From NCBI RefSeq assembly GCF_001570425.1, contig NZ_BCSX01000011.1, positions 124,001 to 188,000 of the forward strand: 64,000 nt of DNA, in the 5' to 3' direction. Position 1 is the stretch's first letter; each line of letters begins with the position of its first letter. The translations under genes were made by a program, and so were the position numbers. Below are positions 1 to 64,000 of the stretch, one piece after another. The notes under the pieces were generated by a model, which worked only from the letters and a program-made list of their open reading frames with translations, did no database searches and was not told the DNA's origin. Source of the stretch: Mycolicibacterium brisbanense. Lineage in GTDB: Bacteria > Actinomycetota > Actinomycetes > Mycobacteriales > Mycobacteriaceae.

Positions 1-1133
1 GCGCGCGCGATACCGATCGCGGTGAGGTCTTCCAACGATCGCAGCCGGTGCTGCTCCCAGAGGCGCAGGTGATCTTCCGGTAACGGTTCGCCTGCCGTCC
101 ACTTCCGAAACGCCTGGGCCAGCAGCGCGGCGTCGGCGATCGACTTCGAGGTTCCCGACGCGGTGTGCGGCCGCACCGTGCCGGCCGCATCGCCGATGAC
201 GAACGCAGGCCCGCGCCGCATTCGGGCGCTGGGCAGATCCATCACGGGTTGCAGGAACGGTCGCGACAGCCGGACCAGCCGCGACAACAAGGGCGGCAGA
301 TCGGTTTCTGCCAGCATCAGCAGGGTTGCCATGCTGGCCTCGGCTACGTCCGTCGCGGGCAGGAAGTACTCGTAGCGACGCCCCGACTGTCCGGTCATGA
401 TGCCGTCGAACGCCTCTTCGGAGGCGTTGATGTACCACACCCAGTTGACCCGGCGGCGCCCCGGCGTGGTCTCACCGGCGGGCCCTGGCACCAGATAACA
501 GAGAAACTGAATCCCGTTGACGCTGTACAGAGTGAACCGGTCGGTCAACTCGCTGCTGATATCCGCGGGCAGGTCGTCCTCGATCTCCAAACCCCGCCAC
601 GCCACATAGCCGGCGTACTGCGGACGGGCTTCGGAGATCGATTGGCGCACAGTGGATCCGATGCCATCGGCCCCGATGACCAACGACCAGGTGGAGGTGG
701 TGCCGTCGGCGCACGTGAGGTCGACGTCTTGTTCCCCCGGCGTGACGTCGGTGACGGTGACCCCTTGGCGGTAGTCGACACCGGGGATCCCACCGCGGAA
801 CGTGCGGTAGAGCGTGTCCCAGGCGGTCATGGTCTGTGGCATGGGGAAGGTTCGGGTCGGGCTGTGGCGGTGCAGCAGTTGACGTTCCTGTAGCGCCACG
901 CTGACCGCGGTGGGTTGGACGCCCAAGCGGGACAACAGATATTCGATCTCGGGTTGCATGACGATCCCGGCACCGCGGCCTTCCAGCGGTCCCTCGGTGT
1001 GTTCGAAAATGGTGATGGCGGCGTCGGTGGACCGGCTCAGTTCAGCGGCGGCCGCGAGCCCGGCCAGGGAGCCGCCCACGATCGCGATCTTCCGGGGTGC
1101 GCCGAATTCCCGTACTCCACCAGTGATCGTCAT
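1..1133 (-). CDS. FAD-dependent aromatic hydroxylase, 2,6-dihydroxypyridine hydroxylase-like (3' end cut by window)
   Basis: The open frame starts at an ATG at 1133 and runs off the left edge, so about 377 residues are visible. An N-terminal Rossmann motif VGGSLAGL (residues 19-26) and a late GDAAGTVRPHTASG segment (about residue 313) mark a class A flavoprotein monooxygenase. The RPHTASG stretch resembles the 2,6-dihydroxypyridine 3-hydroxylase branch rather than PobA. It is a paralogue of the hydroxylase at 15595-16788, with matching FAD motifs. Such enzymes hydroxylate aromatic or heteroaromatic rings using NAD(P)H and O2 in the cytoplasm; the substrate here is unknown. A 20-bp palindrome lies 52 bp upstream of the start, so LuxR-type control is plausible. 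Confidence 0.85.
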   Translation of the reverse strand, partial: MTITGGVREFGAPRKIAIVGGSLAGLAAAAELSRSTDAAITIFEHTEGPLEGRGAGIVMQPEIEYLLSRLGVQPTAVSVALQERQLLHRHSPTRTFPMPQTMTAWDTLYRTFRGGIPGVDYRQGVTVTDVTPGEQDVDLTCADGTTSTWSLVIGADGIGSTVRQSISEARPQYAGYVAWRGLEIEDDLPADISSELTDRFTLYSVNGIQFLCYLVPGPAGETTPGRRRVNWVWYINASEEAFDGIMTGQSGRRYEYFLPATDVAEASMATLLMLAETDLPPLLSRLVRLSRPFLQPVMDLPSARMRRGPAFVIGDAAGTVRPHTASGTSKSIADAALLAQAFRKWTAGEPLPEDHLRLWEQHRLRSLEDLTAIGIAR

Positions 1134-1185
1134 GCGGCCTCCCGGGTTCCGTGCGTCTGTTCTCCCACGGCGAGGCAGGCGACGT

Positions 1186-1205
1186 CATCAGTCACCTGAC
1201 TGATG
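1186..1205. promoter_or_regulatory. Palindromic operator candidate, copy 1
   Basis: The sequence CATCAGTCA-CC-TGACTGATG is a perfect inverted repeat with 9-bp arms. It sits between the divergent hydroxylase (start 1133) and VOC lipoprotein (start 1330). The same motif recurs at 3249, 8106 and 11789, always upstream of genes in this cluster, so it is probably the binding site of a local regulator. The LuxR-family protein at 4301-7096 is the leading candidate. Confidence 0.75.
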
Positions 1206-1329
1206 GGCAAGACGGGGCGCTCGGATATACAGGGTGCGGAACACCGCGCGCCGAGAGGAGCACGATCAGGGACGACGGCCCTTGTCGGCCTCCTGGCTGT
1301 CCGGTGAATCTCAGACTGGGAGGAACTCG

Positions 1330-2250
1330 ATGAACAGCTGGACCCGACTGCGCTGGGCCGCAGCGACTCTCGCAGTAGCCACGACCGCGGCGTGCGGCGG
1401 TTCTCAGACTCCCGCGCAGCCGACAACGAGCGCCACCACCGAAGTCGGCAGTCAAGCAGTAGGCCCGCAGTATGACAGCGTTCATGTGTACGTCCAGCCC
1501 GGTCGGCTGGATGCGTTCGTGAGCAGTTGGCTGGCGACGTTCGGGGGTACCGCCAAACCGGCTGCGGTCGTCACCGTCACCCCGACGCCCAGCCAGACCA
1601 GGTCGCAGCTGATCCTGTCACCCGTAGGCACCGTCTCCGCCTTCGAGTTCATCTCTGCGGTGCCCTACCCGTTCGGTACCGAACGCACTGGATGGCTGAT
1701 GGGCAACCTCGACGCCGGCGTTGAGCAGGCGCGCGACGCTGGGGCTGCGGTCGTCGTGGCTCCGTTCGCCGATCCGATCGGTCGGGATGCCATCGTCCAG
1801 TTCCCGGGCGGCGTCAACGCCCAGCTGTATTGGCACACAACCCCTCCCAGCTATCCACCACTTGCGACAGTGCCTGACAACCGGATTTACCTGCCGGCCG
1901 ACTCGGTCGACAAATTCCTGCCGTCCTACCCGAGTTTCACGCAAGGAACACTTGACGCCGACACGACCTCTGCTGACGGCGCGCTTATCGGCAAGCCGGG
2001 CACGACTTTCCGTCACATCCACCTCAGCTCGCCCTTCGGAAACACAGCAGTATTCGTTACCGATGGCCAGTTGCCGTACCCGTACGGTCATGAGCTCGCG
2101 GGGTATCAGGTCGCCGACGTCGCGGCTACCGTCGCCAAAGCGACAGCAGCGGGGGCCCAGGTATTGGTGCCCGCCGCCCGCATCGGCGCCACCACCGCGG
2201 CGATGCTGCAATGGCCCGGTGGTTATATCGCCGAAATACACAACGGCTGA
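1330..2250 (+). CDS. Probable lipoprotein with tandem VOC (glyoxalase-fold) domains
   Basis: The ATG at 1330 is preceded by GGGAGGAACTCG, a good ribosome site, and gives 306 residues. The N-terminus has a hydrophobic segment ending TTAAC, with Cys22 as probable lipidation site; the -3 residue is Thr, so the lipobox is imperfect. The rest reads as two vicinal-oxygen-chelate modules, about residues 55-165 and 195-306, each ending in a FPGG or WPGG-type strand typical of the fold. VOC proteins bind metals and small substrates; an exported member could act as a binding protein or extracytoplasmic enzyme. It diverges from the FAD hydroxylase across operator copy 1 and converges on the NmrA-type gene. 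Confidence 0.7.
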   Translation: MNSWTRLRWAAATLAVATTAACGGSQTPAQPTTSATTEVGSQAVGPQYDSVHVYVQPGRLDAFVSSWLATFGGTAKPAAVVTVTPTPSQTRSQLILSPVGTVSAFEFISAVPYPFGTERTGWLMGNLDAGVEQARDAGAAVVVAPFADPIGRDAIVQFPGGVNAQLYWHTTPPSYPPLATVPDNRIYLPADSVDKFLPSYPSFTQGTLDADTTSADGALIGKPGTTFRHIHLSSPFGNTAVFVTDGQLPYPYGHELAGYQVADVAATVAKATAAGAQVLVPAARIGATTAAMLQWPGGYIAEIHNG

Positions 2251-2269
2251 CGCAAAACACACTCAGCCG
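2244..2269. terminator. Stem-loop spanning two convergent stop codons
   Basis: CGGCTGA (2244-2250) pairs with TCAGCCG (2263-2269) across a 12-nt loop. The TGA stop of the VOC gene is in the left arm and the TGA stop of the minus-strand NmrA gene is in the right arm. There is no U-tract, so termination activity is uncertain. Confidence 0.4.
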
Positions 2270-3105
2270 GTGACGGTTTCGTCCAACCAATCCTCGAAAC
2301 GCTGCCAGCCGATCTCCGGATAAGTCTGCCGCAGTCGCACGATGTCGGCGCTGTAGCCGTGTTCGGACAGATAGGTGAACATTGCCCGCATGTCGGGGGA
2401 TCCGATGCGGGCCGGGTCGAGTGTGATGAGTTCGATTGGTCGGCCCACAGATTGCTCCAGGGCGGCGGTCATCTGGCGCGGTGTCGGCGCGTCGGACGCC
2501 ACGTCGATGCGGGACCCGATGAAGCGCTGCGGATCATGCAGAACCGTGGCCACGAACCGGCCGAGGTCGCGGCGGGAGAGTTGCTGCAGCGGCGTCGTGG
2601 GCGGAATCGGTAGGGAGAATCTGCCGGTCCGTAGTTCGTCGAGACCACCGAGCATGTTGTCGTAGAAGTAGGTGGGGCCGACGATGGTGTAGGGCACACC
2701 GGATTCGGCAAGCGCTGTTTCGATCGCTGCTTTGCTCTCGAAGTGCGGGATCCCGGTGTGCTGATCGGCATTGGCCACCGACGAGAAGACCAAGTGCGGC
2801 ACTTGAGCTTTGGCGGCGGCCGTGACCATGTTGAGGCCTTGCTCCAGCTCGGCGTCCGGGCCGTCCTCGAACGGTGTGGTGACCGCGAAGACTCCGGTGG
2901 CATCAGCGAATGCGCGGACCAGGGCGTCGATATCGGCAAGGTCGGCTGTCGCCACCTCGACACCCGTCTGTGAAAGATGTTGTGCCCGGGGCGAATGAGG
3001 ATTGCGGGTGACCGCCCGAACATGTGATCCGCGGTGCTGGAGGGCGGCTGCGACGGCGCCGCCCGTTGCTCCGGTCGCACCGATGACCGCGTATGTTGCT
3101 GGCAA
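2263..3105 (-). CDS. NmrA-family NAD(P)-binding oxidoreductase
   Basis: The protein reads (M)PATYAVIGATGATGG at its start; GATGATGG (about residues 9-16) is the dinucleotide-binding loop of NmrA or atypical short-chain dehydrogenases. I chose the TTG at 3105 because GAAAGGAAATAGGACC precedes it and the fold starts immediately after. A longer in-frame reading to 3285 would cover the operator at 3249. The product is about 280 residues, normal for the family. NmrA-like proteins are quinone or ketone reductases or redox sensors; substrate unknown. It is divergent from the hydrolase at 3357 across operator copy 2. It is a distant relative of the frameshifted NmrA-like gene at 61.5 kb. Confidence 0.8.
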   Translation of the reverse strand: MPATYAVIGATGATGGAVAAALQHRGSHVRAVTRNPHSPRAQHLSQTGVEVATADLADIDALVRAFADATGVFAVTTPFEDGPDAELEQGLNMVTAAAKAQVPHLVFSSVANADQHTGIPHFESKAAIETALAESGVPYTIVGPTYFYDNMLGGLDELRTGRFSLPIPPTTPLQQLSRRDLGRFVATVLHDPQRFIGSRIDVASDAPTPRQMTAALEQSVGRPIELITLDPARIGSPDMRAMFTYLSEHGYSADIVRLRQTYPEIGWQRFEDWLDETVTG

Positions 3106-3248
3106 GGTCCTATTTCCTTTCACTCGGAGAGCGGGCGCGGATCGGACACGTCGAGCGCCCATGTCACCGACGGTCACGAGGCCGGCAGAAGACATGAGTC
3201 GCTGGACTGGCCCTCCATGGTGAGTCTCAGCGTCGTGCGGCCCCACGT

Positions 3249-3268
3249 CATCAGTCGAATGACTGACG
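3249..3268. promoter_or_regulatory. Palindromic operator candidate, copy 2
   Basis: CATCAGTCG-AA-TGACTGACG matches the cluster motif with one mismatch per arm, the two mismatches being symmetric. It lies in the 251-bp gap between the divergent NmrA-type gene (start 3105) and the hydrolase (start 3357), 88 bp upstream of the latter. Confidence 0.7.
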
Positions 3269-3356
3269 AGGTTCAGGATGAACATCCGGGTGTACGCGTC
3301 GCGGCGTAAGGTTGGAACGCTGCGGGTGAGGCCGCCGCATTGTCAGGGAGGACGTC

Positions 3357-4304
3357 GTGAGCCGGGACGTTGTGCTGGATCCGACCATCGCGCGGCTGGT
3401 CGATGCGATGGCGATTCCACCGACCCTCGGACAACTGGGCCCGCAGGACGGCAGGCTGGCCCTGCGCGAAGCGCAGCAGAGCTCCATCGAGCAGCCCGGA
3501 ACTGCGGCGCGGTTCCACACCGCCCCTGTCGGCCCTTCCGACCTGGTGGGGTTCTGGGTGGTGCGGCCGCTCGGCGTGGCAGGACCGTTGCCTGCGGTCG
3601 TGTACATCCACGGCGGCCGTTTCATGTTCGGTGACGCCGATACCCACGGTCGTATCGTCGGGGCCATCGCGACGAGTTGCGCCGCGGCGGTCATCGTGCC
3701 CGAATACAGCCGCACTCCCGAAGCCCGCCACCCGGTCGCGTTGGAAGAGTGCTACGCGACCCTGCTGTGGATCCGGGACAACGCCGAGTCGATCTCTATC
3801 GATCCGAAAGCCATTGCACTGGCCGGAGATTGTGCGGGAGCCAACATCGCCGCGGCCATGAGTATGGTGTGCAAAACCCGTGGCGGACCCCGGATTCGAG
3901 CTCAGCTGCTGTACTACCCGCCGACCGACGCGCGGTGCGAGTATCCGTCCCACGAGATGTTCGCCGAGGATTATCTGCTGGGCAGCGACGAGCAGGCCTG
4001 GTACTGGGAGCACTACTGTGACGGCGATCCGGACGATCCCACCGTCTCCCCGGTACGTGCCGCACCGGCGGATCTCGCGGGCCTGCCCCCGACCCTGATC
4101 GTCACAGCCGAGGCCGATGTCGTGCGCGACGAAGGTGAGGCATTCGCAGCTCTGCTGCGCGCGGCAGGGGTGCCGGTGACCTGCACCCGCTACTTGGGGA
4201 CCGTGCATGACTTCGTGGTGCTCAGTCAGTTGAGCCAAACACCTTCGGCCCGTGCGGCACTGGATCAAGGTATCCGGTTCCTCAGCCAGGCGATACGTCC
4301 GTGA
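3357..4304 (+). CDS. HSL-type alpha/beta-hydrolase with Cys in the nucleophile position
   Basis: The GTG at 3357 follows AGGGAGGACGTC, giving 315 residues. The hormone-sensitive-lipase fold is shown by the oxyanion motif HGGR (His85) and by an acid and histidine in the right places (Asp254 in EADVVRDEGE, His284 in TVHDF). The nucleophile elbow, normally GDSAGG, reads GDCAGA with Cys159 in place of serine. The enzyme may therefore be a thiol hydrolase, an altered-chemistry enzyme, or weakly active. The stop overlaps the start of the LuxR gene (GTGA at 4301-4304), so the two are translationally coupled. A paralogue at 7102-8052 lies on the other side of the regulator. Confidence 0.85.
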   Translation: MSRDVVLDPTIARLVDAMAIPPTLGQLGPQDGRLALREAQQSSIEQPGTAARFHTAPVGPSDLVGFWVVRPLGVAGPLPAVVYIHGGRFMFGDADTHGRIVGAIATSCAAAVIVPEYSRTPEARHPVALEECYATLLWIRDNAESISIDPKAIALAGDCAGANIAAAMSMVCKTRGGPRIRAQLLYYPPTDARCEYPSHEMFAEDYLLGSDEQAWYWEHYCDGDPDDPTVSPVRAAPADLAGLPPTLIVTAEADVVRDEGEAFAALLRAAGVPVTCTRYLGTVHDFVVLSQLSQTPSARAALDQGIRFLSQAIRP

Positions 4305-7096
4305 CGACCATCCCGGCCCTACCCGTCGTCGGCCGCAATAAGCTCACCCGCCTCGTGACCGCCGTCGCATCGGGTGCAGGCGCCGCACCGCGGGCGATTA
4401 TTTTGGTCGGCGAACCGGGCATCGGCAAGTCGACGCTGTTGAGGCACGCCATGGCCGAGGTGACGGCACCGGCACGCGTGCTGTTCGCCGGCGGCACGGA
4501 GCCCGACCAGGTTCCTCCGTTCACCGCACTGGCCGAACTGATCCGTCCCATCATCGAGCGGAGCGCCGAACTCCCAGCCGAATTCCGAAGTGCTCTGTCG
4601 GACGTGGTGGCCGTGCAGGCCGATTCGGCGACGCACGGACCGGCGTTGATCCAGCAGGCCGTGCTGGCGCTGCTGGCAGCCGCGGCGGCTCAACAACCGC
4701 TGGTGCTGGTGCTCGACGATTTCGACCGGTTCGAACCGGATTCGCGTCAGGTGCTCAGCTATGTGATCGGCCGGGTACCGCATCTGCCCGTCCGCATGCT
4801 GATGAGTGCCCGGCGGGTGGACCTGTTGCGTGGCATCGACCGATCGGTGGTGGTGGTCGAGGTCACACCGCTGTCTGATGCGGAGTCGGCCGAGGTGATC
4901 GAGGCGCAGTCCGTGGTGCCCGACGCCAGCGTGCGAGGGGAGATCATCCGCTGGTCCGGGGGAAATCCGTTGGCGCTCATCGAGTCCGCGCGGTTCTACG
5001 GCAAGTCCGGTTCGGCGAGCTTCCGGGGTAACCACATGGTAGGGAGCGGGTTCGCGCACACGCTGTTCGCCGCGCAGCTGCGTGAGCTGCCTGCGGACGC
5101 CCGCAGGCTCGCGCTGTTCGCTGCTGCGGGGGCCGGCTATGAAACCATCGACACCATCACCGCCGCAGCAGGTTTCGGCGGGGAGCTGGCCCGTTGGGAG
5201 CCGGCGATCGCGGCCGGCCTGGTGATGATCGGTGACGATCGCCGGGTGCGATTCAGTCACCCTCTGCTGCGCACGGTGGCCTACAGCGAAGGTGATCTCG
5301 ACGAGCGGCGTGCCGCCCATGTGGCGCTCGCCGCGTCACCGCATCTCGACGTGTCCTGTCGGGCCTGGCATCTCGCGGCCGCTGCCTCAGGGCCTGACGA
5401 GATGGTCGCCACACTACTGGAGCAAGGTGCCGAACAGTCGCGGCTGCGTGGTGGTTATCTGGAGGTCGCGCGGGCGATGCAGCGCGCCGGTGAGCTGAGT
5501 CCGGGCGCCGCCGACGCCGCCCGCCGGTTCACGCTCGCTTCGGCGGCAGCCAACTTCGGCGGTGATCCGGCCTGGGCACTGGCATTGAGTGCGAGTGCCG
5601 TCCGTAGTTCGAGCGATCCCGAGGTCGTCGGGCACGCAGCGCTGACCCGGGCCTCGATCCTCGTGCAATCCGCCCGGCCGTCAGAAGCTGCCGACCTGAT
5701 CCGAAGTACCCTCGACGGATCACGCCCGGCCAATACCCAGCTGCGGCTGTCGTTGATGTACGTCGCGGCGTCGGCCGCGTACTACTCCGGTGAACTTGCG
5801 CATCGAACGCATCTGCGGCGTTGGCTCGACGAGACCGCTGACGACATTCTCGACGAGAGTGCCTTCCCCACACCCTTACCCGCTGAGTTGGGGCCGCTGC
5901 AGCGTGCCTACATCGCGATGTACGCCGACAGCGCGGCGACGGCACACACCCGGCCCGCACCGTGGGATCGGCGCTGGCTGCAACCGATGTCCGCGCCGGT
6001 CGAACCGTACCGCCGGCTCATCGTCGGGGCGATGGCCTACGCCACCGAAGAGAGTTCGCTGGCTGTCACCGAGCTCCGGGAGGGGATCGACCAGCTCAAG
6101 TCGGCGGGCGGTCTGCGGGGATTCACCTACGCGATGGCCGCCCTGGGCTGGGCACTGCACGACACCGGCCGCTGGGCGGAACTCCGGAGATTGCTCGATG
6201 AGACCGAGACCCTCTGCGCGGTATACGATCTGGCCCTGCTCCATGCCGAGAGCAGTGCCGTGCGGGCGCATCTGCTCGCCTGCCTCGGCGACACCACTGG
6301 CTCGGAAGCGGCATTGCGGGCGGCGGCCCGGGTCGGAGCCGGCGACGGCGCCGCCGCGACAGCCGTCTCGCTTCTCCGCGCCGGCGGTTGGAATGCTTTG
6401 GCCCGCGGCGATTTTCACGACGCATACCGCACGTTTCGGCAGTTGTTCGACGCTGACGGCGAGCCGACGCACTTCGTGCTGTCCCATCGCGGGATCGCCG
6501 ATCTGGCCTGGTCGGGCGCGCGCAGCGGGCAAGCGGACGAGGTACGGCCGCTGGTCGTGTCGATCGGACGGCAGATGGGATCGAATCCCCCTGTGAGACT
6601 GAGACTTCTGCGCCACCAGGCACTCGCACTGACCACGTCGACTCATCTCGCCGAGAGGCACTACCGGCTGGCTGTGTTCGATCCGGCGGGAGACCAGTGG
6701 CCGATGGAGCGTGCCCGCGCCCGGCTCCACTACGGGGAGTGGCTGCGCCGGGTCCGGCGGCCCGCCGAGGCGCGCACTCAGCTGACCGCGGCGCTGGAGG
6801 TGTTCGACCGGCTCGGCGCTACGCCGTTCGTCCAGATCGCGCAGGCCGAGCTGCGGGCCTCCGGAGTCGCGGCGTCGTCGTCCACCATGGCGGTCGAAGG
6901 GCTGGATTCCCTCACGGCTCAGGAGCGTCAGATCGTCGCCATGGCTGCGTCCGGTCTCACCAACCGGGAGATCGGTCAGCGACTGAATCTGTCACCCCGG
7001 ACCATCGCCTCGCATCTGTACAACGTGTATCCCAAGCTCGGCGTCAGCCGTCGCCACCAGCTCCGCGACATCGTCGCTCGCGACGTACCCGGCTGA
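4301..7096 (+). CDS. LuxR-family (LAL/MalT-like) transcriptional regulator with N-terminal ATPase
   Basis: This 931-residue protein has a P-loop GEPGIGKS (37-44), a Walker B-like LVLVLDDFDRFE near residue 145, a long helical middle consistent with TPR-like repeats, and a C-terminal LuxR helix-turn-helix (LTAQERQIVAMAASGLTNRE onward, about 870-925). That is the architecture of large ATP-binding LuxR regulators, which are usually effector-dependent activators. It is coupled to the upstream hydrolase by a 4-bp overlap and converges on the second hydrolase. Its central place among four copies of a 20-bp palindrome makes it the likeliest protein to bind that motif; this is inference. Confidence 0.9.
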   Translation: MTTIPALPVVGRNKLTRLVTAVASGAGAAPRAIILVGEPGIGKSTLLRHAMAEVTAPARVLFAGGTEPDQVPPFTALAELIRPIIERSAELPAEFRSALSDVVAVQADSATHGPALIQQAVLALLAAAAAQQPLVLVLDDFDRFEPDSRQVLSYVIGRVPHLPVRMLMSARRVDLLRGIDRSVVVVEVTPLSDAESAEVIEAQSVVPDASVRGEIIRWSGGNPLALIESARFYGKSGSASFRGNHMVGSGFAHTLFAAQLRELPADARRLALFAAAGAGYETIDTITAAAGFGGELARWEPAIAAGLVMIGDDRRVRFSHPLLRTVAYSEGDLDERRAAHVALAASPHLDVSCRAWHLAAAASGPDEMVATLLEQGAEQSRLRGGYLEVARAMQRAGELSPGAADAARRFTLASAAANFGGDPAWALALSASAVRSSSDPEVVGHAALTRASILVQSARPSEAADLIRSTLDGSRPANTQLRLSLMYVAASAAYYSGELAHRTHLRRWLDETADDILDESAFPTPLPAELGPLQRAYIAMYADSAATAHTRPAPWDRRWLQPMSAPVEPYRRLIVGAMAYATEESSLAVTELREGIDQLKSAGGLRGFTYAMAALGWALHDTGRWAELRRLLDETETLCAVYDLALLHAESSAVRAHLLACLGDTTGSEAALRAAARVGAGDGAAATAVSLLRAGGWNALARGDFHDAYRTFRQLFDADGEPTHFVLSHRGIADLAWSGARSGQADEVRPLVVSIGRQMGSNPPVRLRLLRHQALALTTSTHLAERHYRLAVFDPAGDQWPMERARARLHYGEWLRRVRRPAEARTQLTAALEVFDRLGATPFVQIAQAELRASGVAASSSTMAVEGLDSLTAQERQIVAMAASGLTNREIGQRLNLSPRTIASHLYNVYPKLGVSRRHQLRDIVARDVPG

Positions 7097-7106
7097 GCGG
7101 CTCAGC
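7092..7106. terminator. Short stem-loop containing both convergent stop codons
   Basis: GCTGAG-CGG-CTCAGC is a perfect 6-bp stem with a 3-nt loop. It contains the TGA of the LuxR gene (7094-7096) and the stop of the minus-strand hydrolase (7102-7104). It lacks a U-tract, so its role as a terminator is tentative. Confidence 0.4.
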
Positions 7107-8052
7107 TTCCGAACGCTGTGGTCAACGCCGACGTTGCCTGTGCCATGGCGGCGCGGGCGGGACTGGACCGGCACAGCGCGTCGAGCACCACGAATCCGTG
7201 GATGACCGAGCCGTAGCGGACTGCCGTTGTCGGAGCACCCGCGGCAAACAGCTTCGCGGCGAACGCCTCACCCTCGTCGCGCACCACGTCCGCCTCCGCG
7301 GTGACGATCAAAGACGCTGGGAAGCGGGCGAGTTCGTCCATGCTGGTATGCAGAGGGGAGACGGCGGGATGGCTGCGGTTCACACCATCGGGCGCGTACT
7401 GATCCCAGCACCACCGCATGGTGGTGCTGTGCAGGTGGTATCCCCGACTGAATGTGCGGTGTGATTCGGTGTCGCAGGACGCGTCGGTGATGGGACAGAA
7501 TCCGATGAACTGTCTGACAGTCATGTCCCTGTGCCGCAGGCAGTTCAATGTCAGGGCGATGGCCATCGTGGCGCCGACGCCGTCACCGCCGACGGCGACT
7601 CTGGTGGTGTCGAGCCCGTGGCGGGCGCCCTGGGCGAACACCCACCGTGCGACGGCGCAAATCTGATTGAGTGCAACGGGGTAGCGGGCCTCGGGTGCCA
7701 GAGCGTATTCGGGAAACACCACGGCGGCACCGGTGTGGGCCGCCAGCTCGCCCACCAGGCGGTCATGGCTGCGGGCGCCGCCGAACACCCATCCGCCGCC
7801 GTGCACGTAGATGAGCACCGGAAGTCGGCCACCGAGGTTCGGTGGCAAGACAATTCGGAGGGGTACCCGTCCCGCCGCGCTCGCGACGGTGAACCAAACA
7901 TCCGACACCACAGCGGGTTGGTGCTGCCAGCCGTCGACGATCCGCCGACCCACGGCCGGCTCGACCGAATCCAGTTGCGGCAAGGCGGCCGTCTTCGCCA
8001 AGAAAGCCTGCGTCGCCGGTTCGAGAACCGTACTGCGAGGATTGACGATCAA
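7102..8052 (-). CDS. HSL-type alpha/beta-hydrolase lacking the catalytic serine
   Basis: A TTG start at 8052 preceded by GAGGGGGACGCCG gives 316 residues. The canonical oxyanion motif HGGGW (His84) and the acid/His pair (Asp255 in EADVVRDEGE, His285 in SVIHGF) are present. The elbow reads GGDGVGA, so Gly158 stands where the nucleophilic Ser should be. It is clearly paralogous to the protein at 3357-4304, whose elbow is GDCAGA. Loss of the nucleophile argues against ordinary esterase activity; it could be a binding protein, a lyase-like enzyme or a partner of its paralogue. Operator copy 3 lies 53 bp upstream. Confidence 0.82.
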   Translation of the reverse strand: MIVNPRSTVLEPATQAFLAKTAALPQLDSVEPAVGRRIVDGWQHQPAVVSDVWFTVASAAGRVPLRIVLPPNLGGRLPVLIYVHGGGWVFGGARSHDRLVGELAAHTGAAVVFPEYALAPEARYPVALNQICAVARWVFAQGARHGLDTTRVAVGGDGVGATMAIALTLNCLRHRDMTVRQFIGFCPITDASCDTESHRTFSRGYHLHSTTMRWCWDQYAPDGVNRSHPAVSPLHTSMDELARFPASLIVTAEADVVRDEGEAFAAKLFAAGAPTTAVRYGSVIHGFVVLDALCRSSPARAAMAQATSALTTAFGS

Positions 8053-8105
8053 CGGCGTCCCCCTCGTTCGGCCCTTTCAGTATCCGTGACGGGCCGTGCC
8101 GAGGA

Positions 8106-8125
8106 CATCAGTCAAGTGACGGCTC
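8106..8125. promoter_or_regulatory. Palindromic operator candidate, copy 3 (degenerate right arm)
   Basis: CATCAGTCA-AG-TGACGGCTC keeps the full left arm but only six of nine right-arm positions. It is 53 bp upstream of the hydrolase start at 8052, nearly the same distance as copies 1 and 4 from their genes, which supports it being functional. Confidence 0.55.
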
Positions 8126-8179
8126 CGGCTGCGCGAAAACCGCGGCGATCGAGGACAATCCGCTGTGGCTGGTGTGGAT

Positions 8180-10123
8180 CTAGTGGCTGCTCGGGTCGGT
8201 GAGGATCTCGATCAGGGCGGGTCCGGGGTGGTGGAGGGCCTCGGTGATCGCCGAGCTCAGATCTTGTGCATCGGTGACGCGTCGGCCGTAGGCGCCGCAG
8301 TCTCGGGCGTAAGCGGCGAAGTTCGGATTGTGCAGGGAGGTCTGCCACACCGCGTATTCGGCGCTGCGTTGTTCCTCGCTGATCTTGGCGAGTTCGCCGT
8401 TGTTGAGCAGGATGTGGGTGATGTTCATGCCGTACTTCACCGCGGTGGTGAAATCGGCGAGGTACTGACCGAAGCCACCGTCGCCGGTGATCGCCACGAT
8501 GGGACGGTCCGGTGCGGCCGCCCAGGCCCCCATCGCCGCGGGAAATCCGAATCCGATGGATCCGAGATAGCCCGACATGAGCACCGACTGTTCGGTGGTC
8601 TCGAAGTACCGGCCGAACGAATACGCGTGATTGCCCACGTCGACGGTGAGGACCGCATTCTGCGGCACCAGGCGGCTGAGTTCCTCGAATACGGTGGCGG
8701 CCGCGACCCGCCCGCCCGGCGTCTTGACGGCGCGGCGGCCCTTTTCGGCGCGCCAAACAGCCCACCGCTCAGCCACTTCCGGGCGCTGATCCACCAGCGC
8801 CGGGTTTGAGCGAAGCCCGTCGAGTAGGGCGGCGGCCGTGACACCCACATCGCCGAGCAGCGGAACCTCCACCGGACGGAAACGGCCCAGCATCATGGGG
8901 TCGGTGTCGACCTGGATGATCGGCTTGTACGGCGAGATCCCGGTGTGGTTGGAGAACGAGGCGCCGAACACCAGCAGCAGGTCGGCCTTGTTCATCATCC
9001 AGGAGGCCACCGGTGTGCCGGAGCGCCCCAGTACGCCGCAGGCGAGCGGGTGAGCGTCCGAGATCTGCCCTTTGGCCTTGAAGGTGGTCAGTACCGGTGC
9101 ATTCAGCCGTTCGGCGAGGGCGACGACGGCAGGCATGTCGAACTTCGCGCCGGCACCGACGACGACCAGTGGCCTGGTCGCGCTTTGCACCACCTCGAGG
9201 GCCTGCTCCAGTGCCGACGCGGGCGGTGCGACCCGAAGGTCGGGTAGGCGGCCACCGGGTCCGGACGCCAACGCGTCCGGGGCTTCGAGAATCTGTACCT
9301 CGTCGGGCAGCACGAGATGGCCGACGCCGCGTTCGAGGATGGCGTGTTTGAGGGCCATGGTCATCAGTTCGGCGTGGTCGGAGCCGGACCGCACCATCGA
9401 CGAGTACACGGCGACATCGGCGAACGCCGCAAGCAGGTCGATGTCCTGGAACGCGCCCTTGCCGGCCACCGATGAATCCACGTTGCCTGAGAGGGCCAGC
9501 ACCGGGGCACGATCGGATTTCGCGTCGTACAGACCCGTCAGCAAGTTGGTGGACCCGGGCCCGGCGATACCGAAGCAGGCGGCAGGCCTGCCGGTCAGCT
9601 TGCCGTAGGCGGCTGCCGCAAACGCCGCGGCGCCCTCGTGTCGGATGCCGAAATACCGTAGCTTGCCTGCTGTTTCCGCGCGGTGCATGGCTTCGGCGAT
9701 ACCGAGATTCGAGTGGCCGACCATGCCGAAGACGGTGTCGACGCCCCAGTTGGTCATGGTCTCCACCAGCACGTCGCTGACCGTGCGCGGATGTGGAGCC
9801 GGCGGCGGGGTGCCGACGTAGATGCCGTCTTCGCGGACCTCCACCGGATAGGTGCGCACGTTGAAGTCGGGACCGCCCGCGGCCTCACCGGTGAACGGAT
9901 CGAAGTCGAAACCGTGCCAGGGGCAACGGATCTTGTCGTTCTCTAGGGTGCCCTGCCCGAGTGGGCCGCCCTGATGCGGACAGCGGTTGTCGATGGCGCC
10001 GTAGCGGCCGTCGAGTCGGGTCAGCGCCACGGTCTTGAGCCCGACCGGACACATCGTCACCTCACCCTCGTCGAGGTCGTCGGCGTCAACGGCCTTGTGC
10101 CAGGCGAGGTCCTGTTCGGTCAC
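8180..10123 (-). CDS. Rieske-ThDP fusion: Rieske [2Fe-2S] domain joined to acetolactate-synthase-like enzyme
   Basis: Of 647 residues, the first ~105 form a Rieske ferredoxin-like domain with ligands Cys48, His50, Cys67 and His70 (CPH...CPWH). From about residue 115 a complete thiamine-diphosphate enzyme follows: RHEGAAAF near residue 160 supplies the cofactor-activating Glu, a central domain follows, and GDGGFGQ...LLNNGEL near residues 545-575 is the ThDP/Mg motif. ThDP enzymes of this group decarboxylate 2-oxo acids and may form C-C bonds. A fused Rieske centre suggests electron transfer, as in an oxidative 2-oxo acid reaction, but this is inference. Its GTG start overlaps the stop of the upstream gene (GTGA), so both are one operon. 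Confidence 0.88.
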   Translation of the reverse strand: MTEQDLAWHKAVDADDLDEGEVTMCPVGLKTVALTRLDGRYGAIDNRCPHQGGPLGQGTLENDKIRCPWHGFDFDPFTGEAAGGPDFNVRTYPVEVREDGIYVGTPPPAPHPRTVSDVLVETMTNWGVDTVFGMVGHSNLGIAEAMHRAETAGKLRYFGIRHEGAAAFAAAAYGKLTGRPAACFGIAGPGSTNLLTGLYDAKSDRAPVLALSGNVDSSVAGKGAFQDIDLLAAFADVAVYSSMVRSGSDHAELMTMALKHAILERGVGHLVLPDEVQILEAPDALASGPGGRLPDLRVAPPASALEQALEVVQSATRPLVVVGAGAKFDMPAVVALAERLNAPVLTTFKAKGQISDAHPLACGVLGRSGTPVASWMMNKADLLLVFGASFSNHTGISPYKPIIQVDTDPMMLGRFRPVEVPLLGDVGVTAAALLDGLRSNPALVDQRPEVAERWAVWRAEKGRRAVKTPGGRVAAATVFEELSRLVPQNAVLTVDVGNHAYSFGRYFETTEQSVLMSGYLGSIGFGFPAAMGAWAAAPDRPIVAITGDGGFGQYLADFTTAVKYGMNITHILLNNGELAKISEEQRSAEYAVWQTSLHNPNFAAYARDCGAYGRRVTDAQDLSSAITEALHHPGPALIEILTDPSSH

Positions 10124-11742
10124 AGTGGTGTGGCTCCTGCATACGGGACTCCGCTGAGGTAGGCGAAGTCGCGGTCAAAGGTGACGAGGTCGTCGAGGGC
10201 GAAGTCTGCCAGGCGTCGGTGGCCGCACGCGCGCGCGAGTACCACCATCAGGTCGACGGCGGCGCGCAGGAAGCGATCCAGGCGCTGCGCGGCGGCATGA
10301 GACGGCAGGCGCGACCGCAGCCGCGGGTCCTGGGTGGCGATACCAGCCGGGCAGGTATTCGTGTTGCAGGCCCGCATGCCGACACATCCGATGGCCTGCA
10401 GTGCCGCATTGGACAGGCCGATCGCATCGGCCCCCAGCGCCAAGGCCTTCACCATGTCGGCAGGGGTGCGGATGCCGCCGGTGACCGCGAGGGTGACATG
10501 GTGGGCGTGGGCGCTGTCCAGGTGCCGCCGGGCCCGGGCCAACGCCGGAATGGTGGGCACCGAGATGTTGTCGCGGAAGATCGTCGGGGCAGCGCCGGTA
10601 CCGCCGCCGCGGCCGTCGACGATGAGGTAGTCCACCCCGATCTCGAGTGCGGCGTCGATATCACGCTCGATGTGTTGCGCACTCATCTTGTACCCCACCG
10701 GGATACCGCCGGAGACGTCACGAACCTGGGCGGCGAAGTCCTTGAACTGCTGCAGCGAGGTCCAGTCCGGGAACCGGGCCGGCGAGATCGCGGCGGTGCC
10801 CGGCGCAAGGTCGCGGACCTCGGCGATCCGGCCCACCACCTTGGCGCCCGGAAGGTGCCCGCCGGTACCGGTCTTGGCGCCCTGCCCGCCCTTGAAATGG
10901 AAGGCCTGGACCTTGCGTACGTGGTCGAAACTCCAGCCGAACCGACCGGATGCCAGTTCGTAGAAGTACCTCGAATTCGCCTGCTGCTCTTCGGGCAACA
11001 TGCCGCCCTCACCCGAGCAGATCCCGGTCCCGGCGAGTTCTGCACCCGCCGCCAGTGCGGTCTTGGCCTCTTCGGACAGAGCACCGAAGCTCATATCACT
11101 GACGAACAACGGGATGTCGAGCACCAGCGGGCGCAGCGCGTTCGGGCCGATCACCGTTTGCGTGCTCACCGGCTCGTCGTCGAGCAGCGGCAGTCGCGCC
11201 AGCTGTGCGGTGAGCAGCTGGATCGAATCCCACGACGGCAGTTCACCGCGCGGCACACCCATCGCCGCGGTAGGTCCGTGCCCGCTGCTCAAACCGTGCG
11301 CGGCCCAGTCGTGGATCTGCGTGACGAACGGCTCCTCGGCGGTGTCGCTCGGTTTGATCCACTTGCCCAGATAACCGTCGTCAGCGTAGGTCTGCGGGTT
11401 CGCCCGCGCGAAGTCGGCAATGGCCGATTCGTCGAGATACACCGAGTCGTCGGACACCCACGCCGGGAAGGTGGCCAGCGCCACCGCCGGGTTGACCGGC
11501 GATACGCCGGACTCGATCTCGTAGCGCCAGCCATGGACACCGCACACCACGAGATCACCCTCGACGCGGCCGTCGGCCATCAGCGCTCCGCGGTGGGCGC
11601 AGCGACCGTACAACGCCGACACCTGCTGCCCGCGACGCACCAGCAGCACGTCGACACCAGCGGCGACCACCGCATGCGGAGTGTTCTCGGGTAGTTCAGA
11701 GAGCGAAGCGACACGCAATGCGGTCACCGGTTCAGTTGTCAC
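10120..11742 (-). CDS. Rieske-FMN fusion: Rieske domain joined to glutamate-synthase-like FMN domain
   Basis: The 540-residue product starts at a GTG (11742) with GGTGGAG upstream. The N-terminal ~105 residues are a Rieske domain with Cys48, His50, Cys67 and His70 (CAH...CGVH), the same positions as in the neighbouring ThDP fusion. The rest is the FMN-binding barrel of glutamate synthase: GGQGAKTGTGGHLPG, GRGGGTGAAP, and CNTNTCPAGIATQDP, which resembles the Fe-S cysteine region. There is no amidotransferase domain. It probably channels electrons to reduce or aminate a substrate; which is unknown. Operator copy 4 is 46 bp upstream. It overlaps the downstream ThDP gene by 4 bp. Confidence 0.88.
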   Translation of the reverse strand: MTTEPVTALRVASLSELPENTPHAVVAAGVDVLLVRRGQQVSALYGRCAHRGALMADGRVEGDLVVCGVHGWRYEIESGVSPVNPAVALATFPAWVSDDSVYLDESAIADFARANPQTYADDGYLGKWIKPSDTAEEPFVTQIHDWAAHGLSSGHGPTAAMGVPRGELPSWDSIQLLTAQLARLPLLDDEPVSTQTVIGPNALRPLVLDIPLFVSDMSFGALSEEAKTALAAGAELAGTGICSGEGGMLPEEQQANSRYFYELASGRFGWSFDHVRKVQAFHFKGGQGAKTGTGGHLPGAKVVGRIAEVRDLAPGTAAISPARFPDWTSLQQFKDFAAQVRDVSGGIPVGYKMSAQHIERDIDAALEIGVDYLIVDGRGGGTGAAPTIFRDNISVPTIPALARARRHLDSAHAHHVTLAVTGGIRTPADMVKALALGADAIGLSNAALQAIGCVGMRACNTNTCPAGIATQDPRLRSRLPSHAAAQRLDRFLRAAVDLMVVLARACGHRRLADFALDDLVTFDRDFAYLSGVPYAGATPL

Positions 11743-11788
11743 GAGCTCATCTCCACCGTTGCACTGTCGACCATCGCGGCCGCCTCCG

Positions 11789-11808
11789 CATCAGTCATGT
11801 GACTGATG
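11789..11808. promoter_or_regulatory. Palindromic operator candidate, copy 4
   Basis: CATCAGTCA-TG-TGACTGATG is a perfect 9-bp-arm palindrome identical in both arms to copy 1. It lies 46 bp upstream of the Rieske-FMN fusion start and inside the 94-bp gap after the DUF3500 gene, suggesting that the two-gene Rieske operon has its own regulated promoter. Confidence 0.75.
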
Positions 11809-11836
11809 CCGTGACGTGATGCCGTAGGGGCGCGAC

Positions 11837-12967
11837 CTACCCCAACGGGGGCCGGGAATGAAATTCGGCGCGGTGGCGGGCCAGCACGTCATCACCGAAA
11901 TCCGCACTGGGATCGCGCCATACCGTGTGGATGTGGTTGACGTCGCGCTGGGTGTTGTCGTACTCGGCGAGCAGGCGCGGACCCTGGAGTCGGTAGTAGT
12001 GCGGTTGGCCCCGTTCGACCCCGCCGGCCCAGGCGAAATGTACGGCGTCGAGTTTGGCCCCGGCGAACTTCTCGGCCTCCCGTTCGGCGAGTTCCTCGGG
12101 GATTCTACCGACGAAGACGTCGAGCACGGCCCGCAGCAGCTCCTGTTGGCTTTTGGTCATCGCGCTTGCCGCAACGCCTTTCGGAGCCGTCGTGAGGCTC
12201 AGGGCGCGAAGATGCTCGGGCCGCAGTCCGGCCGCGACTTCGGACGCGTCGTGCATGGAGTGGACCAGGTTGCGCAACCGAGGCTCGGTGAACGGCGCCC
12301 GCCAGACCTCGGGGAGCGTCATCATCTCGTCGCCGTCGTGCAGATGCGGGCGGTTGCCACCCACGATGTCCACGGGGGCGACCGGACTGATCAGCGCCTC
12401 GGCCACCTGTCCCTCGTCGAGAGACCGGACCAGTTCGCGAGCAAGGTCTTCGGCCGCCCCGAGCGGTCTGAGCAGATGCCCGCCGAGCAGCGGCGACTCG
12501 GCGGGATCCGCGCCGAGGAAGCTCGGCGAGCTGGAGACCACCGCACCGTCGCGGACCGCATGCTGAACCGAGACGTGGTGGCCGCCGAAACGCCATGACC
12601 ACTCGCCGCGCAGGTCAGGTTCGCCGAATACCTTCAGCCAGTACATCTGTGGATCGCGGCCGCGTTCCCGGCCCCAGTCCACCTGCCAGTTCTCGACCCG
12701 GTCGAGGACGTTCTCCAGGCCCATGATCGTTGTCGCGGTGACATAGCCGGGTTTCGAAAGGCTGGTCGCGACCAACTGCATCGCAAGGCCTTGCTGTGCC
12801 GGCCGCATGTGGGCCAGCGGAAGCCCGCCGTGGTCGGTCGGGGTGTAGAACCAGCGGTGGCGTTCCTCCTCGGACGGCCATGGCGCGACCGCCTGGTCGA
12901 GTTGGTCGGCCGAGAGCGCGGCCAACCAGGCCCGTGCCGATGCCACCATGCGTTCTGCCGGGTTCAT
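11837..12967 (-). CDS. DUF3500 family protein
   Basis: The ATG at 12967 has GGGAGG six bases upstream and yields 376 residues. The sequence matches DUF3500 as I know it: an N-terminal AWLAALSADQ, a RWFYTP-type motif, PLAHMRPAQQGLA and IMGLENVLDRVENW, then a C-terminal HYYRLQGPRLLAEYDNTQRD followed by HIHTVWRDPSADFG. The biochemical role of the family is, to my knowledge, not established. Conserved His, Asp and Asn residues in the C-terminal block suggest an enzyme, perhaps metal dependent. It is divergent from the PucR-type regulator across the first copy of the GGACTGTGTG motif and sits upstream of the Rieske operon in the same direction. Confidence 0.82.
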   Translation of the reverse strand: MNPAERMVASARAWLAALSADQLDQAVAPWPSEEERHRWFYTPTDHGGLPLAHMRPAQQGLAMQLVATSLSKPGYVTATTIMGLENVLDRVENWQVDWGRERGRDPQMYWLKVFGEPDLRGEWSWRFGGHHVSVQHAVRDGAVVSSSPSFLGADPAESPLLGGHLLRPLGAAEDLARELVRSLDEGQVAEALISPVAPVDIVGGNRPHLHDGDEMMTLPEVWRAPFTEPRLRNLVHSMHDASEVAAGLRPEHLRALSLTTAPKGVAASAMTKSQQELLRAVLDVFVGRIPEELAEREAEKFAGAKLDAVHFAWAGGVERGQPHYYRLQGPRLLAEYDNTQRDVNHIHTVWRDPSADFGDDVLARHRAEFHSRPPLG

Positions 12968-13043
12968 CGCGTCCTCCCGCTGAGTACGAGCGAGCCGATA
13001 CGTGCTGCTCAACCACGAACACTACGCAGCGCAAACCAGCACT

Positions 13044-13064
13044 GGACTGTGTGAATGCACAGCA
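13044..13064. promoter_or_regulatory. Second operator-type motif, copy 1
   Basis: GGACTGTGTG-AATG-CACAGCA contains the dyad CTGTG-N6-CACAG. It lies in the 155-bp gap between divergent DUF3500 (start 12967) and the PucR-type regulator (start 13123). The same 17 conserved bases recur in reverse at 15514-15534, so this is a good candidate for an autoregulatory site of that regulator. Confidence 0.65.
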
Positions 13065-13122
13065 TGTAGCGTCCGCAGTGTTGATTCACCCAAGGTTTTT
13101 GGTTCCAACGACGGGGCTCGAA

Positions 13123-14868
13123 ATGCGTACGTACACGAGTGGTGAGATGCGGCAGTGGCTGGGCGGGGTCGGTGACCTGGCTGCCGCCGTCAACGCCGCA
13201 ACGCCGTTGCCCAAGCTGTTGGACCTGATCGCCGAAACCGCCTGCAGCCTCACCGGTTACGAGGCCAGCGGGGTGTTGCTCGTCGACGACGAGCGGCATC
13301 GGCTCTACATCTCCGGTTCGTTCGGGCTGTCCGTCGAGTACGTCGCGGAGGTCAACGAGCGCAGGACGATCACAGTCGATTCCGGTCCGTTGTCAGGCGG
13401 GCCCTCGACCTGGGCGTTCCGTTCCGGCGAACCGGCGATCGTGCGCGACATCCTCGCCGACCCCACGTTCGCCCCGTGGGCCTGGCTCGCCGACAACTAC
13501 GGATACCGCGCGATGGCCGCGGTGCCGCTGCTGGTCGACCGGGCCCCGGTGGGGACGCTGAACTGCTACCGGACGGCGGTGCACGACTTCGGGCCGGATG
13601 AAGTCGCACTGCTGTGGACGCTCGCGAACCAGGCGGGCACCGCGCTGCAGAGTTCACGGCTGATCAGTTCGCTGACGGAACAACGGCGCCTGCTCGAGCA
13701 GTCCGAGGACATCCACCGGGAGCTGACCGAAGTCGCCCTGCGTGCCGGCGGTGTGCAGGGAGTTGCCGACGCACTGGCCCGCCTGCAGCGCCGCCCCGTA
13801 CTCGTCACGGACAACTCCGGTGCGGTGATCGCCAACGCCGCGTACGAAGGGGTGCAGCTCGCTCCGGAGCCGATCATTCCTGACCAGCTACCCGACGGGA
13901 TAGGGGAAGTGGCGTACCGGAATCGGGTGACCGCGCCGGTGTCGTTGGGGCGTGACGTGGTCGCGCGGCTGTGGCTGCCGACGCGCCTGGCCGATCTCTC
14001 CGAACTGGACCGGCGGGCGCTGGAGCACGCGGCGGTGGTGTGCGCGTTGGAAGTCCTGCGTCAGCGGACCGCGACCGACGTCGAATGGAGCCTGCGGTCA
14101 GATCTGCTGGCGGATTTCCTCGCCGGGGCTGCCGTGGAGGCCCTGGCCACGCGTGCCGGGGCGCTCGGACACGATCTGACACGCGCCCACACGGTCATCG
14201 TGGCGGCCTCCGACGGCGACGGCGGTCCTGGACGGTCGCGGTCCTTGCTGTCGACCGTCCGGGCGGTGGCCGCGCAATGCGAACCCCGCCCGCTGGTGTC
14301 GAGCACAGGCGGTGACGTGCTGGTGTTGTGGCCCGACGCGTCACGTTCCGAATCGCCGGGACAGGCAGCCGAACGCATTCGGACCGCGGTGAGCCGGCTG
14401 GCGGGAGCGCATACGGCGACCGTCGTCGTCGGTCACCGATGCGAACGGCTCACCGACGCCCGCGCCGCGATGGGAACCGCCCGCGCCGCACTGGAATTGG
14501 CCCGGCTGCACGGGACGAATCGGGTCGTCACCCTGCCCGATCTCGGTGTCTACGGGCTGTTGCTGCAACTGAACGATCCGCACGAACTCGTTCGTTTCGC
14601 CGACCACACGCTCGACGCGTTACGCCGCTATGACGAGCGGAAGAACGCCCAGCTCGTCTCGACCGTACGGACGTATCTCGAGCAGGGGATGAACGTCGGC
14701 CGCACCGCGGCAGCGCTTTTCGTCCATCAGAACACGATCGGGCTGCGGCTCAAGAAGGTCGAGGAGGTCGCGGGGTTGTCCTTGCAGCAACCGGAGTCGT
14801 GGTTGCAGCTGAAGCTCGCTCTGATGGCCGCCGATGTACTCGGCGGGGCAGAGACAACCCAGGCCTGA
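13123..14868 (+). CDS. GAF-domain PucR/CdaR-type transcriptional regulator
   Basis: I placed the start at ATG 13123 because the GAF fold begins about 20 residues later; an in-frame extension to 12796 would run through the divergent promoter and most of the DUF3500 coding start. The 581-residue product has an N-terminal GAF domain (about 20-165; LLVDDERHRLYISGSFGL), a linker coiled region (SRLISSLTEQRRLLEQSEDI), and a C-terminal PucR helix-turn-helix of the CdaR type (LEQGMNVGRTAAALFVHQNT onward, about 525-565). Such regulators usually activate catabolic genes in response to a small effector. Two copies of a shared motif, at its own promoter and at 15514, are likely targets. Confidence 0.85.
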   Translation: MRTYTSGEMRQWLGGVGDLAAAVNAATPLPKLLDLIAETACSLTGYEASGVLLVDDERHRLYISGSFGLSVEYVAEVNERRTITVDSGPLSGGPSTWAFRSGEPAIVRDILADPTFAPWAWLADNYGYRAMAAVPLLVDRAPVGTLNCYRTAVHDFGPDEVALLWTLANQAGTALQSSRLISSLTEQRRLLEQSEDIHRELTEVALRAGGVQGVADALARLQRRPVLVTDNSGAVIANAAYEGVQLAPEPIIPDQLPDGIGEVAYRNRVTAPVSLGRDVVARLWLPTRLADLSELDRRALEHAAVVCALEVLRQRTATDVEWSLRSDLLADFLAGAAVEALATRAGALGHDLTRAHTVIVAASDGDGGPGRSRSLLSTVRAVAAQCEPRPLVSSTGGDVLVLWPDASRSESPGQAAERIRTAVSRLAGAHTATVVVGHRCERLTDARAAMGTARAALELARLHGTNRVVTLPDLGVYGLLLQLNDPHELVRFADHTLDALRRYDERKNAQLVSTVRTYLEQGMNVGRTAAALFVHQNTIGLRLKKVEEVAGLSLQQPESWLQLKLALMAADVLGGAETTQA

Positions 14869-14883
14869 GACTCCGGTGGCCGC

Positions 14884-15406
14884 TCACGGTTTGCCGAATG
14901 TGGCGACCGAGTCGACGGCGAACTCGAACAGCACCCGGCGTTCGTTGCGGCTCGGGTCGCGGAAGGTATAGCCGTCGCCGGTGCCGAGGTATTTCTGGGC
15001 CATCCGGTCGATGTGCGCGGTCACTTTGCCGCCCTCGACGGCATCGTTTTCCGAGATCTCGCGGGCGACAGTGGCTTTGATGCTCATCCAGTGGAATGGG
15101 TTGGCCGGGTTCATCAGCATGAACGTCACCTGCGGGTTGTTCCTCAACCACTGCACCTTCTTGCGATGGGACGCCAGGTTGAGCAGCACCCGGTCGCCTT
15201 CGTAGTCGACCCAGACGGGGGGAGAGGTTCGGCCGTCCGGTTCCCCCGATCACCGAGATCACGGCCGTCACCGGACCGTCGAGCAGTTGTTTGTAGATCG
15301 GGTCGAGATCGTCGAGGCGGTGGAGCTCGTCGCGCTCACCTACCTCGAACTGTCCGGCCTGAACGCCGTCGGCAATGTCTCGTATCTTCGCGACACCGAT
15401 GGGCAT
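14884..15406 (-). pseudogene. PPOX-class (pyridoxamine oxidase/F420-type) enzyme, frameshifted
   Basis: Translation from ATG 15406, which has a near-perfect AGGAGGTAAAC ribosome site, gives a split-barrel PPOX N-terminus (RLDDLDPIYKQLLDGPVTAV onward) up to RPNLSP, then loses frame. The remaining protein (VWVDYEGDRVLLNLASHRKK to FGKP) continues in the next frame to the stop at 14884. The break is at a run of six G on the plus strand (15217-15222); five would restore one 173-residue frame. PPOX proteins reduce or oxidise small substrates with FMN or F420. It may be a genuine frameshift or a homopolymer sequencing error. It is divergent from the FAD hydroxylase at 15595. Confidence 0.75.
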
Positions 15407-15513
15407 GTTTACCTCCTGAGACGGGCGCCGGCGTGCCGCCGGCATCGTGCTTTCCGACGCTAGTGCGACGCCCGACAGGGGTGACTGGGGTTCTACACAG
15501 CGATTTTCTGAAC

Positions 15514-15534
15514 TGCTGTGGAAGCACACAGTCC
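15514..15534. promoter_or_regulatory. Second operator-type motif, copy 2
   Basis: On the minus strand this reads GGACTGTGTG-CTTC-CACAGCA, identical to the 13044 site outside the 4-nt spacer. It lies between the divergent PPOX gene (start 15406) and FAD hydroxylase (start 15595), which suggests that the PucR-type regulator also controls these genes. Confidence 0.65.
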
Positions 15535-15594
15535 GCAGCTGATCTGCGTGTCGCAGAGTTGACCGCATCAGCATCACGCCAAGGAGGTTCGACC

Positions 15595-16788
15595 ATGCAG
15601 TCCTACGTCGGTTCACGGGCCATCGTCGTCGGCGGTTCGATCGGAGGGCTCACCACTGCGCTCTTGCTGCGCAAGTTGGGCTTCGTGGTGGACGTGTTCG
15701 AGCGAACGCCCACCAACCTCGAGCACCGCGGCGGCGGGATCGTCCTGCAACCCGCCATGATGCGGTGGTTCGACGGGCACAGCACCCGGCAGATCGAAGA
15801 ACTCAGCACCGAGAGCTCACGCCTGCGCTACCTCGGCCGCGACAACGAAGTCCTGCACGACGAGCCGGCACACTGGCGATACACCTCATGGGACACGGTC
15901 TATCGCGCGCTGCTGAGCGACTTCGGTGCCGAGCACTATCACCTGGGCGAATTCTTCGCCGGGTTCAGCCAGGATGCCGACCATGTCGAACTGCGGTTCT
16001 CTTCGGGGCGTAGGGAATCCGCCGACCTGGTCGTGTTCGCCGACGGCATCAGCTCGACGGCTCGCCGGCGGCTGTTTCCCGACCTGGCGCGCCATTACTC
16101 CGGCTACGTCGGGTGGCGTGGGACGGTGCGCGAGGAACTGGTGAGCGACGAGACGCGCGCCATCCTCGCCGATGCCCTGACATACAGCCTGGGCCCGAAC
16201 ACTCAGGCCGTCATGTACACGATCCCCGGTATGGACGGTGAGCTCGAAGTGGGACAGCGGCTCCTGAACTACGTGTGGTACCGCAACGTGGCCGACGGCC
16301 CGGAACTGCACGAATTGACCACCGAGGTAAGAGGATTCGAGGCTCCGGTATCGCTGCATCCGGGTGCGGTGCAGCAGCGCTACATCGACGAGATGAAGGC
16401 CGCCGCTGTCCGAGATCTGGCGCCGGCCGTGGCCGAAGTCGTCGTCGGCACCGAGCAGCCTTACCTCCAGGTGGTTTTCGATACGCGCATTCCGGCAATG
16501 GCCGATGGGCGCATCGCGATCATCGGCGACGCCGCATTTGCCGCTCGACCCCACGCGGCGGCGGGTTCGGCCAAGGCCGCAGCGGATGCCTGGGCGCTGT
16601 ACGAGCATCTCGGAGCTCACGACGGCGGTATCGCCGAAGCGCTGAAGCTCTGGGAGCCGGGGCAACTCGAACTCGGCAACCGGCTGGTCGACCGGGTCTC
16701 GGCGATGGGCGCCCGCTCACAGTTCTCCAACACCTGGGTGCCTGGCGATCCCGATCTGCGCTTCGGTCTGTACGGGCCCGGCGAGTAA
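15595..16788 (+). CDS. FAD-dependent aromatic hydroxylase, 2,6-dihydroxypyridine hydroxylase-like
   Basis: The ATG at 15595 follows AAGGAGGTTCGACC and yields 397 residues. The Rossmann motif VVGGSIGGL (residues 11-19) and GDAAFAARPHAAAG (about residue 310) identify a class A flavin monooxygenase, again with the RPHAAAG signature of the dihydroxypyridine-hydroxylase branch. It is paralogous to the gene at the left edge. It probably hydroxylates an aromatic or heteroaromatic ring with NAD(P)H and O2. The promoter holds the second copy of the GGACTGTGTG motif, and a strong hairpin follows at 16891. Confidence 0.87.
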   Translation: MQSYVGSRAIVVGGSIGGLTTALLLRKLGFVVDVFERTPTNLEHRGGGIVLQPAMMRWFDGHSTRQIEELSTESSRLRYLGRDNEVLHDEPAHWRYTSWDTVYRALLSDFGAEHYHLGEFFAGFSQDADHVELRFSSGRRESADLVVFADGISSTARRRLFPDLARHYSGYVGWRGTVREELVSDETRAILADALTYSLGPNTQAVMYTIPGMDGELEVGQRLLNYVWYRNVADGPELHELTTEVRGFEAPVSLHPGAVQQRYIDEMKAAAVRDLAPAVAEVVVGTEQPYLQVVFDTRIPAMADGRIAIIGDAAFAARPHAAAGSAKAAADAWALYEHLGAHDGGIAEALKLWEPGQLELGNRLVDRVSAMGARSQFSNTWVPGDPDLRFGLYGPGE

Positions 16789-16890
16789 CTTGACTAATCG
16801 AAATACCCTGCAAACAAAGGAATGTGACCGCCGAATGGTCCTCGACGAGACCGGAGCGGGGCGCGACAATTCTCACCAACTGACCGACGA

Positions 16891-16922
16891 AATTGCCCAT
16901 CTCCGTGCGGAGATGGGCAATT
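16891..16922. terminator. Strong bidirectional hairpin
   Basis: AATTGCCCATCTCCG and CGGAGATGGGCAATT pair perfectly over 15 bp with a 2-nt TG between them. It sits between the convergent hydroxylase (ends 16788) and secreted phosphatase (ends 16937), the expected place for a shared terminator. The flanking AATT ends give only short U-tracts. Confidence 0.75.
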
Positions 16923-16936
16923 CGCGTCTGCGCCGG

Positions 16937-18262
16937 TCAGGCCGCGTCCTTCTCACCGTCGGCTTTGGGTGACTCGCCGGTGGCCCGGGACGTGCCGGCC
17001 CGACCGGTGATCTTCTTGACCGCGTCGCTGAGCTTCTGGACCGACGAGGCCACCTGATCGGAGGTGCTCTGCACGGCCTCGCGAACCCGATCTCCGCTGC
17101 GGTTGACCGACTTCGTCACGCCGGGCAGGGCCTTATTTCCGTCGGACAGATCTGTCGCGCCACGGGGCTTCGACTTGACGGTGGTGTCGGACAACTTCGG
17201 TGCGCCCGTGAGGCTTTGAGGTCCGGCGGCCGAATCGATGGTCTCCTCGGCGTTCTTGACGTTCGCCTCGACAGACGTCTTGACGGTGCTGACCGCCGAG
17301 GACAGCGCCTGCTGTGTGGAAGCGGCATCGGTCGGCACGGCGTCCTTGCTCCGGTTGATGACCTCGGCGTTGATCGCGCGGCCGAACTTGACGACGGAGA
17401 AGCTCGCCGTGGCGATGGCGTGGTTGATCGCGGTGGCGATGGTGGCCGGGTCTGGCGTGGTGAAGGCTGCCTTCACACTGTCGGCGGCCTGCTGTAGCTG
17501 CCGGGTCAAAGTGCGGACCTGCAGTTGTACGTTGGTTTCGAATGCCGGTTGGGTGCCGAACTTTTCACCGTCCCAGTCCACCAATGTCCAACCGTCTTGG
17601 GGATTGCCTTCGATCACCACGTAGCTGGTGTTGGTGAGCGGATGGGTGGTGAGCAGCCTGATCTTGTCGGCAGTGCTCAGGTTCTGGGCGTTCATCATGG
17701 TCCAGAACATGATGGTGCCGCCGTGGGAGAACACTGCGACGTTGCGGTCGCCGTTGTCGTACATGGTCTGCAGAGCGCCATCCACCCTGGCGTCGAATTC
17801 GTTGCCGTCGATCGAGCCAGGGATCCGGGCACCGCGCTGGCCCGCGAACGCCCACGCTATCGGCGCTTTGAGATACCCGTTCATGGCTTCTTTCTCGGGA
17901 GTGCCCTCGTAATCACCCGCTTCGATTTCCTGCAGGCCGGGCAGGACCTGAATGGGTAGGCCGAGGTATTGCGACATCGGTGCCGCGGTCAATTGCGTGC
18001 GCACCATGGTCGAGGCGTAAATGGCGTCATAATTGTTGTCGCCGAGTTTCTTGGCGACGTCCTGGGCCTGCTGTTGTCCTTTGGGGGTGAGTACCGGACC
18101 GGGTGTCGACGTGTCGATCAAACCCGAAGTGTTGCCGTATGACTCGCCGTGCCGGATGAACGTCACGCGCATGACCTCGGCGGCGTTGGCGACGGGGATC
18201 GCCAGGCAGAAGGCGAGAAATGCCATGGCGACACCTCCCAGGATCGATTGTTTTCGCGTCAT
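16937..18262 (-). CDS. Secreted histidine phosphatase (phosphoglycerate-mutase-like) with long C-terminal tail
   Basis: The ATG at 18262 has GGAGG nine bases upstream; the 441-residue product begins with a signal peptide (hydrophobic core VAMAFLAFCLAIPVANA). The catalytic RHG is at Arg37-His38-Gly39 in TFIRHGES, and a second conserved His is in VAVFSHGGTIMFW. The phosphatase domain covers about residues 30-250. The remaining ~190 residues are Ala/Ser/Thr/Lys-rich, low in complexity, and probably helical or wall-spanning. It would act outside the membrane on an unknown phosphorylated substrate. The gene at 18454 is a tandem paralogue sharing both the catalytic domain and the tail type. Confidence 0.85.
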   Translation of the reverse strand: MTRKQSILGGVAMAFLAFCLAIPVANAAEVMRVTFIRHGESYGNTSGLIDTSTPGPVLTPKGQQQAQDVAKKLGDNNYDAIYASTMVRTQLTAAPMSQYLGLPIQVLPGLQEIEAGDYEGTPEKEAMNGYLKAPIAWAFAGQRGARIPGSIDGNEFDARVDGALQTMYDNGDRNVAVFSHGGTIMFWTMMNAQNLSTADKIRLLTTHPLTNTSYVVIEGNPQDGWTLVDWDGEKFGTQPAFETNVQLQVRTLTRQLQQAADSVKAAFTTPDPATIATAINHAIATASFSVVKFGRAINAEVINRSKDAVPTDAASTQQALSSAVSTVKTSVEANVKNAEETIDSAAGPQSLTGAPKLSDTTVKSKPRGATDLSDGNKALPGVTKSVNRSGDRVREAVQSTSDQVASSVQKLSDAVKKITGRAGTSRATGESPKADGEKDAA

Positions 18263-18453
18263 GCTGATGTGCCTCCGTAAGCAGTAGTGGGGACGGTCCC
18301 AGGAATTGTTCGGGAAATCGCAAGGAATTTGGCAGCTTGTCCCGGTGTCCGGGATGTCAGTTTGGCGAATTGTCCATCCCCGCGGCTGAATTCGCGCGCG
18401 ACAATTCGGTCCCTTGGGCGAACCAGGGATGGTTATTTGCCGGGAGGTTTACC

Positions 18454-19716
18454 TCACGCGGCGTCTTTCGACGTGCTGTGCGATCCGCTGTCGGCGGACT
18501 TGTCGGCGTTGGTCAGCTTCTTGACGGTGTCTCGAACCCTTTGGCGCGCAACAGAAGCGCCCTTGCCGGAAGCTGCCTTGTTGCCGGTGGTGAGATTCGT
18601 AGCGCCATTGATTTTTCGGGTGACCTTGACGGCGTCGCTCTCGGTGGACGAGGTCAATTTGGTGGCGGCGGTGCTGTCGGTGTTCGCCGTATGTGTCGCC
18701 GGCGCAACGTCGTTCAGTGTGTTCGGGATGTTGGCGATTGCGTTGACGGTGTCGGTCACCGAGTCTTTCACGAACTTCACCCCCGCCTTGGCGACGTCCT
18801 GCACACCCTGAGCGCCGGTGCTGACGATGGCAGCGGCGTCGGGCTTGAGAACGGGTACCCGCATGTTGTAGACCGCTTGCTGCGGCGCGACAATCAGATC
18901 GCGGACATTGACGAACATCTGGGTCGGGTAGTCGGCCGGGCCGACCTCTTGGCCGGCCCAGCTCTTCAAAGTCCAGCCACCGTCGGCATTCTCATCCACC
19001 ACCACGACGTCACCGTTGGTCAGCGGGTGCTGCACGATCAACAGCAGGTTCGGATTGTCGACGTTCATCATGGTCCAGAACATGATGGTGGCGCCGTGGG
19101 AGAACACCGCGGCGTTCTGATTGCCGTCTTCGCCCGCCGGGGTGTCCGCCTCGATCTGCTTCATGGAGTTGGTCATTCGCTCGTTGAACTCCAGGCCGGT
19201 CTCGCCGCCGGGGACCGGGACGAACTGCAGGCCCAACGTCCAGGCCAGCGGAGCGACGATGTAACCGATGCGGCCGATACCGGTCTGCTCGGGCAGGCCC
19301 TCGAAGATGCCCGCATTGATTTCCTGCACGCCGATGCGCTCGCCGGCGTCGGTGTTCTTCGGATAGCCGATGACGGTGACGGGCAGGTTCACGTCGGTCG
19401 AGAGTGGCTTGGCGGTCTGCTGGGTGCGGACCATGGTCGACGCATAGATCGCGTCGACAGACCCGTATTTGTCGGTGTAGGCAGGCGAAGTGAGGTAGGC
19501 GGCGACGGCGTTGGCCTGGTCCACGCCCTTGGGTGTCAGATCTGGGCCCGGTACCGAGGTGTCGATCTTGTTGGTGGCATTGCCATAGGACTCTCCGTGC
19601 CGGATGAACGTCACCGTCATGGCGGACGCGGGCAGCGCGGTCGCCGCCAAGAGCGCGCAGGCTGTCAGGGTCGTTGCAGCGGCCCCGGCGGTCCGGCGTC
19701 CCGAGAGTGTTCGCAT
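18454..19716 (-). CDS. Secreted histidine phosphatase, tandem paralogue
   Basis: I chose ATG 19716 because GGAGAAC lies just upstream and a clear signal peptide follows (TLTACALLAATALPASA); the product has 420 residues. The catalytic FIRHGES motif has Arg39-His40-Gly41, and AVFSHGATIMFW supplies the second histidine. As in its neighbour, a 150-residue low-complexity tail follows the domain, with a related block (GATNLTTGNKAASG versus GATDLSDGNKALPG) and both proteins ending in KDAA. The 190-bp gap between the genes holds only weak hairpins. The pair probably arose by duplication. Confidence 0.85.
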   Translation of the reverse strand: MRTLSGRRTAGAAATTLTACALLAATALPASAMTVTFIRHGESYGNATNKIDTSVPGPDLTPKGVDQANAVAAYLTSPAYTDKYGSVDAIYASTMVRTQQTAKPLSTDVNLPVTVIGYPKNTDAGERIGVQEINAGIFEGLPEQTGIGRIGYIVAPLAWTLGLQFVPVPGGETGLEFNERMTNSMKQIEADTPAGEDGNQNAAVFSHGATIMFWTMMNVDNPNLLLIVQHPLTNGDVVVVDENADGGWTLKSWAGQEVGPADYPTQMFVNVRDLIVAPQQAVYNMRVPVLKPDAAAIVSTGAQGVQDVAKAGVKFVKDSVTDTVNAIANIPNTLNDVAPATHTANTDSTAATKLTSSTESDAVKVTRKINGATNLTTGNKAASGKGASVARQRVRDTVKKLTNADKSADSGSHSTSKDAA

Positions 19717-19834
19717 GTAGTTCTCCATCCGTTCGCCGGAATGTGGGTTGGCACACACTGGGAGTTCACTGTGTGCGCGCTCACTGTACAACATTTCAGA
19801 TGTGTCTACTAACGGGACCGTCAGCCATGCAAAA

Positions 19835-19863
19835 ATGCCCCTGAACTCGGGGTTCAGGGGCAT
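19835..19863 (-). terminator. Rho-independent terminator of the ddn-like gene
   Basis: ATGCCCCTGAAC and GTTCAGGGGCAT form a 12-bp stem around a 5-nt loop. On the minus strand the stem is followed by TTTTT. It lies 15 bp after the stop of the 19879-20355 gene, transcribed leftward. Confidence 0.85.
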
Positions 19864-19878
19864 CGCGCGTTTGCGGGC

Positions 19879-20364
<486 letters not shown>

Positions 20365-20775
20365 CTATCGGCTGATGAACGGGGTGAGCTTGGCTCGGAT
20401 GTGGTGGATCTGACCGTCGGACGCTGGGATGAGGAACGTTTCGTCGACGTGCGAGCACACCCGCCGGCCGAACAGGCGCGGCTTGGTGAGCACGTCGAAC
20501 TTGGCCCGGACATGGTCGCCGTCGACGGTGAACTCCGGCGGTGTGGTTCCTTCGATCACCCGGTATTGAGGGCCGCGGTTGAGACTGCGGCGCAAGTGAT
20601 TTCCCGAAAAGCCGGACTTGAGGCCGGCTTCGATGCGGATGCATCCAGGCGCGAACGGCACATTGTCGGCCTGGTGACTGGACAGCGCGTCGATGTAGGC
20701 CTGGGCCGCGGCGATGCGTTCGGCTTCCGACCGTGTCGATTCCCCGGTCGCTTCGCTCCTGCCCTCCGGTGTCAC
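20365..20775 (-). CDS. Small NTF2/SnoaL-like hypothetical protein
   Basis: A GTG at 20775, with GAGGG five bases upstream inside the 3' flank of fadA5, gives 136 residues. AQAYIDALSSHQADNVPFAP, IEAGLKSGFSGNHLRRSL, QYRVIEG and FTVDGDHVRAKFDV suggest a cone-shaped NTF2-like fold, though I do not recognise a named family with certainty. It is 8 bp downstream of the fadA5 stop and 9 bp before ddn, so the three form an operon. A role in steroid handling, as for ketosteroid-isomerase-like folds, is only inference. The in-frame extension to 21531 is antisense-frame noise within fadA5. Confidence 0.72.
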   Translation of the reverse strand: MTPEGRSEATGESTRSEAERIAAAQAYIDALSSHQADNVPFAPGCIRIEAGLKSGFSGNHLRRSLNRGPQYRVIEGTTPPEFTVDGDHVRAKFDVLTKPRLFGRRVCSHVDETFLIPASDGQIHHIRAKLTPFISR

Positions 20776-20783
20776 CGAATCCC

Positions 20784-21956
<1,173 letters not shown>

Positions 21957-21957
21957 C

Positions 21958-21971
21958 TAGAACACGTTTCA
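21958..21971. promoter_or_regulatory. KstR operator, fadA5/cyp125
   Basis: TAGAACACGTTTCA fits the KstR consensus TnnAACnnGTTnnA. It lies in the divergent fadA5-cyp125 promoter, where KstR binds in mycobacteria. Cholesterol-derived metabolites relieve KstR repression. Confidence 0.85.
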
Positions 21972-22100
21972 TTAGTCTGACAAGCGGCGATGCCGTGGTG
22001 CCTTTTATCTGCGGTGAAGGCATGTTTCAATGGTCTGCAAGACGTACTAGACGGATTTGTCTCGCTGCCCGCCATGTACTGGAGTTTCAAGGAGATGAGC

Positions 22101-23351
22101 ATGCCCTGCCCGAACCTTCCCCACGGCTTCGACCCCCTGGATGCGGAGTTGAATCTCAAAGGTCTGCCCGTCGCCGAGCTCGCCGAGCTCCGTAAGTCCG
22201 CGCCGGTCCACTGGGTGGACGTCCCGGGCGGTACGGGCGGGTTCGGCGACAAGGGCTACTGGCTGGTCACCCGGCACGCCGATGTCAAAGAGGTGTCGAA
22301 GCGCAACGACGTGTTCGGTAGCTCACCCGACGGGGCCATCCCGGTCTGGCCGCAGGAGATGACGCGCGAAGCGGTGGACCTGCAACGTGCCGTGCTGCTC
22401 AACATGGATGCTCCGCAGCACACCCGCCTGCGCAAGATCATCTCCCGTGGTTTCACCCCGCGGGCCATCGGCCGGCTGGAGGCCGAACTGCGCGAGCGGG
22501 CCCAGAAGATCGCCGAGGCCGCGGCATCCGCGGAGGCCGGCGACTTCGTCGAGCAGGTGTCGTGCGAGCTGCCGCTGCAGGCCATCGCCGGTCTGCTCGG
22601 GGTTCCGCAGGACGACCGGGACAAGCTCTTCCGCTGGTCCAACGAGATGACCGCGGGCGAGGATCCCGAATACGCCGACGTCGATCCGGCGATGTCCTCA
22701 TTCGAGCTCATCACCTACGCCATGAAGATGGCCGAGGAGCGCGCCAACAACCCCACCGACGACATCGTCACGCAGCTGATTCAGGCCGATATCGACGGTG
22801 AGAAGCTCTCCGACGACGAGTTCGGCTTCTTCGTGGTGATGCTCGCGGTCGCGGGCAACGAGACCACCCGCAACTCGATCACGCACGGCATGATCGCCTT
22901 CTCGCAGCACCCCGAACAGTGGGAGCTGTACAAGAAGGATCGCCCGGACACTGCCGCCGACGAGATCGTCCGTTGGGCCACACCGGTTTCGGCGTTCCAG
23001 CGCACCGCGCTGGAGGATGTCGAGCTGGGTGGGGTGCAGATCAAGAAGGGGCAGCGCGTCGTGATGTCCTACCGCTCGGCCAACTTCGACGACGAGGTGT
23101 TCGAGAATCCCCACACCTTCGACATCCTGCGTAACCCCAACCCGCACGTCGGTTTCGGTGGTACCGGGGCGCACTACTGCATCGGCGCAAACCTGGCCCG
23201 GATGACCATCAATCTGATCTTCAACGCTGTCGCCGACCACATGCCCGACCTCAAGCCGCTCGGCCAGCCCGAGCGGCTGAAGTCCGGCTGGCTCAACGGC
23301 ATCAAGCACTGGCAGGTCGACTACACGGGTAAATGCCCGGTGGCTCACTAA
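22101..23351 (+). CDS. cyp125: Steroid C26/27-monooxygenase CYP125
   Basis: The ATG at 22101 has AAGGAG six bases upstream; an ATG two codons earlier abuts the ribosome site and is less likely. The 416-residue P450 has the oxygen-activation helix motif AGNETTR and the heme loop FGGTGAHYCIG with Cys360 as axial ligand. CYP125 oxidises the terminal side-chain carbon of cholesterol and cholestenone, starting side-chain degradation. It heads the operon cyp125-fadE28-fadE29-chsH2-chsH1-ltp2, under the KstR site at 21958. Confidence 0.92.
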   Translation: MPCPNLPHGFDPLDAELNLKGLPVAELAELRKSAPVHWVDVPGGTGGFGDKGYWLVTRHADVKEVSKRNDVFGSSPDGAIPVWPQEMTREAVDLQRAVLLNMDAPQHTRLRKIISRGFTPRAIGRLEAELRERAQKIAEAAASAEAGDFVEQVSCELPLQAIAGLLGVPQDDRDKLFRWSNEMTAGEDPEYADVDPAMSSFELITYAMKMAEERANNPTDDIVTQLIQADIDGEKLSDDEFGFFVVMLAVAGNETTRNSITHGMIAFSQHPEQWELYKKDRPDTAADEIVRWATPVSAFQRTALEDVELGGVQIKKGQRVVMSYRSANFDDEVFENPHTFDILRNPNPHVGFGGTGAHYCIGANLARMTINLIFNAVADHMPDLKPLGQPERLKSGWLNGIKHWQVDYTGKCPVAH

Positions 23352-23371
23352 CGCAGACTCGAGGAGAACGG

Positions 23372-24376
23372 GTGGATTTCACACCGAACCCGGAGCAGCA
23401 GGCCGTCGCCGACGTGGTGACGTCCGTGCTGGAGCGGGACAACAGTTGGGACGCACTGGTTTCCGGCGGCGTGACTGCGCTTGCGGTGCCTGAGCGGCTC
23501 GGCGGTGACGGCCTCGGTCTACTGGAGGTCGCCACCGCCCTGACCGAGATCGGCAGGCACGGCACCATCAGCCCCGCGCTGGCCACCCTCGGATTGGGTC
23601 TGGTCCCGCTGCTGGACCTGGCTTCCGAGCCGCAGCAGGACCGCTACCTGGCCGGCGTCGCCGGGGGAGCCGTCCTGTCGGCGGCGCTCAACGAGCCCGG
23701 TACCCAGCTGCCCGAACGGCCTGCCGTCACGTATGCGGACGGGAAGCTCTCCGGTACGAAAGTCGCTGTGCCCTACGCTGAATCGGCCCAGTGGCTGGTG
23801 GTCACCGCCGATAGCGGCGTGGTCGTGGTGGCCCCGAACGCCGCCGGTGTCACCCTGACAAAGACGCCGACCGCCAACGGTTCCGACGAATACGTCGTGA
23901 CGTTCGCCGACGTGGCGATTGGCGCCGAGGATGTCCTGCAGGGCGCGTCCGCTCACCGGGTGAACCAGCTCGCGTTGGCGACGACGGGCGCGTTCGCGGC
24001 GGGGCTGGTGGCAGGTGCGCTGCGGCTCACCGCCGATTACGTCGCCACCCGCGAGCAGTTCGGTCGCCCGTTGTCTACCTTCCAGACCGTCGCCGCCCAG
24101 CTCTCGGAGGTCTACATCGCCTCGCGGACCATCGATCTGGTGTCCACCTCGGCGACCTGGCTGTTGTCGGAAGGGCTCGACGCCGACGACGACCTCGCCA
24201 TCCTCGGCTACTGGCTGACCTCACAGGCGCCTCCGGCGATGCGCACCTGTCACCATCTGCACGGTGGCATGGGCATGGACATCACCTATCCGATGGACCG
24301 CTACTACTCGTCGATCAAGGACCTGGCCCGGTCGCTGGGCGGTCCGCTGCGCCGGCTGGACCTGGTGGGAGCGTAA
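23372..24376 (+). CDS. fadE28: Acyl-CoA dehydrogenase subunit ChsE1 (FadE28)
   Basis: A GTG at 23372 preceded by GAGGAGAACG gives 334 residues of the short, divergent acyl-CoA dehydrogenase type. In M. tuberculosis FadE28 pairs with FadE29 as the alpha2beta2 enzyme ChsE1-ChsE2 that dehydrogenates the 2'-propanoate side chain of the steroid CoA ester. The C-terminal HHLHGGMGMDITYP matches the family. It follows cyp125 by 20 bp and precedes fadE29 by 2 bp. Confidence 0.9.
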   Translation: MDFTPNPEQQAVADVVTSVLERDNSWDALVSGGVTALAVPERLGGDGLGLLEVATALTEIGRHGTISPALATLGLGLVPLLDLASEPQQDRYLAGVAGGAVLSAALNEPGTQLPERPAVTYADGKLSGTKVAVPYAESAQWLVVTADSGVVVVAPNAAGVTLTKTPTANGSDEYVVTFADVAIGAEDVLQGASAHRVNQLALATTGAFAAGLVAGALRLTADYVATREQFGRPLSTFQTVAAQLSEVYIASRTIDLVSTSATWLLSEGLDADDDLAILGYWLTSQAPPAMRTCHHLHGGMGMDITYPMDRYYSSIKDLARSLGGPLRRLDLVGA

Positions 24377-24378
24377 AC

Positions 24379-25542
24379 ATGTTCATTGAGCTGACGCCCG
24401 AACAGCGGGCACTGCAAGCCGAAATGCGGCAATACTTCTCGACCCTCATCACGCCGGACGAGGCCGCGGCGATGGAATCCGATCGGCACAACGAGGCCTA
24501 CCGCGCGGTGATCAAGCGCATGGGCTCCGACGGCAAGCTGGGCGTCGGCTGGCCCAAGGAATACGGCGGGCTGGGCTTCGGTCCCATCGAGCAGCAGATC
24601 TTCGTCAACGAGGCCAACCGCGCCGACGTCCCGCTGCCGCTGGTCACCCTGCAGACCGTGGGCCCGACCCTGCAGGTGTACGGCACCGAGGAACAGAAGA
24701 AGAAGTTCCTGCCCGGAATCCTTTCCGGTGACATCCATTTCGCGATCGGCTACTCCGAGCCGGACGCAGGCACAGACCTGGCGTCGCTGCGGACGACGGC
24801 CGTCAAGCATGGCGACGAGTACATCGTCAACGGCCAGAAGATGTGGACCACGGGCGCGCACGATGCCGACTACATCTGGCTGGCCTGCCGCACCGATCCC
24901 ACCGCCGCCAAGCACAAGGGCATCTCGATCCTCATCGTCGACACCAAGGATCCGGGATACTCGTGGACCCCGATCATCCTGTCCGACGGTGCGCACCACA
25001 CCAACGCGACGTACTACAACGACGTGCACGTGCCCGCCGACATGCTGGTCGGGGAGGAGAACGGCGGGTGGAAGCTCATCACCACCCAGCTCAACCACGA
25101 GCGGGTCAGCCTCGGGCCCGCCGGCCGTGTCGCGGGCATCTACGACCACGTCCGCGCCTGGGCATCCAAGCCCGGCTCAGACGGTGTCACGCCCATCGAG
25201 CATGACGACGCTCGGCATCTGCTCGGCCAGATCAAGGCCATCTGGCGGATCAACGAGCTGCTCAACTGGCAGGTCGCGGCGTCGGGCGAGACCATCGCGG
25301 TCGCCGACGCCGCCGCGACCAAGGTGTTCTCCACCGAGCGCATCCAAGAGGTGGGCCGGCTCGCCGAAGAACTCGTGGGCCGCTACGGCAACCCGGCCGA
25401 TCCCGAGACCGCCGAGCTGCTGGAGTGGCTGGACAAGATGACCAAGCGCAACCTGGTGATCACCTTCGGCGGCGGGGTCAACGAGGTGATGCGCGAGATG
25501 ATCGCCGCGTCCGGACTGAAGGTGCCGAGGGTCCCCAGGTGA
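24379..25542 (+). CDS. fadE29: Acyl-CoA dehydrogenase subunit ChsE2 (FadE29)
   Basis: The 387-residue protein has standard acyl-CoA dehydrogenase motifs: GWPKEYGG, GYSEPDAGTDLASLRTTA, NGQKMWTTGAHDADYIWL, and a C-terminal ITFGGGVNEVMREMIA. It partners FadE28 in the alpha2beta2 ChsE1-ChsE2 dehydrogenase acting on the steroid propanoyl-CoA side chain. It is 2 bp after fadE28 and 78 bp before chsH2; that gap holds a notable stem-loop. Confidence 0.92.
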   Translation: MFIELTPEQRALQAEMRQYFSTLITPDEAAAMESDRHNEAYRAVIKRMGSDGKLGVGWPKEYGGLGFGPIEQQIFVNEANRADVPLPLVTLQTVGPTLQVYGTEEQKKKFLPGILSGDIHFAIGYSEPDAGTDLASLRTTAVKHGDEYIVNGQKMWTTGAHDADYIWLACRTDPTAAKHKGISILIVDTKDPGYSWTPIILSDGAHHTNATYYNDVHVPADMLVGEENGGWKLITTQLNHERVSLGPAGRVAGIYDHVRAWASKPGSDGVTPIEHDDARHLLGQIKAIWRINELLNWQVAASGETIAVADAAATKVFSTERIQEVGRLAEELVGRYGNPADPETAELLEWLDKMTKRNLVITFGGGVNEVMREMIAASGLKVPRVPR

Positions 25543-25559
25543 AACCCGCGGCGCCGAAC

Positions 25560-25606
25560 GTGAAGTTGTTGGCGAAGAATCGCCGAAATCTCGCAAACAA
25601 CTTCAC
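25560..25606 (+). repeat. Nested stem-loop between fadE29 and chsH2
   Basis: GTGAAGTTGTT (25560-25570) pairs with AACAACTTCAC (25596-25606), and an inner GGCGA-AGAA-TCGCC stem lies between them. It is the only sizeable gap in an otherwise tightly packed operon and ends a few bases before the chsH2 ribosome site (GAGGAGAG). It may be an mRNA processing or stability element, a weak attenuator, or a dispersed palindromic repeat. Confidence 0.6.
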
Positions 25607-25620
25607 TTTCGAGGAGAGAG

Positions 25621-26571
25621 ATGTCTGACCTGCAGGCAGCAGTCGAGGAGATCAAGGCCGCCGGCCGGTCCAAGCCGCGGGCCGGCCGGGATCCGGTGAA
25701 CCAGGCCATGATTCACCACTGGGTGGATGCCATCGGGGACAAGAACCCGATTTACGTCGACGATGCGGCAGCCAAGGCCGCCGGGCATCCCGGCATTGTC
25801 GCGCCGCCGGCCATGATCCAGGTGTGGACCATGGCGGGGCTGGGGCAGGGGCGGCCGGACGACGATCCGCTGAGTCAGATGATGAAGTTGTTCGACGACG
25901 CAGGCTATGTCGGCGTGGTCGCGACCAACTGCGAGCAGACCTATCACCGCTACTTGCAGCCCGGTGAAGAAGTCACGATCGCCGCCGAGCTGACCGACGT
26001 GGTCGGCCCCAAGCAGACCGCCCTGGGCGAGGGCTACTTCATCAACCAGAAGATCACCTGGCAGGTCGGTGACGAGGATGTCGCCGAAATGCTGTGGCGC
26101 ATCATGAAATTCCGGCCGGCCGAGAAGGAGCAGAGCTCCGGGGTGCCCGATGATCTCGACCCCGACAAGCTCATGCGGCCTGCGTCGTCGAAGGACACCA
26201 AGTTCTTCTGGGACGGCGTCAACGCCCACGAGTTGCGCATCCAGAAGCGTCCGGACGGATCGTTGCAGCACCCGCCGGTGCCCGCGGTGTGGCAAGGCAA
26301 AGACGTGCCAACGGATTACGTCGTGGCCTCCGGCAACGGCACGGTGTTCAGCTACGTCGTGCACCACGCACCCAAGGTGCCGGGACGCAGCCTGCCGTTC
26401 GTCATCGCACTCGTCGAACTCGAGGAAGGCGTGCGGATGCTCGGCGAGTTGCGCGGTGTCGAGCCCACCCAGGTCAAGATTGGAATGCCCGTGCGCGCAA
26501 CCTTTATCGACTTCCCCGACAGCGAGGTCAGCCCGGCGTGGACCCTCTACGCATGGGAGCCGGCCCGATGA
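25621..26571 (+). CDS. chsH2: Steroid enoyl-CoA hydratase subunit ChsH2 (MaoC-DUF35)
   Basis: The 316-residue protein has an N-terminal hotdog (MaoC-like) domain (about 20-170) and a C-terminal DUF35 OB-fold (about 210-316). In M. tuberculosis ChsH2 (Rv3542c) forms the ChsH1-ChsH2 hydratase, and its DUF35 domain docks the aldolase Ltp2. The ATG follows GAGGAGAG. Its stop overlaps the chsH1 start (ATGA). Confidence 0.9.
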   Translation: MSDLQAAVEEIKAAGRSKPRAGRDPVNQAMIHHWVDAIGDKNPIYVDDAAAKAAGHPGIVAPPAMIQVWTMAGLGQGRPDDDPLSQMMKLFDDAGYVGVVATNCEQTYHRYLQPGEEVTIAAELTDVVGPKQTALGEGYFINQKITWQVGDEDVAEMLWRIMKFRPAEKEQSSGVPDDLDPDKLMRPASSKDTKFFWDGVNAHELRIQKRPDGSLQHPPVPAVWQGKDVPTDYVVASGNGTVFSYVVHHAPKVPGRSLPFVIALVELEEGVRMLGELRGVEPTQVKIGMPVRATFIDFPDSEVSPAWTLYAWEPAR

Positions 26572-26969
26572 GCGCGCCGGTGGTAGACGTCGGCACGAAA
26601 CTGCCGGAACTGCAGATCTATGGAGACCCGACCTTCATCGTGTCGACGGCCATCGCCACGCGTGACTACCAGGACGTCCATCACGACCGGGACAAGGCGC
26701 AGGCCAAGGGTTCCAAGGACATCTTCGTCAACATCCTCACCGATACCGGGCTCGTGCAGCGCTATCTCACCGACTGGGCCGGACCGTCGGCGCGGATCAA
26801 GTCCATCGGACTGCGCCTCGGCGTCCCGTGGTACGCCTACGACACCGTCACGTTCCGGGGGGAGATCACCGCGGTGGACGGCGATCGGGTGACCGTGAAA
26901 GTCGTTGGCAGCAACAGTCTCGGTGACCACATCATCGCCACCGCAACACTGACACTGGGGGACAAGTGA
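26568..26969 (+). CDS. chsH1: Steroid enoyl-CoA hydratase subunit ChsH1
   Basis: A 133-residue single-hotdog MaoC-like protein; ATRDYQDVHHDRDKAQAKGS carries the hydratase D-x4-H type motif. It forms the catalytic partner of ChsH2, hydrating the steroid 17-propenoyl-CoA before retro-aldol cleavage. It overlaps chsH2 upstream by 4 bp and ltp2 downstream by 4 bp. Confidence 0.9.
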   Translation: MSAPVVDVGTKLPELQIYGDPTFIVSTAIATRDYQDVHHDRDKAQAKGSKDIFVNILTDTGLVQRYLTDWAGPSARIKSIGLRLGVPWYAYDTVTFRGEITAVDGDRVTVKVVGSNSLGDHIIATATLTLGDK

Positions 26970-28126
26970 CGCTCTCCGGCAAGGCCGCGATCGCCGGTAT
27001 CGGCGCCACCGACTTCTCCAAGAACTCCGGCCGCAGCGAGTTGCGGCTGGCCGCTGAGGCGGTGCTCGACGCACTCGACGATGCCGGGCTGAAGCCTTCG
27101 GACGTCGACGGCCTGGTGACCTTCACGATGGACTCCAACCTGGAGACCGCCGTGGCGCGATCGACGGGTATCGGTGACCTGAAGTTCTTCAGCCAGATCG
27201 GCTACGGCGGTGGTGCCGCTGCCGCGACCGTGCAGCAGGCCGCCCTCGCGGTGGCGACCGGCGTGGCGGAAGTCGTTGTGGCCTACCGAGCTTTCAATGA
27301 GCGCTCGGAATTCCGCTTCGGCCAGGTGATGACCGGACTGACCGTCAACGCCGACTCGCGCGGCGTCGAGTACAGCTGGTCCTACCCGCACGGGCTGAGC
27401 ACACCGGCCGCGTCGGTGGCGATGATCGCTCAGCGTTACATGCACGAATACGGCGCGACGAGTGCCGATTTCGGTGTCGTGTCGGTGGCCGACCGCAAGC
27501 ACGCCGCGAACAACCCCAAGGCGCACTTCTACGGCAAGCCGATCACCATCGAGGATCACCAGAATTCCCGGTGGATCGCCGAGCCGCTGCGGTTGCTGGA
27601 CTGCTGTCAGGAGACCGACGGTGGCGTGGCCATCGTCGTCACCACCCCCGAGCGGGCCAGGGATCTCAAACACCGGCCGGTGACCATCGAGGCCGCGGCC
27701 CAGGGCGCAGGCGCGGACCAGTTCACCATGTACTCCTACTACCGCGACGAACTCGGCCTGCCCGAGATGGGCCTGGTGGGCCGTCAGCTCTGGGAACAGA
27801 GCGGCCTGTCGCCCGCCGACATCCAGACGGCCGTGCTGTACGACCACTTCACGCCGTACACGCTGATCCAGCTGGAGGAGCTCGGCTTCTGCGGTAAGGG
27901 CGAGGCGAAGGACTTCATCGCCGGCGGTGCGATCGAACTCGGCGGTCGATTGCCGATCAACACCCATGGCGGCCAATTGGGGGAGGCCTACATCCACGGC
28001 ATGAACGGCATTGCCGAAGGTGTGCGGCAGTTGCGCGGTACGTCGGTCAATCAGGTCGACAATGTGGAGCATGTGCTGGTCACCGCCGGCACCGGCGTTC
28101 CGACCTCCGGGTTGATCTTGGGCTAA
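26966..28126 (+). CDS. ltp2: Steroid side-chain retro-aldolase Ltp2
   Basis: A GTG start overlapping chsH1 (GTGA) gives 386 residues of the thiolase-like SCP-x fold. SQIGYGGGAAAATVQQAALAV, YDHFTPYTLIQLEELGFCGKG and NTHGGQLGEAYIHGMNGIAE match Ltp2-type aldolases. It cleaves 17-hydroxy steroid propionyl-CoA to androstenedione and propionyl-CoA together with the ChsH2 DUF35 domain. It is the last cholesterol gene before the secreted-protein pair and the glycan island. Confidence 0.92.
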   Translation: MTLSGKAAIAGIGATDFSKNSGRSELRLAAEAVLDALDDAGLKPSDVDGLVTFTMDSNLETAVARSTGIGDLKFFSQIGYGGGAAAATVQQAALAVATGVAEVVVAYRAFNERSEFRFGQVMTGLTVNADSRGVEYSWSYPHGLSTPAASVAMIAQRYMHEYGATSADFGVVSVADRKHAANNPKAHFYGKPITIEDHQNSRWIAEPLRLLDCCQETDGGVAIVVTTPERARDLKHRPVTIEAAAQGAGADQFTMYSYYRDELGLPEMGLVGRQLWEQSGLSPADIQTAVLYDHFTPYTLIQLEELGFCGKGEAKDFIAGGAIELGGRLPINTHGGQLGEAYIHGMNGIAEGVRQLRGTSVNQVDNVEHVLVTAGTGVPTSGLILG

Positions 28127-28202
28127 AAGGTGCGTTGCCACCCCTGCCCGGCACGGTAATGTTTGCTCCACATGTGCAGGATGCGTGGAAGGGGGCCGTG
28201 GC

Positions 28203-29294
28203 ATGGGGATGCCGCCGGATAGCAGCCCGTACGGGTCTCAGACGGTGACGGGTCCGGCGTGGCCCAACATCGACGAGGAACAGCTGACCGCAGCGTCCGC
28301 GTCCTACCAGAAGTTGGCGGCCAACATCACCGGCAACATCGTGCCCCAGCAGACCAACCAGCTGATGAAGCTCAACGAGGTCTGGCAGGGCACCGGCGCC
28401 ACGGCCGCATCCGGCGAAGCCACCACGATGATCGGCCACCACGAGGCCAACGGCGCGCAGGCAGAGGCCATCGCCACCCAGCTCACCACCATGGCCGCAG
28501 CCGTCGTGCAGACCAAGACAGCCGTCAACGCCACGGCGCAGCAGGTACAGCAGGAAGTGGAGATGCTGCAGGCGCTGCCGATCGACAACAAGCAAGCGTT
28601 GATCGAAGGCGTCATCAAGATGGGGCTGTCGCAGAACATCGCCACGGTGACCGCCGCGACTTCAGAGCTGGCCAGCAGCCTCGGAACCACGGCCAACATG
28701 CCCGCCGTCACCACCCCGCCCACGGCCGAGGCTCAGCAAGCCGCGCAGAAGGGCGGCGAGCAGATGATGCAGATGCTGGGGCAGTTGCCACAGATGCTCG
28801 GCCAGATCCCGCAGATGCTCGGCCAGGTTCCGCAGCAGCTGACCCAGCCGCTGCAGCAACTGACGCAACCGTTGCAGCAACTGACGCAGATGTTCGGCTC
28901 GGTGGGGAAGGGCGGTACCGGCAGCGGTCCAATGCCGTTCTCCGCGTTTTCCACTCACCCCGCCGCCGGCGGGTCCGGCCCGAGTTCGGGTGCGGGACTG
29001 ATGAAGGCGGCGTCGTTGCCGGGCTCCGGCGGAGGCGGCGCGCAGACCCCGTTGATGGGCAAGCTCGTGGGCGGCACCTCGCCGGTGTCGGTGGCCACCC
29101 AACCCGCCATGGCCGGCAGCAACGCATTCGGTGGAGTAGCGCCGGTGTCTGCCGCCGGGATGGGAGGCGGCATGGGACCGATGGGTGCGATGGGGCATCG
29201 CGGCTCCGGTGGCGGTGGCACCACGCAGGGCCTCTCCGTGCCGGCTCCTCTCGATCACGAACTCGACGACGGTGACGTGGACGATGACTGGTGA
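28203..29294 (+). CDS. PPE/EspB-like ESX-type secreted protein
   Basis: The 363-residue product (ATG 28203) opens with a long helical region holding a W-x-G motif (Trp61-Gln-Gly63) in a helix-turn-helix-like setting, as in PPE and EspB N-domains. It continues with Gln/Met-rich short repeats (QMLGQ[LIV]P three times, LTQPLQQ twice) and a Gly/Met/Pro-rich C-terminus ending in an acidic DDGDVDDDW. No signal peptide is visible. It occupies the position PPE63 has in M. tuberculosis, beside ltp2. I infer type VII secretion as a partner of the downstream protein; it is not a canonical PPE. Confidence 0.65.
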   Translation: MGMPPDSSPYGSQTVTGPAWPNIDEEQLTAASASYQKLAANITGNIVPQQTNQLMKLNEVWQGTGATAASGEATTMIGHHEANGAQAEAIATQLTTMAAAVVQTKTAVNATAQQVQQEVEMLQALPIDNKQALIEGVIKMGLSQNIATVTAATSELASSLGTTANMPAVTTPPTAEAQQAAQKGGEQMMQMLGQLPQMLGQIPQMLGQVPQQLTQPLQQLTQPLQQLTQMFGSVGKGGTGSGPMPFSAFSTHPAAGGSGPSSGAGLMKAASLPGSGGGGAQTPLMGKLVGGTSPVSVATQPAMAGSNAFGGVAPVSAAGMGGGMGPMGAMGHRGSGGGGTTQGLSVPAPLDHELDDGDVDDDW

Positions 29295-29342
29295 GCCGAC
29301 TGCCATGCGTGTAGGTCTGATCGATTCTGAAAGAGGTGCCCG

Positions 29343-30140
29343 GTGAGCAGCACTCCATTTACAAGCCCTGGGTTTCTGGGCTGGACCGCGGCTCCGATCG
29401 AGCTGCCTGACATGCCGACGATTCAGGCGGGTGCCGATGCGATGAGTATGACCATCGCCGGCCTGTTGCCGACGCTGGCCGCTTCACTGACCGCCAACGT
29501 CACCGCGCTGTCGGCCAAAGAGAACATGTTCAACGGCAAACTGTCCGACGCTCAGGGCGCGTACGAGAACGCCGACCAGTCCGGCCAGCAAGGTGTCGGA
29601 CAGCTGGGCCAGATGATGGGTCAGCTCGGTCAGATGGGCCAGATGGCCAGCCAGCCTGCGCAAGCCGCCGGCGGGATGGGCGGCCAGTTCGGCTCGCTGA
29701 TGGAGCCCGTGATGAAGGCCATGGAAGGCGCCAAGGGTGGCGGTGGTTCGGGGTCCGGTGCTCCTGGTGACGGCGCCCCGGGCGGTGGCGCGCCAGGTGC
29801 GCCCGGTGGCCCCCAGCCCTTGAACGACCGTGAGGCCAAGCTCAATGAGCGGGACGCCAAACAGGATGAGCGCGAGACTCGGCAGAACGAACGCGATGCC
29901 CAGCAGGACCAGCGTCAGGCCGGTCAGGATGCCCGCGAGGCACAGCTGAACGAGCGTGCGCACCAGGCCCCCGCGGCCCCGCACAACACGGGCGCCGGCC
30001 CGAGTGAGAACCGGCCGAGCGCGGGTCCGGCTCCGGTGGCTCCGCACCACGCTCCGGCCGCCCCGCCGGCTGCCGCGCCGGTGGCTCCGCATCAGCCGCC
30101 GCAGCGGTACGACGGTGGAGACTTGTCGCGCCGCATGTGA
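29343..30140 (+). CDS. ESX-type partner protein with YxxxD motif and heptapeptide repeats
   Basis: A GTG at 29343 with AAAGAGG upstream gives 265 residues. The N-terminal half is helical and contains YENAD (Tyr74-Asp78), fitting the YxxxD/E type VII secretion signal after a helical hairpin. A Gly/Pro linker follows, then seven consecutive 7-residue units (LNDREAK, LNERDAK, QDERETR, QNERDAQ, QDQRQAG, QDAREAQ, LNERAHQ; residues 160-208), and a Pro/Ala/His-rich tail. It is 48 bp downstream of the PPE/EspB-like gene, so the two probably form a secreted pair, in reversed order compared with usual PE-PPE operons. Confidence 0.6.
   Translation: MSSTPFTSPGFLGWTAAPIELPDMPTIQAGADAMSMTIAGLLPTLAASLTANVTALSAKENMFNGKLSDAQGAYENADQSGQQGVGQLGQMMGQLGQMGQMASQPAQAAGGMGGQFGSLMEPVMKAMEGAKGGGGSGSGAPGDGAPGGGAPGAPGGPQPLNDREAKLNERDAKQDERETRQNERDAQQDQRQAGQDAREAQLNERAHQAPAAPHNTGAGPSENRPSAGPAPVAPHHAPAAPPAAAPVAPHQPPQRYDGGDLSRRM
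29820..29966 (+). repeat. Seven tandem 21-bp coding repeats
   Basis: The DNA encodes seven diverged copies of a heptapeptide of consensus (L/Q)(N/D)ERDA(K/Q), rich in Asp, Glu, Arg and Gln. The regular period predicts a charged coiled coil or extended helix. Copies differ mostly at synonymous and charge-preserving positions, so the array is old. Confidence 0.8.
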
Positions 30141-31164
30141 GTTCACCTCGAGAACTGCCCGGCATCGTTCAGCTCGGTCGACAGTAGGTTCTCATGTTTG
30201 CTTGGGCGGCCGTTGCTTCAACGATGGACTTCGTCGGCTCGGCGCGCCCGCGAAATCACTTGGGTCTGACGTTTGTGCAGGGTGGGTGTTGGCGTGCAAC
30301 TTCGTCCGACTCCGGCCGGGATGACCGTTCGCTCAACGGTTTTGCCGAAGCCGTTCAGCTAAACCCTTTGCGCCACAGCTGATTTCAGTAGCCCGGGTTG
30401 AACTTGACGGCGGGCGAAGGCGATGTGCACAGCAGAATCAACGGCTCGTCGTGCCGGTGAGCCATTGGCACTGTTCATGGGAGTGCAGGCTCGGTGAAGA
30501 TGCCGGACCTTGGATCTGGTCGAGTTTGCTCAGTGGCGAGAAGCTCACCGTTGTGGAGATCGCTTAGCAAGGCTTGTGTATTTGCCAAATCCGCATCAGC
30601 ATGTCAATTTGGCGGACGAGACGACTCTCGGGCTCTGGTTGGCAAACATCGAACGAATGTAAAACGCCACATGGAGTGTGATCTACGTCTACCAACCTAA
30701 CGCGGTCTCTAGGCGGATACCTGTACCCATGGGTATCGGTTGCAAATCTCGAGAAAGTTGCTAACTTTGACGGTCTGCGGGTAGCCGACGTCGGGTGCTC
30801 ACGGGTTTCGATTGCTGTCGGTTGTTGAGAGTGAAGCGAGGTTTGCACCAGCGCGCCGCACGATTGCTTCGGCGCGAGTATGCGAGCCAAGTGGTGGAAC
30901 AGCTCGAAGTAGCCAACGATCATCCGCGCAAGCTCGATCACCGGGGGGAAGGTATGTCTCGGCCGATTCGATAGCTCAGATGATCTGATCTGGGGCGGGG
31001 TGCTATCGCCTGGATAGACGGAGTTTGACTTTGGGATGCCACCCCACTGGCGCTCATGAGCCAACAGTTGGTGCCTGTGATGTTTCGCCGCCGAACCGCG
31101 CACGCCTCACGATTTTTTGCGCCGTCCGCAATTCGGGCATTCGCCGCGTGAAGGCTGTTCCGGC
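30141..31164. other. Gene-poor spacer, lower in GC than neighbours
   Basis: No convincing gene is visible over 1 kb. Open frames on either strand lack motifs, ribosome sites and codon bias typical of the region. One perfect 12-bp palindrome (TACCCATGGGTA, 30724-30735) is present. The base composition is more AT-rich than the flanks. This marks the left border of the glycan island and may hold decayed sequence or a long promoter region for the gene at 31165. Confidence 0.6.
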
Positions 31165-31938
31165 ATGAACGCGGTGACGCGGCCGTCGGTCTCGGTGGTC
31201 ATTCCCGCCCTGAACGAGGAACGCAACCTGCCGTTCCTCGCCGGGAGTATGCCTCCCCAGATCGACGAAATCATCGTTGTCACAGGGGATTCACAGGACA
31301 ACACGACTGCGGAGGGGTGCCGGTTGTGGCCGCACGGCACCCATGTGCGGCAGAGTCGACGCGGTAAGGGCAATGCGCTGGCATGCGGGTTCGCTGCGGC
31401 CTCCGGTGATGTCATCGTCACGCTCGATGCCGACGGAAGTGCCGATCCTGCCCAGATTCCCCGCCTCGTCGAGGCTCTTGTCGCGGGCGCGGATTTCGCC
31501 AAGGGATCCAGATTCGCCCGCGGCAATCGCCGTGCCGACATCACATGGTTGCGCGCGGTGGGGAACAGACTGCTGAACAGTCTGGTGAACGTCCTCTTCC
31601 GTGCGGACTACACCGACGTGGGTTACGGCTTCGGGGCTTTCTGGAGGCACTGTCTCGACGCCATCGACATGCCGGATGTTGCGGTGAGCACGGCGCAATG
31701 GGGCGACGGGTTCGAGATCGAAACGTTGATCAACGTCCGCCTGGCCGCGTGCGGGGCGAAGGTCGTCGAGGTCGCGAGTTCCGAGTCCGTGCGTATCCCG
31801 GAGTACGGCAGCATCGACGCGATTTCGGATGGTCTTCGGGCCCTTTGCACGGTTCGGCGCGAATTCCGCCGAGCGCGGACCGCGTCGCAGTCGCCGGCGG
31901 CGCGAATGAAAGGGCTTCGTCAGGCCGGGCGCGGCTGA
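31165..31938 (+). CDS. Family 2 glycosyltransferase (DPM1-like), copy A
   Basis: ATG 31165 starts a 257-residue GT2 protein; an in-frame ATG at 31117 is possible but has no obvious benefit. SVSVVIPALNEERNLPFLAG is the nucleotide-sugar entry motif, and LDADGSADP carries the metal-binding DxD-type residues. The C-terminal part retains WGDGFEIETLINVR. There are no clear membrane segments. It would add sugar to a lipid or glycan acceptor at the inner face of the membrane. Copy B at 32672 is very similar across the whole length. The stop codon lies within the first of two 27-bp repeats. Confidence 0.85.
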   Translation: MNAVTRPSVSVVIPALNEERNLPFLAGSMPPQIDEIIVVTGDSQDNTTAEGCRLWPHGTHVRQSRRGKGNALACGFAAASGDVIVTLDADGSADPAQIPRLVEALVAGADFAKGSRFARGNRRADITWLRAVGNRLLNSLVNVLFRADYTDVGYGFGAFWRHCLDAIDMPDVAVSTAQWGDGFEIETLINVRLAACGAKVVEVASSESVRIPEYGSIDAISDGLRALCTVRREFRRARTASQSPAARMKGLRQAGRG

Positions 31939-31984
31939 CGGTGTCAGCAAGCCCGCTGCGGCTGACGGTGTCAGCAAGCCCGCT
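31931..31984 (+). repeat. 27-bp tandem duplication at the GT2 copy A stop
   Basis: Two exact adjacent copies of a 27-bp unit (31931-31957 and 31958-31984) each contain the small stem GCTGAC-GGT-GTCAGC. The first copy includes the TGA stop of the glycosyltransferase. It may act as a weak terminator or be a recent slippage duplication. Confidence 0.85.
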
Positions 31985-32671
31985 GTTCATCGTTTGCCTA
32001 CCTATCATCAGCGACTCCGCAGCAACGCCGGATGCCGGTCACAGACGAGCGCACCGGAGCTTCATCTCAAAATTAACTTGCATACAGAATTAACTAAAAA
32101 TGCACGTCCCGTACGAAGTACGACGAAGTGTCGCCCGATCGTACGACGCTTACATAGGGTTCTGACTGCATAGATAGGACGGTATGTGCCGCTGGACGGA
32201 ACATCGGATGTGAGTGGCTCTATCATTTGCCAAATCTACAATTCTAAGGAAATATACAGGCTACGCGACCGAGCCAACCACGCTCCGAGCACAGCGTTAG
32301 CTAACTATCAGTGCGTAGCCATGACGCGCGCGGAGGCGCGCCCTATCGAGGAGGAACTGTGGCTGACTGCGACGCCGCGTCTGCGGTCCTGGCGCGTTCC
32401 GGTCATCTACGGGGCCGCCGTGACGGGCTCACCGATTTGTCAACGCCCGCAGGAACTCTTGCCATGCTGACTTCTACCCGCGGGGTCGGGCGCCACGCCG
32501 TCGTGGCATACCGACCCGTCTCGGCACCGGCCGCACGCTCGGCGAAATGTCGCGTCCCATGCTGAGGCGCCACGCGGCGACGCGTCTCGGTCGAGGTCCG
32601 CGCGCCGCTGTCTAAAGCCGTCTTTTCACCCCGCATTCACATTCATCCGTGACGACGAAAGAACGCAACAG
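31939..32671. other. AT-richer intergenic region between duplicated glycosyltransferases
   Basis: About 730 bp with no credible gene. It has the 27-bp tandem duplication at its start, then an AT-rich block (about 32065-32110) with two direct AATTAACT copies 17 bp apart (32071 and 32088), and a cluster of GTACGA/TCGTAC sequences near 32110-32150. The AT-rich block is atypical for this genome and would suit binding of an Lsr2-type silencer or act as a promoter for the downstream cluster. Confidence 0.55.
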
Positions 32672-33466
32672 ATGCAAAATGTCGTGAGCATGAGAGACGC
32701 CGTGGCGCGGCCGACTGTTTCGGTCATCATTCCCGCGCTGAATGAGGAACGAAACCTGCCGTATGTCGCCGAACGTATGCCTGCGGGTGTCGACGAAATC
32801 GTGGTCGTCAACGGCGATTCCCGGGACGACACGGCGAGGGTCGCGCGTCGTCTCTGGCCGGACGGGGTGCACGTTCGGCAGACCCGACGGGGTAAGGGCA
32901 ACGCCCTGGCATGCGGATTCGAGGTGGCCACGGGCGACATCATCGTGATGATCGATGCCGACGGCAGCACGGATCCGGCCGAGATTCCGCTGTTCGTCGA
33001 GACATTGGTCGCCGGTGCGGATTTCGCCAAGGGATCGCGTTTCACCGAGGGTGGTGGCAGCGCGGACATCACCAGGATCAGACGGCTGGGCAATCGTTTC
33101 CTGAATCATCTGGTGAACGTCCTCTTCGACATGGACTACACCGATCTCTGCTACGGGTACAACGCGTTCTGGCGACGTTGCCTGGACGTCATCCGCATGC
33201 CCGACGTGACAGCCGATGGGCCGCAGTGGGGCGACGGGTTCGAGGTCGAGACCCTGATCAACGTGCGGCTGGCTGCCCACGGCGCCAAGATTGTCGAGGT
33301 CGCCAGCTACGAGTCCAGCCGCATTCACGGCGTGAGCAATCTCAATGCGGTCAGTGACGGATTACGGGTACTTGCCACCATCCAGCGGGAATTCAGCGAG
33401 CATGGCCGGCGCGGTACCGCACGGCCGTCCGGTGGTTTTGAACGCCAGGCGATCTCATCCCGATGA
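32672..33466 (+). CDS. Family 2 glycosyltransferase (DPM1-like), copy B
   Basis: 264 residues from ATG 32672 (ATG 32690 is an alternative). PTVSVIIPALNEERNLPYVA and IDADGSTDP give the GT2 nucleotide-sugar and DxD motifs; the C-terminus shares WGDGFEVETLINVRLAAHGAK with copy A. It is a tandem paralogue of copy A, most likely by duplication. The last codon overlaps the start of the next glycosyltransferase (ATGA, 33463-33466), so it belongs to the downstream operon. Confidence 0.87.
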   Translation: MQNVVSMRDAVARPTVSVIIPALNEERNLPYVAERMPAGVDEIVVVNGDSRDDTARVARRLWPDGVHVRQTRRGKGNALACGFEVATGDIIVMIDADGSTDPAEIPLFVETLVAGADFAKGSRFTEGGGSADITRIRRLGNRFLNHLVNVLFDMDYTDLCYGYNAFWRRCLDVIRMPDVTADGPQWGDGFEVETLINVRLAAHGAKIVEVASYESSRIHGVSNLNAVSDGLRVLATIQREFSEHGRRGTARPSGGFERQAISSR

Positions 33467-34854
33467 ACGCCCCGCAGACCGTGGCGCCCGCGCCGGACTC
33501 CGAGATGGTCCAATACGCATCGCGGATGGCTGGGCTCGAGGATCTTCCCATTGGGCGTGCCGAGATCGAGTTGAGCGCTCCCGCCACCGACCTCGTGCTC
33601 GCGGATGACCTTCGCGCAGCTACGAAGATCATGGCGCTGGTCCGATTGCACTCGTATCCCGTGGGAGTCACGCTGCTTGACGGCGACCTCGGACTTTCGT
33701 GGGAGGCGCACGCTCCGGCCGTGTGGGCAGCTCTGGGTGGAGAGGTCAACCGTCACCTCGCGGCAGACGGGTATCCCGCCGTCGAAAGCCTGGCTGAGCT
33801 GGCGGTGACGACGGACGCACCGACATTGCCGGGGTGTCTGCACAGGCGTGAAAGTGTGCTAGCTACAGCGCCATTCGCCACCGTCGCGGTGGCCACTCGA
33901 AACCGACCCGACAGTCTGCGCGGCTGCCTGGAGGCGCTCCAGCAGCTGTCGTACCCGTCCTACGAGATCGTCGTCGTCGACAATGACCCGACGACCGATG
34001 AGACAGCGAACATGGTCAAGGAGATCTTCGGACCGCGGGTTCGCTACATTCGCGAGAACCGGCGTGGCGTCGCCTCCGCCCACAACTGCGCACTGGAGGC
34101 AGCGCGGGGCGAGATCATCGCCTTCGTCGATGACGACGTGGTCGTCGACACACATTGGTTGACCGGTATTGCCGAAGGATTCGCCGCAGGCGACGACGTC
34201 GGCTGTGTAACCGGTCTGATCCTCCCTGCCGAGCTGGTGACTCCGGCTCAGTTGCTGCTGGAGAAGCATGGGGGCTTTGACAAGGGGTTCGAACAGCGCG
34301 TCTTCGACACTGGCCGAAACCGGCCTCAGGACAAGCTGTTTCCTTTCACGGCAGGGCGGTTGGGGTCGGGCGCCAACATGGCGTTCCATACCGCGAAGCT
34401 TCGCCGTCTCGGCGGATTCGATGCAGCACTCGGGATCGGGACGTTTGCCCGTGGTGGCGACGATCTGGCCGGTTTCTTCCAGGTCGTGGTGGCCGGGCAT
34501 CAGCTCGTCTACCAACCCGGCGCGGTGGCGTGGCATCGACACCACCGCGAGATGTCAGCGCTGCAGAACCAGTCCTACGGGTATGGAATGGGCTTGGGCG
34601 CGTTCCTGGCGAGCTCCCTGTGGAGAAACCCCCGGATGTTGGCCCAGGTGCTACGGCGGCTGCCCAGCGGCTTCACCTACGCGTTCAGCGACTCCTCGAC
34701 TCGCAACGAAGGCCGCTACGACGGATGGCCGCCCGAACTTGCCCGGCTGGAGCGGCGTGGATTGCTGTTGGGCCCTGGCGCGTACGCGGTCAGTCGGTGG
34801 CGTAGCAGACGATGGCCGGCCAGCGACAAGGCTGTTGATGCTCGTCAAGGATAG
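33463..34854 (+). CDS. Family 2 glycosyltransferase with N-terminal extension
   Basis: This 463-residue protein has a ~140-residue N-terminal domain of unknown type, then a GT2 core beginning ATVAVATRNRPDSLRGCLEA. Motifs include VDNDPTTDET, FVDDDVVVDTHWL (DxD), and GSGANMAFHTAKLRRLGGFD with GGDDLAGFFQ and an acceptor-side W-HR-HH. It probably extends a polysaccharide or glycolipid. It overlaps the preceding gene by 4 bp and the following flippase by 17 bp, so translation is coupled. Confidence 0.88.
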   Translation: MNAPQTVAPAPDSEMVQYASRMAGLEDLPIGRAEIELSAPATDLVLADDLRAATKIMALVRLHSYPVGVTLLDGDLGLSWEAHAPAVWAALGGEVNRHLAADGYPAVESLAELAVTTDAPTLPGCLHRRESVLATAPFATVAVATRNRPDSLRGCLEALQQLSYPSYEIVVVDNDPTTDETANMVKEIFGPRVRYIRENRRGVASAHNCALEAARGEIIAFVDDDVVVDTHWLTGIAEGFAAGDDVGCVTGLILPAELVTPAQLLLEKHGGFDKGFEQRVFDTGRNRPQDKLFPFTAGRLGSGANMAFHTAKLRRLGGFDAALGIGTFARGGDDLAGFFQVVVAGHQLVYQPGAVAWHRHHREMSALQNQSYGYGMGLGAFLASSLWRNPRMLAQVLRRLPSGFTYAFSDSSTRNEGRYDGWPPELARLERRGLLLGPGAYAVSRWRSRRWPASDKAVDARQG

Positions 34855-36193
34855 GTCCCGAGTTCCCGGCTGGTCGGTCCTCGGCGCGATCGTACGAGAT
34901 CTCCGGGATCCATTGCTCCGCAACGGTCATCTGCTTACATTGAGCTCCACGCTCACGTCGGTGATCGGCTTTTTCTTCTGGACGGTGGCCGCGTGGAAAT
35001 ACGACCCGGCCACCGTCGGGCGGAACTCCGCTGCGATCTCACTGATGGTTTTCGTCGCGGCGATCGCGCAGCTCAACCTGTCGAGCGCAGTTGTTCGTTT
35101 CGTCCCGGTCAGCGGTCGCCGCACCACGTCACTCATTGTCGTGATGTATTGCGTGAGTGGTTGTGTGGCACTGGTGGTCGGCGTCTGCGCGGTCGCGATA
35201 CTCAAGGTGCTCACACCGGACTTGGCGTTCTTTGACGGAGGGCTACCGCAAGCGATGTTCGTGGCGGCCACCGTGATCTACACGATCTTCGTGATACAGG
35301 ACAGCGTCCTGTTCGCCTTGCGCCGGCCGGCGTTGGTGCCGTTGGAGAATTTTGTCACAGCAGTTCTGCGGGTGGGGTTGGTCGTCGCACTGGCCGCAGT
35401 CGTTCCGAGACACGGGATCTTCGCATCGTGGGTGTTGGCCTTGGGATGCATTGTCCTGGCGGTCGGGGTATTCGTTTTTGCCCGCGCAATCCCACGGCAC
35501 CGCCGCGAAGCGGAGGGCGTCGACGAGTTGCCGCCGTCACGCCAGATCGTGCGCTTCGTGGCGTGGGACTACCTCGGGTCGATCTCGTCGATCGGTTCGA
35601 CCTCTGTCATCCCGCTCATCGTGGTCGCGATTCTGGGTGCAGAGCAGAACGGGTTCTTCGCTGTCGCGTGGCTCATCGCGTCGGCGCTATACCTGGTCAG
35701 TTTCAACATGGGCTTCTCGTTGGTCATGGAATCCGCGGCCGACCAGTCCCGTCTTGGACGTCAGGTCCGTGATGTCCTGGTACACACAGGAAAACTGATG
35801 GCGCTGGTCGTCGTTGTGCTCGTTGTCTTCGCGCCCTATCTGCTCGGCATATTCGGCCACTCGTATCAGGCGGCCGACAACACGCTCCGCCTTCTCGCTC
35901 TCGCCGCGCTGCCGAACCTCGTGGTGGTCACGGCTATCAATTCCTCCCGCGCTCAACGCCGCATGGGGTTGGTCGTCTGGACGCAGATCGCCCAGTGTCT
36001 GTTGGTGCTGCCCCTCACCTGGCTGTTGCTACCGGAAGTCGGTCTCATCGGGGTCGCCATCGCGTGGCTGGTCACTCAGCTCCTGATCTCTGGAGCACTT
36101 CTTGTCCGAAGGGATCTTTGGCTGACGGTGCGTCCCGCACAGTCGCCGGGAACCATGGCGCTCGTGGAAGGGGAACCGACACCATGCCGGTGA
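34838..36193 (+). CDS. Polysaccharide/lipid-linked glycan flippase (Wzx-like, MATE superfamily)
   Basis: ATG 34838 gives 451 residues with about 12-14 hydrophobic segments, starting with LTSVIGFFFWTVAAWKYDPATVG, the typical first helix and AxxxG loop of oligosaccharide flippases. It would move a lipid-linked glycan across the cytoplasmic membrane. It overlaps the upstream glycosyltransferase and the downstream deacetylase start (36184), showing tight operon packing. A longer reading from 34268 overlaps the upstream gene in a wrong frame. Confidence 0.85.
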   Translation: MLVKDRSRVPGWSVLGAIVRDLRDPLLRNGHLLTLSSTLTSVIGFFFWTVAAWKYDPATVGRNSAAISLMVFVAAIAQLNLSSAVVRFVPVSGRRTTSLIVVMYCVSGCVALVVGVCAVAILKVLTPDLAFFDGGLPQAMFVAATVIYTIFVIQDSVLFALRRPALVPLENFVTAVLRVGLVVALAAVVPRHGIFASWVLALGCIVLAVGVFVFARAIPRHRREAEGVDELPPSRQIVRFVAWDYLGSISSIGSTSVIPLIVVAILGAEQNGFFAVAWLIASALYLVSFNMGFSLVMESAADQSRLGRQVRDVLVHTGKLMALVVVVLVVFAPYLLGIFGHSYQAADNTLRLLALAALPNLVVVTAINSSRAQRRMGLVVWTQIAQCLLVLPLTWLLLPEVGLIGVAIAWLVTQLLISGALLVRRDLWLTVRPAQSPGTMALVEGEPTPCR

Positions 36194-37014
36194 TTCCGAT
36201 CCTGCTGTACCACTCGGTCACATCCGCCCCAGACGATTGGATCGCACCGTACACGGTGACTCCCCGTGACTTCGCCGAACACGTCGACCTCATCCTGGCG
36301 AGTGGCCGAACGGCGATGACAGTGTCGGACCTTCACGATGCGCTGGAAGGACGATCCCTACTGCCGGAAAGGCCGGTAGTGATCACCTTCGACGACGGAT
36401 TCGCGGATTTCACACAGGTTTCCGATGTGCTGGCCGCTCATGACCTGCCGAGCACGCTCTACATCACGACCGGGGCTCTGGCGGGACGTGCCGCCCGCCC
36501 GGCGGGGATGGCACTGCCGCCCGCACCGATGTTGGATTGGTCGCAGCTTTCCGACCTCGCGGACCGAAATGTGGAGATCGGTGGACATACCCATACTCAT
36601 CCGCAGTTGGACACGCTGCGTACATCTGTCGCCTCGGACGAAATCCGGCGTTGCAAACACCTGCTCGAAGACGAACTCGGACACGAGGTTCGAAGCTTCG
36701 CCTATCCGCACGGGTTCCATTCCGCGCGAATAGTGCGGGCCGTCGAAGGTGCCGGTTATCGATCGGCGTGTGCCGTCATGGATGCGCTGAGCTCGGAAGC
36801 CGATCGCGCGTTCGCGTTGGCGCGCTTGACCGTCCGCTCATCCACCACATCCGAGCAGGTCGCCGCCTGGCTCGATGGTCGCGATGCGCGGGTAGCGCCG
36901 TACCCGGAGCGGTTGCGAACCAAGGGGTGGCGTGCCTACCGGCGCATCCGGGGTGCCAGGTCGACCCGCGGCGTGTTCGCCGGCGCGACAACGGCCGAGG
37001 CCACGTATCGCTGA
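36184..37014 (+). CDS. Polysaccharide deacetylase (NodB homology, CE4)
   Basis: ATG 36184 overlaps the flippase end by 10 bp; the product has 276 residues. VVITFDDGFADF holds the NodB Asp-Asp motif (Asp70-Asp71), and GGHTHTHPQLDTL supplies the metal-binding histidines (H-x3-H), with SFAYPHGFHS as motif 3. It likely removes N- or O-acetyl groups from a glycan or lipid-linked sugar. There is no signal peptide, so it may act in the cytoplasm. It converges on the ATP-grasp gene, only 13 bp apart. Confidence 0.87.
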   Translation: MPVIPILLYHSVTSAPDDWIAPYTVTPRDFAEHVDLILASGRTAMTVSDLHDALEGRSLLPERPVVITFDDGFADFTQVSDVLAAHDLPSTLYITTGALAGRAARPAGMALPPAPMLDWSQLSDLADRNVEIGGHTHTHPQLDTLRTSVASDEIRRCKHLLEDELGHEVRSFAYPHGFHSARIVRAVEGAGYRSACAVMDALSSEADRAFALARLTVRSSTTSEQVAAWLDGRDARVAPYPERLRTKGWRAYRRIRGARSTRGVFAGATTAEATYR

Positions 37015-37027
37015 CAGTTCCGCCTCG

Positions 37028-38272
37028 TCACCTGGTCGTCGACCCGTTGTGTGAGTGGACCAACCGGCCGAGAATTCTGGCGGCGGGCACCGATGACCAA
37101 CCGAGCATGGCCATGAACGGCTGCAGATCGTCTTTTGCCAACCAGCCGAACTCCGTTCGGCTCGCCCTGCCCGGTACCGACGGCGTGGAGTATGTACTGT
37201 GTCGATACGCTTGCAGCGCAGGTAGATCGAGGTTCTCGACGATGAACCGACGGCCGCCGACGGGCGGCGCGACGGGTACGGCGCGTCCGGTCAGGCCCAG
37301 GTGCAGAGCTCTGACGACATCGACGCCCGCTTCGTTCTCGAACAAGCGGAACTGCGCCCCGACTCGTGGGTTGAAGTCCAGTAGGTAGTAACGGCCGTCG
37401 CGCCGGTCATAGCGCCAGTCGAGATCGGCAATGCCCTGGAATCCAATGCTTTTCATCAATCGGCTGGTCTGGTCGGCCAACTCTGCATTGTCGATCGAGT
37501 AGGCACAGGTGGTCACGCCGGCGTGAGGTGGCCAGGAGCGGACCTTCACACCGGTGAACTGCACCAGGCAATCGGCGGAGCCGTCGCAGTACACATGGAC
37601 GATCCAGTCCTCGGCCTCGTCGGTCGGGAGGTAATCCTGCAGGATGACGCTGAATCTGTCGCCCCAGGACCGGGCGAGTTCGTGTAGCGAGGCTGCGTCG
37701 TCGACCCGAGTGGTGCCGCCGACCGCCGGTGCCCTGTGCCGTTCGAATGCCTCCAAGTTCTTCGCCACCAAGGGGAATTGGGCTTCGACCGCGACTTGCG
37801 CCAGCTCCGTCGAATCGGTGGGAAAGTATGCCCGCGGCGTCGCGATGCCGTGCTCGATGCAGAGTTCCCGTAACCCACGCTTGCTGGCGAGGCGGCGCGG
37901 CAAGGTGGCCTCGACGGGTGGGAACAGGAACCCGTCGCGTAGTTCAGCGGCGTGTTCGGCGATGAGCACAGCGGCCTCGTCGTCGGTGGGCACCAGCACC
38001 GTGGGGCGACCGATACGCCGCTGGATGTCGATGAGTCCCTGTACCAGCCATGCAGGGTCTTCAAGTCCTGTGGTCGGCCAGACGAAACGGCCGCTGAGAT
38101 AACGAGATAGGGCAGCCGGTGTCCACCGGTGTTCCGTGATCGCATAGACGGGGACGCCGAGACGGCCCAGGCTACGGATCGCACCGAGGCCGCCGTGGTG
38201 GAGTGGGTAGCGATCAATCTTGACGATCAACGCGGGAACCGACCGGTCCGCGTCGACAAGCGAATGTGCCAT
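37028..38272 (-). CDS. ATP-grasp ligase-like protein
   Basis: ATG 38272 is preceded by GAGGAGGCGGAC and gives 414 residues. The ATP-grasp fold is seen in the preATP-grasp start (LIVKIDRYPLHHGGLGAIRS), FPLVAKNLEAFE, the ILQDYLPTDEAEDWIVHVYC loop, and GIADLDWRYDRRDGRYYLLD with NPRVGAQFRLFE as the Mg-binding end. Such enzymes join a carboxylate to an amine or thiol through an acyl phosphate. Near a condensation-fold acyltransferase it suggests an amino acid or acyl decoration of the glycan; the substrate is unknown. Confidence 0.82.
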   Translation of the reverse strand: MAHSLVDADRSVPALIVKIDRYPLHHGGLGAIRSLGRLGVPVYAITEHRWTPAALSRYLSGRFVWPTTGLEDPAWLVQGLIDIQRRIGRPTVLVPTDDEAAVLIAEHAAELRDGFLFPPVEATLPRRLASKRGLRELCIEHGIATPRAYFPTDSTELAQVAVEAQFPLVAKNLEAFERHRAPAVGGTTRVDDAASLHELARSWGDRFSVILQDYLPTDEAEDWIVHVYCDGSADCLVQFTGVKVRSWPPHAGVTTCAYSIDNAELADQTSRLMKSIGFQGIADLDWRYDRRDGRYYLLDFNPRVGAQFRLFENEAGVDVVRALHLGLTGRAVPVAPPVGGRRFIVENLDLPALQAYRHSTYSTPSVPGRASRTEFGWLAKDDLQPFMAMLGWSSVPAARILGRLVHSHNGSTTR

Positions 38273-38390
38273 GTCCGCCTCCTCTACTCGGCAGACATGG
38301 TGCGCGATCGCATGGCTTTGCTGCACGAGTGACCGGAACTCTACAAGCCGACGGTCGAGCAGGACATGGGTGACACCGCTGGAATTCGGT

Positions 38391-39644
38391 TCAGCGAAGT
38401 TCCAGAAGGCGGATGGGATCAGATCGGATCGCGTCGGTGGCGCGGCGTATCGAGCTCTGGTCGTACACATTGTCGTGGAACGTGAACGAGATGGTCCGCT
38501 CACCGCCGATCACTCCGGTGAACACCGACACGTGCGACGGCGATGCGGGGTCCAACAGCGCGGTCACCACTTTCGGTTCACCGAGCTGCCAGGGCGCGTC
38601 GTCGAACGGCGTCAGCGGGCCCACGTCGGAATAGACCATGTCTACGGGCGCCCCGGGACGCCACACGTCGGGCGCGCCAAGGCTCCGCGGTCCCGGCCAT
38701 AAGAGTGAGCGAGCGGAAACCAGACCCATCGCCAGCACCGGGAAACCGGAGTCGACCTGCTCTTTGATTTCGTGGGCGACATCGGCCACGGCCCTGCCGA
38801 CGGGAGCGAGAACCTTCAGCCCGAATATGAAGTTGGCGTTTACGCGGTGTCCTCGCGGCAGATACCGTCGACAATCGGTAACGAGCCTGACCGAGTCCGC
38901 GAGGTCGATGCCGGCGGCGGCGAGCGCTCGTCGCACAATCATGAGCCACGTCGCCGCCCCGCCGGCCTTGGGAGCGTTGGTTTCCCGCCACCGGTCGACA
39001 GCGCGCCCATGCTCGGCGCCGAGGTGGAGGTCTTCCACCGCGACCGACGGACTCCACGACGTCGCCTTTGTTTCCGTCTCAGCCGGTGCTGCGTCGGTTC
39101 GTGACTCCAGTACGCGTCTGGACGCCGAGGCCACCCGCGACGGATGGGCGGCGAACGTGCGTACGAGTGCTCGGCTGAGGGCGAATCGCGTATCCCGCTC
39201 TGCGATCCACCGTGGATGCCGGCCGGCACGCATGCTGAACAGCGCGTCGACGAAGTCGACGAACAACCGCGCGTCGCCTAGGCCGTGGTCGACGTCGACC
39301 GCGATATGACGGTCTGACACGTATACCTGGAAGGGTTGGCAGAGCGCGGAATGTCGCCGGATGTAATGCAGGACCGCCGCGCTGCCAGTGTCGGCGACGT
39401 CCTGCGGTACCGCGCGGATCGTCGGAGACAACTGACTTTCGAAGGTCCAGCGCCTGGTGCCGGAACTCGGAACCAACCCGACCCGGGTGTACTGCCCGGC
39501 CTGTGCTGCGGACTTCAGGGCACCTTCTATGAGCGCGGCCGACGGCACCGCGACATTCTCCAGGCAACCCACGTAGCGCGCGCCCGCGAGTTGTATGTCC
39601 AGACCGCTGGCGAAGTGTGTCGATCCAGCTCTCGGCGGTGCCAT
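38391..39644 (-). CDS. Condensation-fold acyltransferase (PapA/WES-like)
   Basis: The 417-residue protein shows one clear condensation-superfamily signature, the HxxxD-type motif in VDHGLGDARLF, preceded by a QVYVSDRHIAVDV strand. The C-terminal half contains VNANFIFGLKVLAP and a PVDMVYSDVGPL strand corresponding to the second subdomain; the DFGW-type motif is not obvious. PapA and related mycobacterial enzymes acylate sugars or polyketides. It precedes the ATP-grasp gene in the same direction by 118 bp. Function as a glycan acyltransferase is inference. Confidence 0.7.
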   Translation of the reverse strand: MAPPRAGSTHFASGLDIQLAGARYVGCLENVAVPSAALIEGALKSAAQAGQYTRVGLVPSSGTRRWTFESQLSPTIRAVPQDVADTGSAAVLHYIRRHSALCQPFQVYVSDRHIAVDVDHGLGDARLFVDFVDALFSMRAGRHPRWIAERDTRFALSRALVRTFAAHPSRVASASRRVLESRTDAAPAETETKATSWSPSVAVEDLHLGAEHGRAVDRWRETNAPKAGGAATWLMIVRRALAAAGIDLADSVRLVTDCRRYLPRGHRVNANFIFGLKVLAPVGRAVADVAHEIKEQVDSGFPVLAMGLVSARSLLWPGPRSLGAPDVWRPGAPVDMVYSDVGPLTPFDDAPWQLGEPKVVTALLDPASPSHVSVFTGVIGGERTISFTFHDNVYDQSSIRRATDAIRSDPIRLLELR

Positions 39645-39693
39645 CGCTATTTGTTCTTCCCCGTCCGCACGTCCGTTCGTGGCACGCCCGCCC

Positions 39694-39708
39694 GAACAAC
39701 CACTGTTC
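39694..39708. promoter_or_regulatory. Short inverted repeat in divergent promoter
   Basis: GAACA-ACCAC-TGTTC lies 50 bp upstream of the acyltransferase start in the ~290-bp gap before the methyltransferase gene. A 5-bp-arm dyad may be a chance occurrence, and no second copy was found nearby. Confidence 0.3.
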
Positions 39709-39933
39709 TCTAGTCACGTTAGTGCAGCCCCTGGTGCGGCACGGACTCGTCCACTGCGTGCAGCCATCGCATGTTCGTAGCTAATCTCGCGTCAAGACCG
39801 ACCATGCGGGTAAGTTGACTGAGTATCGTCGAATTTCAATCGTGGACAGATGCGCTGTCGCGGTTGCTGTGGCGCCATCGCGCCTACTTGCGTGTCCGCG
39901 TCAAGCGGGCGCGGTCGGCACTGGGCCAGAAAG

Positions 39934-41205
39934 GTGACGCCAAGGGTGTTATGTCGTTTGTGCCAGTCCAGTCGGTTGGTCAGCGTCTTGGATCTCGGCG
40001 CCACCCCGCCGTGCGAGCGGTTCCTCACCGTCGCCCAGCTCGACGTGCCGGAGCCGACTTTCCCACTGCACCTCCGGTTGTGTGAAGACTGCCTGCTTCT
40101 GCAGATTCCGGCGCTGATCACTCCGGAAGACACCTTCACCGAATATGCGTACTACTCTTCATTTTCGGATAGCTGGGTACGGCATGCGCAGGAGTTCGTC
40201 ACGGCGAGTATCGACCGCCTGGCGCTAGATGCGGGATCCTTTGTGGTCGAGGTCGCGAGTAACGACGGGTATCTGTTGCAGCACGTTGTATCCGCGGGCA
40301 TCCCGTGCGTGGGCATCGAGCCGTCGGTCAACGTCGGTGCGGCGGCGCGTGATCGTTCAGTGCCGACCATGACGGCGTTCCTGGACGAGGATGTCGCACG
40401 CACAGTCGTGAGCGAGCATGGCGCCGCGGATCTGGTGGTCGCCAACAACGTTTACGCGCATATCCCAGACTTGGTCGGGTTCAGCCGATCGTTACGTGGG
40501 TTGATGGGCGACGCCGGATGGCTGAGCATCGAGGTCCATCACGCGCTCAACCTGGTCACTCTCGGTCAGTTCGACACGATCTACCACGAGCACTTCCAGT
40601 ACTACACGCTGCTCTCGGCAAGCCGGGCGTTGGCCACTGCAGGGCTGGAAACTGTTGACGTCGAACTGTTGGCGACCCATGGTGGCTCGATCCGAATCTG
40701 GGCTCGCCCTCGGGAATTGGGCGTGGCACCAAGCCCGAGGGTGGCCGAGGTGCTGCAGCTCGAAGAGTCGGTAGGGCTCCACACCGTGGCTGGCTACCGG
40801 CAACTGCGTCGGAAAACCGAGGCAGTACGCCAAGATCTGCTGCGCTTTCTCCTGGATTGTCGGGCACAGGAGAAGCGCGTCGTCGGCTACGGCGCGCCCG
40901 GCAAGGGCAACACCCTGCTGAACTACTGTGGGATTCGTACCGATCTGCTCGAATACACGGTCGACCGCAACCCGTACAAGCACGGACGGTTCACGCCGGG
41001 GACACGAATCCCGATCCATAACCCCGAACGCATCGCCGAGGATCGGCCCGACGTCGTCCTCGCATTGCCCTGGAATCTCGAGACGGAGCTGACCCAACAG
41101 CTCGACTACATCGCGGAATGGGGCGGGGAATTGGTGTTTCCGCTTCCGTCGCTACACACTGCGGCACTGCCGCAGACTCGACCGGTGGGGAGCCAGAAGA
41201 AATGA
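39934..41205 (+). CDS. Sugar C-methyltransferase, zinc-binding (TylCIII/NovU-like)
   Basis: I prefer GTG 39934 (423 residues; AGAAAG just upstream) since the family begins with a short zinc module; an in-frame ATG at 39850 adds a low-complexity stretch. Zinc ligands Cys7/Cys10 and Cys50/Cys53 are followed by a SAM-binding motif VVEVASNDGYLL (about residue 100) and by IEVHHALNLV, the substrate loop EHFQYYT and a C-terminal Rossmann-like GYGAPGKGNTLLNY. The family methylates C3 of keto-deoxy nucleotide sugars. It overlaps the cytidylyltransferase start by 4 bp, so CDP-linked sugars are the probable substrate. Confidence 0.87.
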   Translation: MTPRVLCRLCQSSRLVSVLDLGATPPCERFLTVAQLDVPEPTFPLHLRLCEDCLLLQIPALITPEDTFTEYAYYSSFSDSWVRHAQEFVTASIDRLALDAGSFVVEVASNDGYLLQHVVSAGIPCVGIEPSVNVGAAARDRSVPTMTAFLDEDVARTVVSEHGAADLVVANNVYAHIPDLVGFSRSLRGLMGDAGWLSIEVHHALNLVTLGQFDTIYHEHFQYYTLLSASRALATAGLETVDVELLATHGGSIRIWARPRELGVAPSPRVAEVLQLEESVGLHTVAGYRQLRRKTEAVRQDLLRFLLDCRAQEKRVVGYGAPGKGNTLLNYCGIRTDLLEYTVDRNPYKHGRFTPGTRIPIHNPERIAEDRPDVVLALPWNLETELTQQLDYIAEWGGELVFPLPSLHTAALPQTRPVGSQKK

Positions 41206-41978
41206 AAGTCGTTCTGTTCTGCGGGGGTTATGGCATGCGGATGAGAAACGGCGTCCACGACGATCTCCCCAAACCGATGCAGGCGGTGGGCCCACGACCT
41301 CTGCTCTGGCATGTCATGCGGTATTACGCCCACTTCGGGCACAAGGACTTCATCCTGTGTCTGGGATACGGCGGAGTTCGCATCAGGGAGTACTTCCTGA
41401 CCTACCAGGAAGCACTGTCCAATGACTTCACGTTGCGCAACAACAGAATCGAACTTCTGGATTCGGATATCAGCGACTGGAACATCACATTCGTCGACAC
41501 CGGCCTCGATTCACCGATCGGTGAGCGGCTCCGCAGAGTCAGGAATCACCTGGTGGACGATGAGTTCTTCCTGGCGAACTATGCCGACGTGCTTTCTGAT
41601 GCGCCACTGGACGTCATGGTCGACAAGTTTCATGCGTCGGGAGCCGCGGCGTCGATGATGCTCGTTCCACCGCAGCAGTCGTTCCACTACGTCGAAGCAG
41701 GCGAGAGTGGCCAGGTCACCGGCATCCTCCCGGTGTCGGGACTGTCCATCTGGGTCAACGGAGGTTTCTTCGTACTGTCGCAGGATGTTTTCGACGTTCT
41801 GCCACCTTTCGGAGATCTGGTCGCCGATGTCTGCGGGACGCTGGCAACCGAGAGGCGTTTGTTCGGTTACAAGCACAGCGGCTATTGGAAACCGGCGGAT
41901 ACCTACAAGGAGAGATCCGAACTCGACGCCGCCTACTACAACGGTGAACGTCCCTGGATGCTCTGGGAAAGAAGATGA
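41202..41978 (+). CDS. rfbF: Glucose-1-phosphate cytidylyltransferase
   Basis: 258 residues from ATG 41202. The nucleotidyltransferase signature is FCGGYGMRMR (residues 6-15), followed by KPMQAVGPRPLLWHVMRYYA, and the family-typical SIWVNGGFFVLSQDVFD and GYWKPADTYKE. It makes CDP-glucose from CTP and glucose-1-phosphate, the first step to CDP-deoxyhexoses. It is coupled to both neighbours by 4-bp overlaps (ATGA at 41202 and at 41975). The dehydratase for the second step is nearby at 42637 on the other strand. Confidence 0.9.
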   Translation: MKVVLFCGGYGMRMRNGVHDDLPKPMQAVGPRPLLWHVMRYYAHFGHKDFILCLGYGGVRIREYFLTYQEALSNDFTLRNNRIELLDSDISDWNITFVDTGLDSPIGERLRRVRNHLVDDEFFLANYADVLSDAPLDVMVDKFHASGAAASMMLVPPQQSFHYVEAGESGQVTGILPVSGLSIWVNGGFFVLSQDVFDVLPPFGDLVADVCGTLATERRLFGYKHSGYWKPADTYKERSELDAAYYNGERPWMLWERR

Positions 41979-42625
41979 TCCGCCTAGTGACCGGTGCCCT
42001 CGCCGAGGTCGCGGTCGTCGGCGCACACTGCGACGACATCGCCATCGGCATGGGCGGTACCCTGCTCGCGATGGCCGCAGCTGAGCCGGGACTGCGGGTT
42101 CGAGCACTGGTGCTGTCCGGCCGCGGTACCGAACGCGAAGCCGAGGAATTCGCCGCCATGACGGCCTTCTGTCCCGGAGCGGAAGTCGAATTGACGGTCT
42201 GCGACATCCCCGACGGTCGCGCGCCCGCTCACTGGTCGCGCATCAAGGACGTTGTGAGCGCATCAAGCCGATCTTGGAATCCCAGTGTCGTTTTCGGTCC
42301 TCATCGCGGGGATGCGCACCAAGACCATCGGCTCCTCGCCGAACTGCTGCCCACCGAATTCAGGGACCATCTGATCCTCGGGTACGAGATTCCGAAATGG
42401 GAGACGGACACCCCGCAGCCGGTGGTGTTCCACCCGCTGACAACTGAAGTCGCTCGGCGCAAAGCTCAACTGTTGTGCGAGCACTACCCGTCCCAGGCCA
42501 CCCGTGACTGGTTCGACGCGGACTCATTCTTGGCGCTGTCCCGGCTACGCGGCCTGCAGTGCCGCAGTACGCACGCGGAGGCGTTCATTGCCGAGAAAAT
42601 CACCATCGAGTTCGGCGGCCGCTGA
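41975..42625 (+). CDS. PIG-L/LmbE family N-acetylglucosaminyl-type deacetylase
   Basis: 216 residues. The PIG-L metal motif is present as AHCDDIAIG (His18, Asp20, Asp21, where AHPDDE is usual) and the second metal/active segment as DAHQDHRLL. Such zinc enzymes deacetylate amino sugars or hydrolyse amide-linked conjugates. It overlaps the cytidylyltransferase gene by 4 bp, so it is in the CDP-sugar operon. The Cys in place of Pro in the first motif is unusual. Confidence 0.85.
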   Translation: MIRLVTGALAEVAVVGAHCDDIAIGMGGTLLAMAAAEPGLRVRALVLSGRGTEREAEEFAAMTAFCPGAEVELTVCDIPDGRAPAHWSRIKDVVSASSRSWNPSVVFGPHRGDAHQDHRLLAELLPTEFRDHLILGYEIPKWETDTPQPVVFHPLTTEVARRKAQLLCEHYPSQATRDWFDADSFLALSRLRGLQCRSTHAEAFIAEKITIEFGGR

Positions 42626-42630
42626 GCGGC
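42618..42630. terminator. GC-rich hairpin at the convergent end of the CDP-sugar genes
   Basis: GCCGC-TGA-GCGGC forms a 5-bp stem whose loop is the stop codon of the PIG-L gene. It lies between that gene and the convergent dehydratase (ends 42637) and is followed by a short CTTTC. It is a weak terminator candidate. Confidence 0.35.
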
Positions 42631-42636
42631 GGCCTT

Positions 42637-43764
42637 TCAGCCGTCGGTGATAAGCCTGCTCGATGTGTTCATGTACGCCTCGACGTCATCGAGGCACGCG
42701 GCCCGGGCTGAGCCGAGATCTGATTCGAACCGTTTGTACCACTGCACAGTTCGTTCGACGGCTTCGCCGAGACGCCAGCGCGGCATCCAGCCCATCAGCG
42801 CAGCCGTCTTCTCGATGGACAGGCGGAGGGTGCAGGCTTCGGGGAGGTCGTCGGGCCGACTGCCGTCGAGCCAGGAGCCAGAGCCCCATGCGGCGAGAGT
42901 GAGCTCGGCGAGGGAGGCCACGGTGGCGTCGTCGTCCGGCACCGGCCCGAAGTTCCAGGCATCGCAGTACCGGGCCGCATCGGGTCCACTGAGCCGGGCG
43001 GCCAGGGTGAGGTACCCGGACAATGGCTCCAGCACGTGTTGCCACGGCCGAATTGCGTTGGGGCGGCGCAGCAGTACCGGTTCGCCGATGCTCGCCGCAC
43101 GCATGATATCGGAGATGATGCCGTGCGGCGTCCAGTCTCCGCCGCCGATGACATTGCCGGCTCGTGCGGAAGCCACCGCGATTCCATGCTGGTTCAGAGT
43201 CTCGGGAGGGAAGAACGAGCGCCGGTATGACGCAGTCACCAGCTCGGTTCCGGCCTTGCTCGCACTGTAGGGATCGTCGCCGCCCAGCGGGTCGCCTTCT
43301 GCGAACCGCCTGCCGCTCTCGTCGTTGGCATAGCATTTGTCGCTTGTCACGATGACGACGGCGCACGCATGGTCGACGGTCCGCAGCGCATCCAGGAGTA
43401 CGGCCGTGCCGACAACATTGACGTCGAAGGTCTCGACAGGTTCCCGGTACCCCTCCAGAACCACGGTTTGCGCGGCCAGGTGCAGCACGACGTCGGGGCG
43501 GGATTCGCGGAGGACGCGTGCGACGGCGTCGCGGTCGCGGATGTCGGCGCGGTGGTCCGCGGTGAGCAGTTCATGGACCGAGGACGCGACGAAGTTGCTA
43601 GGTTGCGTCGGAGGGGCCAGCGCGAAGCCCGTCACGCGTGCACCCAGGCGGTTGAGCCAGATCGCCAGCCACGAGCCCTTGAAGCCTGTGTGGCCCGTCA
43701 GCAGGACGGACCGACCCGACAACGCATGATGGAGTTCGGCCGGCCAACTGTCCTGTGTTGTCAC
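42637..43764 (-). CDS. rfbG: CDP-glucose 4,6-dehydratase
   Basis: An extended SDR of about 375 residues. VLLTGHTGFKGSWLAIWL is the NAD-binding start, DPYSASKAG holds the catalytic Tyr-x3-Lys, and VTSDKCYAN and RAGNVIGGGDW match CDP-glucose 4,6-dehydratase (RfbG) rather than dTDP-glucose dehydratase. The product is CDP-4-keto-6-deoxyglucose. I place the start at GTG 43764 because the fold follows closely; GTG 43791 would come within 5 bp of the divergent methyltransferase-like gene. No RfbH-type 3-dehydrase (E1) was found in the window. Confidence 0.9.
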   Translation of the reverse strand: MTTQDSWPAELHHALSGRSVLLTGHTGFKGSWLAIWLNRLGARVTGFALAPPTQPSNFVASSVHELLTADHRADIRDRDAVARVLRESRPDVVLHLAAQTVVLEGYREPVETFDVNVVGTAVLLDALRTVDHACAVVIVTSDKCYANDESGRRFAEGDPLGGDDPYSASKAGTELVTASYRRSFFPPETLNQHGIAVASARAGNVIGGGDWTPHGIISDIMRAASIGEPVLLRRPNAIRPWQHVLEPLSGYLTLAARLSGPDAARYCDAWNFGPVPDDDATVASLAELTLAAWGSGSWLDGSRPDDLPEACTLRLSIEKTAALMGWMPRWRLGEAVERTVQWYKRFESDLGSARAACLDDVEAYMNTSSRLITDG

Positions 43765-43795
43765 GGCTTCATCGTAGCGAGGAGGATGCACCGTT

Positions 43796-44914
43796 ATGGT
43801 TTGCTGCTCGTGCGGCGCACGTTCGCTGGAGACACTGCTCGACTTGGGGTTACAGCCCGACCCCGATTCGCTTATCGAACTGGGCGATCCACGGCCGGCT
43901 CCACAGGCCCCCGTCGTGTTGACGATTTGCCCGGCATGCGGGCTCGTTCAACTGCCCGGGCCCCGGCCCGACGGACCGCGTCCAGCGCACGGGCATGCGA
44001 TGGCGATGTCGAAGGGCGACCCGTGGATCGGAACGATCGAACGCTTCCTGCCGTCAGGACCGCGTGTTGTCATCGACGTGGACGGGTCCGGTGGGTTGCC
44101 GGCGGAGCGATTGTCGAACGCCGGCCGTGTCTTCGCCGGAATGCCCTCTGACGGGGCGGAACCAAGCGAGTTGATCCTCGTCGGACACGCGCTGTCGCAT
44201 GTGGAAGATTTCGACGGTCTGCTCCGTCGCGTAGAGGCCTCACTCGCACCAAAAGGCGTGGTCGCCATCGACTTTCACCACGTGCTTGGTCTTGCCGACG
44301 GTCAGTTCGATGTGGTGGCTCACACCCACCGGACCTATCTGTCGCTGATCAGCCTTGACCGGGCGCTCGACCGTCACGGCCTCGAGGTGATCGCTGCTCG
44401 CCGGATCACGGAATACGGCGGCACCATGCAGGTTTTGGCGGCACGCCGCGCAGACGACCTCGGCATAGATGACGATGTGTTCGCGCCCCAGCCGGTGCGG
44501 ACCGCGGAGACGGCGGCGCAGATCGACTGCGCAACAGGATTTGTCGGTTTGAGACGGCGTGTGCAGGACACGTGTTCCCAACTTGTGGACCACCTCGAAG
44601 ACCTGCGTCGTTCGGGGCGCACGGTCGCGGGATACGGCGCCGCGGCGCGTGGCACCACCCTGCTCAACATCGCCGGCATCGGCAACGACCAGGTGGCGTT
44701 CGTCGTCGATCGCGCGCCGGCCAAGCAGGACAAACTGCTGCCGGGTGTGATGATCCGCGTCGGTGCTCCGTCGGAGATTGCGACGGCCAGGCCCGACGAC
44801 GTGATCATCCTTCCGTGGCCGTCCGCGAACGGGATCGCCGGTGACCTGATGTACACCCAATCCTGGGGCGCAAGGTGTTTCGTCGCCCTGCCGCGCCTGG
44901 AGGTGCTGCGGTGA
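43796..44914 (+). CDS. Degenerate sugar C-methyltransferase-like protein
   Basis: 372 residues from ATG 43796, with GAGGAGG upstream inside the divergent dehydratase start. It parallels the methyltransferase at 39934: zinc cysteines (Cys3/Cys6, Cys45/Cys48), a C-terminal GYGAAARGTTLLNIAGI, and VVIDVDGSGG where the SAM loop VVEVASNDG should be, with AIDFHHVLGL for the substrate region. The middle is about 45 residues shorter. The SAM motif is eroded, so it may have lost methyltransferase activity and act as a subunit or a binding protein. It overlaps the F420-type gene by 4 bp (GTGA). Confidence 0.75.
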   Translation: MVCCSCGARSLETLLDLGLQPDPDSLIELGDPRPAPQAPVVLTICPACGLVQLPGPRPDGPRPAHGHAMAMSKGDPWIGTIERFLPSGPRVVIDVDGSGGLPAERLSNAGRVFAGMPSDGAEPSELILVGHALSHVEDFDGLLRRVEASLAPKGVVAIDFHHVLGLADGQFDVVAHTHRTYLSLISLDRALDRHGLEVIAARRITEYGGTMQVLAARRADDLGIDDDVFAPQPVRTAETAAQIDCATGFVGLRRRVQDTCSQLVDHLEDLRRSGRTVAGYGAAARGTTLLNIAGIGNDQVAFVVDRAPAKQDKLLPGVMIRVGAPSEIATARPDDVIILPWPSANGIAGDLMYTQSWGARCFVALPRLEVLR

Positions 44915-45870
44915 ACTCAAGACCCTTTCGATTCATCGCCCCGATGCCGAAGCTCGAAGGCTCGGTGAAGATTTGGCGCGATTCGATCCGACGCATCGAG
45001 GATCTAGGTTTCTCCGCACTCTCGGTATCGGATCATTTCACCGCGGGTTGGGTCATGGATCCGCTCACAGTCCTGACCGCGGCGGCCGAGCAGACGACCA
45101 GTATCCGCTTGCTCACCCTCGTGCTGTCCAACGATTACCGCCATCCGGTGCTGCTGCACAAAACACTGGCGACCCTCGATGTCCTCAGCGGCGGACGCGT
45201 GGAAATCGGTTTGGGCGCCGGTTGGATGGAGTCGGAATACGATGCTGCCGGCATGCGATTCGATCCAGCACCAGTTCGTCTCGCCAGACTCGAAGAGTCA
45301 GTCGCCGTCATCGACGGATTGTTCGGTCCCGGACCGTTTTCCTTCGGTGGGCGGCACTACACGATCAAGAGTCTCGATGGGCTGCCGAAACCGGTTCAGC
45401 GGCCCCGGCCACCCGTGATGATCGGTGGTGGCGGCCGTATGGCGTTGGAGCTGGCGGCGAGGGTCGCCGACATCGTCGGTGTACATGCTCGGCTGCGGGG
45501 GAGCCGTCCGGGCGCCGAGGCTGCTGCGGATCTGCGCGCCGAACGGCTCGCAGAAAAGGTCGAGTGGATACGGTCGGCATGGCAAACGGCGGGCCGTGGC
45601 GAGGGTGGTCCGGAGCTCCAATTCACCGCCTATTTGGTGGATGTCACCAATTCGTCACATGCCGCCCGGCGGTCGGTGTCCAGCTTCGCTGCGAGCCTTG
45701 CCGCCGACGAGGCGGTGATGGCGGAGTCGCCCGCCGTGCTGACCGGCAGCGTCGAAGGCTGTGTCGAGCGGTTGTTGGAGGTGCGGGAGCGGTTCGGGTT
45801 CAGTTACTTCAACTTGGGCGCCGACGTCGACATGGTCGCGCCGATTGTCGCGCGGCTGGCGGGGCGGTGA
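44911..45870 (+). CDS. LLM-class F420-dependent oxidoreductase
   Basis: GTG 44911 overlaps the preceding stop (GTGA); the product has 319 residues. RPFRFIAPMPKLEGSVKIW, FSALSVSDHF, LTLVLSNDYRHPVLLHKTLA, GLGAGWMESEY and PPVMIGGGGRMALELAARVA are typical luciferase-like monooxygenase motifs and resemble the MSMEG_2516-type F420 family. It probably reduces or oxidises a keto sugar or lipid with F420. The last 67 bp overlap the 3' end of the opposite-strand flavoprotein gene. Confidence 0.83.
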   Translation: MNSRPFRFIAPMPKLEGSVKIWRDSIRRIEDLGFSALSVSDHFTAGWVMDPLTVLTAAAEQTTSIRLLTLVLSNDYRHPVLLHKTLATLDVLSGGRVEIGLGAGWMESEYDAAGMRFDPAPVRLARLEESVAVIDGLFGPGPFSFGGRHYTIKSLDGLPKPVQRPRPPVMIGGGGRMALELAARVADIVGVHARLRGSRPGAEAAADLRAERLAEKVEWIRSAWQTAGRGEGGPELQFTAYLVDVTNSSHAARRSVSSFAASLAADEAVMAESPAVLTGSVEGCVERLLEVRERFGFSYFNLGADVDMVAPIVARLAGR

Positions 45871-47195
45871 TCGTGCGCGGCGGCCAGTGCAGCTTCGGCG
45901 GCGCGCTCACCGCTGAGAAAGGACTCATCGGTCCATGAGTGGTTCCATTCGCCGTAGCGTCCACAGGTGTGGATACCGACTTGATCGAGGAATGCGCGGA
46001 TGACGGCAACGGCATCTGCACGGTCGTGGTCGTAGATCACGTTGGCGTAGCGGCAGAACTGTGCCTCCGACACCAGGATTCGATCGTCGGGCGCGATGAT
46101 GCCCATCGCGCGCAAATGATGAACAGTCGGTTCCACGAGTTCGTCAGGGCGTGTGGTCAGCGGCTTGTACTTCTCCGAGAAGTACCACTCGACCTGGACT
46201 GCGCTCGCCCCTGTCGGGACTACCCGCGGTGAGAGACGGTGGGGAAAGCTGATGCGCGAGAAGGGTATATCGGCGTCGTAGACGTACCGGATGTGGGTGT
46301 CGCCGCCCAGCCCGGGACGGTCGACGCCCAGGTTGACCAGGACGACCGACGAGAAGGCCAACCGTTCGGCCGCCGCAATAACCTCGTCCGGTGCGTTGTC
46401 GATGAGTGGCACCAGATCGGGCAGCGGAATCGAGGAGATGAGTTGCCCGAAGGCGGTTTCGCGTCGGTCGGCGAAGCGCAGGATCCGCTGTGCGGGGTCG
46501 ATACCGATGACGCGGTGGTTCAGCCGCACATCGGTGCGTGCCACCCACGACGAAAGGTAGGCGGCGTATCCGCCTTCAGTCGGATAGCGAAAATGTGTGA
46601 CGTAGTGGAGATTTCGTTGAGGCTCTGCGGACAGTGCGCCCCGCAGCGCCTCCTCCAGGGATGGCCGGTACATCCGTGGGCCGAGCCAGTCGGTCGTCAG
46701 GTTCGCCATCGGCGTGGTGTGGTACTTGAGCCCGTAGGGGATGGGAAATGTCTCGGCGAAGGTGTCGCCGTAGGACTTGCGCAGCCACGTCTCGTAGTCG
46801 CCGGGCGGCGGTTCATCCGCGGGCGCCGACGACACGGCGGCCAGATCCATCAGAATGCGCACGGTGAGGTCGACCGGCAGGCCGTGCAGGTTCACCTGGA
46901 CTGGGTGGGTGACCGTGCGGCCCTGCCAATAGCTGTCCAGCCCGATTCTGACGGCCTCGTAGCGTCCGTGGACGGCGTCGGAGAGAATTCGCTGGATCCG
47001 CTCGTCTTTGGCGAAGGAGACATGCGGTCCCTGGTCGAAGATGAAACCGCCGGCAAGTTCGTGGCTGGCGGTGTGACCTCCGATGTAGGCGTTCCTGTCG
47101 TATACGACGTACGGAGTGTCCGCAGCTTCGAGGCGATGGCCGGCGCCGAAACCGGCGAATCCGGTCCCGATGACGGCCACCGGGGATTGGCTCAC
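45804..47195 (-). CDS. UDP-galactopyranose-mutase-like flavoprotein (NAD(P)-binding amine-oxidase fold)
   Basis: GTG 47195 has AGGAG eight bases upstream and gives 463 residues. VAVIGTGFAGFGAGHRL (residues 6-22) is the FAD Rossmann motif, followed by the mutase/protoporphyrinogen-oxidase-type NAYIGGHTASHELAGGFIFD and QGPHVSF. YPTEGGYAAYLSSW and KYHTTPMANLTTDWLGPRM resemble UDP-galactopyranose mutase-like flavoproteins that use a glycan or nucleotide-sugar substrate. It may form furanose sugars or oxidise a keto-sugar. The 3' ends of this gene and the F420-type gene overlap by 67 bp. Confidence 0.75.
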   Translation of the reverse strand: MSQSPVAVIGTGFAGFGAGHRLEAADTPYVVYDRNAYIGGHTASHELAGGFIFDQGPHVSFAKDERIQRILSDAVHGRYEAVRIGLDSYWQGRTVTHPVQVNLHGLPVDLTVRILMDLAAVSSAPADEPPPGDYETWLRKSYGDTFAETFPIPYGLKYHTTPMANLTTDWLGPRMYRPSLEEALRGALSAEPQRNLHYVTHFRYPTEGGYAAYLSSWVARTDVRLNHRVIGIDPAQRILRFADRRETAFGQLISSIPLPDLVPLIDNAPDEVIAAAERLAFSSVVLVNLGVDRPGLGGDTHIRYVYDADIPFSRISFPHRLSPRVVPTGASAVQVEWYFSEKYKPLTTRPDELVEPTVHHLRAMGIIAPDDRILVSEAQFCRYANVIYDHDRADAVAVIRAFLDQVGIHTCGRYGEWNHSWTDESFLSGERAAEAALAAAHDHRPASRATIGATMSTSAPKLK

Positions 47196-47414
47196 GTATG
47201 CGCTCCTGATTCGTCGGGCCGCGCCGGCCACGTGGACGGTAGCTCGAGATGGCCGTGAGGCCATGGCTTATTGTGGATGCAGCAAACTGTTTATCGCAAA
47301 CTCAGGCATCTGAGACGGTGAAATGTCGGCTAAGGTGCGAGATGGCGAACCGCAGATAGTTTGCCGGTAGCATGGGCCGACCGATGACGTTGGGCCACAA
47401 TCGAGCAGAGGGAT

Positions 47415-49331
47415 TTGGGCTTGGACCAGGAGACGTTGCTCGGCCCGGCACCGGGAAGTGCCCGCTCGAGTCGACCCAAAGTGTCGTTGTGCATCCCCGC
47501 TTTCCAGGCCGGCCCGTATTTGCAGGATACGGTCGACAGTGTCCTGGCACAGGACTATCCGAATCTCGAAGTCGTCATCGTCGACAACAACAGTTCCGAT
47601 GAGACGCAGTCGATCCTCAGGAAGATCGCCGATGACCGGGTCCGAGTGATCCGAAATGCCGTCACAGTGCCGAGCGTGGACAACCATAATCTCGCGGTCC
47701 GCTCGAGCACCGGCGAGTTCGTCAAACTGATCAGTGCCGATGACACCCTCGAGCCCGACTGCGTGACCAAGCAGGTCGCAGTGTTGGAGAACCGGCCGGA
47801 TGTCAGTCTGGTGGCGGCCCGTGCCCATTTCATCGACGACCGCGGCGAGCTGCTCATCGAGAGCCGGGGACTGCGCGGCATCACCGGCCAGCAGTCGGGG
47901 CAATCTGTGGTCCGGCGAATCGTGCGCAGCGGCAAGAACCCGATCGGCGCTCCCGTGTCGGTGATGTTCCGGCGGACCGACTTCGATAGATGCGGCGGGA
48001 TGCGCGGCCACGTGGTGTTCACGATGGACTTGGACCTGTGGGTACGGCTCTTGCACTTCGGCGACTTCTACGGCATCGACCGGACGCTCATGTCCTATCG
48101 CGTCCGCAATGGGTCGGCCACCGCGTTGACTTCGGCACGCATCCAACTTGCCGAGCAGAACGCCTTCGCAAGTGAATTGGCCAAGGATCCACGGTGGGCG
48201 GTGCCTCGCCTGGACCGTGTGCTCGGCCGGGTCAACTCCGTCGACGTCCTGGCAAAACGTGCGGTTCTGTTCAAGGTGAGCGCTGCGCGCGCCGCGCGCC
48301 GCCGTCCTCGTCCTGCTGGCGATACGGGCAGTGTCGCGCCCAACAACGGTGTCGCACCAAGCCCGAGCGGTATGCCGTTGGGCCTGTCGGAAGGCGTGGC
48401 CACGCTGTCGGTCGTGATCTGCGCATACACCATGCGGCGCTGGTCAGACCTGTGCCGGTCGGTGGATTCTGTGCTCGACCAAGTGGATCAGGACACCGAA
48501 GTGATCGTCGTGATCGACCACTGCGACGAACTACAGACCCGGGTGACCGACCGCTACAGCGGGGAGCACAGGGTCAAGGTGATACCGAATGCCGAGCAGC
48601 AGGGACTGTCGGGGGCGAGGAACACGGGCGTCAGCGCTGCCCGCGGCGATGTGGTGGCGTTCCTCGACGACGATGCCGAGGCTGACTCCGAGTGGGCCCA
48701 ACGGCTGATCGGTCACTATCAGGACCCCACGGTGGTCGGCGTCGGTGGGTATGCGGTGGCGGTATGGCCCGGAGCGAGGCCCGCGTGGATGCCCCGCGAG
48801 TTTGACTGGGTGGTGGGGTGCAGCTATACCGGTCAACCGACAATCGTTGCACCGGTTCGAAATCCGATCGGATGCAATATGTCGTTGCGAAGGTCGGCGC
48901 TGGAGTCCGTCGGGGGGTTCAAATCGGAGGTCGGCCGCGTCGGGGCGGTTCCCGTCGGCGGTGAAGAGACCGAACTGTGCATCCGCGTCCGCGCCGCAGG
49001 CGATTCCGCACAGATCTTGTTCGATCCCGACATGCGTGTGCACCATCATGTTTCATCGGATCGCGCCACCGTTCGATACTTCGTTCGGCGGTGTTACCAC
49101 GAAGGCCTGTCAAAAGCCGTGGTGATGGCCCTGGTCGGGGACGATGACCAACTGAGCAGCGAGCGCGCGTACGTCACGCGGGTGCTGCCGCGAGCGCTGT
49201 TCCGTGAAGTCGGGTCGATGTCCCGCGACGGACTGGCACGTGCGGCGATGATCTGCGTCGGTCTGGGGGTGACGGCTGCCGGGTACGGCCGGGCGACCGT
49301 GAGCCGTGGCCTCCGCCGGCGTCGGCCGTGA
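47415..49331 (+). CDS. Two-domain family 2 glycosyltransferase
   Basis: A TTG start at 47415 with AGAGGG upstream (TTG 47421 is an alternative) gives about 638 residues. Two GT2 modules are fused: the first (about 20-250) has KVSLCIPAFQAGPYLQDTVD and LISADDTLEPD; the second (about 330-570) has LSVVICAYTMRRWSDLCRSV, FLDDDAEADSEW and a GGEETELCIR motif. A basic linker lies between them. The protein likely adds two residues or alternates between two sugar transfers. It stands alone between convergent and divergent neighbours, so it is probably transcribed separately. Confidence 0.87.
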   Translation: MGLDQETLLGPAPGSARSSRPKVSLCIPAFQAGPYLQDTVDSVLAQDYPNLEVVIVDNNSSDETQSILRKIADDRVRVIRNAVTVPSVDNHNLAVRSSTGEFVKLISADDTLEPDCVTKQVAVLENRPDVSLVAARAHFIDDRGELLIESRGLRGITGQQSGQSVVRRIVRSGKNPIGAPVSVMFRRTDFDRCGGMRGHVVFTMDLDLWVRLLHFGDFYGIDRTLMSYRVRNGSATALTSARIQLAEQNAFASELAKDPRWAVPRLDRVLGRVNSVDVLAKRAVLFKVSAARAARRRPRPAGDTGSVAPNNGVAPSPSGMPLGLSEGVATLSVVICAYTMRRWSDLCRSVDSVLDQVDQDTEVIVVIDHCDELQTRVTDRYSGEHRVKVIPNAEQQGLSGARNTGVSAARGDVVAFLDDDAEADSEWAQRLIGHYQDPTVVGVGGYAVAVWPGARPAWMPREFDWVVGCSYTGQPTIVAPVRNPIGCNMSLRRSALESVGGFKSEVGRVGAVPVGGEETELCIRVRAAGDSAQILFDPDMRVHHHVSSDRATVRYFVRRCYHEGLSKAVVMALVGDDDQLSSERAYVTRVLPRALFREVGSMSRDGLARAAMICVGLGVTAAGYGRATVSRGLRRRRP

Positions 49332-49372
49332 CCACGGAAGGCCGTTTCAGTCCGCCACGTTGATTACTCGGC

Positions 49373-50146
49373 TTACGCCGGATATTGGCGGGTCCAGTCC
49401 ACGAGCATCTGGCCGCCCTGGCTGATGTCTGCGCCGAAGTTGTCGAGCTGTAGGCACAGGTGCATCGGGCCGGGCGGAAACTGTGCCGTATCCGTGGTCT
49501 CCCACCACACTTTGCCGTCGAGATACATCGCGATCCGACTGTGTGTCCATTCGACGGCCCAGCTGTGCCACTGGGTGGCGTCGACATGGATGTCGCCGTT
49601 CACCTTGTCGTCGTCCGCGCCGTAGTGCAACCAACCCTCGACTGACTGCCGGGCCGGCTCTGTGGCCTCCATGAAGTCGATCTCCCCGCCCGCGGGCCAG
49701 TCGACGACATCGGGCCAGAGCAACAGAACCGAGTGGTAATCCGGTGCTGCTGCGGGCGATTTGGCGCATACCTCCCAGCGACCGTACATCTGGCCTGGCA
49801 TCCATGCCATACCCCCGGAGTTGCCCGCGGAATCTCCTGTGATGGTGAGGACGCCGTTGGAGACGGACATCGCCTTGGGGGTGCGGCGGCCGTTGCCGTT
49901 GTGACCGGGGCTGTCGTAGACACCCCAGCTTTCCAGGGACGCAGCGTCGGAGAAGTCGTCGACGCGGTTGGGGGTGCCCCATCCGAAGGCCGCGGCCGCG
50001 GTGTTGGGGCAGTTGCCGTTGTCAGGTTCGGCCATCGCCCGCGGCTGAAGACGGCTCGTGGACACCACGGCCACCATGATCACGCCGGCGGCAACGATTG
50101 CGGCGGCCAGAGCTACATGGCCGGCACGCCGGAACGCGAAGGACAT
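49373..50146 (-). CDS. Secreted GH16 family glycoside hydrolase
   Basis: 257 residues. An N-terminal membrane/signal segment (VALAAAIVAAGVIMVAVVST) is followed by a GH16 beta-jelly-roll. The catalytic motif is GGEIDFMEA (Glu155, Asp157, Glu160), the family E-x-D-x-x-E. HSWAVEWTHSRIAMYLDGK is the usual substrate-side strand. Such enzymes cut or transglycosylate beta-glucans or galactans. It is divergent from a second GH16 gene at 50442, both in the glycan island, so they may trim or remodel the exported polymer. Confidence 0.85.
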   Translation of the reverse strand: MSFAFRRAGHVALAAAIVAAGVIMVAVVSTSRLQPRAMAEPDNGNCPNTAAAAFGWGTPNRVDDFSDAASLESWGVYDSPGHNGNGRRTPKAMSVSNGVLTITGDSAGNSGGMAWMPGQMYGRWEVCAKSPAAAPDYHSVLLLWPDVVDWPAGGEIDFMEATEPARQSVEGWLHYGADDDKVNGDIHVDATQWHSWAVEWTHSRIAMYLDGKVWWETTDTAQFPPGPMHLCLQLDNFGADISQGGQMLVDWTRQYPA

Positions 50147-50441
50147 CGATCTCCTTGATTGGCGGCATCCGGGCCGGACGTGATGACCGGAATGGAATCG
50201 GACAGTTGCTGAGCGTCGACCAGCTTACTGTGCGAGGTCCCAGTCGCGCCTTGCTGACATATCGGATCTGTTCGGATGTCGCTGGTTGTTGGGGGTAACA
50301 GCACGTCTATGGGATTTACCTCACCGTGGCCATCTTGTTGCCAAAGTGGTAGGAGAGATTCCTGTGAACTTGCCAGCACAGCGAATACGGTTGTTCCGCT
50401 CGCATCCGTGTTAGTCCGCTGCCAATTCCGATGGAGTCGTG
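50147..50441. promoter_or_regulatory. Divergent promoter region of two GH16 genes
   Basis: No gene is visible. Both GH16 genes start at the edges. I see no strong dyad or known operator; the region is notable for sharing a promoter space between two enzymes likely acting on the same glycan. Confidence 0.45.
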
Positions 50442-51683
50442 ATGATCCGGTTGTGCTGTGCTCTGGTCTCCATCGTGGCCCTCGCGTCCTTCGGCATCGG
50501 TCCGCTGCGGGCACCGGCCGCGATGGCGGCGGATGTCGCGGGCGTTGAGGCGGAGTCGATGACTGTCACACCGTCGTCGGCCGGTTGGATCGTGCGTGAC
50601 CGCTCCGCCTCTGGCGGCGCCGCACTGGTGCTGAGGGGCGCCTCTACAGCGCGCTGGGCTGCATCCTTGCCGGCATCGATCAAGGTCACGGTCCGTGCCG
50701 AGGGCCAGCAGTGCCGAGGGGCGCCTGTCATGACCGTCACCGTCGACGGAGCGAATGTCGGCAGTGGCACCGTAGGGACGACGTCGTGGTCGGACTACTC
50801 GGCATCAGCGACGATCCCGGCCGGTTCGCACACCATCGGAGTGTCTTTCACGAATCCCTACGCCAGGGGCAACTGCACCCGTTTGCTCCTGGTCGATACG
50901 GTGACCGTTGTGCCTGACGCCGCACCTCCGACGACCCCGCCCGGATCGGGTGACGTTACGCCGGCACCGGTCGCGGATCTTCCCGGGTGGAAGCACATCT
51001 TCGCCGACGATTTCACGCTTGATGCACCCGTCGGCAGCTGGGCCAACCCGTCGGACCCGAGCAAGATCGTCTACGTCGGCGCGCAAGGGCAGCAGTGGTT
51101 GACCTACCCCCAGACCTATACCGACACCTATCAGCACCGACCGTATCGCGCCGACCAGGTGCTCAGTGTCTCGAACGGCATGCTCGTCTTCGATCTGCAC
51201 AACGTCGACGGTCAGCCGGCGGGCGCCAATCCCGCGCCGCTACTGCCGAACGGCAGCCTGTATCAGACCTACGGCCGGTACTCCGCGCGGCTGCGCGTCG
51301 ACACCCCGGATCTCAGCGAATACCACATCGCTTGGCTGCTGTGGCCGCAATCGGAGAAGTGGCCCACCGACGGTGAAGAAGACTTCCCAGAGGGTTCGCT
51401 GGCAGGAACACCGAGCGCGTTCCATCATTACGCGTTGTCGAGCGGGGGTCAGGAGACCGCGGACGCCGGTGTGCCATTCACCGGGTGGCACGTGTACACG
51501 ATCGAATGGTCGCCAGGGCGGGTCCGGTTCCTCCTCGATGACACGTTGGTTCTCCAGAGCACCCGATATGTCGCGAACAAACCCATGCGCTGGCAGCTGC
51601 AAACTGAAACCCAGGGCAACGGAACGCACAGGGGCCGCTTGCTGGTCGACTGGGTCTCGATCTGGTCCTACGCGGGAACGTGA
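50442..51683 (+). CDS. Secreted GH16 family hydrolase with N-terminal CBM60-like domain
   Basis: ATG 50442 (GGAG five bases upstream) gives 413 residues with a signal peptide (VSIVALASFGIGPLRAPAAMA). Residues ~33-160 form a beta-sandwich of the CBM60/xylan-binding type (VTVRAEGQQCRGAPVMTVTV, SYSASATIPAGSHTIGVSF-like). A Pro/Thr linker then leads to a GH16 core with Glu312-x-Asp314-x-x-Glu317 (EEDFPE). The domain combination suggests binding and cleavage of an extracellular polysaccharide. It is divergent from the smaller GH16 at 49373 with a 295-bp promoter region between them. Confidence 0.82.
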   Translation: MIRLCCALVSIVALASFGIGPLRAPAAMAADVAGVEAESMTVTPSSAGWIVRDRSASGGAALVLRGASTARWAASLPASIKVTVRAEGQQCRGAPVMTVTVDGANVGSGTVGTTSWSDYSASATIPAGSHTIGVSFTNPYARGNCTRLLLVDTVTVVPDAAPPTTPPGSGDVTPAPVADLPGWKHIFADDFTLDAPVGSWANPSDPSKIVYVGAQGQQWLTYPQTYTDTYQHRPYRADQVLSVSNGMLVFDLHNVDGQPAGANPAPLLPNGSLYQTYGRYSARLRVDTPDLSEYHIAWLLWPQSEKWPTDGEEDFPEGSLAGTPSAFHHYALSSGGQETADAGVPFTGWHVYTIEWSPGRVRFLLDDTLVLQSTRYVANKPMRWQLQTETQGNGTHRGRLLVDWVSIWSYAGT

Positions 51684-51735
51684 CCCAGCCGGCCTGTTGT
51701 GTGCGCCGCAGTGAGTTTGCCAGAAGGTCTGCGAC

Positions 51736-54051
51736 GTGATTATTCGGAGCCCATCAGCTAACGGGTACCCTGTTGCGGTGACGCTCGGCATCGACCACCT
51801 CGCACGACGGATGTGGCCGACCGTACCGGCGTCTTCCGAGTCTGGGCAGGTGGAGTCTCAGTCGGGCGAGCTCGACACCGGTGCGTCGACCGGATTGCCT
51901 GCAGGCACTCCGTTGGTCGTCCTGGCGTCCTCGGCCCTGATTGCGCTCTCACTTGCGTTGACGTTGCTGACGATGGGCGGGGCCGCCGACATGGTGCCGG
52001 CAGGCATCAGGACTGTCATCGTGTCCCTCGTTGCGATCACCCTGCCGGGGATTCCGGCGGCGGCGCTGCTGAAGCTGCCCACGAACGGTGTCTTCGGCGG
52101 CGTTGCGGTCAGTACGTCGATCGCGTGCAACATTCTGCTGTCGCAAGCGAACATCATCGGCAATTGGCATCAGCCGTATTCGATTCAATTCGTGCTGTTG
52201 ATCGCATCGGCTGTCGCAACGTGTTTTCTGGCCCGGCAATGGCGGTTGAACCGCGAGTCGATCGGTATTCCCGCTGCCGTGGCCGCTGTGCGGGAACGAT
52301 TGGCGCCCAAGGGTAATCGTGTCCCCAGCATCGTTCTGCTCGCCGCGGCGATCGGCTGCTTTGTCTCGGCGGTGCTGCGGTTGGACACCATGGCGGTCGG
52401 CAACCTGGGCTTGATCGCCGCTCTGGGCGTGGACTACTTCATCGGTCTCGGTTTGTTGGCTGTTGTTCTCGTGATCGAGTACCGCCGGGCCGGAACCGAC
52501 CGTGCGATGTTGTCTGTGTCGAATGTCGTTCTGATCGCGTACATCACCATGCCCGTGGGCTGGGCTGACCGCACGGCTCCATTCGTGACCGCCTATGTGC
52601 ACCAGTTCATCAGTGACTGGATCCTGAGACTCGACGCGCTTCCGCCACCACTTGACGCACGCATCAGCTGGGCGGGATTCTTCGCGGCGGCGGCCCGGCT
52701 GACAACCATTGGAGGACTCGGTACCAGCGGGGCATTCCTGGTCAGCGCGTCACTGGTATTCGGGATTCTGTTGATGTTCCCGGTATACGCCATTGGGCTC
52801 GCGGTTTGCCGTACCGAGAAGCTGGCCTGGCTGACCGTGACGTCGCTGACCCTCTTCAACTGGTACCAGCAGGATTATTTTGCGCCCCAGGCTGTGGGCA
52901 TGCAGTTCTATGCGACCATCCTGGCCGTTCTGCTCTGGCAACTGCGTAGTTCCGCGATCCCCGCGCTTCGCGGGGGATGGCTACACCGCTGCCTGACGTC
53001 CTGGATGCGGGTACCCGGCAGGGTTGCCGGGCGGGGCCCGTACTGGACCCAGTCGGTGGAACTGGTTCTCCTGCTGATCGTCGCTGCCCTGGTCGTCGCG
53101 CACCAGCTCACGCCACTGGTGACCATCGAGACACTGGTCATTTTCTCGTTGCTGGGGTTGACTCGCCACAAGTTGCTCTGGGTGGCCGCCGCTCTCGTGT
53201 TCGTCGCCTGGTTTCTCTACGGGGCGTACGCGTACTGGGAGGGACATATCGGCGGGCTTCTGGCCGACATGGGTGGAGTCGACCAGAATCTCAATTCGAG
53301 TGTGGCGCCGAGGATTTCAGGTGATCCCGACTACAGCCGCATGCAGTACCTGAGGATCGGCGCCTCCCTGCTGTTGCTCGGCTTCGCCGGCCTCGGATGG
53401 TTCAGGCTGCCGCGGGACGGTCATCGCTTCCTGATGATGCTGCTCGCGCTGAGTCCGTTCGGCATCGTCGTGGTGCAAAGCTACGGCGGCGAGGTGGCGA
53501 TTCGGTGCTTCCTCTACGCATCACCGATGTTGGCCGCGCTCATGTCGATGGCGCTGCTCCCGGTGATCCAACTGCAGCTGCCAGAGCGGATCCGCATGCT
53601 CTCGGGTGTTGCAGGCTTCGCGATCGTGTTCGCTCTGGGGGTTCTCGTTACCACCAACCGCGGTTTGAACGTCTCCTTCGAGCACACCACGCGTGAAGAA
53701 CTCGCAATATCCAGCCAAGTCGTCCGGCAGGTCGACCCCGATCAGCTGGCCTATTGGGGCCAAGGCGCGGCGTATGGGATACCCAAGGGATTCGACCTGT
53801 CCGACGACTGCGTCGTTTCGGCTCGAGCGCTGGCGAACTGCACCGCCTCGCCCGCGGTTCGGTATGCGATCATCTCGGACCAAGACAAGAAGTACCTTCA
53901 ATACCGGTCCGGTGTCCGGCCCGAGGCTTTCGCCAGCGCCGTCGACATCTTGACTTCGGAGGAGGGGTTCGAGGTGGTGTACCGCTCAGAACAGATGATG
54001 GTCCTGAAGAAGCGGGACGCAGCCGCGGTCACGCTCAGGTGGCCGTCGTGA
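51736..54051 (+). CDS. Large polytopic membrane protein, possible GT-C or polymerase-type
   Basis: GTG 51736 (AGAAGG upstream; GTG 51778 alternative) gives about 771 residues with an N-terminal hydrophilic stretch and roughly 12 or more hydrophobic segments, including SALIALSLALTLLTMGG and IGLGLLAVVLVIEYR, and a C-terminal soluble region (about 620-771). The pattern of many helices with a C-terminal extracytoplasmic domain resembles mycobacterial GT-C arabinosyltransferases or glycan polymerases, but no signature motif was identified. It would act at the membrane on the glycan. A tiny membrane gene overlaps its end. Confidence 0.6.
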   Translation: MIIRSPSANGYPVAVTLGIDHLARRMWPTVPASSESGQVESQSGELDTGASTGLPAGTPLVVLASSALIALSLALTLLTMGGAADMVPAGIRTVIVSLVAITLPGIPAAALLKLPTNGVFGGVAVSTSIACNILLSQANIIGNWHQPYSIQFVLLIASAVATCFLARQWRLNRESIGIPAAVAAVRERLAPKGNRVPSIVLLAAAIGCFVSAVLRLDTMAVGNLGLIAALGVDYFIGLGLLAVVLVIEYRRAGTDRAMLSVSNVVLIAYITMPVGWADRTAPFVTAYVHQFISDWILRLDALPPPLDARISWAGFFAAAARLTTIGGLGTSGAFLVSASLVFGILLMFPVYAIGLAVCRTEKLAWLTVTSLTLFNWYQQDYFAPQAVGMQFYATILAVLLWQLRSSAIPALRGGWLHRCLTSWMRVPGRVAGRGPYWTQSVELVLLLIVAALVVAHQLTPLVTIETLVIFSLLGLTRHKLLWVAAALVFVAWFLYGAYAYWEGHIGGLLADMGGVDQNLNSSVAPRISGDPDYSRMQYLRIGASLLLLGFAGLGWFRLPRDGHRFLMMLLALSPFGIVVVQSYGGEVAIRCFLYASPMLAALMSMALLPVIQLQLPERIRMLSGVAGFAIVFALGVLVTTNRGLNVSFEHTTREELAISSQVVRQVDPDQLAYWGQGAAYGIPKGFDLSDDCVVSARALANCTASPAVRYAIISDQDKKYLQYRSGVRPEAFASAVDILTSEEGFEVVYRSEQMMVLKKRDAAAVTLRWPS

Positions 54052-54242
54052 TCGGGGCCGCCCTGTTCGTCTTCGCGGGTGTTCTCTACGTGTACACGAA
54101 CTATCAGCGTGAGCGAACGGTGCCAGAGGACGGAGCATCGCGGCTGGATCGGGGTACCGCACTGCTCGTGCTCGAGACGGTGTGCTGCGCCCTGGGTGCT
54201 GTTGCGGTCGCAGTCGTTCACATGATGACCTTCGTCTCCTGA
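54048..54242 (+). CDS. Small two-helix membrane protein
   Basis: A GTG at 54048 overlaps the stop of the large membrane protein (GTGA), giving 64 residues with two hydrophobic helices (VIGAALFVFAGVLYVY and LLVLETVCCALGAVAVAVVH) around a short charged loop (YQRERTVPEDGASRLDRG). AGGTGG lies upstream. Translational coupling suggests it is a partner or stabiliser of the large membrane protein. Confidence 0.6.
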   Translation: MIGAALFVFAGVLYVYTNYQRERTVPEDGASRLDRGTALLVLETVCCALGAVAVAVVHMMTFVS

Positions 54243-54438
54243 CCAGAGGGCGCGCAGCCGCGGTCCCGCCCGCAGGAACTCGTAGCGGATTCGCCAGTAT
54301 TGCGTGAGTCGGGTACTTTTTCTCCGGGCGGTGCAGCTTTGGCAAAGCTGTAACGACCGCGATTCGGTCGGGCATCGTGCAACGGGTGACGGACTGCGTC
54401 GCTGGATTCAGGCGTTATCGAGAGGCGTCGAGGTGACT

Positions 54439-55230
54439 GTGAGTGACCGCCGGGGAACGTTGACGGCGATCTGCGACTCCGGTCATGAAAACCCGACGGA
54501 CCGGCTGTTCTGTGGCGAATGCGGCCTTGCACTGATGCCCGACATTGTCACGTGCCCTTTCGGGCACGTGAGTTCTGCCGGGCAGCGATTCTGTGGGGAT
54601 TGCGGAGCGCCGGTCGCGCCGCCAGTTGGTGCCCCGAACAATGGCACGACAGGCCGTTGGGCTACCGATCTGACCGGCCGCCATCAATATCGGTTCTGGG
54701 ACGGTCACACGTGGACCGCATACGTATCGGACAAGGGCAAGTTCGGCATCAATCGCTACTCCGGGGCCGTCGGGCGCCCGGATTCGTGGGTCGCCGTTGC
54801 CGTTGCGCTCGCCACGGTGTGTCTGCTTCTGGGGGCTGCCGTCGACGTATGGGTGCAGCTGTCGCGGGTGAGTTCGGGTGGAGAAAGCACTTCGGAAGCG
54901 GCGACGACAACCTCGACCGCAGCTGAACCGTCGCCTCCGCCGGCACCGGGTGCTCCGCCGCCGGCGGCGCTCCCGAACGGACCGGCGGTGATCGCCTCGC
55001 CGTGCCGCCCGGGCGGGGGTAATGGCACCACGGCCGACGGATCTGTCGCATACTGTGAACTTCTGGCAACGACCGACAAACATCTGTGGTCGCTCTATCA
55101 AGGAGATATCCCGTTCCCCGACGTCAATGACGGGACCGATCCCGCAGTCGGTGTATGCATGGTCCAGACGGAGCGGACCATGCCGGATTGCCTCGACTAT
55201 CTCAAGCGGGCCGGCGGCCCGGAGGGCTGA
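54439..55230 (+). CDS. Double zinc-ribbon membrane protein with DUF2510
   Basis: I chose GTG 54439, with GAGGTGACT upstream, giving 263 residues; an in-frame start at 54304 adds a basic N-terminus. Two zinc knuckles have Cys12, His16, Cys25, Cys28 and Cys39, His43, Cys52, Cys55. A DUF2510 module follows (TTGRWATDLTGRHQYRFWDG to TAYVSDKG), then one membrane segment (about 115-138) and a Ser/Thr/Pro-rich exported part. DUF2510 proteins are common membrane-associated actinobacterial proteins of unknown role; zinc ribbons suggest protein or nucleic acid binding on the cytoplasmic side. Confidence 0.75.
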   Translation: MSDRRGTLTAICDSGHENPTDRLFCGECGLALMPDIVTCPFGHVSSAGQRFCGDCGAPVAPPVGAPNNGTTGRWATDLTGRHQYRFWDGHTWTAYVSDKGKFGINRYSGAVGRPDSWVAVAVALATVCLLLGAAVDVWVQLSRVSSGGESTSEAATTTSTAAEPSPPPAPGAPPPAALPNGPAVIASPCRPGGGNGTTADGSVAYCELLATTDKHLWSLYQGDIPFPDVNDGTDPAVGVCMVQTERTMPDCLDYLKRAGGPEG

Positions 55231-55237
55231 TCCTCCG
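55220..55237. terminator. Hairpin after the zinc-ribbon gene
   Basis: CGGAGG-GCTGAT-CCTCCG is a 6-bp stem containing the stop of the preceding gene. There is no U-tract. It lies before the convergent small Cys/His-rich gene and could separate them. Confidence 0.35.
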
Positions 55238-55258
55238 AATCATCGGGCGAACGGAAAA

Positions 55259-55447
55259 TCATTGCCCATTCAAGGAATTCGGGTGCTCGCGACCGCCGTG
55301 TACCAGGCGCGATGTCAACGCACCGAGCCTGCCGCGGAAGGTGTTGGGCCGATAACGGCGGCACGGACACAACGCGCAATCCGTGCCGCGTCGATAGTGC
55401 TGATGCGCCGAATGCTGATGACCACATTGGCAATCACTGTGACGCAT
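55259..55447 (-). CDS. Small Cys/His-rich protein
   Basis: A short frame of 62 residues (ATG 55447; GTG 55501 possible) has CQCGHQHSAHQHYRRGTDC followed by ALCPCRRYRP, with Cys6, Cys8, His10, Cys24, Cys27 and Cys29. The CGH-x3-HxHYRxGxDCxxCxC pattern resembles small actinobacterial hypothetical proteins I recognise as a type, probably zinc-binding. The C-terminus is basic. The ribosome site is not obvious. It is convergent with the zinc-ribbon/DUF2510 gene and marks the right edge of the glycan island. Confidence 0.55.
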   Translation of the reverse strand: MRHSDCQCGHQHSAHQHYRRGTDCALCPCRRYRPNTFRGRLGALTSRLVHGGREHPNSLNGQ

Positions 55448-55620
55448 TCGACAACGATAGCGAATTTCAGGCCCAACTGTCGTGACATCGGCCGCGTTCA
55501 CCGCCCGCGACCTCCGGTTGGCTCGGTGGGATAGCCGGCAACCGTTGCCGGATGCATGGGCGGTGTCTGGAGAAGGTATGTGGCCAAAGCGAATTCAGCG
55601 GATTGTCGGCGGGCGCCCAC

Positions 55621-56481
55621 CTAAGCCGGAACGAGTTCCACGCCGGAGAGCACGACCGTGTTGTCGCGACTCGGTGCGGTCAGCACGCCGACGAACCGGC
55701 CGTCTTCCTTCCAGATGTTGGCCTGCAGCGTTTCTCCGGGGAACACCACGCCGGCGAAGCGGGCGCCGTAGCTCGCTACCTGTGTCACGTCGCCGTCGAG
55801 CAGATTGTCCACGATGGCCTTGCAGCCGATGCCGTAGGTGCACAGGCCGTGCAGAATCGGCCGGTCGAACCCGGCGGCCGCGGCGAACGCGGGATCCGAG
55901 TGCAACGGGTTGCGGTCCCCGCAGAGCCGGTACAGCAGTGCCTGCTGCGGCAGCGTGGGCAGCGGAACTTCGAGATCCGGTGCGCGATCGGGGATTTCGG
56001 CGGACGTGGACGGACCGCGCTCGCCGCCGAAGCCACCTTCGCCGCGGGCGAAGATCGACCGCTTGGTGGTCCACAGGACCTTGCCTGCCGGATCGGTCAC
56101 CGTGGTCTCGCTGACGATGACCGCAGCCTTGCCCTTGTCCCAGATCTCGGTGAACCGCTGCACCGACTTCGCGGTCCCGCTGGGCGGGATCGGGCCCGGC
56201 ACGCTGACCGCCTCGCTGGCGTGCAGCACCTTGGACAGCTCGATGTCGATGCCGGGGAACTGCACCGTCGGCGGAGCGGTCATGTGAAAGCTGGCGGCGA
56301 CGTTGCCGAAGGTCGGCAGCACCTGGGGGGTGTCGTCGGTCAGGTAGCGCAGCTCGCGCGGGGCCATCGGGTCGGCACCGGCGCCGAGACCCAGGTGATA
56401 CAGCTGGATATCGCTGCTGGTCCACGAGAATTCGATGGGATCCAATTCAGCGGCGAGCGCTTTGTCGACATCGATGGGCAT
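55621..56481 (-). CDS. chsH3: Steroid side-chain enoyl-CoA hydratase ChsH3 (hsd4B-like MaoC)
   Basis: 286 residues with a double-hotdog fold; the C-terminal hotdog carries the hydratase-2 motif CGDRNPLHSDPAFAAAAGFD followed by PILHG, with catalytic Asp and His. In M. tuberculosis the orthologous position (Rv3538) encodes ChsH3, which hydrates the 3-oxo-cholest-4,22-dien-24-oyl-CoA stage of side-chain beta-oxidation. It is immediately downstream of kstD (1 bp) as part of one operon, matching M. tuberculosis order. Confidence 0.87.
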   Translation of the reverse strand: MPIDVDKALAAELDPIEFSWTSSDIQLYHLGLGAGADPMAPRELRYLTDDTPQVLPTFGNVAASFHMTAPPTVQFPGIDIELSKVLHASEAVSVPGPIPPSGTAKSVQRFTEIWDKGKAAVIVSETTVTDPAGKVLWTTKRSIFARGEGGFGGERGPSTSAEIPDRAPDLEVPLPTLPQQALLYRLCGDRNPLHSDPAFAAAAGFDRPILHGLCTYGIGCKAIVDNLLDGDVTQVASYGARFAGVVFPGETLQANIWKEDGRFVGVLTAPSRDNTVVLSGVELVPA

Positions 56482-56482
56482 A

Positions 56483-58195
56483 TCAGGCCTTTCGCGAGTT
56501 GGATGTCGCCGCCGGGGCGGCTCCGGCGATATCGAGAGCCGCCAGGTATCCGAATGTCATCGCGGGGCCGATGGTCCCGCCGGGGCCGGGGTAGGTGTGC
56601 CCCATCACCGGCGAGCTGACGTTACCCGCGGCGTAGAGGCCCTCGATGACGGAGTTGTCGTCGCGCAGCGCCCTGCCGTGGACATCGGTGCGCACACCGC
56701 CCTTGGTGCCGAGGTCCCCGGGCACCATCTTGGCTGCGTAGAACGGGCCGTGTTTGATCTCGCCGAGGTTCGGGTTCGGCTTGTTGGTGGGGTCGCCGTA
56801 GTAGCGGTCGTAGGCGCTGTCGCCGCGCTTGAAGTCCGCGTCGACGCCCGTGCGGGCGAAGCCGTTGAACCTCTCGACGGTCTGGGCGAAGGCGTCGGCA
56901 GGCACGCCCATCTTCTCCGCGAGCTCGGCCAGGGTCGATGCCGTCACCACCACGCCGGATTCCAGCCACCGCTTCGGAATGCGTTGTCCGGGTTGAAGTC
57001 CCGCGAAGATGTAGCGGTTGCGGTACTGCTGGTCGAAGACCAGCCAGGCAGGGACGTTCTCGCCAGGACCCGGTCCCTGTCCGTACTGCCCGCCGTACAT
57101 GTGGTGGCAGGCCTCGACGTAGGGCATGGACTCGTTCATGAACCGCTTGCCCGCCATGTTGACGATGATCGAGCCGGGGGAGTTGCGCTCCGAGAGTGCG
57201 AACCACGGGGCGTCGACGAGCGGGACCGTGGGCCCCCACCACGCGTCCTCCATGAGTTCCAATGCCGCACCGAGCTTTTCGGCGGCCAGGATGCCATCAC
57301 CGGTGTTGGCCTTGGCGCCCACGGTCCAGTCGGTGGTGATGGGCGCGCGCTGATACTTGACCCGCATCTGCTCGTTGTGTTCGAAGCCGCCACTGCCGAG
57401 GATGACGCCGCGCCGGGCCCGGATCAGTTCCGGCTCAGCCGATTCCGGTGAACCTGCCGTGCGCACATAGATACCGCGCACCGCGCCGTCCTCGACGTAG
57501 AGGTCGGTCAGTGCGGTGTTGAGCAGAACCGGCACACCGGCGTCGCGCAGCCCGATGCGCAACGGCGCGATCAGGGCACGACCCATCCCGACGAGGTTCT
57601 TGCCGGTGGCGTTGGCCCACATGGACCGGATGCCGACCTTGAGGCTGCGCAGCACGCCGCGGGGATGACGCTTGAGCTGGTTGAGCCGCACGTAGTCCTG
57701 CTGCATCACGACCATGTTCATCGGCACCTTGCCGTATGGCGGTTCCAGGCCGTCCAGGTCGGGGCCGAGCTTCTTGGCGTTGAACGGCTTGGGTTCCACC
57801 GAACGACCGGTGGGCTTGCCGCCCGGTGTCTCCGGGTAGTAGTCGGAGTATCCCGGCACCCAGCAGAGCTTCAGTGGCGAATTCTTGAGAACGAACGACA
57901 GCATCTCCGGACCACGGTCCAAATAGGTGTCGATCTTCTCCGGCGGCACCACGTCGCCGATGATCGTGTGGAGATACGTGCGGGCGGCATCCCGGGTGTC
58001 TTTGACCCCGTCACGCTTGAGAATCTCGTTGTTCGGGATCCACACCCCGCCGCCGGATCGCGCGGTGGAACCTCCATAGTGCGGGGCCTTCTCTACCAGT
58101 ACTGTCGAGAGGCCCTGGTGGGCAGCGGTGAGGGCGGCGACCATGCCGGCAGCACCGCTGCCGACCACGACGACGTCATACTCCTGTCCAGTCAT
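56483..58195 (-). CDS. kstD: 3-ketosteroid delta1-dehydrogenase KstD
   Basis: ATG 58195 gives 570 residues; the flavin motif VVVVGSGAAGMVAAL begins at residue 8, and the family signature GGSTARSGGGVWIPNN follows. YGDPTNKPNPNLGEI and the C-terminal GAGGTIGPAMTFGYLAA-type segment are also typical. KstD inserts the 1,2-double bond into ring A, which lets the ring be opened by KshAB. A KstR operator sits 1 bp upstream of the start. A longer start at 58270 would cross that operator and is rejected. Confidence 0.93.
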   Translation of the reverse strand: MTGQEYDVVVVGSGAAGMVAALTAAHQGLSTVLVEKAPHYGGSTARSGGGVWIPNNEILKRDGVKDTRDAARTYLHTIIGDVVPPEKIDTYLDRGPEMLSFVLKNSPLKLCWVPGYSDYYPETPGGKPTGRSVEPKPFNAKKLGPDLDGLEPPYGKVPMNMVVMQQDYVRLNQLKRHPRGVLRSLKVGIRSMWANATGKNLVGMGRALIAPLRIGLRDAGVPVLLNTALTDLYVEDGAVRGIYVRTAGSPESAEPELIRARRGVILGSGGFEHNEQMRVKYQRAPITTDWTVGAKANTGDGILAAEKLGAALELMEDAWWGPTVPLVDAPWFALSERNSPGSIIVNMAGKRFMNESMPYVEACHHMYGGQYGQGPGPGENVPAWLVFDQQYRNRYIFAGLQPGQRIPKRWLESGVVVTASTLAELAEKMGVPADAFAQTVERFNGFARTGVDADFKRGDSAYDRYYGDPTNKPNPNLGEIKHGPFYAAKMVPGDLGTKGGVRTDVHGRALRDDNSVIEGLYAAGNVSSPVMGHTYPGPGGTIGPAMTFGYLAALDIAGAAPAATSNSRKA

Positions 58196-58196
58196 G

Positions 58197-58210
58197 TAGA
58201 ACACGTTATA
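58197..58210. promoter_or_regulatory. KstR operator, kstD/hsaE
   Basis: TAGAACACGTTATA fits TnnAACnnGTTnnA. It lies between divergent kstD (start 58195) and hsaE (start 58269) and shares its central TAGAACACGTT with the fadA5/cyp125 site at 21958, so both halves of the split cholesterol cluster stay under KstR. Confidence 0.85.
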
Positions 58211-58268
58211 GAATTGGCCGGCTATCCAACAACTGTCCCGGTCAAACAAGTGAGGGGACTTCATCACC

Positions 58269-59054
58269 ATGCTGAGCGTCGAGGTTCGTGATCAGCTGGC
58301 AGCAGACCTGGCCCAGGCCGAGCGCAGCCAGGTTCCGACCACCCCGCTGACCGATCGGTACGGCGACATCGATGTGGTGGATGCCTACGAGATCCAGCTG
58401 ATCAACATCCGGGCGCGCGTGGCCGCGGGCGCCAAGGTGATCGGCCACAAGGTCGGGCTGTCGAGTAAGGCCATGCAGGACATGATGGGCGTCGATGAGC
58501 CCGACTACGGACATCTCCTCGATGACATGCAGGTTTTCGAGAACGTGCCGGTCAAGTCGTCGAAGTACCTCTATCCGCGGGTCGAGGTCGAGGTGGGGTT
58601 CATCCTTGCCGACGATCTGCCCGGGGCGGGGTGCACCGAGGAGGATGTGCTGGCCGCGACCGCGGCGTTCGCGCCTGCGATCGAGTTGATCGACACCCGG
58701 ATCACCAATTGGCAGATCAAGTTGTGCGACACGATCGCCGACAACGCGTCCTCGGCGGGATGGGTGCTCGGGGAGGCGCGGGTGTCGCCCAAGGATGTGG
58801 ATATCCGGGCCATCGACGCGGTGTTGACCAACCGTGGTGAGGTGGTCGCGGAGGGGCGTAGCGATGCGGTGCTGGGTAATCCGGTGACCGCGGTGGCCTG
58901 GTTGGCCCGCAAGGTGGAGAGTTTCGGTGTGCGTCTGAAGGCCGGCGACATCGTGTTGCCGGGCTCGTGCACGCGTGCGATAGATGCACCTGCGGGCAGC
59001 GATTTCGTGGCCGAGTTCACCGGGTTAGGTTCAGTAAGACTGAGTTTCGAATAG
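58269..59054 (+). CDS. hsaE: 2-hydroxyhexa-2,4-dienoate hydratase HsaE
   Basis: 261 residues of the MhpD/HpaH fold: IGHKVGLSSKAMQDMMGVDE and PRVEVEVGFILADDL contain the metal-binding acidic pattern of the family, and ITNWQIKLCDTIADNASSAG matches. HsaE hydrates 2-hydroxyhexa-2,4-dienoate, from steroid ring A and B cleavage, to 4-hydroxy-2-oxohexanoate. It heads the hsaE-hsaG-hsaF operon. Confidence 0.92.
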   Translation: MLSVEVRDQLAADLAQAERSQVPTTPLTDRYGDIDVVDAYEIQLINIRARVAAGAKVIGHKVGLSSKAMQDMMGVDEPDYGHLLDDMQVFENVPVKSSKYLYPRVEVEVGFILADDLPGAGCTEEDVLAATAAFAPAIELIDTRITNWQIKLCDTIADNASSAGWVLGEARVSPKDVDIRAIDAVLTNRGEVVAEGRSDAVLGNPVTAVAWLARKVESFGVRLKAGDIVLPGSCTRAIDAPAGSDFVAEFTGLGSVRLSFE

Positions 59055-59075
59055 ATTCGAATATAAGGAGCCGAT

Positions 59076-59990
59076 ATGGCTGACAAGGCATCCGTTGCCA
59101 TCGTCGGGTCGGGCAACATCAGTACCGACCTGCTGTACAAACTGCTGCGGTCGCAGTGGCTGGAGCCGCGCTGGATGATCGGCATCGACCCGCAGTCCGA
59201 AGGTCTGGCCCGGGCCCGCAAGCTGGGCTTGGAAACCAGCCACGAGGGGGTGGATTGGCTTCTGGCGCAAGATGAGAAGCCGGATCTGGTGTTCGAGGCG
59301 ACCAGTGCCTACGTGCATCGCGACGCCGCACCGCGCTACGCCGAGGCTGGGATCCGCGCGATCGACCTGACCCCGGCCGCGGTCGGCCCCGGCGTCATCC
59401 CGCCGGCGAATTTGCGCGCACACCTGGACGCACCCAACGTCAACATGGTCACCTGCGGTGGGCAGGCCACCATCCCGATGGTGTACGCGGTGTCGCGTGT
59501 GGTGGAGGTGCCGTACGCCGAGATCGTGGCATCGGTGTCGTCTGCCTCGGCCGGTCCGGGTACCCGGGCCAACATCGACGAATTCACCAAGACCACCAGT
59601 GCGGGTGTGCGTGATATCGGTGGGGCCCGCAAGGGTAAGGCGATCATCATCCTCAACCCGGCCGAGCCGCCGATGATCATGCGCGACACCATCTTCTGCG
59701 CGATTCCCGAGGATGCGGATCATGGCGCGATCACGGCGTCGATCAAGGATGTGGTGGCCGAGGTGCAGACGTACGTGCCGGGCTACCGGCTGCTCAACGA
59801 GCCGCAGTTCGACGAGCCGTCGGTGGTCAACGGGGGCAACCACCTCGTCACCATTTTCGTGGAAGTGGAGGGTGCGGGTGACTACCTGCCGCCCTACGCT
59901 GGAAACCTGGACATCATGACCGCAGCGGCGACCAAGGTCGGCGAAGAGATCGCCAAAGAGTCGCTCAGCGTCGAGGAGGCAGTCCGATGA
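59076..59990 (+). CDS. hsaG: Acylating propionaldehyde/acetaldehyde dehydrogenase HsaG
   Basis: 304 residues; [20 protein letters not shown] is the NAD motif and [20 protein letters not shown] carries the catalytic Cys. It oxidises the aldehyde released by HsaF directly to an acyl-CoA, with channelling between the two enzymes. It overlaps hsaF by 4 bp (ATGA), in line with complex formation. Confidence 0.93.
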
Positions 59991-61042
59991 CCGCTGACAT
60001 TTTCTTCAACCCCGTGTGGGACGTCCGGATGACCGATACGTCGTTGCGCGACGGGAGCCATCACAAGCGTCATCAGTTCACCACCGACGAGGTCGGTGCC
60101 ATCGTCGCGGCGCTCGACGCCGCGGGTGTGCCGGTCATCGAGGTCACTCACGGCGACGGGTTGGGCGGTTCGAGCTTCAACTACGGGTTCTCCAAGACCC
60201 CTGAGCAGGAGCTGATCAAGCTGGCCGCCGAGACGGCCAAGGAAGCCAAGATCGCGTTCCTGATGCTGCCGGGGGTGGGCACCAAGGAAGACATCAAGGA
60301 AGCCCAGAACAACGGCGGGTCGATCTGCCGGATCGCGACGCACTGCACCGAGGCCGACGTGTCGATCCAGCACTTCGGTCTGGCTCGTGAGCTGGGTCTG
60401 GAGACGGTGGGGTTCCTGATGATGAGCCACACCATCAGCCCGGAGAAGCTGGCCAAGCAGGCCCGCATCATGGCCGACGCCGGATGCCAGTGCGTGTATG
60501 TCGTCGATTCGGCCGGTGCGCTGGTCTTGGACGGGGTGGCCGACCGGGTGGCGGCGTTGGTCGCCGAACTCGGCTCCGATGCGCAGGTGGGCTTTCACGG
60601 TCATGAGAACCTCGGCCTGGGGGTTGCCAACTCCATCGAGGCCGTGCGTGCGGGTGCCAAGCAGATCGACGGGTCGTGCCGCCGGTTCGGGGCAGGGGCG
60701 GGTAACGCACCGGTCGAGGCGCTCATCGGGGTGTTCGACAAGATCGGTGTGAAGACCGGGATCGACTTTTTCGACATCGCCGATGCTGCCGAAGAGGTTG
60801 TCGCACCGGCGATGCCGGCTGAATGCCTGCTCGATCGCAACGCGCTGATCATGGGCTACTCGGGTGTGTACTCCAGCTTCCTCAAGCACGCCATCCGCCA
60901 GTCCGAGCGCTACGGGGTACCCGCGCACCAGCTGCTGCACCGCGCCGGGCAGCGCAAGCTGATCGGCGGCCAGGAAGACCAGCTCATCGACATCGCCCTG
61001 GAAATCAAGCGCGAACAGGAAGCCGAGAAGGCGAAGGCCTGA
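59987..61042 (+). CDS. hsaF: 4-hydroxy-2-oxohexanoate aldolase HsaF
   Basis: 351 residues of the DmpG/HsaF aldolase; [17 protein letters not shown] holds the metal-binding and catalytic Asp/His residues, with [19 protein letters not shown] and [14 protein letters not shown]. It splits 4-hydroxy-2-oxohexanoate to pyruvate and propanal, which HsaG then oxidises. The gene ends before a strong bidirectional hairpin at 61064. Confidence 0.93.
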
Positions 61043-61063
61043 CCACGCGAGAAGGGTTGCCGC

Positions 61064-61093
61064 GCTGGGCCTTCCGCGATCGGAAGGCCCAGC
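61064..61093. terminator. Bidirectional terminator hairpin
   Basis: GCTGGGCCTTCCG and CGGAAGGCCCAGC pair perfectly over 13 bp around CGAT. It sits between the convergent hsaF (ends 61042) and NTF2-like gene (ends 61099). A short T-rich stretch (TCGTTTC) follows. Confidence 0.75.
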
Positions 61094-61098
61094 TCGTT

Positions 61099-61539
61099 TC
61101 AGCGATCCGGCCAGCCCAGCGCATTGAACACCGAGACCGGGTTGAGGTAGTCGCGCCAATGCACGACCTCCCGGTTGCGGATCGTGATCACCGAGATGAA
61201 CCTGTTGGCGTACGGCCGGTTTCCGTCGACCGTGTGCCCTTCCGACGCGTACTCCAGGATGGCGACGCCTCGGTGCGGATCGTGGTACACGGACAGATCA
61301 AAACAGCGGTCGAGCTGCATCGCGGTCCCGTAGGGACGGTAGAGCTCCGCGAGCGCGTGCCGTCCGTCGACTCGCGGCGGGTACCCCGGCACCGTGATCA
61401 CGTACTCGGTGACGACGTCCTCTGCCACGAGGTCGAAGAAATGGCCTGGTTCCACAAGCCCGTCGAGCCCCTGCTCGATGATCCGAAAAAACGGGTCGAG
61501 CGCGGTGAAATCGTCAAGGTTCTCGATGGGCGTCTTCAT
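61099..61539 (-). CDS. NTF2/SnoaL-like protein
   Basis: 146 residues of the cone-shaped NTF2 superfamily: FFRIIEQGLDGLVEPGHFFD, VEDVVTEYVITVPGYP-like strand and HWRDYLNP near the end. Members include polyketide cyclases, isomerases and hydratases. Its start overlaps the stop of the NmrA-like gene by 4 bp (ATGA), forming a small operon divergent from the AraC regulator. Confidence 0.8.
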   Translation of the reverse strand: MKTPIENLDDFTALDPFFRIIEQGLDGLVEPGHFFDLVAEDVVTEYVITVPGYPPRVDGRHALAELYRPYGTAMQLDRCFDLSVYHDPHRGVAILEYASEGHTVDGNRPYANRFISVITIRNREVVHWRDYLNPVSVFNALGWPDR

Positions 61540-62419
61540 CGTGCACTCCTCGATTGTGTGGTCAGGGTGGATTGCTTCCAGGTTTGTGCGGCTTCTGCGG
61601 CGAACTCGGCGAAGCTGATCGGTGGCCGCCCGGTGACGGTCACGACGTCGTCGTTGGGGCGAGAGCCGTTGCCGTCGGCAATGGCTGAAGTCAGCCGGCG
61701 CAACATCGTTGTGTAGTCCCGGGGCACGCCTGCAGCGATCATGGCGTCGATCCAGCTGTCCTGGTCGATCGGATGGTAGGTGATCGCGCGGCCAGTAGCC
61801 ACCGAGATGTGTTGCGCTGCTTGTGACAACGTCAGTGCTTCTGGTCCGGTGGGTGCATAGGCGGCACCGGCGTGCGCGGAGGGGTTGGCCAGCGTGGCGG
61901 CCGCGACCGAGGCGATGTCGTCAGTGTGGACGTACGCCTCGGTGCCGTGGCCGTTCGGCACGGCGATCGTGTCGTCGACGGGAATCAGGAAGCTCTCGCT
62001 GAAGTTCTGCATGAACCACGCAGGTCTGATGATCGAGGTGGTCAGCGCCGATCGAGACAGCAGGTCGAGTTCCACGGCGCGAACCGGAAGGTCCGCAGGG
62101 GCCAGCTCCATTGCATACGCGCTGAGATAGGTGACGTGGTCGACGCCGGCTTGCTCGGCTTGGTCGAGGAAGCCGGACACGATGCCGGCGTAGTCCATCC
62201 GCATGACGGGCGCGACCAGGTATACGGCGCCGACGTCGGCAAGTGCAGGCGCGAAAGTTGTTGTGTCATCCCAGTCGAAGGTGATGTCGCTGCCGTGGCG
62301 CGAGGCGGTGCGTACAGCTGTGCCCTGCTGGGCCAGCTTTGCGGCTACCCGTGAGCCGGTTTTCCCGTCGCGCCGAGCACCAGTGTGGGCCGGTCTGTGT
62401 TGTCGTCCATGGCATCCAT
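61536..62419 (-). pseudogene. NmrA-family NAD(P)-binding protein, frameshifted near the N-terminus
   Basis: From ATG 62419 the sequence reads a proper start (TDRPTLVLGATGK) then hits a stop. The continuing fold (TGSRVAAKLAQQGTAVRTAS to QTWKQSTLTT) lies one frame over, to 61536. Only four A residues occur where five would give GATGKTGSRVAAKL (62360-62363 on the plus strand are TTTT). A restored gene would have about 294 residues with a GATGKTG dinucleotide loop. It may be a true inactivation or a homopolymer base-call error. It is divergent from the AraC gene. Confidence 0.75.
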
Positions 62420-62486
62420 GTTCGTCTCGTCGAATGAGCTCCTCAATGGCCTTGACGCTCATTTCTTTGTGCGAGACGCTCAATCG

Positions 62487-63410
62487 GTGGATCCTCTTCA
62501 AGAGCATCTGGTGCGTGCCCGCGCGGTAGGGGGTGTGTTCGCACGGTCCGCCGCGGTCCCGCCCTGGGGGCTGCGGCTTCCGGGTGCCATCCAGCTTGCC
62601 GTTCATGCCGTCGTCCAGGGGACCGCCTGGTTATGGGTCGACGGGATCGGTGATCCGGTCGAGCTTCGGCCAGGAGATCTGGCCTTTGTGCGCGGTGGGC
62701 CCGATCACTGCATCGCCCATGAGCCGGGCGCACCCTGTGCGCTGCCGGACGAATTCCGATCGCTGCAGCCCGCCGACGAAGCGGCGCTGTCCGATAGAGC
62801 CTCGGTTTTTCTTTGTGGCGCTTACCGTTTCGCCGGAGATATCGGGCGCGGCCTGGTCGACGCGCTGCCGTCGGTGTTGCCGCTGCCGGCGAACATCGAC
62901 GATCCGATCCACTCCGTCGTGGCCTTGCTGTCGCGCGAACTGCAGCACGAGAATCCGGGACGTCAAACGGTGCTCGACAGGCTGCTCGACGTTCTGGTGG
63001 TATTCGGGCTGCGGGCAGGATTGAGCCGCAGCACGACCCCACCCGCGTGGTTTCGCGGCGCATCCGACGCGCGTCTGGCACCGATCCTCGAGGTGATCCA
63101 CGCTGAGCCCGAAAAGCCTTGGACTGTAGAAGAATTGGCGAAGCTGGGCCATATGTCCCGGGCCACCTTCGCCCGGACGTTCCAGCAGGTGGTCGGGGAT
63201 TCGCCGATGAAATATCTGACGGACTGGCGGATGACGTTGGCTCGGGACCTTCTGCTCACATCGGAAGCGACGCTGGACGAGATCGCCGCTCAGATCGGTT
63301 ATGGCTCGGTGTACGCCTTCGCCACGGCGTTTCAGCGCCACCACGGTCAGCCGCCGCGGCGCTGGCAGGCCGCGCAGGCTGGTGTGCAGAGAGCATCGGT
63401 CGACCACTGA
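62487..63410 (+). CDS. AraC-family transcriptional regulator (cupin-type)
   Basis: I chose GTG 62487 (307 residues), since relatives begin with a (M)DPL...RARG..F motif and this leaves a 67-bp divergent promoter; the reading from 62385 overlaps the opposite gene. The N-terminal half is a cupin_6-like sensor (VPPWGLRLPGAIQLAVHAVV, LRPGDLAFVRGGPDHCIAHE) and the C-terminal ~100 residues hold two AraC helix-turn-helix motifs (MSRATFARTFQQVVGDSPMK, LDEIAAQIGYGSVYAFATAF). It probably controls the divergent NmrA/NTF2-like operon. Confidence 0.85.
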   Translation: MDPLQEHLVRARAVGGVFARSAAVPPWGLRLPGAIQLAVHAVVQGTAWLWVDGIGDPVELRPGDLAFVRGGPDHCIAHEPGAPCALPDEFRSLQPADEAALSDRASVFLCGAYRFAGDIGRGLVDALPSVLPLPANIDDPIHSVVALLSRELQHENPGRQTVLDRLLDVLVVFGLRAGLSRSTTPPAWFRGASDARLAPILEVIHAEPEKPWTVEELAKLGHMSRATFARTFQQVVGDSPMKYLTDWRMTLARDLLLTSEATLDEIAAQIGYGSVYAFATAFQRHHGQPPRRWQAAQAGVQRASVDH

Positions 63411-63479
63411 TCTGCCGCGCGGTCCGGGGGGTTGGATGCGCGATGAGTGGCTGTCAGTGTGCCCCGGCAGTATGGAGGC

Positions 63480-64000
63480 ATGGCAACCCGCGAACAGGCC
63501 CAGACGATTCTTGAACAACTGGCCGGGCCTGCCGCTGTGCTGCGCGATGACCAGTGGACCGCGATCGAGGCGCTCGTGGTGCAACGCCGCCAGGCCCTGG
63601 TCGTGCAGCGCACCGGGTGGGGCAAGTCGGCGGTGTACTTCATCGCGGCCAAGCTGCTACGCAGCAGAGGCCACGGTCCGACGGTGATCGTGTCGCCGCT
63701 GCTGGCCTTGATGCGCAACCAGGTCGTGGCCGCCGAGCGCGCGGGGGTGGCCGCCGCGACCATCAACTCCGGCAATGTCACCGAATGGGACGCGATCCAT
63801 CAACGGGTCGCCGCAGGTGAACTCGACGTCCTTCTGGTGAGCCCGGAACGGTTGAACAACCCCGACTTTCGAGACAACGTTCTGCCCGCGCTCGCGGCTG
63901 ATGCCGGCCTGGTGGTCGTCGACGAGGCGCACTGCGTGTCCGACTGGGGGCATGACTTCCGCCCCGACTATCGACGCATCCGCACACTGATCGCCGAACT
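63480..64000 (+). CDS. RecQ-family ATP-dependent DNA helicase (3' part outside window)
   Basis: The first 173 residues are visible. RTGWGKSAVYFIAAKLL is the Walker A region (motif I, with GxGKS), SPLLALMRNQVVAAERAG is motif Ia, and VVDEAHCVSDWGHDFRPDY is the RecQ DEAH box and aromatic loop. This is a DNA-unwinding enzyme in repair or recombination. ATG 63480 has GGAGG directly upstream at short spacing, so a slightly different start is possible. It is unrelated to the adjacent regulatory genes. Confidence 0.88.
   Translation, partial: MATREQAQTILEQLAGPAAVLRDDQWTAIEALVVQRRQALVVQRTGWGKSAVYFIAAKLLRSRGHGPTVIVSPLLALMRNQVVAAERAGVAAATINSGNVTEWDAIHQRVAAGELDVLLVSPERLNNPDFRDNVLPALAADAGLVVVDEAHCVSDWGHDFRPDYRRIRTLIAE

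Follow-up and report, generated by a model that had tools for sequence, protein, structure and literature searches.

A predicted Rieske-wired 2-oxo-acid oxidoreductase encoded by adjoining Rieske-ThDP and Rieske-GltS fusion genes in Mycolicibacterium brisbanense

Two adjoining genes of Mycolicibacterium brisbanense, each encoding a Rieske domain fused to a different catalytic core, plausibly specify a soluble Rieske-wired 2-oxo-acid oxidoreductase, a reading in which both the cofactors and the complex are predicted and to which we assign a probability of about 0.5. The genes lie in a window of 64,000 nucleotides (positions 124,001 to 188,000 of contig NZ_BCSX01000011.1, RefSeq assembly GCF_001570425.1; Table 1). 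That the pair consists of two Rieske fusions coupled by a 4-bp overlap, as the original prediction had it, is borne out by the ORF calls and Pfam, and a redox-linked reaction on a 2-oxo acid appears to be the most economical reading of it. A scan for promoters and terminators returned no promoter-like and two terminator-like sites, which is not above the level of shuffled sequences.

Table 1. Positions of the gene pair, its domains and its motifs in the window
Feature	Positions	Strand	Basis
Rieske-ThDP protein, 647 aa, pyruvate-oxidase fold	8180..10123	(-)	ORF, GTG start
N-terminal Rieske domain (PF00355), residues 8-93, E 1.3e-16; ligands Cys48/His50/Cys67/His70	9845..10102	(-)	Pfam
ThDP N-terminal domain (TPP_enzyme_N), residues 114-231; contains Glu163 and the family-specific His137 (codon 9713-9715)	9431..9784	(-)	Pfam, alignment
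ThDP central domain (TPP_enzyme_M), residues 305-433	8825..9211	(-)	Pfam
ThDP C-terminal domain (TPP_enzyme_C), residues 495-640; GDG...NN motif; Lys580 (codon 8384-8386) at the PoxB Phe465 position	8204..8641	(-)	Pfam, alignment
4-bp gene overlap, GTGA (stop of Rieske-GltS, start of Rieske-ThDP)	10120..10123	(-)	ORF ends
Rieske-GltS protein, 540 aa, Rieske and glutamate-synthase FMN domain	10120..11742	(-)	ORF, GTG start; Pfam; PDB 7mfm/1ea0, about 134 bits
N-terminal Rieske domain, residues 10-93, E 4.1e-15	11464..11715	(-)	Pfam
Glu_synthase (PF01645) FMN-barrel, residues 193-507, E 4.8e-88	10222..11166	(-)	Pfam
[3Fe-4S]-type motif Cys453-x5-Cys459-x4-Cys464	10351..10386	(-)	Aligned with the Cys pattern of bacterial GltS

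The Rieske-ThDP protein has the three-domain ThDP fold with a conserved Glu and a GDG-type motif. Among its relatives, Glu163, which we take to be the catalytic Glu of the ThDP enzyme family, is kept in 86/86 and Asp548-Gly549 in 85/85, and the four Rieske ligands are present in all 86 ORFs of the family, partly by construction, as the family was searched with Rieske motifs. The original prediction described the ThDP core as acetolactate-synthase-like; the assignment to ThDP enzymes stands, and the closer label is PoxB/pyruvate-oxidase-like. PoxB is the closest match to the core in sequence searches, and the folds of PoxB and pyruvate oxidase are closest or tied for closest to the predicted model, though many of the near folds are those of carboligases, one of which ties with PoxB. 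The NCBIfam models assign the protein to neither group, with a best pyruvate oxidase/PoxB score of 386.6 bits (cut-off 742) and an acetolactate synthase score (TIGR00118) of 290 bits (cut-off 538.35).

In pyruvate oxidase the TPP_enzyme_M domain binds FAD, and Phe465 of PoxB is the aromatic residue between ThDP and FAD. No aromatic residue is present at this position in the Rieske-ThDP protein, where Lys580 replaces Phe465 in 85/85 relatives, and His137 replaces Asp27 of PoxB in 86/86. The C-terminal tail, which PoxB uses at the membrane and quinone, is also absent, since residues 112-646 of the model align to residues 2-531 of the 572-residue chain of 3ey9. The lack of the tail, together with the invariant His137 and Lys580, suggests that the substrate may be other than plain pyruvate.

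The Pfam matches to the 540 residues of the Rieske-GltS protein include neither a glutaminase nor a GXGXG domain. The four Rieske ligands are complete in 51 of the 52 Rieske-type relatives that cover the domain, and the Cys and QGAK motifs are kept in all 58 GltS-core sequences covering them. The cluster predicted at Cys453, Cys459 and Cys464, a motif that had been missed earlier, is presumably [3Fe-4S], as carried over from GltS. Where true GltS has GGQLPG, this family has GGHLPG (His296 in 58/58).

Alignment confirms that the Rieske ligands carry identical numbers in both window proteins, but this equality is not a deep trait, as judged from the sequences, and is not conserved outside mycobacteria. 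Equal numbering of the first Cys recurs in one Mycobacteroides pair (48/48), haloarchaeal pairs have it at 56 and at 48 or 49, and the C-x-H-x16-C-x2-H spacing is found also in other Rieske proteins of the same genome (L001, L002, L005). The further suggestion that both Rieske domains derive from one module finds no support. Of 72 aligned residues the two have 21 in common. A tree of 58 Rieske domains places the ThDP, GltS and membrane-reductase types in groups of their own, with the ThDP and membrane-reductase types on one side of a branch with support 93/92; the tree is built on 110 columns, so its deep forks are weak. One row within the ThDP group (L004_own1, branch 5.22) probably represents a shadow ORF; another (L008_own1) repeats the window's own GltS-type domain.

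The two genes are paired far beyond chance. In a sample of 118 genomes of the genus, the Rieske-GltS protein is found in 13 with matches of over 760 bits (that in G014 spanning residues 5-445 only), the Rieske-ThDP protein is found in the same 13, and the genes are adjacent in 13/13 (Fisher p 1.4e-17 for co-occurrence, uncorrected for relatedness); matches to the GltS domain at E values of about 1e-60 to 1e-65 were left out. Among 296 genomes of the phylum, Rieske-GltS is present in seven and Rieske-ThDP in nine; five have both, and three of these have them adjacent. Four GltS matches near 350 bits and three ThDP matches of 40-41% identity that lack the Rieske domain were left out of this count. 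Across 80 genomes from many phyla, both genes share one locus in 39 (four of these matches are truncated at the end of a contig) and occur anywhere in the genome in 58, including two with a CDGSH-type partner, and on haloarchaeal plasmids three of the four records with Rieske-ThDP also have Rieske-GltS, 1.4 to 17 kb apart. Over 39 loci (35 from genomes, three plasmids and the window; GltS pieces shorter than 450 aa excluded), the pairwise identities among Rieske-ThDP proteins track those among Rieske-GltS proteins, the two matrices correlating with r 0.88, a value that retains shared host ancestry and is reached by none of 2000 row shuffles. These searches provide the adjacency count for which the original prediction had called, and, where it had named unlinked fusions in other genomes as evidence against it, they reveal conserved nearness of a pair that is nevertheless not obligatory. 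Long ORFs in L018, L019 and L020 were considered as natural fusions of both proteins and rejected, since the GltS gene occupies a different frame and what lies upstream is a shadow ORF.

The GltS core is found with more than one kind of iron domain. A relative on a Vibrio plasmid, 56% identical to the window protein, has two CDGSH domains instead of the Rieske domain according to Pfam. By motif, CDGSH precedes the GltS domain in L111 and L112 as well, both of which are situated in genomes that carry Rieske-ThDP. A Monoglobus relative has a rubredoxin-like segment (Pfam RUBY_RBDX, 23.0 bits, below the cut-off of 26.5). Further, close homologues of an FMN_red flavoprotein (E <1e-60, weaker matches dropped) occur in 6 of the 58 genomes that have the GltS core as against 13 of the 22 that lack it (Fisher p 1.9e-5; 1.0e-4 when two weak matches are counted in, 1.6e-5 when five partial or CDGSH cases are taken out), and the flavoprotein probably stands in for the GltS-type partner in other lineages. 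The exchange of iron domains on the GltS core and the anticorrelation with FMN_red thus point to electron transfer.

Other neighbours vary. A membrane gene pair combining Rieske and ferric reductase is seen in 13 of 86 loci, counted by its 254-aa partner; the full membrane-reductase profile gave 33/86 and was set aside because its Rieske domain may cross-match other Rieske proteins. Malic enzyme, a source of pyruvate, is seen in 7/86 (for both counts, Pfam was checked on two examples each), and both kinds of neighbour favour the oxidoreductase reading. The haloarchaeal plasmid stretches with the pair contain genes for mercury reductase, DsrE, pirin or dihydrolipoyl dehydrogenase, and FMN_red relatives adjoin pirin and ergothioneine genes. 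The mycobacterial neighbours (DUF3500, alpha/beta hydrolases, LuxR and PucR regulators) were rejected as pathway clues, as they rarely recur and no function follows from them: among the examined loci, close relatives of the LuxR protein (75%) and of the hydrolase encoded at 3357-4304 (83%) were seen in L089 and nowhere else, L052 has a weakly similar LuxR protein (31%) and L019 a DUF3500 relative.

We hypothesize that ThDP would attack and decarboxylate a 2-oxo acid, and that the resulting carbanion/enamine would be oxidised in two one-electron steps via the fused Rieske [2Fe-2S] cluster, with or without bound FAD. The fused Rieske domain would stand in for the O2 or membrane quinone of known pyruvate oxidases. 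Electrons would then pass to the partner's Rieske domain and on to its [3Fe-4S] cluster and FMN, where they would be stored as a pair and delivered to an acceptor; in other lineages the FMN_red flavoprotein would take the partner's role. Tentatively, we extend this to a new class of ThDP oxidoreductases, in which enzymes of the pyruvate-oxidase fold might empty their electrons into a fused Rieske domain and then into exchangeable partners (Rieske- or CDGSH-GltS, FMN_red, or a Rieske cytochrome-b-like membrane protein), possibly as an O2-tolerant counterpart of pyruvate:ferredoxin oxidoreductase across many bacterial phyla and haloarchaea.

The retention of the GltS domain with its invariant Cys and QGAK motifs raises the alternative that the Rieske-GltS protein is truly aminating, such that ThDP-dependent oxidation of one 2-oxo acid powers the NADPH-free, GltS-type reductive amination of another, chemistry familiar from glutamate synthase itself. 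We consider this unlikely, given that glutaminase and GXGXG domains are missing also from the neighbour proteins covered by a non-exhaustive scan, that GGQLPG is invariably altered, and that 13 genomes lacking the GltS core have an FMN_red protein instead. It is similarly improbable that the ThDP enzyme acts non-oxidatively, as a decarboxylase or carboligase which its Rieske domain switches as a redox or oxygen sensor: the substitutions at Phe465 and Asp27 make for an active site unlike that of known oxidases and the carboligase-like folds agree with such a role, but the second Rieske domain on the FMN protein, the CDGSH swap and the FMN_red anticorrelation are left unexplained.

A still more doubtful explanation is that two independent redox enzymes are brought together only by one stress regulon or a mobile redox island, to which the spaced plasmid copies amid redox genes and the pirin and ergothioneine neighbours of FMN_red would be suited. 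The gene overlap in the window, the unbroken adjacency in the genus, the pairing in several phyla despite differing other neighbours and the tendency of FMN_red to occur where the GltS core is missing all argue against it.

If the oxidoreductase reading holds, 2-oxo-acid oxidation would gain a Rieske-built route for its electrons, next to those leading to NAD (dehydrogenase complexes), ferredoxin (PFOR) and O2 or quinone (pyruvate oxidases). Widespread genes currently annotated as 'thiamine pyrophosphate-binding protein' and 'glutamate synthase-related protein' would acquire a joint function, the occurrence of one GltS core with unrelated iron-domain fusions would be explained, and the role of type 5 CDGSH proteins would become directly testable. 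In the open-access PMC literature, the scope of our search as distinct from subscription papers, we found no paper describing the pair, its wiring or a Rieske-ThDP fusion. In the sections covered of PMC12746152, the Rieske enzymes are proteins distinct from the thiamin enzymes, and none of the M. smegmatis glutamate synthase genes in a table of PMC4881515, as far as that source was covered, could be tied to the Rieske-GltS family.

Among known systems, PoxB of E. coli (PDB identifiers 3eya, 3ey9) and pyruvate oxidase of L. plantarum (1pox) share the three-domain ThDP fold with the Rieske-ThDP protein and are its best sequence and best or tied structure matches. Glu163, Phe225-Gln226 and Glu584 correspond to E50, F112-Q113 and E469 of PoxB; unlike PoxB, to which it is 28% identical, the protein has an added Rieske domain and, besides the Lys and His substitutions above, Asn in place of His80. 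Cyclohexane-1,2-dione hydrolase (4d5e, 4d5g), also listed among the closest known systems, is a ring-cleaving enzyme without a Rieske domain. PFOR/OFOR enzymes would work alike, their ThDP intermediate being oxidised through an iron-sulfur cluster, but they belong to a different protein family with [4Fe-4S] clusters, and no PFOR/OFOR-type domain is among the Pfam matches of the window pair. With the large subunit of glutamate synthase (1ea0, 7mfm), the Rieske-GltS protein has in common the FMN-barrel, the C-x5-C-x4-C motif and QGAK, and differs from it in its short length and its N-terminal electron-carrier domain. CDGSH-GltS fusions are already known as type 5 CISD proteins, in which tandem CDGSH domains are fused to the GltS FMN domain and for which the sections covered of the source mention no ThDP partner (PMC3174974); they share the core family of the Rieske-GltS protein but have CDGSH as the carrier where the latter has Rieske.

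Coordinates and composition of the paired genes
Feature	Position in window	Strand	Product
Protein 1	8180-10123	minus	647 aa, Rieske domain and complete ThDP enzyme
Protein 2	10120-11742	minus	540 aa, Rieske domain and glutamate-synthase FMN domain

The two open reading frames, their domains and their overlap agree with the original prediction, as do the identical numbers of the Rieske ligands in both proteins (Cys48, His50, Cys67 and His70). Protein 2 also has a C-x5-C-x4-C motif (Cys453/459/464), absent from that prediction, which lines up with the corresponding motif in bacterial glutamate synthase, a [3Fe-4S] site in that enzyme. The motif is kept in all 58 sequences covering it in the family alignment (59 distinct rows, including Vibrio, Monoglobus and the window). 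Since neither a glutaminase nor a GXGXG domain is among its Pfam matches, protein 2 does not strictly qualify as a glutamate synthase. Next to the pair, at 3357-8052, a 931-aa LuxR-type AAA regulator lies between two alpha/beta hydrolases (PF07859) encoded on opposite strands. Away from the pair, at 20784-28126, genes recognized by eye from the translations as thiolase-, P450- and acyl-CoA-dehydrogenase-like suggest a region for lipid or steroid catabolism.

Among the matches listed, PF00355 is present in 120/120 relatives of protein 1 (8000 scored) and in 118/120 of protein 2, the other two being 488 aa long. The original prediction had asked how often the fusions are adjacent: in the genus sample, protein 2 (>760 bits) occurs in 13/118 genomes and protein 1 (>1200 bits) in the identical 13, counting a match to protein 2 in G014 that spans only residues 5-445, and the pair lies side by side on one strand in all 13. 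One carrier, G073, has a second GltS copy near the pair. Across 296 genomes of the phylum, full-length protein 2 is found in seven, full-length protein 1 in nine and both in five (Fisher p 1.4e-7 for co-occurrence); the pair is adjacent in three of these, 475 kb apart in one and on separate contigs in one. A scan of genome_contigs (one genome per species, 84,980 species) gave at least 548 confirmed loci, of which the best 80 come, by record titles, from Actinomycetota, Bacteroidota, Cyanobacteriota, Planctomycetota, Acidobacteriota, Nitrospirota, Myxococcota, Chloroflexota, gammaproteobacteria and others. Rieske ligands are conserved in these loci partly as a result of the search design, since the scan was baited with Rieske motifs; the conservation of the ThDP residues does not depend on the bait. 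A GltS-type protein shares the locus with Rieske-ThDP in 39 of the best 80 (flanks of up to 10 kb, four GltS matches being cut by a contig end), and a GltS core (E 1e-90) lies elsewhere in 19 of the remaining 41 genomes, three as partial matches and two of CDGSH type (L111, L112). When pairwise identities within each protein are compared over a set of 39 loci (35 genome loci, three plasmids and the window), the two matrices correlate with r 0.88, kinship of the hosts included, and none of 2000 shuffles reached this value. Three haloarchaeal plasmids encode both proteins (57-59% identity, 1.4 to 17 kb apart), while a fourth, from Haloferax larsenii, and a Mycobacteroides plasmid encode protein 1 only. 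On the haloarchaeal plasmids (L009-L012), genes for mercury reductase, DsrE, TauE/SafE, pirin, dihydrolipoyl dehydrogenase or DUF3179 surround Rieske-ThDP.

The iron domain at the N-terminus of the GltS core varies, being Rieske, CDGSH or rubredoxin-like. Two CDGSH domains precede the core in a Vibrio relative and in L111 and L112, whose genomes have Rieske-ThDP; a Monoglobus (Clostridia) relative (L016:7749-9176) has a rubredoxin-like segment with a sub-threshold Pfam score. In PMC3174974 (2011), CDGSH-GltS fusions are named type 5 CISD. The GltS relative of L101, a genome with Rieske-ThDP, reads CGVLYW at the expected site of the last Rieske His, owing either to loss of the ligand or to an error in the sequence.

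The flavin partner of Rieske-ThDP also appears to vary. Among 86 loci (80 genome loci, five plasmid loci and the window), a GltS core is present in 43, an FMN_red flavoprotein in 10 and both in none. Close FMN_red homologues (E <1e-60) occur in 6/58 of the 80 genomes with a GltS core versus 13/22 without (p 1.9e-5; 1.0e-4 on adding two weaker hits near 1e-31; 1.6e-5 on removing five partial or CDGSH-type GltS matches), and nine genomes, all metagenome-assembled, have neither. As many genomes are metagenome-assembled and the statistics ignore kinship, this anticorrelation is suggestive, not final, of GltS core and FMN_red being interchangeable partners. Such interchange fits electron transfer better than amination. 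FMN_red relatives occur also without Rieske-ThDP; one, on an Exiguobacterium plasmid (L118), lies near egtB/egtD, haloacid dehalogenase and thiol-redox genes, in a stretch that has no Rieske-ThDP gene. Beside the observed anatomy, distribution, partner swaps and residue signature, we propose, with a probability of about one half, that the pair is a Rieske-wired 2-oxo-acid oxidoreductase with an exchangeable flavin partner. Protein 1 would oxidize a substrate of the 2-oxo acid class, electrons would pass from ThDP through the two Rieske centers to [3Fe-4S]/FMN, and the two proteins would form a complex.

Cluster profiles across the 86 loci show, around Rieske-ThDP, a DUF5996-like protein (34 loci; its one Pfam match, at 20.3 bits, is under the cut-off of 25), a Na+/H+ antiporter (18), a Rieske/ferric-reductase membrane pair (13), DUF427 (8), malic enzyme (7), YjeF_N (5), an EgtD-type methyltransferase (4) and rhodanese (3). 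The presence near the ThDP gene of a Rieske membrane protein and of an enzyme that forms pyruvate agrees with the redox reading, though neither adjoins the window's own pair. The membrane type is a third Rieske fusion, as in L042:7781-9567, where a 254-aa protein with no match in Pfam comes after a Rieske and ferric-reductase-like membrane protein. The DUF5996-like set (L032:6469-7338 and 25 further sequences) conserves a WPxHFD stretch; its confident model (pLDDT 92.6) had no recognized PDB match, and the alignment found no match in the window's own genome.

A single source module for both Rieske domains, as originally suggested, gains no support from a tree of 58 rows, whose 110 columns resolve deep forks only weakly, though the two may share a source in deep time. 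Domains of the ThDP, GltS and membrane types form their own clusters (77/67, 99/99 and 85/91, respectively), and a 93/92 branch separates GltS-type and most other own-genome Rieske rows from ThDP-type and membrane-type. The component parts are already known; for their pairing, no description was found in searches of openly available papers.

Pyruvate oxidase or PoxB ranks first for the ThDP core in NCBIfam, where all listed scores are far under their cut-offs, in PDB sequence search and in Foldseek; in the VIA structure comparison PoxB shares first place with HKA synthase, a ThDP carboligase. E. coli PoxB and protein 1 share Glu50 (Glu163), Phe112-Gln113 (Phe225-Gln226) and Glu469 (Glu584), whereas PoxB Asp27, His80 and Phe465 are replaced in the Rieske-ThDP family by His137 (86/86), Asn193 (86/86) and Lys580 (85/85 covering). 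In two ThDP paralogues without a Rieske domain, from L019 and L094, position 137 is Gly and position 580 is Leu or Met; within the sample compared, the His137/Lys580 signature accompanies the Rieske domain. With His and Lys at the active site, the substrate may bear an additional polar or anionic group. The model of protein 1 covers residues 2-531 of the 572 of PoxB (3ey9) and lacks the PoxB C-terminal tail; with this tail missing, the Rieske domain is plausibly the new outlet of the ThDP core.
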